This document shows positions 1 to 64,000 of a stretch of 64,000 nucleotides of DNA, piece by piece. Position numbers and translations under genes: made by a program. The stretch lies in assembly GCF_000003815.2 (NCBI RefSeq), contig NC_049993.1, positions 6,592,489 to 6,656,488 of the forward strand, written 5' to 3'. This DNA is from Branchiostoma floridae. Lineage: Eukaryota; Chordata; Leptocardii; Amphioxiformes; Branchiostomatidae. The number at the start of each line of letters is the position of its first letter. The stretch's first letter is position 1. Under the pieces are notes generated by a model. It made no database searches, was not told where the DNA came from, and saw nothing but the letters and a program-made list of their open reading frames with translations.

Positions 1-1490
1 TGCTAGAGTTAGATACAGGAGAAATATTTCTTAAACTGACAGAAAAGCTAGCACTTTTAGGGGGTGATGGATATCAACAATCACCTCAATTGTCCTTCTG
101 TCCTTGGAATTTGCATCCATGATAGTTTCCTGTTCTTTTAATAACTTCCACAAGGCCCTGGCTGGTTGGAAAATTGATATTTGTTGTCATTTTATGCATC
201 ATTCAGTCTGGAGGCTTATCTTTGCTGGTAGCTTTTAATATAGGCCTGTTCCCATTATAACGACACTGGCAGCCTTGTTGTGACACTTGTATATACATTC
301 TATAAAACTGATGAATTTTGCACTATTGTTCTCAATGAGACTACAAGGCTGTTATACTGAATTACTCTTATTTTGAGCTACATGTACATTTGTACTAGTA
401 GCTAACATACATGTGCTGCATACCTAACCAATGTAGCTGAGGATTCCCACATGTTTAGTAACATGTAATCATGATAAACCTGGACAATACAGATGTCAAA
501 GCTCTCTAGACTATAGTGAAGCAGCATATCTGTAACTTGATCCACTTGCTACACAACAGATTGTCTTCAAAGTAGGTCAAACTAAATATGTAGAAGATCT
601 ATGTACGTTTCTAGACTATACATGTAAATGAATCACAGACTACATAATATACATATGTACATTTGGACTTGTGTACATATACACGACAGAATCAGGACAT
701 GACCTGCCTACGTTCAAAACAACCCTTAAGGCTTAAGAAGTCAACAACAGATAAATTAGGAGCCTTCAGGGCACTAATGTTTACAAGCCATTCATGGAAA
801 ACCTCCACAGCTTTAGTCAGCAGTGAAGGCGAGAATTAGACCAAAGACTTCCTATACGACACTCTTATACATGTACTTTATAGGTGTAGACTGCTTACAA
901 CAATAACATCTTAGAGAAGGAACAGATAAACCTTCCAATTTTTTTTCTTATCTGTGCCCTTTACATGTACCTTAAATGACTGTAAGGCAAGATTTTGGCA
1001 AACATGAAAGCGTCACTATTCAGTTCAATGGACATTTTGTTGTATACTTGTCAGAGCACAAGCATAGTGAACACACACACAAAACATGCCTTATTTTAAG
1101 GTGGCTTACTCGGTAAGTTTATACAGAGCAAACACACTCACTTTATCTTCACTGTAACGCAAATTTAGCTGATACTAACTTAAAAGGAATCTAATGTCTC
1201 TTTCAACTCGGCTTGGTGGAGTATACTTCATACTAATTCTAGTCTAGCATCAAACAAGCCTGCTTATAATAAGATTGATTTACTTTGCCTACTCACAAAG
1301 GTCAGAAAAATCCCGAAATGTGTCTTCTGTTGATAAACAAATATTGCTGATGTCACATATTTGGAAAGTCATCGAGCAAATTGAGAGGCAGTCAGATTAC
1401 AATGACTGAGTGATCAGTCGAAAAGTCCAGTGAGTCTATTATTTTAGTTAAAGAACAGTCACTGTAACCTTTCCCATAGTGAATGAAAAC
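1..1490. other. AT-rich non-coding stretch
   Basis: No convincing coding exon, RNA gene or bounded transposon was seen on either strand. Base composition is AT-rich with short simple-sequence patches. The next feature, a TA-flanked transposon, begins at 1493. Confidence 0.5.
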
Positions 1491-1492
1491 TA

Positions 1493-2912
1493 CAGTCAAA
1501 CCTGGTCTACCGACCACCTGTGCATAACGACCCACTGTCCACTACGACCGCCGAAAAGCGGTCCCTTGAATTTTCCCATAGACGTAAGCATTAACATTTC
1601 TGTATATGACGACCACTGTCCATCGCGACCACGACCACCACTAAAGGCGACCGCACGGTACCTAAACACTGCCAAAACGACCGCGGCATGTAATTTTGTC
1701 ACGCTACTTTAATGTTCACGGCGAAAAATGAGCGTAATTGCCACAAATTATTTACCGCTATGGCCCCTCGAGCCCTCCCAATTTCTCATTACTTCTGGAT
1801 CGGCACTTCACTCTACAATATTTTCGGTGGCTTCGTGATGAGAATCTCAGGCTAAAATGTTATATCCAGGGAGCAGACATGAAAGCGTTTAGTTTCACCA
1901 GGCTTTTCGAAGATAAACTAAAAAAAACGCATTTTCTGTCATAATAAAACATCTGACTCGCTGTTCTTCCCGAGAAATACTTATTTTTGTACAGCGCGGT
2001 TCAGAATCGCGGCGTCTGCAGGTCGGAAATACGCACCTCTGATTGGTTGAAACCACACAAACAACAACAACTGCATGTATAATGTAGGGGAATCCCCGGC
2101 GATCTCGCGCTCTGATTGGTTGGAGCGGTGCATCATGGGAACTTTGCTGCCAGCTCGACGCCATCTTGTTTCAAAGACTCACGTTTTAAAACGCAAAAGA
2201 ACGCTATTTTCCACGATTACGTAGCACCATCCTAGTTAAAAATGCATAATCCAAAGAACTTTCCGTGGAAACATGTGTTAATATGTGAATTTATGGTGTC
2301 TCTAGCGTAATTTTGGGTTTCGATGCAGCCGTAAAGTGTGCTGAGAGTTAGCGTGGGTTTCCAAAATATACCCCGAAAATAATGTCGCATTTTTCACGTC
2401 ACACAAAAACAAAACTCCCGCAAAGAAGAAGCCTGCAACATTTTCTGATCATAGCGATTACGTTTTGGGTAAAAATGTTCGTCGATGTGCACGATGTGCC
2501 GGCGTGCAGCCGCGTGATACCTCAGTTACAGAATATTTGTTGTCACATTAGGGCCGCGGTATGAGAAAAAATTATGCCAGCACCGGCACGGCACGCTGCA
2601 AAAAGCCGGACGAATTACCACCGTTTTTCTTTTTCAAATCATTCTTATAATATATCTATTATAAATATCATTACAAATTTAATACTTTTTAATACGAAGA
2701 ATAACATAAGTATACGTAATTTTAGCATTAATTTTATATGACATCGTGTTATTCTTGTAAGAAAGACAAATGCGTTTCATGCATAAATTATCGATGTTCT
2801 GACTTGTCAGTTTCTTTACTGCCGCCACGTTGTTTTCTATATAAAGACCACCTATGTATGAAGACCACTTTTGCTGGGTCCCTTGAGTGGTCTTCATATA
2901 CAGGTTTGACTG
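1493..2912. mobile_element. pogo/Tigger-like non-autonomous DNA transposon
   Basis: The ends are perfect 12-bp inverted repeats (CAGTCAAACCTG at 1493 and its complement ending at 2912), flanked on both sides by TA (1491-1492 and 2913-2914). A TA target duplication and a CAGTNNAACCT terminus are typical of pogo-like members of the Tc1/mariner superfamily. Inside the ends, GACCACC-like subterminal repeats occur at both sides. The roughly 1.4 kb interior has no long open reading frame and no transposase was recognised, so this is a non-autonomous copy. The short ORFs here appear to be chance frames. Confidence 0.75.
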
Positions 2913-2924
2913 TATTAATAGTAC

Positions 2925-3450
2925 TAGTGGTGGGTACCGGTACAAAACCAGTTCTTTTTGTTGGACTGGTCTGGAAAAACTGGATCTGAAAAAATTCTGA
3001 ATAAAGGAGACCGAATGTTGGACTGATTAGAAAATGAACAGATCATACCAACACAATGGCGGCAGGCTTTCACATGTTTTGAGGCTTGTTCAATTATAGT
3101 TATTAGTAAAAAATATAGCAGGAGAGAAGTACTTTTAGTAGAGGAGAATTGATACTAATGATGTCATTTTTATCATATTTCTACTATCAAACTTGGTCTA
3201 ACTTAACAGAGGCAGTTAGCATTGTTTACGTGAAGATAGGATACTCCACCAAACAGATACCTTTGTAGCGAAATAGACCATTGCTTTGAGTATTGCCCAT
3301 TCACAAACACTTTAATACTAAAAATAGTTTTAGTAAAATAATAGGCCCAGGTTCAGGTCTGGACCTGGACCTAATCCTCTGGACTTGGACCTAATCCTCT
3401 GGACCTGGACTGTACCTGTACCTGAGTTTTATGGACCGGTACCCACCCCT
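2925..3450. mobile_element. hAT-like MITE, 526 bp, 8-bp target duplication
   Basis: The element has imperfect inverted termini (GTGGGTACCGGTAC at the left, GGACCGGTACCCACCCC at the right). It is flanked by the exact 8-bp direct repeat AATAGTAC (2917-2924 and 3451-3458). An 8-bp duplication and a GGGTGGG-type end fit the hAT superfamily. It lies 12 bp from the neighbouring pogo-like element. Diverged relatives occur at 3972-5693 and 34955-35600. Confidence 0.75.
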
Positions 3451-3971
3451 AATAGTACCCTTCCAGGAAAGGATAGTAAAATGACCAGCCATCATTAACA
3501 AGTGGTGATCTGCAACTGTCGCCCTCCCCTTGTGTTATGCACTCATTCCATCACATTAGCATGTCTGGGTCAAAGCAATACTGTAAACCCATATCAGCTG
3601 TCACTTCCAAAACAAGTGGTATGTCACTATGTGTAGTACAGGAGTATACATGCTGATAACTTTCAGCAGATATTTTGGTTTGCTATTTTTGCAGCTTCTA
3701 TTGATTTTATTTTCCTCTCATTCTTTGTCTTTTTACTTAGGAGTAAAATTATGCCAATACGGGTTAGACTAAGGTATAGACTGACTGACAGAGAGAGAAG
3801 GTATTACTAAGCGCTTGCTAGGTATAACTTTATATAATACAAAATAACGGATAAATTCTAGAAAGACTGAATAAGTTGGACAGTTCAGATAGCATCCACA
3901 TTGTTTCATCAGTGACTGAGACAAAGTATTCCTGAAAGAGCTGGAAAGCAGATAAAGCCATACATGGTGAT

Positions 3972-5693
3972 CAGGGGTGGAAAATTGGTGAACTAGTACT
4001 GGATTTTGGACTGATTGGAAAATGAGTAGATGATACCAGCAGGCGTTCACCTCTTTAGGGGCTTACTGGTCCAAGAAATAACAAGAGCATACTGTAAGTC
4101 TCTTTATTTCCGGGGTGTTTTTAGATTCGCGGTATTCGCGGAGACCTTCGTACCGCGAATCTACTTCTCCGCGGATGTGTTTGGTGCAAATGTGCCCCCC
4201 TCCCCAAATTCACGGCCGACCTCGAGATACTAGTAAGATAAAAGCAAGGAGTGATGCAAAAACAACACACATGCGATCATGTAAACGATATCAAAATTTT
4301 ATTCAAAGTATACATATGTACACAAGTAATGCCTGGCTTCAATAATTTAGTTACTTCTTACAAAGAACAGTAAAGGAAAACAAAATCGGCCGTATACCGC
4401 GTGCCGAAAAAAAATAATACGAGGCCACGCGCAGCATAATTTCTCGTAACATCGGATCACTTTGAAGTTCAATTCCAGCGTTCTCTTCCATAACTCCGGT
4501 TTACACTCCATCATATTCGTACTGAAATATACTTAGTAGCTGCCGTTGACCACTGTTTGATTCACAGAATTCGAAAATGCAAAGCTACAAAGTTGTCTGA
4601 AACCTCGATCGCCATAATCCTTTGTTCTTGACGAGCTTGGCTTGGAATCAAGACGCCGAGAAAAAGACAAAAAAATCATGCCTACAGTTTCTATAAAATG
4701 TTCACTCTGTGCTCCAGTTATCAACCAACCTGTATTTGACCTTTTTATTCCTGAATCCATGTTTGCACTTCCATAGAAAGGCTCTTTTAAACAACCGAAA
4801 ACCGACGCTTCTACAAGCTTGTTGTGACTAGCTTGGGATTTCCCAAGCAGCATGGGCGAACACTTTTTTAAAAGAAGATACAAACACCTTTACTTGTCAA
4901 ATGAATAAAGTATAAAATCACACACTCCTTGAATATATGTCCTTTATAATCATACAACATATGTGATAAATAGTTGTGCATTTTTTATGGTTAAATTAGA
5001 GCACAATTGCACTGCTGGAAGCATTTTCACCCATACTATAATCGACTGCCCCGATGACCCTACATGACCTCCAAGGCGCCATCTTGCCAATCTGTGCCGC
5101 CGTCAGAACTAAACACAAACTTGCCAATTTCTCCTTGATTTCTCGCTAATTAACATTGTCTCAACATTTTCGAGATTTTCCTGACCATGCAAAAGTGAAA
5201 TACTATCGAAAATGATTAATATTGCCTTACGGACTGTCGGTAAATTCGCCGAAAAAATATAGTTCAACCCACGTGTTATTACGCGTAAACTTGCGCTATC
5301 GCTAAGTACTCGGTCGCGAACTCTTCCCACACATCGTCCACCGCGAATCTGAAGACAGCGCGGATTGGTCATTTGACCGAAACCGCGGATTTTAGGCGCC
5401 GCGGATCTAAAGAGACTTACAGTAGTTGAGGAGAGTTGAAAGTCTCCAAGTTACCAAATTTGATAGGAACAATTAGTGTTGTTTATGTAAAGATATGATT
5501 TTAAAACGCAAGTTTGAAGTAGAAGTTGGATACTCCATCAAACAAATTCCTTTGTTGCAAAACGGATCATTGTTTTGAGTATCACCCATTCACAAGTTTT
5601 CACAAACATTTGTACAATCGGGTCCAGGTTCGGGTCCGAACCTGATCGTCTGGACCTGGACCGTACCTGAATTTTCTGTACTGGTACCCACCC
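3972..5693. mobile_element. hAT-like relic split by a nested TA element
   Basis: The left part (3972-4091) and right part (5423-5693) match successive portions of the 2925-3450 element. Shared landmarks are the GGACTGATT..AAAATGA block, a TACTCCA.CAAACA block, the doubled GGACCTGGACC block and the GTACCCACCC end. The two parts are separated by the 4092-5422 insertion. No clean flanking duplication of the outer element was found, so its ends are approximate. Confidence 0.6.
4092..5422. mobile_element. TA-flanked DNA transposon nested in a hAT relic
   Basis: The inverted termini CTGTAAGTCTCTTTA are perfect over 15 bp and are flanked by TA (4090-4091 and 5423-5424). Subterminal CCGCGG and TTCGCGG motifs recall the shorter 208-bp family at 18331, 24094 and 30778, which suggests one Tc1/mariner-type lineage. 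Two minus-strand open frames inside (116 aa at 4533-4883 and 87 aa at 5109-5372) have no recognisable transposase motif. Confidence 0.7.
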
Positions 5694-7300
5694 GACACAC
5701 AGATCTTAGTTATCAGCCAAAGGTTGATGTGGGTGAAACTGACAAATTTGAAAGGCTAGATGTATATCATGTTTGTGTTCTAATTTCTATGATTGTATTG
5801 AGAATAGGCATATCTTTTGAAGTCTGAATCTTGCAATATCGTTTATGTTATATCAGCAGTAATAAACGCCATGATGAGAATGTATGGGAAAGAGGCAAGA
5901 GAAATTGTAGTTGATAATTTTGTAGGTTGTATGATACTGTACAAGAATTTCTGCCAACAAAATTAAACTGTGCAAATTAGAACAGCAACGAAAGCGAAGA
6001 AGACAAACTACGGTACCTGCACCACATATCATAATCGTCAAAATATGAAAATATTTCACCATTATAGATAACGTCTATGCAGTACTCCAGTCCAGAGCTT
6101 CAGCAAGAGATCTAACCATAAGTATAAGATATAACGTTATATCTTAGTTTCCGATGACACACGATCAACAACATCACGTCAAAAAAACTTGCACACTTTT
6201 TTTAACACTCCTCACAAAACGCGCGCCATAAATCAGTCACATGAACAATGACAGACAAGATTGGCTCCCGGCCCACAGTACTGTAAATATGGCCTGAAGT
6301 GCCTTACACTTAGTCTTCCAGGGTCGTACACAAATCGGAGCAGGCCGGCTAGGACCGGAACCCGCGATCAACAAAAATACAGGGCGCTAAACCCGGCTCA
6401 TTTCCGCGCGCTCGGACATGGCCGCTCTACTTTACGGCTCAGGCGTCTATAAAAGAGACAAACCCAAATCCATGGTCCTGCCTAGCTACAAAGTAGACCG
6501 TGGATTGTCATGCTGGGCGTATGCTAGAGAGAAACAAGTTCCAATTTTTCCACTCCTCACCTGCAACACCAGCGTCCGCCATGATGGGCTTTCTTTTCAC
6601 CCGTCATGCCTAGCGCAGGCTCTGACGTAACCTAAAACACGGTCTGTCATTGGCTCTTTTCTGCCTCAATCTACAAAGACTCTTTGTGTTAATCCAATCA
6701 GAATATTCGTTGTAAAGATAAATCTGTCACCAGTGGTCCCTTCTTCACGGCGGGAAATTTGAATTCCCATGACAAGCCCAGGTTTGCTTTAAAACATGTC
6801 CTTTGCCGAAAAGGCTATACAGGTTTGCCAAGCAAAACCTATTCTGTTTTACCATCAGGGTAGTGGGCACCGCCATGTTGATTATGACGTCATAGTTTGG
6901 CCATTTTGTTTCTGAATCAGCAATTCTGATTCTGCATGCTCTTTTCCGAAAGGCATAGGCAGCCTAGTTTTATTTCCCGCAACTTGTAGGGAAAACCATC
7001 TTATGTAAGTAATTCGTAGCGAGGTGCCAAAATTTAGCGTAATTGCCTGCCTTGATTTAGCGTAATACGTAGGGGGTTGATCTTCTGAATTCAGCGTAAA
7101 TCGTTGTTGGGACCCCCCATGCAGACCCTCTTCTAATCCAGTTAAACTTGATGTTTTTGCTCCCTGTCTTGAATTCCATCTGGTCAATGACATGGACCAA
7201 TTTCACCATGATTATTGTTGGTGTAGCAAACACCCTGTGCTGTTTGTTCAACCAAGGAGCTTTTCTCCTTGGTTCAACCAACTTTAATACATTCATCATC
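5694..7300. other. intergenic; GC/CpG-rich patch near 6300-6650
   Basis: Most of this stretch is unremarkable. From about 6300 to 6650 the sequence turns CpG-rich and contains two start-like contexts. One is a plus-strand ATGGCCGCTC at 6418. The other is a minus-strand ATGGCGGACGC ending in a good GTGAGG donor near 6562. It may be a promoter of a gene extending beyond the left edge, but no further exons were identified. Confidence 0.35.
6562..6583 (-). CDS. possible first coding exon of an unidentified minus-strand gene
   Basis: Read on the minus strand, an ATC-ATGGCGG start (YY1-like and Kozak-compatible) opens eight codons, M-A-D-A-G-V-A-G, and runs directly into a GTGAGG splice donor. It sits in the CpG-rich patch, as expected for a promoter-proximal exon. 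No downstream exon was recognised towards position 1, so the gene identity is unknown and the call may be a coincidence. Confidence 0.25.
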
Positions 7301-7304
7301 ATCA

Positions 7305-7460
7305 CATCTTATCACTCCACCAATGGATCCATCTTCGGGCAGCAATGTTGGCCTCTCGGAGGTTGCTGTAGATGCAGGTTGGGCAGAGTTTGCAGCTCTG
7401 TAGGAGGTGATGTAGGGTTTGGGGGTCTTCCTCACAGGGGCAGGCTGCACTTGATTTAAC
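7305..7460 (-). mobile_element. LINE ORF2 C-terminal fragment
   Basis: Minus-strand translation gives CPCEEDPQTLHHLLQSCKLC followed by a short basic and aromatic tail and a stop. The Cys/His pattern and its position just before a TGATGATGATG-like tail are typical of the C-terminus of non-LTR retrotransposon ORF2 proteins. Only this 3' remnant is present. A hairpin (AACCAAGGAG / CTCCTTGGTT) follows at about 7249-7275. Confidence 0.6.
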
Positions 7461-7768
7461 CTTGCCCCTTTCCAATTACATGTGTAGCAAGTGGTAGGAC
7501 AGAGCTGGAGGGGCTGGTCACCATATGTGCTTGAGTAAGAATTAACAGGGCAGTGCTTTGTTAGGCCAGACCATGAAAAGGTATAAGTACTATGTATTAA
7601 CCAAGCAAATGTTACCTTTCTAGTTCATATTGGTTGATCAGCGCAATTATTATTACAATAATGAAGAACACGTATGTTTGACTGAGCCAATGGGCCTCAT
7701 TATGTCTGCTTGTTTTATTATCATCATAATATTTTTATCTGTACATATTTATGAATCAGTCCGAGCAA

Positions 7769-7774
7769 TTTTAT
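7769..7774 (-). promoter_or_regulatory. candidate FGGY poly(A) signal
   Basis: An AATAAA hexamer on the minus strand lies about 150 bp past the FGGY stop codon. The position is plausible for the 3' end of that transcript, but no transcript evidence is available. Confidence 0.3.
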
Positions 7775-7920
7775 TGACCATCTATTAAACTTCTACGAAA
7801 CAAAGACTTTATCTCTATCCCTCACATGTCTATAAAAGAAGTTTGACTGCATTTAAAATTTTCCTTGTGAGTTCATCAGTTCTCGATACCACAATACAGT
7901 ACCATACTATTGGTATCAAC

Positions 7921-10900
7921 TTAAGTACTAGACATGATGCTGGCATATTCTCTCTGGTTCTCCACCATCTTTAGGAACACAGCATACTTCTTGTCATGAT
8001 ACCTGTAGAGGAAGAATTATCATACTCAGTTAAATCTGGTTGACATCAGAGTCCTCTGTAGTGTCAAAAAGCCACTAGTGTGAAAATAAAGGACATGTTA
8101 GTCAATCTGCTGGGCCTACGGATGCATCCAACTCTTTTTTCCTGGACAGCAATTAAATGACAAGCAACTACTTGCTGCCCAATGTGCCTCACGGCATAGG
8201 AAGACATAAGTACTAAGTACTAAGTAAGTAATTACTATGGAATGTGTCTGTACAGCCTTGAAAACTGCTCATGAAGTTTTGAGGAGCAAACTTTGCATGG
8301 AGGCATCCACAATGGCTACGGGACTTATGATACTCAGCTCGTAGAGAATACTAGTAGACAATCAGTTTTTGCAGGAGACAAAATGTACAACACTCTGGTT
8401 CTTTCAGTGCTCCTGTATGGAGCCGAGTCATGGACCCTCACCAAGTCACTGAAACAGAAACTGGACTCCTTCGATTCACAGTGCCTTAGAAACATCGAGG
8501 GCATCCGCTGGCAGGACCATGTCACCAACGAAGTAGTACGCCACACAACAAACCAGATCCCGGTCAGCCAGAAGATCACCAAGTACCAGCTTAACCTTCT
8601 GGGACACATCTCCAGAGCAACACCGACCCAGGAAGTGATCAAATTGATCACCTCAGTTCCAGATTCAACTTGGAGGCGCCCCAGAGGCCGTCCTAGGAGC
8701 AGATGGGAGGACCAAGTCTTCAATGTGCTGGACACCACAGGGGTCAGCAGATCTGACTGGAGAACTCTGGCTGAAAACAGAACATCTTGGAGGGACATGT
8801 CTACAGCCGCTATGCATCTCCCCTGATGCCCGCGGCTGATTGATTGATTGACAAAATAGCACATAAGACGTTACCTTTTGTCCTGTAGTCTCGGTCGTAT
8901 CACTGACCCAACCTTAGCCATGCAGCCCATTGCACTCTGGAAATGTTAAAACACCAGCATGACCAACGAAATCTAAATAAACATACTTTAAGAGATCATT
9001 GACATGATTTTAATCTACATCTTAAGACAATCAATGCTTTTGTTTTTAAACGTGAGTCTGCAAACAGCATCAGGTCAAAACGAATAAGTTCTGTTTTACT
9101 GTTTTACAGTATTTCTACAAGCTGCATTGTGATTAGCCTGTGTTTACACAAGCTCTCGCTGGCTGGGCTTAATGACCCCCTCCCCGAGGTGGCGGCAATC
9201 GTAGGGCCGGCCGCTAGGGGCGCGATTTTAGTCAGGCTACATTGTGATTACTTTCTGGCCATTCTTTTTGACAAGTGCGGAATTTCCTTTGATTTGTTCT
9301 GCCCTGTAATCTGACCATCGTGACCATCCCCTCCAGGTCAATCACAAATAGATAAAGGCTGACAAACAAACAAACGACTGAGGTGTCTGTTGACCAGGTC
9401 TGACCTGTATAGTTGAAAAGTCCCCTGAAGCGTAGGCTCCCAGAATAGCTGCTCCAATCAGCACTGATTCAGGCTCTGCAGGAAGAACTACAGGCAGGCC
9501 TGGGGTAAAAAAATAATTGAGATTAAGAAAATGAGAATAAAACAGTCCTAAGATGACCAAAATAGCATGAAATACGCATTATGAAAAAGGATCATTCAGA
9601 ATGCATGTGACCTCTGACCTGTGACATCAGCATGAGTCTGTACAAACAGCGGATTCTTGCTGAGCCCCCCACACATGAACAGGGTGGTGATGTCATGCCC
9701 AGCCCCCTGCAGGGCCTCCAGGATGTGTCTGGTGCCGTACTGGATTAGAAGATGGAATAATATATGGATTGAGCCATCATCATCATCATCATCATCGTAC
9801 ACCCAGTTTACACCAGTATTACTTAGGTACAATACACAGTCCAGTTTTTGACACGATATGATCTGTCATACTGGAAAAGGATCTGTCATCTGATATGTTC
9901 AAATAAAACCACTTGGGACTTGAGACTTACAATACATGTACATGTACTATAAAATCTCGAGAGTCCCAGACTAAAGATGACAGAGAAATAGAACAAAATA
10001 ACGTTTCCTTCATACAATATATGTTTGTACTGCATTGTATAAGATTTGAATGGAGAACTCACTGCCAGGGCCTGCACTGTGGCCAGGTACAGGAGTGCAA
10101 GGTCTTCAAGGCCGGCACTCAAACGGAGACCACAGATCTGCAAACAAAACCTCCTTTCAAACCATTTATTGTATATTATTGCATACCAACAAATGTATAA
10201 CATTATCTTCATCTTATCATCCTAGATATAGAAACTGAGATGCTTTGAATTTCACCCTACATCAGCCTTACAATGCTACACCTCCTTTGCTGTCCTTGGT
10301 GCTGAATGAACAGAGCATCAACAAAATCCACTGGACTGGTGGCAATTGATGCATTTTTAGATAAAAGTTGCAGGCTGACAGAATGGAAACATTGAGTTAA
10401 CTTCTCAAGATATTTTCATCTTCACACCCAAGTATTTGTTTTTGATACTGTACCAATTTTTTCATTATCCTTGAGGTAGTCATTCAGTTGCAATTTGGTG
10501 CTTTTCAATCTGCTGTAACTTGTTTGGAGTATCATATACATCAAGCATGAAAAATGGAATAAAGGAAAGGAAAAGAAAAAAATGTAGATGCAGAATCTTA
10601 CCATGCCAGTAAGGGAGGGGTCGGCAAGGGGTGACCTGTTGCCATGGTAATCTGGCCACACCTGGAGACCGCTGGCTAGGGTGGCTGGTGAGGAGAGGTG
10701 CTTGTCTGATGCCAGACTGTCAAGGTACGTGTTCAGGTATTCATAGACAGACTTGCCACTGTGAAAAAAAACAGACTGTTATTAATCATCAGCATACTAT
10801 GGAAGCTGTTTGGCACCATATCTAAATGGATTAAGAGGTAAGGCAGCAAGAAGACAGTTGAGGAATGAAGGAAAAGTCACTGTGGGGCCATGAGTATAGC

Positions 10901-13900
10901 AACATGAGAACATATCACAATATACAGTGCACATGTTGTAGAAGGTGTGGGTACAAAGTTGTACAGATCAAATGGAAGAACTTCTAAAATTGTAAAGAAA
11001 AAATAATGCTATAAAATACAAAGGTATAATGATAATTGCTACCTGCTGTTTGCCTTCTCCTTGAGTTCTGGAAAGGCAGCATGGGTCTCTACAACATGGT
11101 CTATCTGCCAAAGTATAAGAGTTGTCTATAAATGGATGGGGACTTTTACCAATGAATTTGTACCAGACATATCTACTTATGTACCTGTGATTGTCACTTT
11201 CATACAGCAAGCTAAGTTAAGCTTACTTCATTGTCAATCTCATGTTATGATTAAATAAGTAGCAGCAATTAAAGCCATCAATATCTTCTTCACTCTGTAC
11301 AGTAGTGCAGACTTCTGGGTACCTTTGACCCTTTATTGGAGTCAGTCATCCTGAAGACGGTCATATTCCAGCTGATTTTTTTTTCATTTTCTGAGATGGA
11401 TAAAATGTTTTGAAAGTCTGTTTTGTGAAACAACAAGAGGGGCGAGTAGAACAGAAAGAAACAATATATACAAATATCCTGACTGACCCAGGAATCGAAC
11501 CCGGGTCCTCAAAATCACAACACAAGCAGCGTAACTGACTGACCCCAAAGCCTGACAGGCGTTTGGCATGGTCAGTTAGCGCTACTTCAACCCCCACTGT
11601 TACATCTGGTAATTACCACTTTTCCTGTTGCGCTCTGCCCTCCCTCGCTGAGCCAGAGGCCCGGAACCATAGCAGAGAAGTAAGGTCCCCACACTCCTGG
11701 CACAAAGATGGCATCCTTACTGAGCTGGAGGTCAGGAAATAGTCAAGGTCAGGCTTGGTCCTCCTTAATGCTTTAAGATTAGCACATTAAAGATCCCACC
11801 AAACTCATCAAAAAGAGTAAGGTCCTTCCTGGCATGAGTGGTCCAGACCCTACAGTCCCATGGCTACACCTGGGGCAATTACTGTCATATTGAGGTCACC
11901 TGAGTGGCGCCACCTATTGTAAGCTTCTCGCAATTCAGCCTCTGGCTGCGAAGAGGGAGTAGTCGGCCCGCCCAATAACAATGAGAAATAACAATAACAG
12001 AATGGTTGAATGAGAAACAGTTGGAGCAACTGTCTACTTATTATGACTTAAGTTGGGATCTAAAATTAAATTCACTTACTGCCATATGACAGGAGGATGT
12101 GCCACATATGAGGGAGAGTCGAGCTGTGATTGGCTGATTTTCACAGGGAAGGCCATGACCTTTGACATCTGCACCAACCATTCCTGAAAGAGATTGCACT
12201 GCTCTAGAACTGGCAACAAAAAGTTTTATCAAAATTGTTCCACACAGCATGTTACTACATCATTAAAACATCTACATCATCTACATATATATACCCCCAA
12301 ATGGCCCCGCACGGGGCATCGTAGGGGGGGGGGGTGGATGACATGACACAGCTAAAGAAAACTCAGGAAATTCTAAATTCTGTTAAGTTAAGTACCTAGT
12401 CCTCCTGCGTGTGCATCAATGAGTGAGGTCCCCACAGCTGTACCCTCCACTAGCCCCAGCTCTACAGCAGCAGACTTGGTCAGCCCCTTTCCTACCCTCT
12501 CACCAGGCGACTGCACTTCACAGCCTGTGGGGAGAGGAATAACAACATAATTGTAACTGACTGGTAAAGCTAGTTCACCTTTATCCACAAGGTTACCTAT
12601 ATCCGTTGTTCCAAGTGGGTGAAAGGCCTTAAGATAAACAATGAATTGTACCGTTTTTACTTAGTTGAAAGGAAATGTGTTGATTTCCATTGTAAAGCCC
12701 AGGAATATTGGATAGAATTGTTTAATGACCAGATACAATGGGATGTAGTGTACAGTTTAACCTACAAAACCTATATCCATTGTTTTTAAAAACAGTACAT
12801 TTGTATATAACTACCATAGCGAGTCAACGAGCGGTGGTTTCAAATTGCACTACTTTCAAAATGTAGAAGTTTGAAACCACTGTCGGTCAACTCGCTATCC
12901 TTAAGAACACTTTTTTAATAACAACGGATATAGGTTTCCTCGGAGATAAAGGTGAACTAACGTAACTCAGTCAAGGTTACCCAACTAGCCAATTACTCAC
13001 AGCATGCGAGCTAGGAGGATTGTACCTGATACATGTAATACTTTTAGTTTTAGGTACACAGCTGTACTGCACAAAACTATACTACCATTGGCGCTGAAAA
13101 GTCTTCATCAATCATTAAGTTCTGGAACTTTGTAAGAAGGGATTACCTCATCAAACATCAATCAAACTCAACAACTTTAGTTTAAGCACCATGTGCCACT
13201 TTCATTTTACTATCACTGCAGAGAAAATCTTATGCGAGTTCAACTCAATACCAATTTTTGCATATTTATCTGAAAGAAGATCTGCCAGTCCAATCTCCTG
13301 CCAGAAACTGTCGCTCCACTCTTCAGATGCAGAGTACGTCCACTTGCAGACCAGGCTGCACAGGGACCTGGAATAGAATAGACAGGAAGAAGATGTTAGG
13401 GACAGGTTTGGAGTTGGTTTCTAGAGTTTGTACAGGAAAACAGATTTGTTTCTGGTGGTTAACAGAACCCACTCACTCACTCACTCACTCGTCCTCCTGC
13501 ACATGGTGCGTGGAGCCAACTGAATTCACTAGGGACCTCCACCATCCTCTGTTTGTCGCTGCAAGCTGCGCCTGGTGGAGGGTGATGTTAGTGCTGCGCA
13601 GATCTCGGGTCACCACGTCCATCCAGCGGGTGCGGGGCGCCCCCCGTGGGCGACGCCATCCTGCCTGCTTTGGGTTGGAGTCGAGCACCCACACACAAGT
13701 AAACATACATGTCCATGGTGCTGAACACCATCCACACACAAACAGATCTGTCCTTGGTGCTGAATACCATCAATACACATATGCAAACATACCTGTCCCT
13801 GGTGCTGAACACCATCTACACACAGGTAAACATACCTGTCCTTGGTGCTGAATATCATCCACATACAGTTAAACACACCTGTCCCTGGTGCGGAACACCA

Positions 13901-16213
13901 TCCACACACAGGTAAACACACATATCTCTGGTGCGTAACTCCATCCACACACAGACAAACATACCTGTCCTTGGTGCTAAGCACCATCCACGCACAGGTT
14001 AACACACCTGTCCCTGGTGCTGATGAACACCATCGACACACAGGTAAACATACCTGTCCTTGGTGCTGAACACCATTCACACAAATGTTGGAACATACCT
14101 GTCTTTGGTCCTGAACACAAGCTACACACAAACAGACCTGTCCTTGGTGCTGAGCACCATCAATACGCATATGCAAACAGACCTGTTCCTGGTTCTGAAC
14201 ACCATCCACACACAAGAAACACACATGTGTCTGTTGCTGGCATGAATGCAGGTCTAAAAGTGTGTCATCTGCAACTGAAGAGTCTATTATGACTCATTAC
14301 AGGTTTCCTAAAAATTCAAGATGACAGAACAAAATTTACAGAAAGCACTTTGACACACAGGAAACAATGTCAATCTGACCTGGAAGTACTTCCTGTAGCC
14401 CTCCATGTCAGATAGTCAGGTAACTCAAACATGTGACCTGCCTTGTCCCAGCATGCCTCACCAATATTCTGTTCATGGACAAAAGATTCAGAATCTAATG
14501 TAATCTGCATTATAATGACAACATTTAACTGTTACAGCAAATCACCAGTGAGAAAAGAAAACAATAGATCATGGCTCAACCAGCATAAAACTTGCATCAG
14601 GCTCTTAAATGTGCTTGGTGCTTTCTACATTGTAAAAGATTGACATTGGAGAACAGAATCCTGTCTTTCCGTCAAGATATGAAAATGCTTCGTGGTGCCA
14701 ATGGTTGTAAGTTAAGGACCATAACAATAAAAAAAGCTGCAGAAAAAACGGCAATGTTAAAACTCAAGTCAACAATTCCCATGGAGCTAAATTTCCCTAG
14801 CTGAATACACAAATATGTATGATGTTACCTCTTTTAGCCAGAGTAGTTTGGGGGGTGCCATTTCTGGAGAGATTGCTCCGCCTACATATTTCAGTACGGC
14901 ATGATGGGTAGCGTTTATTCTCTCTGCCTGCTTCGTGGCTCGATGGTCCATCCATAGGACAATGTTCTGCTCATTCTCGCCTGAGCAGGGAATCAGATGA
15001 TACAAATTAACAAAGATCTTTTCCACAACCAACGGACTAGAGATTACTCTAGCAATGTTTCAGTGACTGTAACCATTCTCAAGCTAATACAGTACTGACT
15101 TGCTTAACACTGTGTGCAGGTTGTTGTCGCTGCTGTAGTGTGAAGAACATTTAAGATTAACTTTTCATTTGTATGAAAAGAGCCTTGTTTATCTATTATT
15201 TACCTGATGAAGCCATTATTGACAGATAGACAATATTTGTAAAACTTCAAAAAGCTTCCAAATTTGTCTTGACAGTCCAAATTATATCATGATGACTGTT
15301 TTCTTGTTTTTTCTTTATCTTTTTTAGTTGCTGAAGTTGTTGAATCATACCTGACTTGCTGACTGTGAGAGGGTTGCCCTCCGTGTCCAGCAGGACCAGT
15401 GAACATGTTGCATCAAACCCAACTCCACGGACCAGGGTCACATCCACTGTTGAGGTCACCTTCTGCACGTGGCAGAAATCACACACCTGATTGTTTTAAG
15501 TTCTTCTTTTTCCATTGCCAGTATTTCATGTCTAAAGTGAATCTTTATACAAGTGTCATGAGTGGTCCTCAAGTACAAAAATTTCCTAGCTTTGGGGAGT
15601 GACCAGTCCAAAATTTTGTGGTCCTTGTCCAGGTCTGGTACAGTCTATTGTAACAGATACCAACATGGCAGCCTTAAAATTTGGAAAACAACGGAGATCG
15701 ACTATTGCTATAGGATAGACGTTGGATGCAACTCAGCCTAGCATCCTAACCTTATCCTAAAATCTTAACTCAACCCAAGCCCTAACCCTGGCCATGATGG
15801 GCTAAGTTGACACGTGGATGTCGGTCTGAGTTGACCAGGACATTTGGCCAAGTTTTAACTGGACCAAGTTGGTAGAGTGACAAAATTTGTCTTGATCCCT
15901 TTAAGGAATGGAACTTCATAAATGCTGAACGTTCTGCAAAGAGGAAGAATAATGAAGACAATGAATACTAATGCACTTTTTGCTACCCTAAAAGTCAGAT
16001 GATTTCTAAAGAATCCTGTATCACCTTGACGACCGTGCAACAGGCAGTCCAGATGTCCTCTGATGACTGCTGGTAGAAGTCTGGTTGTGGGTTCCATGTT
16101 TGGATGGGATGTTCTGCCGTGGACCGTACCCGTCCTATTCCGTCTACGAGTGCCGCACGTGCACTACCCGTACCTACATCCACTCCAACATAGTACCGTT
16201 CCGCGTCACCCAT
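7921..16213 (-). CDS. FGGY: FGGY carbohydrate kinase domain-containing protein
   Basis: Complete model in 15 coding exons, 5' to 3': 16025-16213, 15351-15462, 14829-14980, 14380-14468, 13252-13367, 12396-12524, 12080-12183, 11617-11724, 11043-11104, 10602-10758, 10063-10137, 9619-9739, 9405-9499, 8875-8936 and 7921-8002. All introns are GT-AG, and the sum is 1653 nt, 550 aa plus stop; vertebrate FGGY is about 551 aa. The product is a cytosolic ATP-dependent sugar kinase of the FGGY family, linked to D-ribulose and related ketose phosphorylation. The phosphate-1 loop [15 protein letters not shown] is near residue 10. [29 protein letters not shown] and the C-terminal [19 protein letters not shown] block are all intact. 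The start has A at -3 and G at +4. The introns host a LINE end, a minisatellite and MITEs. It is divergently paired with SPTLC1. Confidence 0.95.
8290..8853 (+). mobile_element. LINE 3' end (ORF2 C-terminus and GATT tail) in FGGY intron 14
   Basis: An open plus-strand frame encodes [15 protein letters not shown], then [17 protein letters not shown], then [14 protein letters not shown]. These are hallmarks of the C-terminal end of a non-LTR retrotransposon ORF2 protein. The frame ends at 8826 and is followed by a short GATTGATTGATTG tail, the usual 3' terminus of such elements. The copy is 5'-truncated. It lies antisense to the host gene, ending about 20 bp from the FGGY exon at 8875-8936. Confidence 0.85.
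9777..9796. repeat. (CAT)n microsatellite
   Basis: About six to seven CAT units lie in the FGGY intron just upstream (in gene sense) of the exon at 9619-9739. Confidence 0.8.
11489..11596 (-). mobile_element. tRNA-derived SINE head or tRNA-like relic
   Basis: On the minus strand a TAGCGCTAACTGACC A-box-like stretch is followed by GGGTTCGATTCC, a strong B-box match. The spacing and the sequence between them do not make a proper tRNA, so it reads as a tRNA-derived SINE remnant. It lies in the FGGY intron next to the exon at 11617-11724. Confidence 0.45.
12569..12961. mobile_element. palindromic MITE, GCTAGTTCACCTTTAT family
   Basis: The left end GCTAGTTCACCTTTATCCAC and the right end GATAAAGGTGAACTAAC are inverted copies. 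Internal ACCTATATCCGTTGTT repeats are also inverted. Related copies lie at 33563-33713, 36779-36950 and 52950-53170. This copy starts about 45 bp from the 3' splice site of the FGGY exon at 12396-12524. Confidence 0.65.
13485..13690 (-). mobile_element. LINE ORF2 C-terminal fragment
   Basis: Minus-strand translation includes [16 protein letters not shown] followed by [10 protein letters not shown] and WWRSLVN. This is the same kind of ORF2 C-terminus as at 8290-8853, but from a different subfamily. The fragment abuts the 13690-14222 minisatellite inside FGGY intron 4. Confidence 0.65.
13690..14222. repeat. minisatellite, about 45-bp unit, FGGY intron 4
   Basis: About a dozen diverged units share the core CACACAGGTAAACATACCTG followed by TCCTTGGTGCTGAACACCAT. 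Long spurious open frames on both strands come from the repeat. It separates FGGY exons 4 (14380-14468) and 5 (13252-13367). Confidence 0.85.
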
Positions 16214-16764
16214 ACTAAACTACAGGGCTGGAAAATAATTGAATTGAAAGCTCTTGTAGTCCATTTATGAAGAAACACACTTAGAGGACATTAACCCTTA
16301 AATCGTAACAAATGATTAATAACCTATCAAATATTCCTTGAATGTGACTGATTCCTTCAATGTCAGCCTGAGTTGCAAATGCATTGAAAGGAGTGATCTA
16401 ATGCAATGATATGATATGATAAATGTTGATAACACATATCATTATGATAGCTATGCTATGATAACATGTGACGTTATCATGAATTATTTCAACTATATGA
16501 AGCTTTAGATTATGTCCCATATGTTATCATCCCCAAATTTTAAGTCTGGGAAAGAAACAATTACTTCAATCAATGAATCAATCAGCCAATGTCATCAATC
16601 AGTCAATCTATTCTATTCTTCTATAGGGATTAACCTTATAATAGTACGTCCTTATTACTTACCATATCACAAATCCAACACGAACGAAGTTTGACTTCGC
16701 GCCAAACGACCTTTGGCCAGCCAGAGAACGTTACCCTTTCACCTTTCACCCTTTACCTAACAAA
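16214..16764. promoter_or_regulatory. divergent FGGY/SPTLC1 promoter region
   Basis: The FGGY start codon (16213, minus) and the SPTLC1 start codon (16765, plus) face away from each other with 551 bp between them. The two transcripts therefore very likely share a promoter. The SPTLC1 start lies in AAAATGGCGGT, a good YY1-like site that overlaps the initiator codon. No TATA box was evident at a sensible place on either side. Confidence 0.65.
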
Positions 16765-19700
16765 ATGGCGGTGGAAGACGTGATGGTGGAGCCGTGGTAC
16801 ATGATGCAGATGGTACAGGCCTTTCTGCAGGTGAATATCGCATGAAAATTCTTCTACACATTTATGATATGATGTATTATTATGCCAGTGTCATGTTTTA
16901 CTTGTATGATGCCATATAGAGCAGCGATTGGCGCTGAAAAGTGACGTTACACAACAGGAGGTTTTACGTTACTACCCTGTTGTTACACCCTGTTGTTACC
17001 CTGGGGGCCGGCCTGGCCTTGCGAAGTTTTTTACCATAACGGATTGTAGATCAGCCATTATGATATAGCGGATAGCTCCCCAGCACAACATATCCGCTAT
17101 GCTGTGTCGTTTCTCAAAACAAACAAATCAAAGAAACAACCCAACCAAGTTGTGCTCAGCCGGCCGCGTTAGCAGGGGTTGTCAGGGACAAACCAAAAAC
17201 GATCGTGAGGGGTGGGTAATATGGAAGTAAGGCAGTTTTTCAGAGTTACAGTTTGTAGTTTTATTTCTGCCCTTCTTCATTGTTTGGTCATCAGAATTTC
17301 TTTGAAATTTCAATTAAGATCAGTAACTGCCGTTACACATGAATTTTTTACTTAAAGGCGCCCAGAGCAATTTTTTTGTCTTTTCAAATTCAATTTTCAA
17401 GTCATTTTTTATATACACTCAGATACAGTAAGGTTAAATAACACTATCTCAATGCATATCGACCTTCATTGAACTAAGATGAGACGTCGTTGGGTGGTGA
17501 GAACTCATTGAAAATCCGAGCGCTGCATGTGCCATTATTTCAAATTTTCAGAACGCACGCGAACATGACCGATGAGTCATGAACGCTTCCGGAGATGTCG
17601 TCACTTGTTCGAATAAGGTTTCGATTTGCAAACGGGCGAATCAGATTCAATTCGCTCGGTGACCTCACGCGTTCGAAAATCTCCGAAAAGTACCGACGGG
17701 AAACCGTTAGTGGCTCGATCCTGTGCTGATTTATTGTAGGATATAATAAATCAAAGGGGTCCGTTTGCGGCATGTTTGTGCGTCCTTTTAAACGCTGAAA
17801 GTACGAAATAATGTTAAAAATGTGCTACTATGTTGAAGTAAATGTCAATATCGTACTGACTGTCTCATCCAGAATATTTTTGATTTTAATGCTCTAAAAA
17901 CTGCTCTGGGCGCCTTTAAAGCAAAACATATCGTTACAAGCTACCTGGTACATAACGTTACGAGTTAAGTTCTAGACATTTAAACTTAAAGTGGAATATC
18001 AAAGCTTACCGAGTAGAGTCAACTTCTTGCTTCCTATTTGTATGTGGGAGCAGTTAATGTCTCTAAAACAAGGTTTATCTAAGCAGATCAAGAATACAAA
18101 TCTATCTGTAATCTGTTGCAATCAAAGTATGGAAATGTTTCCTCCCCCAGGCCCCAGTGTACCACATCGTGATCGAGGTGCTGTTGATAGTGTGGATCAT
18201 CGGCCTGCTGTTCTCTAAGAGCTACAGGATCCAGGAGAGGGTACAACTCACAGAGAAGGTGAGACCTCTGCTAAAACAGCCTAATTTACAGCAGAAATAT
18301 TGGGCTAAAGTAGGCTAAAACAGTTGCATACTGTAAATGCATTTAAGTTCGCGGGGATTTAATTTCGCGGGAGCGGGAAAAGGGACTTTTTGCGGTGGAT
18401 TTAAGTTTGCGGTAACACCATAGACTGCAGTCTGATACCATAACAGAAAAATGTTCGCGGTGGTTTTAAGTTTGCGGTAAAGTGGTCACCGCGAAAACCG
18501 CGAACATTAATCCACCTCGAAAATTTCTGCATTTACAGTATTCAGTAGAACTATTGGATTCAAACACTGTATAAAAACAGTCCGATTTACGGTAGAAATG
18601 TTGAAACAAGATAAATCATTAAATGGGCTACAACAATTGGATCTACAGTAGAAATGTTGATTCTAGACAATTTGGCTATAGTAGTGTCATATACGGTAGA
18701 TTTATTAGAATCAAACACTGTTTTCATCTTTACTTCTTGTTGAATGTTTGCTAAAACGATGTCAAAGAACCAAGGGTGTTAGATTGTGTGATAAGTTACT
18801 TAATTCTTAACATACCATTACATTTGTAACAGGGCTCTAGCCAGCTTCCGTTTTTCCATCAATTGACGGAAATTCGCTGCGTCTGACGGAAAAATTTTAA
18901 AAGCAATCCGTCAACCTCGACGGACAAAAATCTTTGGTGGAAGCTATAGGCGGCTTTAGGATGCCGTCCACGGCCGTAAAAGCCACACACTGTTTGTTTT
19001 GCTATTGTTATGGCTGTTAACAATGTGTGTCGGCGCTCTATCGCATACGATAATCTCATTAAAACCGGTTTTTCACAGTCTCAATGGCAACATTTACTAC
19101 TTTGTAGTGTCATGGGAAAATAAGTTTTCGCGGTTTTCACGACGACTGGAATCGGCTGACGGAAAAAAAATTCGAGCTGGCTAGAGCCCTGATTTGTAAT
19201 ATATCAAGTAAATTTGTACGTTTAAGAATCATATTCAGTTGCTTGAGTAAGTTTTTTGGCATATCTTATTACCTCCAGATGTCTAACCTTTATTGACAAT
19301 CACATACCTTATGCTGTCAGCTGCTTCTCTTCGCAACAGCAGACTTCTTTGTCTTTAGACATGTCAAGAGGAGGCAAGTATTGTTATACCACAATCTCCA
19401 AATGTTTAAGGGAGAATTTGAATAAATGTAATATTTCTCCATTTGTAGGAGAAGGAAGACCTGTTGGCTGAATGGAAGCCAGAGCCACTGGTACCAGACA
19501 CCCCTGAAGACCACCCTGCACTACACCCACGGGTCGTGTCTGGGTCAGTAGGGACTTTTCTGACTGATTTGCTTTGTACTGCAGCTATAGGTGTCACTGC
19601 CTGCTTAGATTTGAAATTCTATCGCAAACTTTAACATTTGAAATAAAGAATGCAATGTAGGTTTTGTTACTTAAGTGTCAAATATATGCTTTATATTAGT

Positions 19701-22700
19701 GTACATTTATCTACTAGTATGTAAACCTACACTGTAAATCCATTGTAAAAAGATTATGTGCACAAAAGTGCATATAGATTTAGCATTCAGAGCCCAGTGT
19801 ACATACAATGGCATCTAATCTGCATGTATGTGCACAATCAAATTTTTAAATTAGTAATTCTATTGGAACTGTTCACAGAATAAAAACATAATTATGATCC
19901 TGTGTTGTGATTGGTTGTGGTTTCCAGGAAAGCAGGGTTAAAGGTCGTGGTGGATGGGAAGGAGTGCCTTAACCTGGCCACCCTCAACTTCCTAGGCATG
20001 CTGGGTAATAAACGGATTGAGGTGAGACAAAGCCTGCACATCTATATGCTACGCCCCTAGTTTCGGGATCAATGACGTTGTTACTTAAAGTTGTTTCTAT
20101 TTCCTTGTTTGCTGTGCTCTTCATAAATCAAACTTCATCAAGCTTTATCAGGATCCACATTGCAGGCATGTTACTCAATTGCTCATCAATGTGTTCATTA
20201 CTTTGTTGTGTTGAGTAGTGAACAAAAGCTTTAACATTAAATATGATGAGCTGTAAACACTAAATACAGACACAAGAAGAGTTGTAGCTAGTATACTTTT
20301 GTTTGCATCTAGTGTACTTCATTTTCTGTTGGGCAATTTATACATGTCTTTACTTGTCTTTATGTCTTTTGTCCCTTGTAGAAAGCTGCCAACACAGCTC
20401 TGTACAAGTACGGAGTTGGATCCTGTGGACCCAGAGGCTTTTATGGAACAGTGGGTAAGTCTAAAACTAACAAATGACATACATTTTGAAGCTAGAGAAG
20501 AACGTTATATAAGCAAAGGTATCATCATGACTATAGACCACAGACTAAAGAAAAGAGTTTCAGGACCAAGACGTGGTAGAGTATCTATCTAAAAAATGTA
20601 TCAGATCTTTAAAGTTTAAGGAAAATTATTTCTAGGTGAGAAAAACATGACAATGGTTCCATCACTTAAACACCTTTCCTTGCAGATGTTCACCTTGACC
20701 TTGAAGATAAACTTGCCAAGTACACAAGAACAGAAGAGGCCATCCTCTATGCCTACGGCTTTGCCACCATCGCCAGTGCTATCCCAGCCTACTCCAAAAG
20801 AGGCGACATTGTTTTCTGGTACGACACATTCTTGCTTTTTGTCCAAGTTTAATCTACATGTATATATGACCTTATCTTCTTAAAATTCAAAATCTGCTTG
20901 AGAATATTGCAATACTGATTTTGGTATATTCCTTTACACTTTCAAAACAATTGCAATATATTGTCCTGTTTTGCTGATGTTTCAGACAGTAACATGTACA
21001 ACTGGTAAATTATTTTGCTAATCCATGAAAAGTAACAATGTTACTTGTCATCAAACAAACAAAAGTAACAATGTTACTTGTCATCAAACAAACAAAAGTA
21101 AGAATGTTACTTGTCATCAAACAAACAATTTATGCTTTGTACATGTATGTTAACCTCAGGGCTCTAGCCAGCTTGACATTTTTTTCCGTCAGCCAATTCC
21201 CATTGTCGCGAAAACACTATTCCAGGAGTTAGAGAGACTGAACTGAGACCTTGAAAAACGGGTTTTAATGAGATTATCGTATGCGAAAGGGCACCGACAC
21301 ACATTATCAACAATCATAACAATAGCAAAACAAACAGTGTGTGGCTTTTACGGCCATGGACGGCGTCCCCAAGCCGCCTGTAGCTTCCACCAAGGAGCTT
21401 TTATCAGATTTTTGTCCGTCAAAGTTGACGGATTGGTTTTAAAATTTTTCCGTCACACGCAGCAAATTTCCGTCAATTGACGGAAAAACGGACGGTGGCT
21501 AGAGCCCTGGTTAACCTCCTTCTGCTATGTTAACCTCCTTCTGCTATGTTAACCTCCTTCTGCTATGTTAAACTCCTTCTGCTATGTTAATCTTCCTCTG
21601 CTATGTTAACCTCCTTCTGCTATGTTAAACTCCTTCTGCTATGTTAATCTTCCTCTGCTATGTTAACCTCCTTCTGCTATGTTAAACTCCTTCTGCTATG
21701 TTAATCTTCCTCTGCTATGTTAACCTCCTTCTGCTATGTTAAACTCCTTCTGCTATGTTAATCTTCCTCTGCTATGTTAACCTCCTTCTGCTATGTTAAC
21801 CTCCTTCTGCTATGTTAACCCCCTTCTGCTATGTTAATCTCCTTCTGCAACCCCCTTACCACCCTCCAGTGATGAGGGAGCCTGCTTTGCCATCCAGAAA
21901 GGCCTGCTGGCCTCCCGCAGTAAAGTGGTGTACTTCAAACACAACGACATGGAAGACTTGGAGCGGCTTCTCAAGGAACAGGCTAAGGATGACAAGAAGG
22001 TGTGAGAATGTTAGATAATCTTCTTTTCTGTGAGTCATTGATAAAGATAGGTTAAAGAACTATTAAAAAAATTGAATTGCTGCATTGGAAGGAAAGTTTG
22101 ATTCCAGGCTTGCTGATATATTAATGTTGTTGAATATTGTTTTCCATGTAGAATCCCAAGAAGGCTGCTGTCACCCGGAGGTTTGTTCTGGTGGAGGGGA
22201 TATACATGAACTATGGAGACATTGTCCCCCTGCCAAAATTGGTTGGTACTGCAGCAAAACACTGGCTTTGACCTTGTAGCATTTGTACTGTGTGTGCTTT
22301 TGTTTTAAATTGATAAGTTTATACTAATCAGCTATTTAGGGCACGGAAAATGAAAATTTATACTTAGATTTCCAAATGTGTTGTTGCCAGTTATTGGCCT
22401 CAGGAGAAATAGTCACATGTTTAGTACAGTTTAAGAATCTGTTAAACCATTTCAAAACAGGACAGCCTTTCATTTCGAACTGCTTACCACAAGCATGTAA
22501 ATGGTACTAGTAAATGAAAATGATGCGATGTACAAAGAAAAGCAAAATTACATGCTTGCCTTCTCTTATTCTAGGTTGAACTGAAGTACAAGTACAAAGT
22601 CCGAATCTTTATCGAGGAGAGCGCGTCCTTTGGAGTACTGGGAGACAACGGCAGGGGAGTCACAGAGCACTTTGGTGTTCCTGTGAGTTGGTTTGACTTG

Positions 22701-25495
22701 TTTTTACAAGGCTTAGCACTGTTTTTGCTTTATTTGTTTGTTTGTATGTTGACAGTTTCATTGAGATTATTGTGAATGGATTTTTTATGGGTTGTCTTTG
22801 CTTAAAAAAACATTCTAGTAATGAGATATTGGGAAGATATGAATACTTTCATCAAGGGTTCATACTTGAAAAATGAAGAATTATATATATATATACCAGT
22901 CCTGGATTTACTCTACTCCACTCTACTTATTCGTTATTGTAGCCTGAGTATCAGCCTGGTTGGTTTACTGGTGCTCCTATACTTGTTGAGGGGTGAGAAT
23001 TGGAGCCCTGGTAAACTAACCAGGATGATGCTCAGGCTAACTTTAATAAGGTCAAATCATGCCAGCAGGAAAACATGGGAAAACACTTATTGTCTTATAT
23101 ATTAAACTTACGACTTGGGAAAACTGTTATTGTCGGCCTTGTCATAATTTTCCTCGACAGATAGAAGACATCGACCTGATCAGTGCTAACATGGAGATGT
23201 CCCTGGCATCTATCGGTGGTTTCTGCTGTGGAGACTCCTTTGTTATCGACCATCAGGTAATTGCTTCCTCAATGATACAGATTTTTGATAGTCCAAAGGA
23301 AACGAGGTCCATAGTCACTGATGAAAGACACCAAATGGTTGTCTGAAATGTCTGACCATTTCCAAAATTATATCCAGTTGCTTGAGTAACTGCTTTTCGG
23401 CATATCTTATGGATTGATCACAGAGTTATTTTTAACAACAAATGTTCCCTGCCCCACCCCACTCCAGCGCCTGTCAGGTCAGGGCTACTGTTTTTCAGCG
23501 TCTCTCCCCCCCATGCTGTCAGTGGCAGCGTCCGAGGCACTCCGGATCATGGAAGAGAAACCTGGTAAGGTCTTTCCTTGTTTAGGGTGGGACAATGATT
23601 TGATACTCGTATATAATATTCATGATCAAACTTTATATGATATGCCACATTTACGGCAACATGTGGCTGCTGATAATCGTCACACCTTTGCCCTATGCAG
23701 AAGTACTGTTGTTTGACCATACCTGATGGTACAAAGTTGGTAGTACTAACACTCAAACTTGTCCTGGCTGTATCTAAGTCAGTATTATGTTTCAGTAATG
23801 GTTTAAGAGGCACAAAGTAGCAGCTAAGGTTGACTTCCAGTTTATTGAACAGGAGTTGTAAGAGAAATTTCCAAACTATAAATCAGGTACTGTACTGTAC
23901 AATATTCAAACACTACGTGTCACTGTTCTTCAGGTATATTTGAGGAGCTGAGGACAAGATGCCAGTGGCTACATGCTAAGTTGTCAAGGTAAGACATACA
24001 CAGGTTTCTTTCAACTTTCTTTTGATTCTGGCGTTTGACCATAATTTTCTTTCTCCCATTTCAATAGAATGTTTTGATGTGACCTTTCAGTTACTGTAAA
24101 TGCAGAAATGTTCGCGGTGGATTAATGTTCGCGGGTTTCGCGGTGACCGCTTCACCGCGAAATTAAAACCACCGCGAACATTTTTCTATTATGATATTAG
24201 ACTGCAGTCTATGGTGTTACCGCGAACTTAAAACCACCGCGAAAAGTCCTTTTTCCCGCTACCGCGAAATTAAATCCCCGCGAACTTAAATGCATTTACA
24301 GTATACTCACCTCATCATTGCATTACTTTTGCCCTTGGACCATTTTGTTGCTTCTGTTCTTTGACCTTTTCATTGTTTCTGCCCTCTGACTGTTTCATTG
24401 TTTTTGCCCTCTGACCTGATGTGTTGTGTTGGTACAGTATTCCTGGACTGAAAGTTTGTGGAGAGCCCATATCCCCCATCATGCACCTGCAACTGGCAGC
24501 ACCGTCTAGTCGTGCAGAAGACACGAAGAAACTTGAGACCATGTGCAATGAGGTAATAAAGATTTTGGTTCAGTTTTTTATCCAAAATACTAAAACTAAA
24601 AGTGGAATTTTGGCACGTCAAATCTGTAAAAAAAAAATATTATTACACCCAGCATGTGGTTAGAACTAGATAGACTGAAAAATATTTTGCTGAAATGTAG
24701 CTTTCCTTAATTCCTCCAAAGTTGTAAACAGTAGTGTTTTTGCCGTGGGTCTTTTCAGTCAATGACCATATCTGTAGTTGTGGATTTTGATTGAGTTCTA
24801 GGATTTTCAATACATGTATACGTATCAAACCGTTAAATTCAGTTAACAATAAGTGCATTCAGTACTTAAACACAGGGAATCCATGTTAATATATACATGG
24901 ACTGCGAACCCAGGCGTTTCAGCTGTAGGTGACATGTTGAAAATAAAACTCCTTCCAGTGTATGAATCAGGGTGTGGCTCTGACTGTGGCACGTTACCTG
25001 GAGCAGGAAGAACACCTGGTGCCCCCTCCCAGGTAGGTCATCGTCTCCTTTCTATTATTACGCTGATCTAAGGCCCCGTTCACACTTGCGCTTGTATTCA
25101 AGTTTGAGTGATGAATGTCCCTTGAAACATTTGAATTAGCCTCCATATCTTATCCGGTTGTGTAGCCTGGATATCTAACCTTGATCGATGATCCAGTGTG
25201 AAAATGTATAATTATTGGACCCCACCTTATGAATTTTGATCATCAAAAAATATACTTGAACAGTACACAAAGATTGTGCTGAAAGTTTGTGTGGTTTTGT
25301 AAGGATTAAATGGTTTCTAGAAACATGTTTTAATCCTTTAAGATTTAATGTAAAATATGAAGAGCTTGATCAATTGTTTTTCACGCTTATTTTCCCGCCC
25401 CCAGCATCAGGGTAGCTGTGAACGTGGAGCTGACAGAAGACGACATCGATCACGCGACCGCCGTCATCACAAACGTGGCCAAGATGGTTTTGTAA
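16765..25495 (+). CDS. SPTLC1: serine palmitoyltransferase long-chain base subunit 1
   Basis: Complete model in 15 exons: 16765-16830, 18151-18258, 19449-19543, 19928-20021, 20382-20454, 20686-20818, 21870-21999, 22152-22241, 22575-22682, 23161-23256, 23468-23564, 23934-23988, 24438-24552, 24959-25032 and 25405-25495. All introns are GT-AG; total 1425 nt, 474 aa (human 473). It is the regulatory subunit of the ER enzyme that condenses serine with palmitoyl-CoA in sphingolipid synthesis, partnering SPTLC2/3. A hydrophobic membrane segment ([19 protein letters not shown]) spans about residues 25-43. [10 protein letters not shown] near residue 136 keeps the cysteine altered in human HSAN1. The block [14 protein letters not shown] has no PLP-binding lysine, as expected for LCB1 rather than LCB2. 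[12 protein letters not shown] junction replaces the vertebrate VDRA form and resembles other eukaryotes. Confidence 0.96.
17356..17915. mobile_element. TTAA-flanked DNA transposon (Kolobok/piggyBac type), SPTLC1 intron 1
   Basis: The inverted termini AGGCGCCCAGAGCA are perfect over 14 bp and imperfect for longer. TTAA lies on both sides (17352-17355 and 17916-17919). A TTAA duplication is used by piggyBac and Kolobok; the AGG start fits Kolobok better. It is 560 bp with no transposase. Confidence 0.75.
18331..18538. mobile_element. 208-bp TA-flanked MITE, copy 1 (SPTLC1 intron 2)
   Basis: The termini CTGTAAATGCA are inverted and flanked by TA (18329-18330 and 18539-18540). The interior is rich in TTCGCGGT and CACCGCGAA motifs that form a large foldback. 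Copy 2 (24094-24301) is the same length in the opposite orientation. Confidence 0.85.
18830..19191. mobile_element. hAT MITE CAGGGCTCTAGCCAGC family, copy 1
   Basis: The inverted ends CAGGGCTCTAGCCAGCT and its complement enclose 362 bp. The flanking 8-bp direct repeat is ATTTGTAA (18822-18829 and 19192-19199). The interior holds a 66-codon minus-strand frame (18859-19059) shared with other copies. It lies in SPTLC1 intron 2. Confidence 0.9.
19213..19298. repeat. fragment of the TTACTCAAGCAACTGGATATG repeat family
   Basis: The fragment holds CAGTTGCTTGAGTAA, GGCATATCTTATTACC and GATGTCTAACCTT in the order seen at the right end of the 26295-26716 element. It lies in SPTLC1 intron 2. Confidence 0.6.
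21028..21126. repeat. 33-bp tandem repeat, three units
   Basis: Three near-identical 33-bp units each contain AAGTAACAATGTTACTTGTC (the third has one change). They lie in SPTLC1 intron 6, just upstream of a hAT MITE. Confidence 0.9.
21157..21509. mobile_element. hAT MITE CAGGGCTCTAGCCAGC family, copy 2
   Basis: A 353-bp copy in the opposite orientation to copy 1. It is bounded by CAGGGCTCTAGCCAGC-type ends and the exact 8-bp duplication GTTAACCT (21149-21156 and 21510-21517). It carries a 70-codon plus-strand frame (21268-21480). The duplicated target is also the start of the minisatellite unit that follows directly. Confidence 0.9.
21510..21848. repeat. 19-bp minisatellite with 57-bp higher-order structure
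   Basis: About 18 units of GTTAACCTCCTTCTGCTAT are present. Three variants recur (A = GTTAACCTCCTT, B = GTTAAACTCCTT, C = GTTAATCTTCCT). The order is AAA-BC-ABC-ABC-ABC-AA and two end variants, so the middle is a 57-bp ABC higher-order repeat. The pyrimidine-rich array ends about 20 bp before the 3' splice site of SPTLC1 exon 7 (21870). Confidence 0.92.
22940..23039. mobile_element. short MITE with TAGCCTGAG ends
   Basis: About 38 bp at each end are imperfect inverted copies (TAGCCTGAGTATCAGCCTGG against TAGCCTGAGCATCATCCTGG). No clear target duplication was found. It resembles the TAGCCTGG family at 49131 and 52216 and lies in SPTLC1 intron 9. Confidence 0.55.
23287..23412. repeat. fragment of the TTACTCAAGCAACTGGATATG family with hammerhead-like core
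   Basis: It contains CTGATGAAAGACA, a short loop, TTGTCTGAAATGTCTG, then CAGTTGCTTGAGTAACT and GGCATATCTTAT. The order matches the right arm at 26600-26700. It lies in SPTLC1 intron 10. Confidence 0.6.
24094..24301. mobile_element. 208-bp TA-flanked MITE, copy 2 (SPTLC1 intron 12)
   Basis: Same length and ends (CTGTAAATGCA) as copy 1 but inverted in orientation. It is flanked by TA at 24092-24093 and 24302-24303. Confidence 0.85.
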
Positions 25496-25575
25496 AGAAA
25501 CACCTGTTACTGTATACTAGAAAAACAAACTTAGTGAGCAAAATTAATAATTGCAAATGTTTTTGTGAGCTTTGT

Positions 25576-25731
25576 TAATCTCCAGGCAGATCTTGCTGTG
25601 GCATGAGAAAGTATTGTAAGCTTGGGAAGGAGTTTAGCCAGCAGAGGAGTTTCATATGCCACAGTGGGGTCCCAAGCTTATGATAGTATCATATGCCACA
25701 GCAAGCTTTGCCTGGAGATTATGCTTTGTGC
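25576..25731. mobile_element. MITE with TAATCTCCAGGCA ends
   Basis: The left arm TAATCTCCAGGCAGATCTTG and the right arm form an imperfect inverted repeat, with internal GTGGCAT and AAGCTTGGGA repeats also inverted. It begins 80 bp after the SPTLC1 stop, so it probably lies in the 3' UTR. Confidence 0.7.
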
Positions 25732-26294
25732 CTCAAGAGCTAGGCTCCATACAAGTACAAGTCATCTTGAATAAGATCAAGTAACTAAACGTGTTAATGT
25801 AGCACTATCAAATATTGTCCTATCTACTTGAAATGTCTTTTATAAACACAATGTATGGTCATGGCCAAGTAAGTAACCTGTGGAAAGAAATATCAGCTCT
25901 TCCAAAACAAACAATGTATGGTCTGTAACTTTCCCTGCCTATTAATACTGAGGTGGACATGATCCAAAGTAGACAATGATAGTACACAAGAATTGGTAGT
26001 GCTACTTTAGTATAGTCTGAAAACAACAAACAAAACATATAGATACTAGCCTCTGTGTGTTGGCTAGTGAGTTGATGACCCATCTTTTTGGATGGGTAAT
26101 TACTGAATTTAAGTTACATTTAAGTAAATTTCTCTTGCATATGTTAGGATTTTGTTAAACAGAAAAACATTTTTCTATAAATGTTGACATGATGGAATAA
26201 CATTTAGATTGTTGCTTACTCAACTTATTTAATTGTTAAGAGTTTGAATGTGTTTCAAAATACAAAATGATCAGGCTTAACTAAAGTGATAGAG

Positions 26295-26716
26295 ATACGC
26301 CAAAAATAGTTACTCAAGCAACTGGATATGGTTTTGAAACGGTCAGACGTTTCGGATAGAATCCACTATCCTTCGTCAGTGACACTGAAGAGATCTGGAA
26401 GAAACAGGTCTTTTATACTCTAACTATGAATGAAGACAATTACAGATGTCCAATAGGAAAGGTTGTAAGACAATTCAGACTGAAGACAATTTGGATTCCA
26501 AAGAAAACAAAGCTAAGCCAAAGTCAAGCTGAAGACAATTTGGATTTCAAAGGATAGCAAGGCTAAGACACAGTTAATCTCCAGATCTCTTCAGTGTCAC
26601 TGACGAAGGATAGTGGATTCTATCCGAAACGTCTGACCGTTTCAAAACCATATCCAGTTGCTTGAGTAACTATTTTTGGCATATCTTATTACCTGGATGT
26701 CTAACCTTCATCGACG
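26295..26716. mobile_element. foldback repeat with 13-bp target duplication
   Basis: Long inverted arms (about 26302-26400 and 26580-26690) surround about 180 bp. The whole is flanked by the exact 13-bp direct repeat TAAAGTGATAGAG (26282-26294 and 26717-26729). The right end continues asymmetrically with GGCATATCTTATTACC and CTTCATCGACG. A 13-bp duplication is longer than hAT or TA transposons make and points to target-primed insertion. Each arm holds a CTGACGAA-hairpin-GAAACG motif. Confidence 0.7.
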
Positions 26717-28014
26717 TAAAGTGATAGAGTTTTTTTTTTTAATTTTTGACATCAGCACAAGATATTGCTGGCAAAATACAACTGCAATGTGTTTTGAAGT
26801 TGCATCTTATGCAAATTATGTTTTCAATGTGTTTGAGGGCTTGTTCCACCACTGTGATTTTTGTGAAAATGTCCCCTTTTTGGCAATTTCTCCTCTAAAC
26901 AGTGCTTTTTGTATTATCAGAAGTGTTATAGAACAAGTCACTAGTGCAACTAAAGCCACTGTTTTACTGCAGTATTGAGAGCATTTGCAAGAAAGATAGA
27001 AAGAAAGAGAGCATGCATCCAAAATGTGCATGCCAAAAAAAACCTAAGCCAAAAGACCTTATATGAATTAGTTTGAACATACATGTGTATGTTGAGATAT
27101 GGCCAGCTGCAACTTAGGCAAGGATATACATGTAATGTGTGTATTTGTAATAGTTTTGGTGAATAGCAAAGCTGCATGTAGGGAAAAGTGCACAAAGTAG
27201 ATCGGCAGAATGAAGTAGATTTGTGGATAGTTGTTTTCTCAGAAAAGACAATGTGAGAAGTATTTGATTTAGTATTTTTCATTTTATCAGAGTTTTTTTT
27301 TTTATATGGGACCAAGTTACAGAAGAAACCATTATTGTTCATGTTACTACGACTTTATATACCAAAAAGAGCTTAGCATCGTTTTGGTCATGTTATATTT
27401 GTACATGTATGCTACAATGAACTAAAATTAGTACCAGTACATTAGACCTAGTTATTGAAATATCTACGAAGCAAGTGCCTTACCATAACAAATTAATACA
27501 AACATGTAAAAGTGTAGATGTAGAAGTGATCTATCAATGTGTAAAACAGATAGCAAATGCTATAGTATATGTTGTATGTTACTATTTTAAAAGTTATGCT
27601 ATGTGTTGAATTAGATCAGAGATGCTTTGTTTTATGGATGACACCCTCTGAAGACCACAAGTCTATTTTAAGAAGGTAGAAAAGGAATCAAGCTCTGTTG
27701 GGTATAGGCTGTTTTGTTATATGTTACAATGTAGCTCTTCTTGGCCCATCTTTTGTAGTATGGTCAAGTTACGATGAATTCTTGCAATTGTCATCCATGA
27801 GATGAAGTTTAAGTGGCCTTGTATATTAGAAAGTACATGTAGTTGGAAAACTGGTTCTTTTTGTATGAACATGTTGAAGGGAGGTTCAGTATCTTTACTT
27901 TCAAGTGTTTCATGGTATTGGTAGAGGTGTTTTTCACTGGTCTCACATGTACATATTAGTAAGTCTGGTTAGTTCAATGTGTGTCTTAATGTTAGTCATG
28001 TTGTATCTCCTAAC

Positions 28015-28344
28015 CAGGGCTCTAGCCAGCGTCCGTTTTTCCGTCAATTGACGGAAATTTGCTGCGTGTGACGGAAAAATTTTAAAACCAATCCGTCAAC
28101 TTTGACGGACAAAAATCTGATAAAAGCTCCTTGGTGGAAGCTACAGGCTGCTTGGGGACGCCGTCCACGGCCGTAAAAGCCACACACTGTTTGTTTTGCT
28201 ATTGTTATGATTGTTGATAATGTGTGTCGGTGACCTTTCGCATACGATAATCTCATTAAAACCAGTTTTTCAAGGTCTCAGTTCAGTCTCTCTAACTCCT
28301 GGAATAGTGTTTTCGCGACAATGGGAATTGGCTGACGGAAAAAA
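28015..28344. mobile_element. hAT MITE CAGGGCTCTAGCCAGC family, copy 3 (right end lost)
   Basis: The left end and interior match the intact copies, including the 70-codon minus-strand frame at 28044-28256. The sequence diverges after the GCTGACGGAAAAA block and lacks the right terminal repeat. No target duplication can therefore be assigned. Confidence 0.8.
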
Positions 28345-29404
28345 CAGATTTGTGTTTTCCCTTGGTACATATTTCACTTTGTTCATTTTTACACTGTATG
28401 CCTTGCCACCTGTTCTCACTTGAACTACTCTATGGCATGAACATGAAGGGCAAAATACCAGACTGGTGGTTTTCTTTTCTTTCAGTATATATTCGAGATA
28501 CTCGATAGACCAACATTTTCACAATCAGGATTATCAATACTGTAACTCTTGACTTGTAACTGGTAACTTAGTTTTAGTGACTTGAGCAGTCACTATTCGA
28601 CTGCTAAATTGTAACATAACGCAGTAAAGACAGCTGCAGACATATTTTGTAATATATTTACAAACTTTAATGCCTACAAGTCAGCATCATGAGTTATACA
28701 GTTCAAAATACAATATAAGCTACTAAAATTGACAAGTTGAATAAAAGAGCATGGTTATAATGTAGGTGTACATAATACAGTCTCAGGTATGTAGTTTATG
28801 TTGTAATTGTGTGTTAAGTGAATGTTGCTTATCATGTATTATCATATACCTAGCAGGTAACAATTGCAATTGTAGCAAAAACAGGTGACATTCTATCAGG
28901 CACTTTCTTCATGAACATTGAACATCTAATTTTAACCATCTTCCTGCTATAGTATGGGCACATCAATGCACAAACTCCATGTCAGTTACATCTTGAACGG
29001 GATGTTAAGGGCCCAGTCACAATTTTGGTATGACGCAGTACGATGGCAAACTTAAGGCATAAGTAGTTGTGCATGTGTCACAAAATTCAGCTGTCTTCTT
29101 ACAAAAAAAGACTCAATTCCCTGTCTGCAATATTTTCTGCTGCAGCCTGACATAAAAATCGTAAAACGACCTACAACAAATGTAAGCGTACCATGACATA
29201 CACAAAATTTTGTCTCAGCACATGCATCTTGGCAACAAAACATGTATCTGGGGAACATAAACATGATTCTACATTTTCAACATTGTCCATTCAATGTCCA
29301 TTGAATTAATCCACATTCTTTTGCACAGATGGGCACAGATACATGATCTAGCCCCTCACTGTAGCATTGGAACTACCAAGGGTGTATTACTTAAGCGTCT
29401 GTCC
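28345..29404. other. AT-rich intergenic stretch
   Basis: No coding exon, RNA gene or bounded repeat was recognised between two hAT MITE copies. Confidence 0.45.
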
Positions 29405-29744
29405 CAGGGCTCTAGTCAGCGTCCGTTTTTCCGTCAATTGACGGAAATTTGTTGCGTCTGACGGAAAAATTTTCAAACCAATCCGTCAACCTTGACGGAC
29501 AAAAATCCTTGGTGTAAGCTTCAGGCGGCTTGGGGACGCCGTCCACGGCCGTAAAAGCCACACACTGTTTGTTTTGCTATTGTTATGATTGTTGACAATG
29601 TGTGTCGGTGCCCTTTCGCATACGATAATCTCATTAAAACCCGTTTTTCAAGGTCTCAGTTCAGTCCTTCTAATTAATTTTCGCGGTTTTCGCGACGATT
29701 GGAATTGGCTGACGGAAAAAAGTTTCGAGCTGGCTAAAGCCCTG
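29405..29744. mobile_element. hAT MITE CAGGGCTCTAGCCAGC family, copy 4
   Basis: A 340-bp copy flanked by the exact 8-bp duplication GTCTGTCC (29397-29404 and 29745-29752). The shared internal frame carries a stop in this copy. Confidence 0.9.
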
Positions 29745-31605
29745 GTCTGTCCTCATAATTAGCATGGAACTGTGGAAAAATATACATGTGTGCCAATGTC
29801 CAGGTGTAGAATAAACTGTGCTCATTTTCAATTCTCTCTCCCATCAAAGGTTTCCATAGAATATAGTTCATTAGAAATTGTACTTGTGCTGCCTTTGATT
29901 TGAAAAACTACAACAGTAATCGGAGATGCCTTTTACCTTTGCTATGATTGCATTGATTGCAAAATACTTTTTCTTTCCCTCAGCGACACTGCTATCATAG
30001 TCTTAACGGAATCCATTTTTTCCAGACAATACTATCCAATATGAAACTATAATGGAATGCATCAATCAGAGAAGCTTTTACATCTACGAGGATTGGAAAG
30101 AACTTTTTCTTCCAATCAACAATGCAATTTCATTTACGGGCACTTCAGTTAGGTGTTACATGTAATATCTACACACCTACTGATGTAATAACATGTATGT
30201 ACAAGAATACTTGGTCGATATCCTCCAAAAATCTATATTCTGACAATCTAACTTCTGAAAACATCTTAGAGACATAGACAAGGTGCAGCAAGCTCATGAT
30301 ATATTCCCAGTTCTGTAACTAAGCTAATAAATGACAACTTAAGTGTCTCTAACATAAATGAATAGCATTTGTTTCGGAATGAAATAATGCTGGTAATACA
30401 AGTGCTCCAAGAGTTAATGTGGTATGTATACATGTGGGTGTCATTAAGGTTAATCTAGTCTGAATTAGCTATAAAGTTATAGTTCCCTAATGATTCAAAT
30501 GCAACCTGGCATAGACTAGAGGAGGCCTTAGACCTGTTAACTAGGCTAAACATAGAACTCATAGGATTCGCTGATAATATGAACAGATTTCCACATCAAC
30601 ATGAAAATTCATCTCTTTTGGTAAATAACATTATGTGGAAATCAAACAGTATGCCAATACAAAAATTGAATTCATCAATTTTCAACTTAGTCCCTCAGTC
30701 CTCTTTAGCTGTCTTACCCAGATGCTATGAAGAAGACACATTATGCATGTGTTACTTCAGCAAAGAGTCAAAGGGTACTGTAAATGCATTTAAGTTTGTG
30801 GGGATTTACTTTCGCAGTAGCGGGAAAATGGAGTGTTTGAAGTGGTTTTAAGTAGACTGTAGTAAAAAACTATCATGGAAAAATTTTCACTGTGGTTTTA
30901 TGTTTGCGGTGAAGTGGCCACTGCGAAAACCACTGACATAAAACCACCGCGAACATTTCTGCATTTACAGTACATCACACATGCATAAAGTCTCCTGTCC
31001 ATAATATCTGGGGAAGATACCTGAAGGGGACTGAACGATTCAGTTTTAAAATTCCAGTGTGTCCAACTGAACCATTTTTTAGTTGGCAGTTTGATTCCCC
31101 TTCAAAGATTTCCACATCAGTTGGTGCCATGATCACAGTGTATGTAATGTTGAAAAGCTGTATTATCCATTCAATGATTACAGGAAAAAATTTCCTGTCT
31201 CTTATCATCTTCAAAATATATCTTCTTCTTCTTCCTCTTCTTAGGCCACACCAATCTACTTCACTGGTTCTCAGAAATTACAAAGTTGCAGTTAAGCAAG
31301 CACTCAAGAAGGTTGCAAGGAAAACCCCAAATAAGGCAATGCGACCTGCCTGATCGTTTGAGTTTCTCATGAATAAACAAAGGTTCAAACTAACAAAACT
31401 TGCACCTAAGTACAAGTTCAAAGACATGTATATTCACTGCCGATAATTTGCTTACCTCTATTTTCAAGTCGTTATTTCAATTTACCGTTAAGCTGTAAAA
31501 TCCGAGAACCAACAAAGAAAATTCCTGTGGCCATATGACTTTTAGATTCCGTTTGCATGACATGGCCTGCTAATGACAACATGGGAGCACGAGAGGGTTT
31601 TAGCT
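29745..31605. other. intergenic between hAT MITE and BTB-ZF A 3' end
   Basis: Apart from the 193-bp TA MITE at 30778-30970, nothing bounded was seen. Part of 31000-31605 may be the 3' UTR of BTB-ZF A. Confidence 0.4.
30778..30970. mobile_element. TA-flanked MITE of the 208-bp family, copy 3 (193 bp)
   Basis: The CTGTAAATGCA ends are inverted, with TA at 30776-30777 and 30971-30972. The interior is a diverged version of copies 1 and 2, in which several GCGG motifs have decayed. Confidence 0.8.
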
Positions 31606-34600
31606 CTACATGGGTAACCTCTCCACAGCTTCTGGCGGCAAGTGCATCCTGTCATCCGGAGCCACGGACACCGACACAGGGATGTGCAGCCTCTGTGCCT
31701 CCTCTGCCGTTATGTGGATCCTCTCGTCCGCGGACGGGTTGAACATGAGCTGCGGGATCATCTGCGGGACGAAGTTTCCCGGGTAGGTGGAAACGGCCAC
31801 CTGGGTGGGCTGGACGGGCGCCGGCCTGACGATGTGTTCGGTCTGCACGCCAAGGGACTGGAGCTCGTGGACGTCGATGGTTCTGGAGAGCTGCGCGGAC
31901 GCAGACTCCGCCTCCTGTAGGGCCTGCTGCCACTGCTGTGCCATGTCCTGCTCCTGGGGAGGGGGGCAAAACATGACGTATGTACACAACAGTTTTGGTG
32001 TTAAATGGCGAAGTGGCTAGGATAGTGGAAAGATTACAGGTTCAATTCTAGCCTGGATGCCAGACTGTTGCAGGGCCTATACAGCTCGATTTCTTGTCTC
32101 TAGGGCCAACATGAAATTCTACAGCAAACCAGTCTACACTGGTATAAAAGATAACCTTCTTGTGTTGTTTTCAATGGTGTCGTACCTGTTTCGCAACTGC
32201 AGGCTGTGTGCGCGGCTTCCTCGTACGTGAGACCGTGGTGACGCGGCCCTTTTCATGTTGTTTGACGTGGTCCTTCAGTTTGTCCGACCGAGTGTAGCCT
32301 TTTCCGCACAGAGGGCAGTGGTATGGAAAGTCCCCTGTACCAACAAACAACACAAGTTGTCAACCTTTGTATTTCTACATCAGTTGAAATTTGGAGTGAG
32401 TCTGAATGAGAATCACATTCCCAAATTCCCAGTGTCTATATGTATATCTATAGTTACCAATTTTAAGTATTGAATATTGTTAATCTTCATCAAGTGCACC
32501 AAATAAGCTCAATGTTATTTGATTTAAGGGCACTGAAGGTTGAGTTTAACAGATTTTCACTTATCAGTTTGGTCCTGATTTTGAACACTTCAACACAATT
32601 AAGGTTGTTCTTGATTAAGTTGTTCTCAAATAGAGACATAACATGACATGGAAAAAAGCCAAGGTTCTCTGTCGAATACATTCATAAACACCATTATAGT
32701 TAGTAAGAAAGCATAAAACTGTAAAAGAAAAGGAGCACAAGCAAAGACCAACCGTAAACACTCCATTTTCAGCCTATCATGAAATCAAATCCCAGCAAAC
32801 ATTTCACATTTTTCGGTATGTATGCCTATTTTCTAAGCAACAATACAAAAATAGGCCAGGAACCGATCAAGTTAATCAAGGGTAGGAAAAAATCAACCAC
32901 TGCATTTCCTTCAAACATTTCCACAGCTACAGCAGCTGTAGGTCCTGTCACCTGCAGGTGGCCTCACCTGTGTGGATCCGGCGGTGCCTCTTTAGATGGT
33001 ACGGGTCCTTGAAGTTCATCCCGCAGTCGTCGCACCTGTGGAAACACAGGCATGGTTTCAACTACAGAACCGGCAAGGCACAAGAGGGTCCCTCTCACCT
33101 GAGTGTATGCGCCGGTGACGCTTCAGCGAGTTAAGGTCTTTGAACGTCAACTCACATTCCTGACACCTGAGCAAAGGAAAAACATGCTGCCAGTACAAAC
33201 ATCTGGACACACTATGCAAAAATCCCTCAAAGGCAGGTTATGGTGTTACAGTAAAAGCCAGTTAATTGCAAAATGGATTACCACACACTTCTGTTCATTG
33301 CACTGAATCCCTAAATCCAAAATCGGTGCGGTCCAGCTGAATAATTTTGATAATAGCACGTAAAAAGTTGGCAAATGGAATTGCAATTAGATGGATTCTA
33401 CTGTACATAGTAAATAAGAAAAGTGAGAGATAGATTTTCTTCACAGCTACTGCTTTATATGGTCACATGCATAAGTGTGTGGATTATAAACAACAGATTC
33501 ATTCTGGGACAATTTACAGTATTTCTTTCATATGAGTGATACTTATAGATATATATAAATAACGCTAGTTCACTGTTATTTGCAGGAAAACCTATATCAG
33601 TTATATTTAAATCCAGTCTACTTAGGGATATCACTATCGACTTGATATCCCTAAATACCGGTTTTATATGCAACGAAGATAGGTTACCCCGCAAATAAAG
33701 GTGAACTAGTGTTATGGCCATCATGTTCTGTACCCACCTATGAGGCCTCTCATCGGAGTGCGTCCTGCGATGGGAGTACATCTGAGACGACATGGCGAAT
33801 CTCGAGCCGCACACGTCGCACATGTAGGGCTTCTCCCCAGTGTGGGTACGGATGTGGCGCACCAGGTCCGTCTTCCCCCAGAACCCCTTCTGGCAGTACT
33901 TGCAGGTGAAGGGTCGCACACCGCCGTGTTTGCGCACGTGCATGTCCAGCCCCGCCTTGGTGCGGTGTCTCTTCCCGCACTCCTGGCACTGGTAAGGCAT
34001 CTCACCTGGGGGAGCACAAAGTGTTCCACTCATGAATTTTGCACATCTAAGCTGATTAACAATAACATGAGGCCCAACATGATTACTTATAGCCTTCAAG
34101 TAGCAGCAAGGAGTAGATTCAGTCATTCTAACCCTGATGATGGTGTCTGACAGACATCAAAACGATGGATGTGAGTTCTACCCTGGTTGTATATAAAAGA
34201 ACTTTACTATATGAGTAACTACCAACCTGATGAAATTATTTTTGGATGATTAACGTGGGTTTTTTTTCCTTTCAGGCAAAGCTTTCTGAATTACCGATAC
34301 ACATCGTAAAAACCCACAGAATGCAGGTGAAGATCTGTAGATTTGTATACCTTCATTCATATAATCTAAGAAACAGAACATAAATAAAACCAACAATACA
34401 AAATGATGAGACCCTGTAATAATTGTAATCAACAGTTGATTTCGTGTTTTTTATCATCTCTCTCTTTTGGTTCATTGCATGCCTGAATCATGGCATATTT
34501 GGATGCCAATAGCATACTGAATATTCCCTGTAGAAGACAAGACGTTTTGGTCTTTAAGTTTAATCAAGATCCCGGGCAAAAACTCACCTGCTATCTGTAT

Positions 34601-37600
34601 CTGTATTTATATAGCCGGTATAACCGCCGTTTGGCGTAGCACACCAGCTGCTAACCAAGAAAATACCTGTGTGGATCCTCCGGTGGAACTTGTACGCGGT
34701 TCCGTACGCGAACTGCTGTCCGCAGAACTCGCAGACGTAGGGCTTCTCTCCGGTGTGCTTGCGTGTGTGGATGCGCAGGTTGTTGGGGTGGGCAAACTTC
34801 ATGTCGCAGTAGGTACACGGGAAGGGTTTCTCCCCCGTGTGTTTGCGGATGTGTTCCTTCAGTCGGCCCGCCTCCACAAACTTCATGTTGCAGTACTCAC
34901 ACTCGTGCAGGTTCTCTCCTGGAGACACACAGGGAAAGGAAAAACTTTAGCACTAGGGCTGGGTATCAGTACAGCGTACCGGTACAAAACTGCTTTTTCT
35001 TATTGAACCGGACCTGAAAAATTAGGTGGACCGCAGGGCTTTAGCCAGCTCGAAATTTTTTTCCGTCAGCCAATTACAATCGTCACGAAAACCGCGAAAA
35101 TTAATTAGAAGGACTGAACTGAGACCTTGAAAAACGGGTTTTAATGAGATCATCGTATGCGAAAGGGCGCCGACACACATTGTCAACAATCATAACAATA
35201 GCAAGACAAACAGTGTGTGGCTTTTACGGCCGTGGACGGCGTCCCCAAGCCGCCTGTAGCTTCCACCAAGGATTTTTGTCCGTCAAGGTTGACGGATTGG
35301 TTTTAAAATTTTTCCGTCAGACGCAGCAAATTTCCGTCAATTGACGGAAAAACGGACGCTGGCTAGACCCCTGGTGGACCGGATGTTGGACCGATTAGGA
35401 AATCAACAGATTATTTTATCAGGCATTCACACCTTTTGGCGCTTGCAGGTGGAAGAAAATAACAAGAGTGAAGTAGAGTAGAGTTTGTAGTAATTTCTAC
35501 CAAGTTTGACAGCCAATCGTACAGGTGCAGTTAGCGTTGTAGGATTTAAAAACACCAGTGTAAGTCTAATACTCCACCAAACAGATTTCTTTGTAGTGCA
35601 GGGTCTCTCCTGGAGGCAAGCAGGAAAGGCTACAACTTCAGCACATTTAAGATTCTACAACACTTATTGATAAGGTAGGGGTTTGCTCCAGTGTGCATTG
35701 GGCAACTTATATAATTATATTCTGAATACATTGATGAAGTGTAACTTAGAGTGGACTCATTTCTACCAACATCTTTTGCACCACATTCGTCCCAGTTCAG
35801 AACTTTTATTCAGCCAAATCAGTTTCGTCTTTAGTGGCTAGAGGCTAAATGACACAATTTCACGAAGTTTGCAGTTATATAAATCATACTTAGTGCATAT
35901 CGCCCTGGCAAATGTAACTTAATATCATATACGGCGGAGTGTCGAAACACACTGTTGAAAGATAGTGGATGCTATCTGAAACATACAACCATTTACAAAT
36001 TTGTCCACTTGCTTTGAGTAACTTTTGTTCTTTGTATATCTGTTCTTGACTCAACATTTAGACAATGAAGGGCTGGCAACCCTTCCCTACATGTACCAGT
36101 AATATCTTTTTAGGAAACTTGCTTCTCTGTGTGCCACTAGTTGGGAAAGGAACCCAAGAAACCTTACCTGTATGTCGTTTCTGGTGTGTGTTGAGCAGGT
36201 CTTCTGCGATGAACTGAGCTCCACAGATCTCACACTGGAAGGGTTTGATGCCGGAGTGCTTCATCTTATGCCGGTTCAACTTCCACACATCCTTAAACGG
36301 CTTGTCACACTCGTCACATTTGTACATTGCCTCTCCCGACTGAAGATGCATTTCTGGAAATAGCCAAGCAGCGTAAGAGGGGAGCCATGTTAGAGAACCC
36401 AGCAAACTTCTATATTAGAGTAGGGGTTCATCCCAGTGTGAGCAAGTCAAACCTTCTTAGTCTTGTCTTATGTGGCTTGTGCAAAACTATTGTGTTATGT
36501 CTAAAGAGGCCCAAGAACTTCTGTTTGGTTGTAAAAAATTATGGTGACAGTAATCAAGGATTACCAGGACACAAGACCTTAAAATAAAACTCCAAGTCTA
36601 ACCAAATGAGAAATACAAAAGACTTCCATAAGGTCATTGTATAAGAAAAATAGAGTGACTAAAAATTTCATTGAAAACTCTCCTTTCAACCTAGTAGTTC
36701 CTCAAAAAGGGTGTATTTGAACTTTAAGTTTGTACAATACTACTCCATAATCCATTCATACCCGTAATCCATTCAACACTAGTTCAACTTTGTTTTGTTT
36801 TCTTAACATGATGTTAAGGGATATCAAGTTGACGGACGATGCAATATTTTGGAAATAACTGCAATATTTTGAAAATAATACAATTTCAAACCACCATTCA
36901 TTGACCTGCTGTCCCTAAATACCCTGTTTCTAAAAGCAATGGACATAGGTGTTGACTCACTCTGCACATGTCGGATGAGCTCAGGGGTCCTGACGAACAG
37001 CTCTTTGCACAGTTTGCAGCGACAGTTCTTCTCCTTACTATTCTTCTTAATGGTATGGTCCGTCTTAAGATGCTGGGTTAGCTGGGACACTGTTCCAAAA
37101 CTCTGTAGGGGGTACACACATGGCAATATTTGAAAAAATTCAGCTGTTTTCTGGCAAAGAAAAAAGCATCTCACTCAGAACTCTAGCCAGTTAGAAATTT
37201 ATTTTTGCTGTTTTGGTTATTTTTATCATATTTCAAGGTTAGTATACCATGTGCTGGGACATTATTTCATGCAAATATCAGACTTATGCCATAATGGCTT
37301 ACGCAATTACGGCATTTTATTCATACTGGGGTGAATGGGAAATGGTTTGGGTTTTCAGATTTCTATGCAATTCCCTGAATTATGCAATTTGCCATAATTG
37401 CACATCTTTTCCCACCATTTTTTTCCATCAACGTTGACAGAATTGAATAACATAAATCTCTGTAATACTATGCAAAATTTCACCAAACAACAGAATGGCT
37501 AGTGTCCTTCTCCTAATCTCACAGGGCCAGGCTTTTAGCTAGGATTTAATAATATGGAGTCCAAACTTATTGGTGAGTCGCAGTAAGTGACTATTGTAGG

Positions 37601-40600
37601 GGGGGTCTGGGGGCATCCACCTTTCATGGTGCAGAGTTTTTGATGATTTCAAGTTAAAAAAAGTGCATTCTTAAGTATCCCAAGAGGCAAAAATACTGTT
37701 CCAGAGGTCACAGTAGAAGACTGTGACCACAGATGACCTGGTAGCATCCCTGGTCAATCAGAATTTCATGCTTGTCAGACGATTTTCTCCTCAGTGTAAG
37801 GACGTCCAGGGGCATCAGGTTTCTTGTTATTCTAAGAAAAGTGCGTCCAGATGACGCGTTGACGCATGCCTGGCTAAAAGCCTGCACAGGGCTCATGATA
37901 TCAATAAACCAATAGATAAACTTTTATTGGTCGTACCTTGTCCTCGCAGATGTTACACTGGAACACCTCCTGTTTCTCCAGCTCATGTAGCCGCTGGTGG
38001 CGGATGAAGTGACCCTGCTGAGCAAACTTCTGGTGACACACCTCGCACTCGAACGGCTTCTCGTCTGTGTGCTTGTTCTTCTGATGCTGCATCAGGTTTC
38101 CATACGTCGTGCAGACCTGGGGTGGGAGGGGGGTATAAAGCATTGGCAGGGCTCGAAATACCACCTGCATATGCAGGGCAGTGCATGTAAAATTGGAGCT
38201 GTGCAGGTATTTCTGGTGTCTACCTGCACCTAACCTGTACTGGTCCATGAACTGGGTTTTATGCATAAATGTTCTATGATGTAGGTGTACATGGATTGTT
38301 ATTAGCTACATTGACCTATAAAGTATAAAAGAAATAATAGCAATGGTTCCTGAAAAATTTTAGTATCCACATTTCCTAATTTCAGAGTGGTGCAAGTAAA
38401 TTTGTCTGGTGCAGGTAATTTTCCATGTTACCTGCACCAGTGCAGGTATGCAGAAAAAAGGATTTTGAGCCCTGGCATTAGTGAACACCTCAGGGAAAGA
38501 ACCCTAACCATTGTTCCCTAATATTTACCTTGCCACATTCGTTACAGGTGTGGGTCTCCGTTGAGAGCCGTTGTCTCCTACGGCGCGGGAGGGGGGCAGT
38601 GGGCGTGGTCTCGGGCGAGGCGACCTCCGCAGGCTCTGTCCGTCTTCTCTTCACCTCAGGTTTTACATCATCACCTGTGCAAACCAGGTGTGGGGGTTCA
38701 ATCATTACACAGCTCAAAATACGGCAGTGCAGGTTAGTGAACGTAGGTATTTCTGATTTCAATTGCAGTCAAACTTAACTGGCATTGGTCAAAAGTAGCA
38801 TCCACTTATTATACAGTAGTACAAGATTTCAGATGGCACCCAGCCCACAGTCAAACATTCCTTTTTTCTGGACTGACTGAAATGGATCGAAAATGGGTTG
38901 TACAGGTAAAACTTGTCTTGTCCAGTTACTGCTGTGAAGGGACTTTAAAAAAAAAGAGTATTCGAAGTCCTGCATCAAAAAAGTTTTGAAAATATTTGGC
39001 ACAGTTTTTACGATGTCAGTTTCCCTGATATACCAAGAAAGCAGTTACTCAAGCAACTGGATATGACTTTGGAAATCGTTAGACATTTCAGATAGCATCC
39101 ATACTGTGTCGCTGTCGAAAGATAGTGGATGCTTTCTAAAACATCTGACGGTTTCCAAAGCCATATCCAGGTGCTTGAGTAACTGCTACTTGGCATATCT
39201 TATTACCCAGATGTCTACTCTTCATCAAAGTAAGTTACCTTGATCATCTCCTGACTCCTTAGTGAGCATGAGTTTGTCTCCTGCTCCCACCAGTGGGGAA
39301 AACCCCACCAACGTGTCGTCTTTCGTCGCAGTGTTGGTACCAGCAGCAGCAGCTGTTGCTGACCTGAGAGTATTAGAAAAAAGAAAACAGTCATCATGAC
39401 AAACTGGTCAGCGCTTGGAGTACAAACATTAGATAGCCTCGTATCCATCTGTAGTGTAGCTGCTAAGTCTCTTTTGTCCTCTCCTCTAATAGGGATGGAC
39501 ATTTTTCTTGTGCTTGTTGCATCACTTGTTTTTTAATGTGGAAATACTCGGTAATAGTAGATTACCGTGTTGTAGTTTGACCCCGTTTGGCTGTGGGGGT
39601 GACTCGAGTGCCCTCCTTCTTAGGGTCATAATCCTCGTCATTTTCCACATCGTCCTGATAACCGAGACTGGCTTCTGATTCGCTGATGTCTTCGTAGTCA
39701 TGGTTACCATCCCCAGCTGCATTCAAGTCAATGGTGACACCTCTTTTCAGCTGCAAAAGCAGATGTAACAATATAAGATATAATGTCTGTCGGCCAAAAC
39801 CTTCTGTTTGTTTTTCAAACTGTCAATGCCAAAACTGGGCCCATTACTTTCCAATGAGATTTTATATACTCTGTATTTGCTTATACTGAAGCAAATTGGG
39901 TACAGAGGGCATTTGAATCTCACTGAGCACAGTGAGAAGATTATAAAAGCTGACAAAACAATCTTTTGCTCAACACACTTTGTCCACAAAGAGTGTAATG
40001 ACAAACACAAAAAAGTTACAACTTTGACAGTTTCTCTATGATTCTCAATAACATAAGAATAGCATTTTTTTTTCATTTCCTTTACTACTTAACATGAATT
40101 TGTAATATGTGCACCAAAACAAGATAGCAGAAACATAGCATGGAAACAAACTAGTGTTCAAAACCCTGCTCATCAATTTCATAAATGGTATGACATGATC
40201 AAAGAATAGTAAATCTCCAAGGCCCGTACCTGTGATTGCAGGTATTTGGAGCAGATGTCTGAGATGACGACAATCTTCAGCACCTGTGCAGCCTCCATCA
40301 CACTGGCCACATTGTTCTCATCCAGGGCCAGCTTGGACGTGTAGGTGTGTTCTAACACCTGCAGAGAAATGCATTTACAAAGGTTAGACATTCAGGTAAA
40401 CTATATTCATGGGCAAATCAGTCTCTATAACAGGATAAAATTCAGAGATTACTTCTGGATGATGCTGAGTGATTTTAACATGCCAGAAAGCTATCTCTCC
40501 TGTCAGGTTGTCTACATGTTATGTAGTGGCAGACATGTTGATGGCAACTTTTCTGAAAATATAAATATTTACATAATGGAGGCCTACAAGCTTCCATTTT

Positions 40601-42248
40601 TCTATTGACCTTGCACTTCACTTGACTTGGCTTGACAGTATTATATAATTCATGAACATGTATCTGCTGCTGCTACAATTCATTTTCAGCCACAAAAAAT
40701 ACAAACCTTTGTGCCTTTACAGTTTACACTGCACTTTTTTATGCATATCATCCTGCAGGTAGGGACAAAAAAGAACCCACCTGGCTGAACCCCTCAGCAG
40801 TGATGTCCGTGATCTCCACAAACGGGATGTGTTTGACGTCCTTCCGTGTGAAGACGGAGTTGAAGTAGCTGCTGCAGGCCGCCAGCATGGACTTGTGCGC
40901 GCGGAAGCGCCGCCCCTCCACGATGATGGTCACGTCACACAGCAGCCCGTCCTCCCGCTGCTGGTTCAGCTTCTTCAGGATGTCCTTGCTGTGGTGCGGT
41001 GTCTCGTGGATGAACTTACGCATGGAGGATGTGGCGGGGGAGGTCACCATGGCGGGGTCCTCCACACTGGTGGAGGGTTCAGGGGGGTGGGGATCCTGGG
41101 GAGGGAAGCTTTAGCATCAACTTTGTGGAATAAAAATTAAGATACTATTAACAAATCAAGAATTACAATATGCTTCCTATCTGGCTATCACCTTCAGCTC
41201 CTACCATACTACTGCCTCAAGGAAAAGTGACCTGCAGGCCAATTTGAGATTCTCATGAATTAATAAAGCTTCAAACAACAAGTGATCCAATGAAACTATA
41301 ACCATTCAGCAACACAAAATTAAGTATAGTATTATTATTATAGTCTGTCTTATTAACTTTAATTTATCATAAATCTGACCATTCCATTAGAATTCATGCC
41401 ATTATTTTTTCATGTGCCGAAAATGTGCAATCCCTTAAATTTTGGAAAATGTGCTATTTCCACTTAGTATGGAAATTCTTTTCGTTAACAATTGAGAATT
41501 TCTTTGATTACATAATTTTCTTTAATTGTGCTCATAAAGATGGTCATCAGTTTGTTGCTCCAAATTATGTCTTGCACCAATCTCGTTAAAACTGGGGACC
41601 TTTCCTAAATCTAAAACCTGTCCAGTCGCTAGTCGCCACACCTGGCCGTCCCCTCACAGACAACAGGGAACCACCCCTGACACTTCTTGGAAAACTTTCG
41701 CTGGGGGTCATTCAGCACTGATCCCGGTAACATGTTCCGCTTTCTGCAATCGCAAACCGCCAAAAACAAACCGAGATCTGGTTTACACATTCTGCTGGTC
41801 TTGTGGGGAAAGCTTTGCTTTCTTTCTTTCATCTGGTTCCGATTTGTAGAGAAGGAAGTCGGCAGTGCGCAAGACAGGCGTCCCTTCCAGACAAGGCGCC
41901 TACAATGAATAATGAAGTACCCCCAACGTAGCGGACAACTCGACGGCAGAAACCAGTCGATATTTACCCTAAATCTCGAGTTTTGGGGGAGACTAAACCC
42001 ACAGTTTGAATCGGAAAGTGGCTATGGAGGTTGTTTTGGTGCGCTTTCGCTGAAAATGACCCCCTCGCGGCGGGGATCCATTCATTTGCCGGGCGGGGTG
42101 TCCTGTGGCTGCGTGGGGGCCGACCGATCATGGCGGAGACAGTGCCACGCACAAAAACAGCTCAGCAGAAAACTCCATCCACCGCCCCAACACACCCCGA
42201 CGACACGCCCAGCGGAGATAGGAGGTGAATCCAGGCGGTACTTACCAT
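31606..42248 (-). CDS. BTB/C2H2 zinc-finger protein A with mutually exclusive finger exons
   Basis: Coding exons, 5' to 3': 42246-42248 (ATG only), 40781-41095, 40230-40358, 39566-39750, 39239-39363, 38529-38674, 37937-38116, 36961-37102, 36168-36353, 34667-34918, 33738-34005, then either 33099-33166 or 32968-33035, 32186-32334 and 31606-31953. The total is 2496 nt, about 831 aa. The BTB domain (LCDVTIIVEGRRFRAHKSML, then AACSSYFNSVFTRK) spans about residues 33-145. A basic stretch (VKRRRTEP, PRRRRQR) precedes 14 C2H2 fingers per isoform, from about residue 290 to 692. A 115-aa tail carries SRTIDVHELQSLG and PQLMFNPS. The family binds DNA and homodimerises through BTB, usually as nuclear repressors; the targets are unknown. 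An alternative start is the ATG at 41050. Its closest relative is the neighbour at 53184-57892. Confidence 0.88.
32004..32056 (+). mobile_element. tRNA-like SINE relic in BTB-ZF A last intron
   Basis: TGGCGAAGTGG (A-box-like) is followed about 35 bp later by GGTTCAATTC (B-box-like). The short spacing resembles a tRNA head of a SINE rather than a functional tRNA. Confidence 0.4.
32968..33035 (-). other. alternative exon B of BTB-ZF A (one zinc finger)
   Basis: A 68-nt exon, GT-AG bounded, that completes an Arg codon and encodes C-DDCGMNFKDPYHLKRHRRIH-TG. It enters in phase 2 and leaves in phase 1, exactly as exon A does. The helix residues -1, 2, 3 and 6 are D, Y, H and R. It can replace but not follow exon A. 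Confidence 0.85.
33099..33166 (-). other. alternative exon A of BTB-ZF A (one zinc finger)
   Basis: A 68-nt exon, GT-AG bounded, that encodes C-QECELTFKDLNSLKRHRRIH-SG. Helix residues -1, 2, 3 and 6 are D, N, S and R, so base-contact positions 2 and 3 differ from exon B. Entry phase 2 and exit phase 1 match exon B. The intron between the two is only 63 nt (33036-33098). Confidence 0.85.
33563..33713. mobile_element. palindromic MITE, GCTAGTTCACCTTTAT family
   Basis: The ends CGCTAGTTCAC and GGTGAACTAGTG are inverted, as are the internal CCTATATC/GATAGG and TAGGGATATC blocks. It lies in the intron before exon A, ending about 25 bp from the 5' splice site of the exon at 33738-34005. Confidence 0.65.
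34955..35600. mobile_element. hAT-like relic (GGTACCGGTAC family) carrying a nested hAT MITE
   Basis: The left part resembles the 2925-3450 element (GTACCGGTACAAAACTG). The right part resumes at GGATGTTGGACCGATTAGGAA and ends around GATTTCTTTGTAGTG. The 35034-35373 MITE interrupts it. It lies in the BTB-ZF A intron between exons 36168-36353 and 34667-34918. Confidence 0.6.
35034..35373. mobile_element. hAT MITE CAGGGCTCTAGCCAGC family, copy 5 (nested)
   Basis: A 340-bp copy with the exact 8-bp duplication GTGGACCG (35026-35033 and 35374-35381), whose target lies inside an older hAT relic. A 66-codon plus-strand frame (35144-35344) lacks 12 nt relative to copies 2 and 3. Confidence 0.92.
35940..36040. 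repeat. decayed copy of the TTACTCAAGCAACTGGATATG family
   Basis: CTGTTGAAAGATAG-loop-CTATCTGAAACAT is followed by CCACTTGCTTTGAGTAACTT, an aged version of the right arm at 26600-26700. Confidence 0.45.
36779..36950. mobile_element. partial palindromic MITE, GCTAGTTCACCTTTAT family
   Basis: CTAGTTCAACTTTG at the left and TACCCTGTTTCTAAAAGCAA with GGACATAGGT at the right match the family. It ends about 10 bp from the 5' splice site of the BTB-ZF A exon at 36961-37102. Confidence 0.5.
37528..37884. mobile_element. hAT MITE with CAGGCTTTTAGC ends, 357 bp
   Basis: The inverted ends CAGGCTTTTAGCTAGG and CCTGGCTAAAAGCCTG are flanked by the exact 8-bp duplication CACAGGGC (37520-37527 and 37885-37892). 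It lies in a BTB-ZF A intron and is a family distinct from the CAGGGCTCTAGCC MITEs. Confidence 0.9.
38147..38474. mobile_element. hAT-like MITE with CAGGGCTCGAAAT ends
   Basis: CAGGGCTCGAAATACC at the left and ATTTTGAGCCCTG at the right are inverted, and the interior repeats CCTGCAC and GTGCAGGT motifs. The flanks (AGCATTGG and GCATTAGT) only partly agree. A relative is at 51749-52108. It lies about 30 bp from the 3' splice site of the exon at 37937-38116. Confidence 0.65.
39030..39233. mobile_element. TTACTCAAGCAACTGGATATG-family foldback at a splice donor
   Basis: Inverted arms (TTACTCAAGCAACTGGATATG and CATATCCAGGTGCTTGAGTAA) are present with the usual right end CTTCATC. The flanks GTTTCCCTGAT (39019-39029) and GTTACCTTGAT (39234-39244) agree at 9 of 11 positions and look like a target duplication. 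The right copy contains the 5' splice site of the exon at 39239-39363. Confidence 0.6.
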
Positions 42249-42420
42249 TCTGTGGGGAGAATGCGCCCGATCACGCCTCTTTGAACGGGGAAAATCGGGG
42301 AAAATTCACCAAATATCGCCCTTCCGCCCCTCACTGTCCCTCAGCCATAATGGACAATCCCAGAAAGCAGTTCGATCAGGGTCGAACCATTTCTCATTTC
42401 GGATAGGGGTGCCAGGCAAA
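42249..42420 (-). promoter_or_regulatory. BTB-ZF A 5' UTR and promoter area
   Basis: Upstream of the ATG at 42246-42248 the sequence becomes GC-rich with many CpG. The ATG is the last codon of the first exon and is followed by a consensus GTAAGT donor. The transcription start was not identified. Confidence 0.5.
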
Positions 42421-42451
42421 TCTTCCCGAGTTTAGGGCTACTAGTTGAAGT

Positions 42452-42611
42452 TAGCCTCTACCAGGCTTCGTGGATCGGTGAACTTATTGTAGGAATTGGA
42501 CAAATAGAGTCTATAGTACGCTAGGGGAATTAGCCGGACAGAAGAGTACGTTTCCTCACCTTCGTGGTGAGGATAATGATTCTACCGATCCACGGAGCCT
42601 GGTAGAGGCTA
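42452..42611. mobile_element. MITE with TAGCCTCTACCAGGCT ends
   Basis: About 30-bp inverted ends (TAGCCTCTACCAGGCTTCGT and ACGGAGCCTGGTAGAGGCTA) enclose 160 bp. The flanking 9-mers (AGTTGAAGT and GGCTAAAGT) agree at only 6 of 9 positions. It is related in its end to the TAGCCTGG family. Confidence 0.65.
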
Positions 42612-42619
42612 GGCTAAAG

Positions 42620-43090
42620 TTACGGCCGCCAAAATTGCAAAAACTTTTTGTTCTGCAATGACATAAAAGAAAGAGACAAGAACATCCAAAGATGTGTAGC
42701 TAAGATTGTATGAAACCTCTAATGTCTTTTGACCATCCATTTATTACCTTTACCAAGAAGGTTGTGTTTTCGCAAGGACGTTGAAAAAGAACCTCATTGG
42801 ATTTAGGTTGTGGCTGTTGACCTATGTGCGCTGTGCGCATCTAATAAATTCGAGAAGATGTTGATGGATCTTCATGATATTTGGTATGGGTGCGTGGGTA
42901 GGAGTCGGGAAGACAGAGGTCAAGTTCGATAATGTGCATCGTAGCTGCTTCCTACGATGCTAATGTTTATTTATTTGTATATAAAACAGCATAACCTAGC
43001 ATATAAAAAAGATTGTGGATGGACGTTAGTGATATTTGGTAAGTGGGTGACGTCTTTTTTATTAGAACACATGTGGTCCTTTGTGCATTT
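42620..43090. other. intergenic; no feature recognised
   Basis: No exon, repeat with clear ends, or RNA gene was seen. Confidence 0.4.
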
Positions 43091-43092
43091 AG

Positions 43093-43190
43093 CCTACGGG
43101 CATGAACGTGCAATAAAGCCTACGGGCATGAACGTGCAATAAAGCCTACGGGCATGAACGTGCAATAAAGATTATTATTATTATTATGTT
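43093..43190 (+). mobile_element. retroelement 3' end with triplicated terminal unit and (ATT)n tail
   Basis: Three perfect 26-bp units beginning CCTACGGGCATGAACGTGCA occupy 43093-43170 and are followed by ATTATTATTATTATTAT. Repeated 3' units with a trinucleotide tail are typical ends of non-LTR elements or their SINEs. A diverged minus-strand relative (GCCTTCGGGCATGACTTTGC) lies at about 44370-44410. Confidence 0.65.
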
Positions 43191-43417
43191 AAGCGTCGAG
43201 GAAACGACGGTCAAGTTCGATGACGGGCCTCCTAGTGCCTTCCCATGGTACTGCAGCGGAACTTGAAAGTTTGATATCTACATCTGTGGAGGGGCTATGG
43301 TCATGAGTGGTGGATAGTTCTTTGGTCAAGGAAGGAGTAAGTGGTGCGAGTTTCCACCCACTAGCGGCTTGTTTGAAAATACAATTCAAAACTTAGGGAG
43401 ATCTTTGTAGGATTACT

Positions 43418-43574
43418 CTCCAAGCAGAGGTCAGGCCCCGGCTTTTTTTTTTTTACTTTCTTTAGTCGCTTTTATCGGACGGCGGACATTGAAAAAAAGG
43501 TACAAAATAGAAAGCCCGATAAAAACGACTAAAAAAACGTCAAAAAATAGCCGGAGCCTGACCTCTGCTTGGAG
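43418..43574. mobile_element. MITE with CTCCAAGCAGAGGTCAGG ends
   Basis: The inverted ends CTCCAAGCAGAGGTCAGG and CCTGACCTCTGCTTGGAG enclose an A/T-tract interior with AAAAACGACT/AGTCGCTTTT arms. The right part (43528-43642) is duplicated in tandem at about 43670-43790. Confidence 0.7.
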
Positions 43575-43799
43575 CAGGGATTTGTTGATTTCTATTTTAT
43601 TTTTGGCAGGTAAGTACTTGAGGTGATGATAAACTTTATGAGATACATGTTTTTTTATGAGATACTAAAAAAAAACGTCAAAAAACAGCCGGAGCCTGAC
43701 CTCTGCTTGGAGCAGGGATTTATTGATTTTTTGTTTTGTTTTTGGCAGGCAAGTACTTGAGGTGATGATAAACTTATTAAATGAGATACATTTTATGTA

Positions 43800-45240
43800 A
43801 ATTAGATCCCGCTGGAGACCAGCCTTTATAACAATTGCGACAGTATAACTAACCCACCTGTAAGGTCCTGCGATTAAACAAAGATCTGATATGTATAGAA
43901 TGACCTCTGGTGAACCCCTGAGGATCATTTATCCAGCTTTTGAATAATTTCACACAGCCAAGGAATATTATGAAGTCACTGTTTGGATAAAGAAATCAGT
44001 ATTTAACTTTAATTTTGTTATCACAAGCTTCTAATCCCTCTCTTGATACAAAGGGCATCTATAGTATAATGACACACTTTTTCACGCAGAAACTTTCACG
44101 AAACTTTTCTTTCAATTGCTGAACCTTGTGAACGATTCGAGTTTTGTTCCCAGGCATTTAGGGTGTTCCCAGGCGTCTAGAGTGAATTGGGCGCGATCAG
44201 CCCACTTCAAAAGGGGCACCCTGCATACATATCCACACACCAATCCATCCACATATCCACCACGTTACATACATGCATCCATCCGCACATCCAACCATTT
44301 ATCACGTTTGACATGCATGCATCCACACATCACGTTACATACAGACATATACATCCATCGATCATAGACCAAGTTTATTTGCAAAGTCATGCCCGAAGGC
44401 TAATTGCAGGAACATTCTCGAGGAAAACAAAATACAATGTAGTACATAGCACTAATGTCGATTCAGCTGAAGTTGCATCTTATTATTGCATTTGACTTCT
44501 TCTTAGAAGGCAGTGGTTAATGAACTGTCCCACACCCAGCAAAATAAGTGGGTTTTGTGACTTCAGTAAAAATGTAGTCTTTTGGTGATGTCCTAGGTTG
44601 CAAAAACTGGGTGAAATTGTAGCGATTGTTTGGAATAATCGGTTTCTTTCAACCTCATAGTGAGGACACTGACTAATAAAATATCTTTCATTTAAAATGT
44701 ATTTCATTTCATACAAGCACAATGTTACATACATACATACAGATAAGCATGCACAGAAAACACACAAAAGCATGCATACGTTTATGAAGGTCAGGCATCC
44801 AGGTAAACAATATACAAATACAATGCAATCTCTACAACTCGATAAAAAAAACGGAGATTTACTTCCGATCCGGACGTTTCGAGTGGCAGCCGTCACTCTG
44901 CTTCATCGTCACAATAATGATGCATGCATTTATCATTAAATGAAGCATGCAAACATACACCCCACGTATGCATTTGTCGACAAGCATACATGTATACGCA
45001 CATACAGAAAAGTTTTGAATGCTACAGTCCAAGGACAGGAGTTGGCGTCCGACGACGAGGTTCTTGGCGATCATATTTTGACTCATCGGCATCAATTCAT
45101 GAATGCAGCCAACTAATGAGTGCAAATAAAAAGCAGTCTGTTTGGGTTCAAATTGTGTTTCAGGCAAACTACTGATACATGCCTGCAAAGTGTACATTTT
45201 CTAACCAATCTCGAAATTCACATACAATATTATATAACAG
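43800..45240. other. intergenic with ATCCA/CATA simple sequence and decayed retroelement pieces
   Basis: CATCCA/ACATAC-rich simple sequence runs at 44220-44360. A minus-strand GATGAAGCAG-hairpin-CTCGAAACGTCC motif lies at 44870-44910, of the kind found in other repeats here. No gene was recognised. Confidence 0.5.
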
Positions 45241-45279
45241 TTAATAATACTTTATTATACTTTGTGTCAAAAACAAATC

Positions 45280-45420
45280 TACATTAGTTGCAACAGTCTA
45301 AGCTACAGAAGTCCAACAGTCTAGAAGCTATACTGACAGTCTAAGCTACAGAAGTCCAACAGTATACTGACAGTCTAAGCTACAGAAGTCCAACAGTCTA
45401 GAAGCTATACTGACAGAAGT
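45280..45420. repeat. tandem repeat, AGTCTAAGCTACAGAAGTCC unit
   Basis: About three units contain AGTCTAAGCTACAGAAGTCC and GTCTAGAAGCTATACTGAC. One unit is shortened. Confidence 0.75.
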
Positions 45421-45519
45421 TCTTCACAGCAACGTTGATCTGCGTCCTCCAGAAGTGCCGTCTTCTTCGTACACAACCCACACACATCTTAAGTTAACAA
45501 AGTAGTTGCCTTCACTACA

Positions 45520-45725
45520 AAACATTTTATGACGGTAGTTGCCTTCACTGCAAAACATTTTCTGACGGTAACTGCTTTTATTACAACATCTAAAGAAGGA
45601 CTACTGCCTTTATTACAAACATGGTAAGACGGCAACTGCCTTTAGTATAAACATCTTAAGATGGGAACTGCCTTTATTAAACGCATCTAAAGAAGGGCAA
45701 CTGCCTTTATTGCAAACATCTCAAT
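45520..45725. repeat. diverged tandem repeat, ACTGCCTTTATTACAAACAT unit
   Basis: Units of about 30-38 bp share GGTAACTGCCTTTATTACAA and CATCTTAAGA. The same family resumes at 46590-47110. Confidence 0.7.
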
Positions 45726-46204
45726 GACTATAAGCTACACTGATATTAGTTCTTCACAGCACCGTTCTTTTGCAGCACATTATAGACATTACACTGAAAC
45801 TCCATTGTCCAGAAGTTGCCTTCTCCCTCCCAGTAGAGCAGAAGTCCCCCAAAGTGTCGTGTTCTCTCTCCCAGGCTGGAACCAAAGCTCTGCACATGTC
45901 TTGTTAAGGATCATTGTGGTGGTGCAAAGGTATACATTGAAAATGTTCTGTCATATATAACAACAAAGGAACACACCCACAGACATGTTCACAAATTCAG
46001 CTCCCCTGACCCGTTAAGAAAAAAAGTACACTCATGTCTCAATTCTGAAAGAAACTCGACAGAAACACTAAGAAAAGCAGACTGACCCATTCTCAAATAT
46101 TTCTCAATTCTGAAAGAAAATCAACAGAAACACAGCTACAGAGCCATATTGACGAAATTTCGTTTTCTCCCGAACCTCCACTGACTGCGGAATGCAACAG
46201 AACA

Positions 46205-46540
46205 GACACACAATCATCACCCTGGAAGAAAAGCAACAGTACAAGACAGATGCATCTTCAAACTGGAAGAAAAGCAGCAGTACAAGACAGACACACATCA
46301 CCCCTAAAGAAAAGCAACAGTACAAGGCACACATCTTCACCCTGGAAGAAAAGCAACAGTACAAGACACACATCTGCAAACTGGAAGAAAAGCAACAGTA
46401 CAACACACACATCTGCAAACTGGAAGAAAAGCAACAGTACAAGACACAGATCCGTGCAGTACAAGACACACATCCGTGCATGCATGCAAAAAGGAAGAAA
46501 AGCAACAGTACAACACAGACATCTTCACCCTAGGCCTGGA
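46205..46540. repeat. 39-bp minisatellite, CTGGAAGAAAAGCAACAGTA unit
   Basis: Eight or so units share CTGGAAGAAAAGCAACAGTA followed by CAAGACACACATCT. Because the commonest unit is 39 bp, open frames run through on both strands and give 13-residue peptide repeats. These look like by-products, not genes. Confidence 0.85.
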
Positions 46541-46589
46541 AGAAAAGGAACAGAATACTCATGTTAACAGGATTTTTTCCTTCACTGCT

Positions 46590-47110
46590 AACTTTCTTTA
46601 GACGGTAATTGCCTTTATTACAAACGTTAACATATTAAAACTTAGTAACCTTTATTACAAACATCTTAAGACGGTAACTGCCTTTATAACAGACATCTTA
46701 AGACGGCCACTGCCTTCATTGCAAACATGTAAGGCGGTAACTGCCTTTGTCTATCGATCTAAGCTATATCGGTCTAGAAGCTACACTGGCTTCACAGCAC
46801 TGTTGCTCTGCCGCGCATTATAAAGTCTAGAAGTTGAAGAAGAAAACCAATAGCACAAGACGGACACACATCTTCAACCTGGAAGAAAAGCAACACTATA
46901 CACATGTTAACAGGATAGTTGCCCTCACTGCAAACATCTTAAATTACCTTCACTTAAAACACTTAAGACGGTAACTGCCTTCATTACATACATCTTAAGA
47001 TGGTAACTGCCTTTATTACAAATATCTTAAGACGGTAACTGCCTTTATTACAAACATCTTAACAGGGTAGCTGCCGTCACTTCAAACATGGAGGTACTAG
47101 TAACTGCCTT
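46590..47110. repeat. diverged tandem repeat, ACTGCCTTTATTACAAACAT unit (second block)
   Basis: More than ten imperfect units with CATCTTAAGACGGTAACTGC are present, interrupted at about 46840-46900 by one unit of the 39-bp minisatellite. Confidence 0.7.
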
Positions 47111-47599
47111 TTTGAAAAACATCTTAAGATTTATCTGGTACTGGTGCAGCAATAAAGCTCCGGTGATTTCTGAAGATATCATGTCGGATACATGTAGATG
47201 TATACCTTGAAAATCCATTAATGAAGGCACAATGTGTTTGATTTATTTCACATTTTTATTAATACCTATTGTGTAAGACTCTGGTAGCCAACGTCATCAA
47301 GTGAGCTAAACATGACTTCGCACAAACTTTTACCTGGAGAGTGAGGTTTTTTTTATAGCTTCACGAAAGGATATGAGAAAAAATACATTTTACAGACTCG
47401 TTGAATTGTTCTTATTATTTTATTTAACGAAAATAAGTAGTGAGTTGAAACAACGAAGCTTACATACATGTCTCTCCGAAGTTTACCACGTAAAGGTCTT
47501 TTGGTCTCGGCATGTAATTAATTACCTGCTCTAAAAGGGGGTGCAAAATAATTGGACAAAGAATTGCTTAACGCGAAGCTAGATAGTGCAGAATACAAA

Positions 47600-48720
47600 A
47601 TGCATTTTATGTACTATTCACAGTCTTTGTCGCAAACATGACAATTAACTTACTAAGGACTGAAATCAAAAGGTGGAATCCTACAAGAAAGGTTAGGCAA
47701 GTAACCAGTGCAGGGGTCCGGCCTACTGGGTTACATCACCGGGATGGAATCGAACTGCAAACCTTGTCTCGACAAATGAAATGAAAATCACAGGTAGAAG
47801 ATAGTGTAGTACAAAAAGATACCTACCTCCGTGGAGGGGGCTCTAAAGAATCAAATCCAAATCGTATGCCACATTCGTATCCGTACAAGGTGCCCAAGGT
47901 CAAAACCATAGAGGGAGGTGATCATATCTTTTACTGTACATCAACAATGGAACCCTTTAAAGTTTGGGTCGACGTCTTTTGATCATTGCGAAAGATCAAA
48001 CAGAGAATACAGGCCAATAGGGGAGGAGATAGTGGAACTCTTGACTCCACCGGCCAAAGGCACTACCTATTTAGACCTGTATGTCGCAGTTCTTTTGGAT
48101 ATCGTATCGTGTGCAAACTACACCACCATGCCTCGGAGCTTTTCTCTGGCGTTCCCCTCGCTGGCACTATGTATTTAAGCCCCCATGGGGAAAAGGGGCC
48201 CTGGTGTTCAAGCCAAATGTAGATCTTTAAGCCTCACGCATTTTCATTCCGGGCAAGTAGCCCGCACCAGCCTCCATAGTCCTATAAACATGGCATATAA
48301 TTTGGGTCCATACCCGGACTCACTCGGTGGTGTACAGTAGCCAATGTTTGCAAACACGTTGCCGAAATGACTAAGTTTGTGTCGATGCACTATGATAGAT
48401 ATGGTCACCCCACTCTCTATGATCTTGATCTCTGACACATAATACGGAATCGAAAACTGCATACGATGTAGACTTAACTCTTCGGAACTCCTCTCGACGA
48501 AGGTAAGTATTTTTAAGGACAACACGATCTCCTACTTATGACTCTCTTTTCATTTGTTGAGACAAAGTTTGCAGTCCAATTCCATCCCGGTTCTGTAACC
48601 CACTAGGGCTGGAGCCCATGCCCTGGTTAGTTGCCTAATCTTTTCTGTTACGATTCCACCTTACGATTTAGCTCCTCAGCAAGTTGATTGCTATGTTTGT
48701 GAAAAATACTTTAAATCGTG
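47600..48720. repeat. large inverted repeat pair (arms about 47610-47800 and 48530-48715)
   Basis: The arms share AGGTGGAATC, AGGCAA.TAACCAG, GGGATGGAAT and TTTGCAGT blocks in opposite orientation over about 180 bp, with about 730 bp between them. Each arm holds a B-box-like GTTCGATTCC or GTCCAATTCC. They may therefore be two tRNA-derived SINEs in inverted order or a foldback transposon. No flanking duplication was found. Confidence 0.55.
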
Positions 48721-49130
48721 GAGTAGGCATTTTGTACTCTGTGCTAATCCAACACATGGTGTCTCTCTTTGTGCGTGTGTATGTGTGTGCATGCGTGCAT
48801 GATCGGGTTCGTTTGTGCGTGCGTGTGTCATGGACGGTAAAATGTAACGGCAGTCCTTCTGAGAAAATAAACTATCACAGAAAAAAAGGAAAAAGCCAGT
48901 TTGACCCCAAAGCAAACTTTCCCTACTCAAACACACACCAAACTGGACAGTGCTACTGAAACGTTGAACACCTAAGAAGCATTCCATCCGATTTGGATAT
49001 CAAACTTTTCAAAGCAATTGGACATTCGGGAATTCGCGTACGTGTTTCACTGAATACAAAGGGGATGTCCATTAAAATATACACGTTACATATACTAGTA
49101 TACATGTTTCCGTTCAATGCGTGTCTGCAC

Positions 49131-49301
49131 TAGCCTGGGTACCATCCGGAAAGTAGTTCGCTCCGGCGTCCATTATATGCTATAAACAGTCGCTTCTAGC
49201 TCTGACATTCATTGTACACTATATACAGTCGCTTCACTGTGTTTCACTGATAGAAGAAGCGAACATAGGAGCGAACTACTATCCGTATGGTACCCAGGCT
49301 A
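49131..49301. mobile_element. MITE, TAGCCTGG family, 9-bp target duplication
   Basis: The inverted ends TAGCCTGGGTACCAT (about 34 bp imperfect) are flanked by the exact 9-bp repeat TGTCTGCAC (49122-49130 and 49302-49310). Nine-bp duplications fit Mutator-like elements or Merlin. Confidence 0.85.
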
Positions 49302-50385
49302 TGTCTGCACTTGTTGGCAATTTTAGTCTCAACGTCTTGTAGGACTCTTGTTGTTTCTCTGGTTGACATTCCAACCCCGAATTTTTCTACGCCCTAAAAC
49401 GAAATTTCATCCGTTTCTTCATTATTTCAATCGCCCACGCTTTTCCAGCTTTTCTTAGCATTTTTGTGTGGAAAAATTCCGCGAAAATTTGACAAAAAAA
49501 AGCAGCTTTTTCTACATTTGGGGAGTGGGAATAAGGATGAGACATCCACGGACCACGCTATGGAAATAATTGATGCAGCACCTGTTGAACCTGGCGGCAC
49601 CGTGGCGGGAAATCTAAATATCAAAGGCACGAAGGTGGACGTGTTTGAATGGCTCAATATGATTCAGTCAAATTACTTCACGACATTTTTACATGTCATC
49701 TCACCCGAAAGAGATTTTTCCTTGGTCCCTTTATCTTATTCAGTCAAAGCAAGGAACTCGTTTAAGTCTGATTGCCCCCTCCAAATTACAGCTCTGTCAG
49801 TAAATGAAGACTCTTCGTCTATCTACTATATTTATTGTGTACCTTGCCGATATTGAACTATGCGGTAAAAACGTTGGCACACGACGCATACTACCCTTAA
49901 TTTTGCTATAATAATGTCATATTTCGTGATTTTGTCAATGCTCACAAAAAGGGTATCATACGAGTATTCAGAGTACATCGTTAAGTACGTTGAAAATAAG
50001 TACATGCAACTATTTATATAAAACATGGTGGCGATGCGCTTGAAGTTCAGCATCATCGTTCTGTTCGTCCGCTGTGAAAAGCTGATCAAATTAAATTTGA
50101 CCAAATCTGCAACGGGCAGTGATTACCAGCTAGAAAGGTAACATTTGCTAATACACTATGTTTACCTTAACTTGATCTAGCCTAACAAACCACTGTTGTT
50201 TATTCTAAGACACATTCATATTCATGATGTCAAGTACTGCCACTTGCTACATAATGTAATCGAACATCGCAGTGTGTAGTAGCTACTGTGAGTGTGTCTG
50301 TAGTAACCATGGTGACAGCTGGCTGGTCTAGGCCATTGACCTTATTTGCTCGGAGAAGAAGAAACAGAGCAAACACAAAGTTAGG
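49302..50385. other. intergenic; unassigned open frames
   Basis: An open plus-strand frame of 130 codons (49464-49856) and a short start at 50025 were examined. Neither has a recognised domain or convincing splice partners. No gene is called. Confidence 0.4.
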
Positions 50386-50760
50386 TAAGGCCACACCAAT
50401 TTAATTTCTTGGTTCACGGATTTTTTCATAAAAAATATGGAGCGATAGGGCGAAAAAAAAATAAAAATAAAATTGTAAAACGGTTGGGGTAAAGATAAGG
50501 GCTAGTCCAAAACATATAGAATAAAAAGTTTTCAGCTTGAAAAAAGTACAAAAACACTATTACTGTACAGTAACAGCACCTGTTCATTGAAAATTACAAA
50601 AGTAGTGTCTGTAAAGGCCAATTTGCTACACCAGAAAGTTGGTGAATGGTTTCATTGATGGTGAAAATTTGCTGAGTGGTAATTTTTATTTTTATTTTTT
50701 TTTCCAAAAAATAGGAGCGAGCGAATCCGTGAACCAATCAGTTAAATTGGTATGGCCTAA
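50386..50760. mobile_element. MITE with AAGGCCACACCAATTTAA ends
   Basis: About 36 bp at each end are inverted copies (GGCCACACCAATTTAATTTC against GGCCATACCAATTTAACTGA, both followed by TTGGTTCACGGATT). The 375-bp interior is very A/T rich. Confidence 0.75.
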
Positions 50761-51748
50761 GCACAAAATCAAAACAACCAGGACTAGAACAGTATGTTAT
50801 ACCTGTTTTTATTTGAAAAATAATACTATTAAATATTACCATCACAGTTGAACTCTCGATATCCAAATGACTATGATAAAATTGCGTGAATTTAATAATA
50901 AACTCATTAGCCAGAGTAACTATAAGATCAACTACTTGTAGTTGCGCAAACATAAAACAGTGCTTGCATATTCATTTGTATTCATAATTGTACTACATAG
51001 ATAATTAAGATTCATTAACATTCAAGCAATTGACTAATTAAGGTTTGTCTTTGAGATATTAAGATGCAGTCAGGTAGTCTAGGTATATTGTTGCATATGA
51101 AACATAAGTGTATATTAAATACTGATCAAGACTATTGCGACTATCATGAAGTGAACTACTGAACATTTCTGACAAGTATGTACAGTAAACCTCAATGTAT
51201 AATGAGTCTATTACACTTTGCCAGGTAATGTTATGTAGTAAATAGGTTCATAGATAAGCAATTAGCAAGATTTCTAAAATACAATTAAATAAGTTCCATA
51301 CACAATATTCATGTTTAACAGTTCAATAGTGCCTAAAAATAGAAAATCATACCTTTTCAGGAGATATCTATACCTTAACTAAATAGGAATATATTTCATA
51401 TCCTTCAAGCTAACTCAATGGCTTGCACATCAGAAACTGAACAGCTTTGCACTTGATGATTACATTGTCTATAAAGTTTAACACATTGCAGATGACATTT
51501 AAACCATCATGATTACATTATAAGATCATAATTATGGGTCTATGACCATTCAAATTATAACATGATGGCTATAAGGTAATTATGACCATCTATGTTTATC
51601 ATTACAAAGATAGTTCTACAGCAACATTATTATCAATAGCTATGTTACAGTGAGTGTATACTTTTGCAACAAAATTGCACTTTCAACATTTCAGTAAGTG
51701 AAAAGTTTCAACACCTGCAACAGTAAGACTATAACATCTTCTTATAAC
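50761..51748. other. AT-rich intergenic stretch
   Basis: No exon or bounded repeat was recognised. Confidence 0.45.
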
Positions 51749-52108
51749 CAGGGCTCGAAATTCATTTTTGAGATTAGGTGCACTGGTGCACCCAGCTTAA
51801 AAGATTGGGTGCACAAAAAAAATTTTGGGTGCACCACTTAAATTTAAGTAGAATGTCAAAAAACCTAATAACAAAACTTAGTTACAAGCTATCAAATCCT
51901 TAAACAAGTAACATGACAGACATTTTTATTACCTTTCTAACACTTAGATGTCAAGAATATGATGTATACTAGTATACTTGATATCTTTCCATACATAAAC
52001 CTAAGAAAATATTTGGGTGCACCCTGTGCACCCACTGAAAAAAATTGGGTGTACAGTTTCAATTTTGGGTGCACCTGGGTGCACATGCACCCAGTATTTC
52101 GAGCCCTG
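51749..52108. mobile_element. hAT-like MITE with CAGGGCTCGAAAT ends
   Basis: CAGGGCTCGAAATTC and GTATTTCGAGCCCTG are inverted ends. GGGTGCAC and GTGCACCC motifs repeat near both ends. The flanks are not an exact 8-bp repeat. It is related at its ends to 38147-38474. Confidence 0.7.
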
Positions 52109-52215
52109 GATAACTATCTACCCAATGGTGAAGTGGACTGGTCCCAATCTACAATTGTTGAGTTTTGTTGTACATGTATAATGTTTTGCTGTAAGTTATA
52201 TTGTCCATGTCAACT

Positions 52216-52284
52216 TAGCCTGGATACCATACCCCAACCTCAGATACTTGAGATCGGTCGGGCTGGGGTTTGGTAATCAGGCTA
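52216..52284. mobile_element. 69-bp MITE, TAGCCTGG family, 9-bp target duplication
   Basis: The inverted ends TAGCCTGGATACCATACCCC and GGGGTTTGGTAATCAGGCTA are flanked by the exact 9-bp repeat ATGTCAACT (52207-52215 and 52285-52293). Confidence 0.85.
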
Positions 52285-52293
52285 ATGTCAACT

Positions 52294-52949
52294 GTCACTG
52301 AACTCCTTATGTAAAGTTCTAGGGGCTGACAATTAACAGTCTCAAAGCTAGAGACAGTGAGATGTGAACGTCTTAGATAGTCATGACCCTCGGACTCAAG
52401 TTTTCATTAACTAGTTAAAGAAAAGAATGAAACTTGAGAAAAAATTGCATATGGTATTTAGGTCATATAAAAGGGTCAAACAAGAGATTGCCTCCTTTCA
52501 TTCTATAAACTTACACCTTATTAAAAACTAAAATTCATGTACATGCACATGCTTTTCTGTTATTCAAAAGCAATAAACATGTATGTGCAACAATTACAAA
52601 GCTATGTTAAATACAATATCTAGGCATTATTCTAGCTTTCACAAGATAAAGGCTATAAATCACTAGGAAGAGAGATAGATTAACTCAATGCCTTGTTAGA
52701 TATTTTCTCTGCTTCTACATGTACTAGTAATCTAAATACAAATAGCTATAAAATGTTAAAAAGAAAAACTATACATTTCATTATCTAAATACATTATATG
52801 TACATTGTCTCTGTCTTAACAACAAATGCATAAATAGATGTCATTCATTAGTATGTTAATCTGTCACATTTCATTTCATTTCATTTTATATTGACCACTG
52901 GCCTTGGATTTCAGTTCAGGAAGTTCAGGAACATATGTCCAACAGCTAT
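52294..52949. other. AT-rich intergenic stretch
   Basis: Nothing beyond short CATTT and CATG simple patches was seen. It may include part of the BTB-ZF B 3' UTR. Confidence 0.4.
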
Positions 52950-53170
52950 CGCTAGTTCACCTTTATTCGGTGGTAACCTATATCCGTTGTTTCTAAAAAC
53001 AGGGTACTTATGGACATCATGTTGACGGACGGTGATTTAAAACTACACAATTGTGAAAATGTTGCAATTTGAAACTGCCGTCCGTTAACTTCATGTCCCT
53101 AAATACCCTCTGTTTAGAGACAACGGATTTAGGTTACCCCGTTTACCCAGTGGATAAAGGTGACTTAGCG
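52950..53170. mobile_element. palindromic MITE, GCTAGTTCACCTTTAT family
   Basis: The most complete copy: CGCTAGTTCACCTTTATTCG at the left and GGATAAAGGTGACTTAGCG at the right, with inverted AACCTATATCCGTTGTTTCT and TGACGGACGG blocks inside. It ends 14 bp from the BTB-ZF B stop codon, so it lies in the 3' UTR. Confidence 0.75.
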
Positions 53171-53183
53171 CTATCTACTGTTG

Positions 53184-56100
53184 TTAGTGTCCGTATGGTA
53201 AGCCACTTTCCTCTGACGAGGGGTTGAGCATGAGCTGAGACATCATTGGTGGAAAGGTGGGGGGGAGGTTATAAGGACCGTACCCTTGGGGTATGGTATG
53301 TGGGGGTACAGGGGGTGGCGCAGGGACAGGGGGCCTGTGAGGGGTGGTGGGATCAAATCCTAGGTTCCTTAGCTCCCCTATGTTAATGGTCCTGGACTGC
53401 TGATGGTACAGGGTTGTCTGTGGCTGTTGCTGGGCGGTGGTGACCGGTTCGTTGTGAAGCTCGGGAATCCCGAGGGGCGGGGGCCTGTTCTGCTGGGCCT
53501 GGAGCTGGTCTACCATCTGTAAGGCTCGAGCATGCTGCTCCTGCAAGTCTTGAATGTTCACATCGATGGAGGAGGTCTGGGGGTACGGCCTGTTGGGCAC
53601 CTCGTCTGGAGCGCTAGACGACTCATTACTAGCGTCGCTGGCGTAATCTGCACTGAGATCATGATGAGACGGCGATGCGGACTCTTCTTGGTTGGCAAAC
53701 TCTGTGGCTGAAGGAGGCTCTGGTTGTACTGACTCCACTCCAGACATTGACGGGTACTGGTCTTCCCGTGTTGGGTAGTTCGGCCCCTTTCGGCGAGGTT
53801 TGGGCACTTGGGCGACTTCGTTCTCTCCGTGAGACTTCAGGACGTGTTCGCGGAGCTTCCCGAGTCGTGCGTGGCCCTTCCCGCACACGTGGCAGCGGTA
53901 CGGGAGGGAGTGGGTGCTCCGGTGCTGCTTCAGGGTGTGGAGCTGGCTGAACGTCTTACCGCAGACTTCACACTTGTGTTCTCGCACGGCCGAGTGTGTG
54001 CGCTGGTGAGCGTACAGACCGGAAGTTGTGGAGAAACGTGAACCGCACAGATCACAAACGTACGGTTTCTCACCTAGGGCACAGTTTGTACAAAGAGCTT
54101 TTCTCAGACAGGCATTCCATTTGTATCTGCTGTACATGTACATGTTTATGAAATTTTTGCAATCATAACATGTTTTAACTTGCCCAAACTGTAAATTCCT
54201 CATGAGGAAATAAGTTTTCTGTTATTACTCTCTAAATGCATCAACAGCTACAACAGATTTTTATTACATTTTCTTATGTTTTATAGCATTTTAAGCTTTC
54301 CCATTTGAATACTCACTGAGGAACAACTCTGCAGAGAAACTACAGTAGTACTTTAACACGTTAAAGTTATGTGCTTCTAATCTACCAGAACCTTTAGGAA
54401 ACTGTGGGGACAAGGTTATTAGTAAGAGGGCCATGCAGCTTTATTTTAGGGGAAGGGGTCTCACCTGTGTGTATCCTTTTATGCCGTTCGAGTTCCACTC
54501 GCACAAAGAAGGCCTGGGGACACTGGTCACATTTGTAGGACCGTTCCATATTATGTTTCTTGACATGGGTCAGTAGGATGGACCTGATTCGGAACTGCTT
54601 GCCACAAATCTCGCACATGTGGGGGAACTCTCCTGTGTGCATCTTACTCATGTGCATGTCATACTGGTTTCTGTGCACAAAGGTGGCGCCGCACTCGCCA
54701 CACGTGTAGGGGTGCTCCCCCGTGTGCAGCCGCAGGTGGCATTTCAGGATTTTCTTTGATTTGAGCTTTGCTCCGCACACCTCACAATCATAGCCATCTG
54801 CAAAGGAAGGGGAAAAATGTCGGGTGAGAATCACAGAACTAAAAAAACCTCTTCAACGGATTTTTGTCATATTCTGTTTTAAAATTGAAGGTACATCTAT
54901 GGAGGAAAAGAGTTGAGCTTTGGCCTCCTAGCAGCTTCTATCCAGAGTGCAGTTGTAGGCTTGGTGGTTTGTGAAAATAAATAAAAATCTTTGAATTTGA
55001 AATAGTCAGAGATGAGAGTTTATTAGTACATATGTTTTGGTCTTTGGGGGAAAAACTGGCTAGCTTTTTAATCAATGATAAAAAGATAGCTTCTCTTGCA
55101 CAAACCAGAAGGCTGGTTTTGACATCCTTGTATATTCAACACCAAATTGTGTTAAGAACCGTAAGAAGCCCCATTGACGATGAAAATGAGAGTGAGGTTG
55201 CAGAGCTGTTAGCATACACATTTTTCTTCTTCCAAAATTGTTCAGAACTCCGAAAGTCCTGGGTAGAAAGGAGGCCCAAAAAACGTTTTGTTACACCCAT
55301 GGTGATGAAAATTAACAAGAATTACAACCAAATGATCCAGAAACAAGAGGGAGTACCAGGGTTATTTATTATTGTTGAAGAACAGAAGGTGTGATGACAG
55401 AAGTTCTATAGATATCAGTTACTGCGTTAGATATGTGTAGTTAAGAACAGATTACCTGAAGTGGTTGTGAAGAAAAGCAAATTCTACAAGATAGGAATGG
55501 TTTGATTCTAACACATGGGGCACTGTAACTCTAACAAGCTGTTCAGTTGTGAGTTTGCTTTCTTAATACATGTGAATTTTTTTAGTGCTGATTATAATGT
55601 GACATCTTGTTTTGTTGAATAGCACCAAAGATCACAAACTGTGCTTGCAATTGGAATCTTGTGTAATTTGTTGGGCTTTCTCTCAGTAGAAAACATGTAT
55701 ATTGTATCAATTTGTATGTGTATAAGAAGTGAGTTCAGTAACTCAAATAACAGATTGGAACCAGTCCTCACCTGTCTGCTTAAAAAAATAATTGACAAAA
55801 AAAGAGCGAATAAGTCGCTGCAGTATCTGGCTTGTTCAAAGGAAACTGCTTAATAAGTAATGAGTATATGTATCTTATTGTGATGTATACATATTTAGAT
55901 TTGAACACATATTGCAAAATACAATCCTTAGGAAATAGTTACATTTTTGACAACATTTTCTCTTCCCACAGTAATTTACATTTCTTTTTCATGGCACAGT
56001 TGGCTCTCATCTTACAAATACACATATCATCAAGTCAGGTTGGTACAACATACATACCACAGCAACAATGATTTCCTCCCTCAGGGAAGTTTAATACTTT

Positions 56101-57892
56101 CTACCAGCTTTGGATTTGTTTCCAAGAGTGTTTGAACTAGAATAGCTCAAAGAATATGACTGGACTGTAACTGGCTAGAATATTGGCAATCACAAAAAGT
56201 AGTTGTCTTATGTTATGGCAAGCCTCCAGCATCAGGGCAATGTAAACTTGGATCCATAAACCAATCAGACATATCAGGCAGATTACCTGAACCCTCTTGT
56301 TTCTTTGCAGCCTCCTCTGCAAGAGACGCGGCGATTGGCGTTCCGGTGAGCGTGGACATCCTCGACCTCTCGTGTACGCCCATGTGGCGCTTTAACTTCC
56401 ACTTGTCCTTGAAGACTTTGTCGCAAATCTCACACTTCTTCTCATCCTTCTTGACATGGCTGGACATGTGGCCATACAAGGCAAAGTGCTGCTGGAAGGA
56501 CTTCTTGCAAAGCTTGCATCGGAAGGGATACTCTTCATTGGTGTGGGTGTTGTGCACATGCTGCATCAAGTCAGTCAGTTCTTGGAAATCCGTGTTGCAA
56601 ACACTGCATTCGTACGGATTCCCGTCCATTTGTATCTTTTTCATCTGTAAGGTGGAGATTTTTTCCATCTGGCGGTTTACGGCGGGGTTGGACTTTCTCG
56701 GCGTGGATACCCGGGTGTGGGTGACTTTGTGTTTACTCAACTTCCACTGGTCGGAGTACTGCTTTCTACAATGTTCACATTCGTATGGCGGCCCACCTAA
56801 GTGCTTTTTCAGATGGGTGTGTAGGGCAACTGACTCATTAAAACACTGTCCACACACTTTACAGCGACAGAGCGCCTCTGTTTCTTCCTCATGTAATTCC
56901 TTCATGTGGTGGGCCAACAGGGTGTGCACAGCAAAGCCAGTGTCACACTTACTGCACTCAAATGGAAGGGTGGACTCGATCTCGTGCTGTTTCTCGTGTC
57001 GCTGCATGTGTCCGAACTGAACAAACTTCGTCCCGCAGATCTTGCAGCCGAACGGCTTGACCTTGCTGTGCGATCTGACGTGCTGCTTCAGGTTGTGTAG
57101 GTTGGAACAGATCTTCCCGCAGACTTCGCACGCCAACGATCCTTCCTCCAAGCCAGTTGTGTTCGAAAAGCTCACATCAGACGCACTTTCTTCCCCACTT
57201 TCATCTACCTTCTGCCTTTTCAAGGAAGGCATTTTGATTTTCAATGGAGCCACTTTTCTTTCATCTCCACCTTCTCCACCACTATGTATCTTTCTCTTTG
57301 AGTGTCCTTCTTCTAGTCCGAAGCTTGAATGAGAGCCGGGAAGTTCATAATCTTCATCATCATCATCATCGTTATCCTGTTGGCCATCTGTCGACACGCT
57401 GTCGTCTAGTTGTCCTTCATTCCCCAACACGTCCCACTTTTCCTCATCACAGTCACTGAAACTCTTACTGTGCTCACTCTTATCCTCCCCTGGCCTCTCC
57501 TGCTTGTTCAACTTGTGGAGAAACTTTGAACAGACTTCCGAAACAGAGGTGACCTTGAGAAGCTGTGCTGCCTCCAACACCGATCCAACGTTGTCGGGGT
57601 TCAAGTCCAGACTCGAGGTGTATGTGTGTTCCAGTATCTGACTGAACCCCTCGGCTGTGATGTCTGTGATTTCAACATATTGCATGCTACTGACCTCCTT
57701 CCTGGTGAACACGGAGTTAAAGTAGCTACTACAGGCAGCAAGAACTGCCCGGTGTGCCCGGAAACGCTGCCCGTTAACCAGGATGGTGACGTCACAGAGC
57801 GAGTCTTCGATGCGTTGTTGGTTCAGGTTGTGTAAGATGGCTTTGCTGTGACCCCTGGACTCATGTCTGTACAGTCCTGATGTGGATGCCAT
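53184..57892 (-). CDS. BTB/C2H2 zinc-finger protein B (tandem paralogue of A)
   Basis: Three coding exons: 56287-57892 (exon continues to 57900), 54465-54797 and 53184-54073. They total 2829 nt, 942 aa. The BTB domain (LCDVTILVNGQRFRAHRAVL, then AACSSYFNSVFTRKEV) spans about residues 14-130. An acidic region follows, with a run of five to six Asp near 180. There are 15 C2H2 fingers: eight in the first exon, four in the second and three in the last. A Pro/Gln-rich tail carries SRTINIGELRNLG and MSQLMLNPSSEE. Both introns sit in phase 1, the second in the HTGE linker between fingers, a position shared with gene A. The rest of the gene lacks the introns of A, which suggests intron loss. Upstream, a non-coding exon ends at 58779. 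Role as for A, probably a nuclear DNA-binding regulator; targets unknown. Confidence 0.92.
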
Positions 57893-58778
57893 GGTAGCCT
57901 GTAAAATGAAAGTTCAAAGTTCATTTAAAATCTTTCTGTGTTTCCTTGTGGAACGCTACTTTCAGTCAAGCTAACGAAAGTGGAGACTGTTACTTACTAA
58001 ACAATATATGTAGCAGAGCATAATCTAATTTGCTGGTTGTCATCATACACGGCCGTGTGGCGTGTTGGGTACACGGTACCGTACACCCGATCCCTCGATC
58101 TCGGAAGCAACGCGTAGTCCGGACAGTTATTAAGTGGGAGACCACCTAAAGAGGACCAGATGCTGTAGCCGTACCAAAAATTCCGAAATCGTCTTCCGGG
58201 AGGAACGTAAAATGGGGGTCCCGTGCTCAAGGAGGAGCCTTGACCATGTAAATCAGCCTCATTACCAACTTTTAACCTAAGCAAATATGACTGCTATTGA
58301 AATACATGTAGTTTAATTATCACTGTTGCTCCATATTTAACAAAACCCCGAAGGTTTGGTCAGCTGTTTGTATGACGCCCACTTTGGCCTTCGCCCAAGA
58401 GGTGTCGCCAAAAATATGGTAATCTCCTTAGTAGCTCCTTTCCTACGATACGCCCCTTGTGGGACAAATATGTTACTCCAAAACAACTCTAACCCTCCTG
58501 TCTCTATGTTAGGAAGTGGTGGCTATGTTCCTTACACTTGACAAACTTGCGATCTAGATAATCTCATAAAATAATCGAAAAGAAACGTCTCGCAAAGATC
58601 GTCGAGGCAAACAAAGAAAAATGTCCGCCAACGCCCCACACTGGCCCTGAACCCCCGACAACGTCACGGCGCTTTCGGGGGCAATTCGACGGAGTTGTCT
58701 GACAGTCGCCCCCGAACACAGTCCCGATATCTACCCCTCGCCCGTCTGCCGTACATCGAGACCTCAACACGTCCTTAC

Positions 58779-58860
58779 CTCGTCCCGGTGAAACTGTTGT
58801 TCCTCAACCCCCAGCTGCATATCCGGCCAACATGGCTCCGACCCCCTGCGATGGATTAGC
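58779..58860 (-). other. BTB-ZF B non-coding first exon with a short uORF
   Basis: A CGGGACGAG|GTAAGG donor at 58778/58779 can join to the TTTACAG|GCTACC acceptor at 57900, just upstream of the start codon. The 5' limit is a guess. On the minus strand an ATG at 58833 opens nine codons and stops at 58804, a possible upstream open frame if transcription starts before it. Confidence 0.5.
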
Positions 58861-60069
58861 TGGGGATTTAAAATGAATGATGCCGGAGGTCAAAGGTAAG
58901 AGTTGGGCGAGTCCAATCACAGAGGGGAGGCAAAAGTTGTACTCAAAGTAAACATGAAAGTAGCTTTGGATCCAACAAACATGTGTACTATGCCCCTCAC
59001 TTCATAAAGTGAAGAATTTATATAAAATACATGTACTTATCAATATTTGTCTTTCTAATATTAATTTTTCAAATGTACCATCACTCATCAGCAAACTTGG
59101 TCGCTCTGAAATCTGTCTTTTTTAGCCATTGCTTTCTTAGAGAGTTTGGTTTACATCGTCCCTATTAAGAAAACTGCTCCAGGAAAACTGGATCATGATT
59201 TTCTTGCTATGATCAAAAGCGTTTTCCAAAAAAACAACAAACTCTTGTCACTAAATACTGATCATGTTAAATGCTTCGTCCTTTCACAGAGTAAAAAGGC
59301 AATAAAAGGTATCTTAGCAAGCTCTTTTCATTGCAGTGTTACATTGCATTTGGCACATAAAAAAATACAATTGGTAAGCAAAATTGCTATATCCTGTTTT
59401 AGGATGAATAAGACATGCCTGCACAAGTAGAGATGTTCTTTTGCAAAGGTATGCCAAAGAATCAGAATAATTCCTTAACCTGTACTTGCACTGAAACCTG
59501 CTGCTCAGTAAATACACAAAAGGACACCAGTCAGGCACAATGCTTGCAGGATTCCTCTTCATAAAAATAATTTTTCATTTCATCAAATACTGGACATTGC
59601 AATGCTGTAGTAGATTAAATAGCACCATTAATGCTAAAAAAACTATGGCCTCCTTCAGTCAATATTAATCATGGTAAAATCCTAATTGATATCAGCCCTA
59701 CAAGTTCCCAATGGCTAAACAGTCCTATAACGTTACAAAAATGACAGTCTCTGCCACATATGGAACACCTGTAAGCTTACTCAGTTCTGTTGTAGAGTTC
59801 TAGAAACTAAGGATATAATAATTACTTGTTCACATACCGTATACATTGAAACAAGATATCTGAGAAAAGATTGTGAGCTACATTGCTTATAGGATACTAG
59901 TACATGTACAAGTATTACACAAAATCCTGCGTGACCTGGCTAGGGAAAGAAGAACCTGGAGGCAACTCTCTATCTTCATGTCTACCTTCTCCCCCCAACG
60001 ACCTGGAGGTCAAGGGACTAGGTAGGTAGGTAGGTAGGTAGGTAAACTTGGGTTAAAGTCCAATGTTGA
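58861..60069. other. intergenic between BTB-ZF B and TTC4
   Basis: The first part is the probable promoter of BTB-ZF B. The rest is AT-rich. A TAGG tetranucleotide run (about 60020-60044) lies just past the TTC4 stop. No other gene was recognised. Confidence 0.45.
60020..60044. repeat. (TAGG)n microsatellite
   Basis: About six TAGG units lie about 25 bp past the TTC4 stop codon, likely in its 3' UTR. Confidence 0.85.
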
Positions 60070-63000
60070 TCAGCTGACAGCAGCAGCCGTAGCTTTCCTG
60101 AGGTACTCCTCTGTAAACCTGCAGGCCTTGGGGAGGAGTATGAAGGACGGCGTGCCAGCAAGGACTCTGTACCTATGGCAGGAAAACACAAGATAAACAA
60201 TAAAGAACTATTACCATAGCAATAAACAATACAGCAGAGGTTTCCCTTTGTCTTTTCTAGTGTAGCTTACATACTTACAACATCCAATTGAAAATAAAAC
60301 TTCTAGGAGGAGAAATGTCACTAGATTGTACATGCATCCAATTATCAGCTTCCTTTTCATCATTAATTATCTATATAAGTGTTTTTAAATGGCAACTTGC
60401 TTATAATACTTGGGGAAGGCCTCTGGCTGACACTATATCTTATGAACAGTTTCTATCAGTCATTGTCCTGGCTTAAGCTACTTTAATGATTGACAAGGTC
60501 AGTCACCTTGGATCTGAAAGAATGTCCTTTAGCATCATCTCAGGGGTCACCTTGTGAAGTTTACTTTTCGATGTTTCCTCAAAGTACACCTGTACAAGGA
60601 ACAAGAACATCACAAAATGACAAAGTAATGTCATCTTGCATGTGAAGTTTGCTATATAACAACTAGTACATTAAAGTTGTGAAACAATTTCTGTATTCCA
60701 AATGAGTAGCTGCTGACCTCAATATTGTCAGGTTTATATTTTCCTTCCACATCCCACGGTGCTTGCTCACTTCCAAACATCGCATCAAGATGATCAGCTA
60801 GTCTGTGAAACAAAAAAAGTTGGCCGTTGAATCAAGTTAACCTCAAAGAAGATTATGAGACTTATAAGCCACTACACGTCAAAGTTACCGGTACCCTAGA
60901 CATGCGTCAGTAGCTGTTAAAACTGTGCAAAGATGCCTTCTGTTTTCTTAACACCACTTCGTTTATAGAGGATTTTTCTTACCAGTATTTAAGACAGTTT
61001 GCTTGTTTGTATGGACTAAGAATTACCTTGACTCCTCGTGGAACTCCTGAATAAAATCCGTCTCCATGTATTCTGGGTACATAAACATCACAGGCCACAC
61101 CAAACAGTCATTCTCATCTAAGCACACCTGCAAGGTACAAGAAAAAAATATGTTAATCTAGACTTGGCATTTCATGATGAACATTACTTCAAACACAAAA
61201 TTAGATACTTACAGAACTTTCATCCAACCCAGAGAATGATCCATGGATCACTGCTTCAAACATGTGAATTTGAGGACATATGACCCAGTGGTTGACCACT
61301 AGAAGTCTGTACAGCATTACTCAATGACTCAATGTGTGTGTGTGTATGTGTGCGTGTGTGTGTGTGTCTGTCTGTGTGTAACAGAGGCAAAGGCTACAGC
61401 TCAATGACCTGGATGTCAGACTTGCTAGCTTCAGTCTGCTCCCACTGACCACCAGGGTAGTGACCAGCGGGAGTGGACTAAACTAACAAGTCTGGCATCC
61501 CGGCTAACAGCTCAGTTATCTGACCTTTGCCCCAGTGCTGGGGAAGGAAGCCTCCAGGCTGGCCAGCTGAAGCCTGTCCATGGATTCTGCCACATCGTCC
61601 TCGTCACTGGAGTCAGGGCTGTCTGGCATCTGGAGCCGGATGCCTCGAGACTGGAACAGTTGTCATTGATCAGCAAAGAGACTCTTTTAATACAACCACA
61701 GCTTTATTTCCACCAACATTTCGGTGACCGTCTGTCACCTTCATCAGGACAATTCTGACTAGTTCACATTGTACTGTAGCAATAAGTATTGCAGTCATTA
61801 TTGCCCTGAGGAAGGTGACAGGCAGTTGAATAACTCCTTGGATGTGAACAAAGGACTTTGATACTCAACTGTCATTTATATCAAGTATAGGTTGGTGCAA
61901 ATACACATGAAGCTTAAACAAGACAAACCCATTGTGTCAGTCTTATACCATTAATTCTGAACCAACCAATATTTAGAATTTTTAGATGCATGTTATCTGG
62001 TAAAGTGGTAGAATTTATCTAAGAGTGTGACATAGTGTATGATACAGCATTCTAGACAGCAGTATTTGCATAGTTTTGTAATGACAACTGTTACAGACGT
62101 TTATCTGTAGTCAAAGTTGCCAAGAAATTAACAAAAAGATTTTCCCTACCTTAATAGCTTGAAGCAGTCTATTGTGTTGAGCTTTTTGCTTTTTCTCCTG
62201 TGCTTGAGCTTTTCTCCTGTCCTTCTCTTGACTTCTCTGATAAAACATGAAAAAAAAAAAAAGATGAAAAAAGAATGATTCAATATGAGTGTAATGTTTA
62301 CTTGACAGTCATGCTTGTTCAATACAACCCCAAACTGGACCCACGTTAAATGACACAACACAGAGCTTTCTGCTTTGTTTCATACCTTCAGTTTATCTGC
62401 CTTTGCTCTAAGCTGCTGGATGGTCTTGTCCTCTGGAGTCAAGTAATATTGTTAAGGAATTCATTATTTGTTGAAATGTAATAATCTGTATCACAACAGC
62501 AATGATGGTTACTTTATTAAAACAAACTTTGTCCAGATCTTCATCCCCATGTAGCAGTAAAGGATATTCTGAGGAGTTCATCACACCACGACACAGCATC
62601 AGCAAACAGCTTCAACTCCATACAACACAAGGCTCCTGTGGAGAATCAACAACACAGTCACATGGCATGGCATCATAAAGTAGCTTATCCTGTTTTCTTT
62701 TATAGAGGATGGCCAATATGGTTTAAAGTACAGCGTATTCTTCAATATACTGAAAAGAAGTGGATAGCTATCTTTGTATGACATGTCTTTATACAACAAA
62801 TGATTACAACACATGTCTGATTCAGGTAGGAAATGATCGGAAGCGTCGACCTCATGGTCAAGAAGGGACATCACCAACCCAGTTGAACCCACCCTGGCAT
62901 TGAAAGACTTTGAGAACTTACTTGGCAAAAGAGCTGACAATGGTTTTCCATAAGTGTGATTTACTCACCCCGATTCAAAGCTTTGACATGGTCAGGCTTT

Positions 63001-63480
63001 AGTTCTTTTGCTTTGGTGACATCACCAAGGGCAGTCCTGTTGTTACCTACAAATAATATTGGAACATTCAAGATAAAAGTATTAGTGACTGAGGAATGGA
63101 AAATAATGATGAATAGAACAGTGAGAGGAAGTTTCTGTATTTGATCAACCATTGTTACATCCCTGACCTTACAGCTTTGCAGGCACACATAGGAAACTAA
63201 CAATATTTAACAGAAGGACTTGTCACACCAAATCCTACATATCTAACTCCAAATGTAGGTTAAGGTCGTTCAATGAGGAGACGTGAAACATTTCTTTTAT
63301 GCTGGATAGTTCCCCTACCTAGACGGAAGTGTGCTGCAGCCCTATTGGTCAGTAGGATGGCATTAACCTCAGGTTTCTCACACTTCTGTTGGAGGCCGAT
63401 GGTGTAGGCGATGGTTGCTTTCTTGTACAGCTTCAGCTTGAAGTAATGGTTACCTTCATCCTTGTACTGTATGGCTTTTT
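60070..63480 (-). CDS. TTC4: tetratricopeptide repeat protein 4 (3' ten exons)
   Basis: Exons 5' to 3': 63319-63480, 62969-63046, 62568-62635, 62386-62442, 62150-62236, 61525-61650, 61027-61127, 60718-60802, 60507-60589 and 60070-60172. They give 315 complete codons plus stop; vertebrate TTC4 is about 387 aa, so the N-terminus lies right of the window. It is a TPR co-chaperone of Hsp90 and Hsp70 (yeast Cns1, fly Dpit47). The TPR region has YKDEGNHYFKLKLYKKA and LLTNRAAAHFRLG; then DVTKAKELKPDHVKALNRG and MELKLFADAVSWCDE. A charged helix follows, then the C-terminal wheel domain with VWPVMFMYPEYMETDF, APWDVEGKYKPDNIEVYFEE and YRVLAGTPSF. Nine of the ten exons join by GT-AG introns. The intron at 62443-62567 is AT-AC of the U12 type. 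Confidence 0.93.
61330..61380. repeat. (TG)n microsatellite in a TTC4 intron
   Basis: An imperfect TG/GT run of about 45 bp lies between TTC4 exons 61525-61650 and 61027-61127. Confidence 0.85.
61705..61760 (-). repeat. retroelement end with hammerhead-like core in a TTC4 intron
   Basis: On the minus strand CCTGATGAAGGTGAC, loop AGACG, GTCACCGAAATGTTGG forms a strong six-pair hairpin between CTGATGA and GAAA. The pattern is common at ends of Penelope-like or related retroelements. Confidence 0.5.
62443..62567 (-). other. U12-type AT-AC intron in TTC4
   Basis: The 125-nt intron starts ATATCCTTT (the full U12 donor consensus) right after a CTC AGA codon pair. It has a TTCCTTAAC branch site (62451-62459), about 10 nt from its TTAC end. 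Joining gives WCDELLR-LTPEDKTIQQ in frame. The upstream exon has no in-frame GT donor before a stop codon, so a GT-AG reading fails. Confidence 0.9.
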
Positions 63481-63879
63481 CTGAAAATAAGAACAGAAAG
63501 ACTCAAACATACATATAATGAAAAAGCAGCACAGCTATTTATAGAAATTCCCATAGCTCTTATTGACAAGCTCAATGGAAAGTGGACTATGGTTTGATGT
63601 TCTATGTTTAATATGGTTTTCATTTGCTCCACATAGCTGGTAAATTCCCTTCAGGTGTAACACACCAGTTTTGTACAGTAAGTACAAGCTACAACGTGAG
63701 ATCAGACTTTGGTCAGCTTTGATCCCCTCACACCTTGATGGTACACTAGACTTTTTAAGTGTGGTGTGTTTTCTAAGGTGTGACTCTCCCCAAACATTGG
63801 ACCTCCAGCTTAACATCCCACCCAAAAGGAAGTCCCTAACACAGGTATAAAGTGCCTTTGTTTCCCAAGGGTATAACAA

Positions 63880-63945
63880 TGGGGCCTGCTTGGGATTTGA
63901 ACTTTTAGATTCTAAGTCAACAACCCTAACCACAAGACCACCTGA
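63880..63945 (-). mobile_element. tRNA-derived SINE head
   Basis: On the minus strand GTGGTTAGGGTTGTTGACTT is followed by AAAGTTCAAATCCCA, giving A-box- and B-box-like motifs with tRNA-like spacing. It lies in the TTC4 intron or 5' flank. Confidence 0.5.
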
Positions 63946-64000
63946 AACCTTAATGTCTTGCCGAATTATTTTTTGTTGTTTTTGTTTATCCCTGTGATAT

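Follow-up and report, generated by a model that had tools for sequence, protein, structure and literature searches.

Can a chordate BTB zinc-finger gene exchange one finger within its array by splicing? The question is raised by two adjacent 68-nt exons, A and B, in a gene of Branchiostoma floridae (gene A, or BTB-ZF A), which lies in the window, the whole stretch of 64,000 nucleotides analysed here. Our preferred reading, to which we assign a probability of roughly 0.8, is that A and B would be mutually exclusive exons that arose by tandem duplication, and that the choice between them changes the residue of finger 13 that reads the middle base. The gene and the parts of it that matter here are as follows:

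31606 to 41050, minus strand: gene A; 12 coding exons common to both forms, with either A or B added; a BTB domain and, by our own count, 14 fingers
33738 to 34005, minus strand: upstream exon common to both forms; fingers 10-12; ends in phase 2
33099 to 33166, minus strand: exon A, 68 nt; finger 13a (CQECELTFKDLNSLKRHRRIH)
33036 to 33098, minus strand: intron between exons A and B, 63 nt, GT-AG
32968 to 33035, minus strand: exon B, 68 nt; finger 13b (CDDCGMNFKDPYHLKRHRRIH)
32186 to 32334, minus strand: downstream exon common to both forms; finger 14

The start of gene A was chosen as the first ATG, at 41050, in a first exon that extends further upstream. An N-terminal BTB domain (PF00651, 2.7e-29) and zf-C2H2 matches were found with Pfam, which makes this a BTB-ZF gene. 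Naming its vertebrate orthologue was attempted and given up; the top BTB matches among solved structures were ZBTB17 fusion constructs, followed by ZBTB7A, and were not decisive. The A-form and the B-form are each 815 residues long, with no internal stops and 14 fingers by our own count.

The coordinates, equal lengths, equal phases and AG/GT ends that the sequence-only reading had given for the two exons all held, as did its claim of one C2H2 finger per exon (Pfam zf-C2H2, 27.1 bits for A and 32.6 bits for B, against a cut-off of 25.2). Both exons are preceded by AG, and their donors are CAG/GTGAGA (A) and CAG/GTGAGG (B). Scored with an approximate matrix, both donors fell within the top 10 of the 4,080 minus-strand GT sites in the window, a ranking to be read with the imperfection of the matrix in mind, since at least one of those ten sites (34006) is no donor in the gene model. 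Among the 13 donors scored in gene A with approximate frequencies, that of B ranked second and that of A third, so that neither looks weak. A pattern derived from A and B themselves (AGGTGYNNNNNNTGYNNNNNNNNNTTYAARGAY) matched only these two exons in the whole genome (513 Mb, 431 contigs, with the window on contig 15). An assembly duplicate or second haplotype was ruled out: the 199-bp region spanning both exons has a single genome match, and 23 of 68 bases differ between the two exons. No third copy of the exon was found in the window by a finger-pattern scan for canonical spacing, and none was noticed in the intron translations (stretches of at least 20 residues). A genome-wide count of tandem finger exons by start pattern was discarded, as ordinary arrays match too (820 + 746; reversed control, 101 + 81).

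What would change in the protein is a short segment of one recognition helix. By the helix numbering of C2H2 fingers, positions -1 to 6 are DLNSLKR in exon A and DPYHLKR in exon B, with the differences at positions 1, 2 and 3 that had been noted earlier. A swap would thus leave the Asp (-1) and the Arg (6) in place and replace Leu-Asn-Ser by Pro-Tyr-His at 1-3. According to the usual zinc-finger code, position 3 reads the middle base, and His at this position favours G. In one triplet, then, the middle base would change from weakly specified (A) to G-preferring (B), with the outer bases unchanged. The identity of the two helices at -1 and 6, and the modest contribution that one finger of 14 may make, lend some plausibility to a different reading, in which both exons are used but their fingers are interchangeable, both proteins having the same binding sites. 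We consider this unlikely, given that the Ser-to-His change falls at position 3, the usual reader of the middle base.

The two exons were also compared for signs of selection on both copies. A and B are identical at 45 of 68 nucleotides, with equal length and phase, as expected of tandem homologous exons, and their alignment was better than that of 200 of 200 shuffles. The differences are concentrated at third codon positions (13 of 23, compared with 6 of 23 at first and 4 of 22 at second positions; Fisher P = 0.007). Nine amino-acid changes were observed where 13.9 are expected for 23 random changes (P = 0.0029), and when 23 random changes were made to A, the finger motif stayed intact and stop-free in only 0.02% of 20,000 simulations. 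By NG86, dN between the exons was 0.30 and dS was saturated and gave no value; the selection test rests on 22 codons only. Outside the exons, and splice signals aside, four comparisons of the flanks were no better than shuffles (as-good fractions 0.475, 0.66, 0.87 and 0.475). On this comparison of the two sequences, A and B are old duplicates, both maintained as fingers by selection at the protein level; that they are old and preserved only where coding matches the prediction of selection on both. The lower finger score of A (27.1 as compared to 32.6 bits) would fit a reading in which one copy is a relic, or a rarely used duplicate, and the other the functional exon. We regard this as improbable, however, in that both copies have stayed intact with strong splice sites despite saturated synonymous sites and diverged flanks.

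Mutually exclusive use of two maintained exons is also what the reading frame would impose. When A is joined to B, a TGA is met within B at the seventh codon past the last complete codon of A; when both are skipped, the frame is lost and a stop follows 82 nt into the next exon. Inclusion of both or of neither thus breaks the frame, as the sequence-only reading had maintained. Its stronger statement, that exactly one exon can be used, stands for the normal exon ends and is limited to them because of a cryptic donor within exon A (AAT/GTGAGT, exon end 33156, score 8.8), use of which would permit an 11-nt in-frame microexon and a product that has lost the finger. The premature stops precede the last junction by 197 nt (A+B) and 67 nt (neither). 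Nonsense-mediated decay usually follows a 50-55-nt rule for the distance from stop to last junction, which both predicted messages fit, the skipped one narrowly, and any such message would be removed by this route. The same two stops could serve as an output valve, with A+B or skipped messages made and then decayed to tune dose and not DNA preference, but this is highly improbable, because dose control does not require selection to preserve a finger in both copies, and three of the replaced residues sit in the recognition helix.

For the preferred reading, the short intron between the exons offers a candidate means by which exclusive use might be enforced. At 63 nt it differs from all other introns of gene A, which are 202-1,249 nt long. 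Away from the donor, the only TnA candidate for a branch point lies at intron nucleotide 41, and it is a poor one, without the yTnAy consensus; it is 41 nt from the 5' splice site of A and 22 nt from the 3' splice site of B. The reported mammalian minimum from donor to branch point is about 50 nt, a figure that may not be the lancelet's, and exclusivity has been attributed to a branch point too near the upstream donor in the mutually exclusive exons of OGDH (4a/4b; PMC7969005) and alpha-tropomyosin (PMC6692369). In those genes the branch points were mapped, whereas the A/B intron has a candidate only. Splicing of A to B may be sterically disfavoured, because the 63-nt intron sets the 5' splice site of A about 41 nt from the likely branch point of B, too close, we infer, for both to be occupied at once.

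Other means of control were sought in the same region. Three local segments (the two donor regions and the A-B intron) did not fold into RNA hairpins better than shuffled sequences did (z = 0.30, -0.97 and 0.28), and a regulatory hairpin at the donor of A, attractive by eye, was dropped on these grounds. The 571-nt intron upstream of A contains two GCATG motifs (33470 and 33187, one of them near the acceptor of A) where 0.56 are expected, an excess too weak to claim RBFOX control of exon A. This intron also holds an imperfect inverted repeat at 33559-33715, with 59-nt arms that are 76% complementary; it may be a small mobile element. Elsewhere in the window, three similar stretches, each roughly 350 bases long and with ccgtcaattgacgg motifs, were noticed by eye at 28020-28380, 29400-29760 and 35040-35400, one of them in opposite orientation, which looks like a dispersed repeat.

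A neighbouring gene shows what occupies the same slot in a relative:

53184 to 57913, minus strand: BTB-ZF B, tandem paralogue; exons 57913-56287, 54797-54465 and 54073-53184; 15 fingers

This gene is upstream of gene A in the same orientation, and its three-exon model is open throughout. Its last exon (54073-53184) includes three consecutive fingers, of which the first and third resemble fingers 12 and 14 of gene A. The finger equivalent to the slot (53972-53910) is a single one between matching neighbours, with no intron around it; the slot therefore spans a single finger in the closest relative observed. This finger resembles the two exons to about the same degree, with identities of 41 of 63 nt and 10 of 21 amino acids to A and of 39 nt and 9 amino acids to B; over the same comparison, 41 nt and 13 amino acids are identical between A and B themselves. 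A query with the last fingers of gene A gave at least 174 protein matches, the best at 51% identity among the 150 of 4,743 candidates that were scored. As a separate observation, reading through the donor at 56287 of BTB-ZF B leaves an open frame to a stop at 56213, making possible a short eight-finger protein without the last seven fingers.

The architecture and frame logic of the sequence-only reading are thus upheld, and exclusive use is favoured by selection on both exons, by the single finger in the slot of the paralogue and by the 63-nt length of the intron. The expected outcome would be two 14-finger proteins with the difference confined to finger 13, so that the animal can probably switch between two slightly different DNA readers. 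A fuller version, in which a regulated, sterically enforced swap of a single internal finger retunes one triplet of a long chordate array and is old enough to occur in other lancelets, is more tentative, with the odds somewhat against it. If the swap is real, splicing would adjust DNA specificity in the smallest modular unit, a single finger, and leave the BTB domain and the remaining array constant, and the two forms provide a natural protein pair for asking what share one finger has in target choice within a 14-finger array.

Insect BTB genes of the lola type have alternative 3' finger exons. A and B are not terminal exons of the lola or fruitless type: both have donors and rejoin shared exons, and the three introns adjoining them contain no AATAAA or ATTAAA. 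Exons 18 and 18b of FOXP1 are internal and exclusive too, and they alter both the DNA-binding domain and the motif that it prefers (PMC11701043). There the domain is a forkhead and not a C2H2 finger, and regulation and binding have been demonstrated, whereas the A/B pair is known from sequence alone. The exons Ab and 3 of U2AF1 are likewise a duplicated, exclusive pair in which both or neither leads to stop codons and decay (PMC5224494), but what is exchanged is part of the UHM domain of a splicing factor. In COE/EBF an HLH exon was duplicated in tandem within a transcription-factor domain, as in A/B, but the duplicate is mandatory in vertebrates and not alternative (PMC2394523). A possible precedent is an oyster paper in which mutually exclusive events are counted for transcription factors. 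In the literature searched, which covered few subscription journals, no precedent was found for an internal swap of a single C2H2 finger; this lends slight support to the view that such a swap is new, exclusive duplicated exons as such being known (U2AF1, FOXP1). One BTB gene was found in print whose finger exons are exclusive: fruitless of the shrimp Penaeus monodon, in which zinc-finger exons 6 and 7 (761 and 197 bp) are called mutually exclusive (PMC8858584). Those exons are terminal, because each has its own stop, and they are unequal in length; A and B would instead exchange one internal finger and leave the C-terminus common to both proteins.
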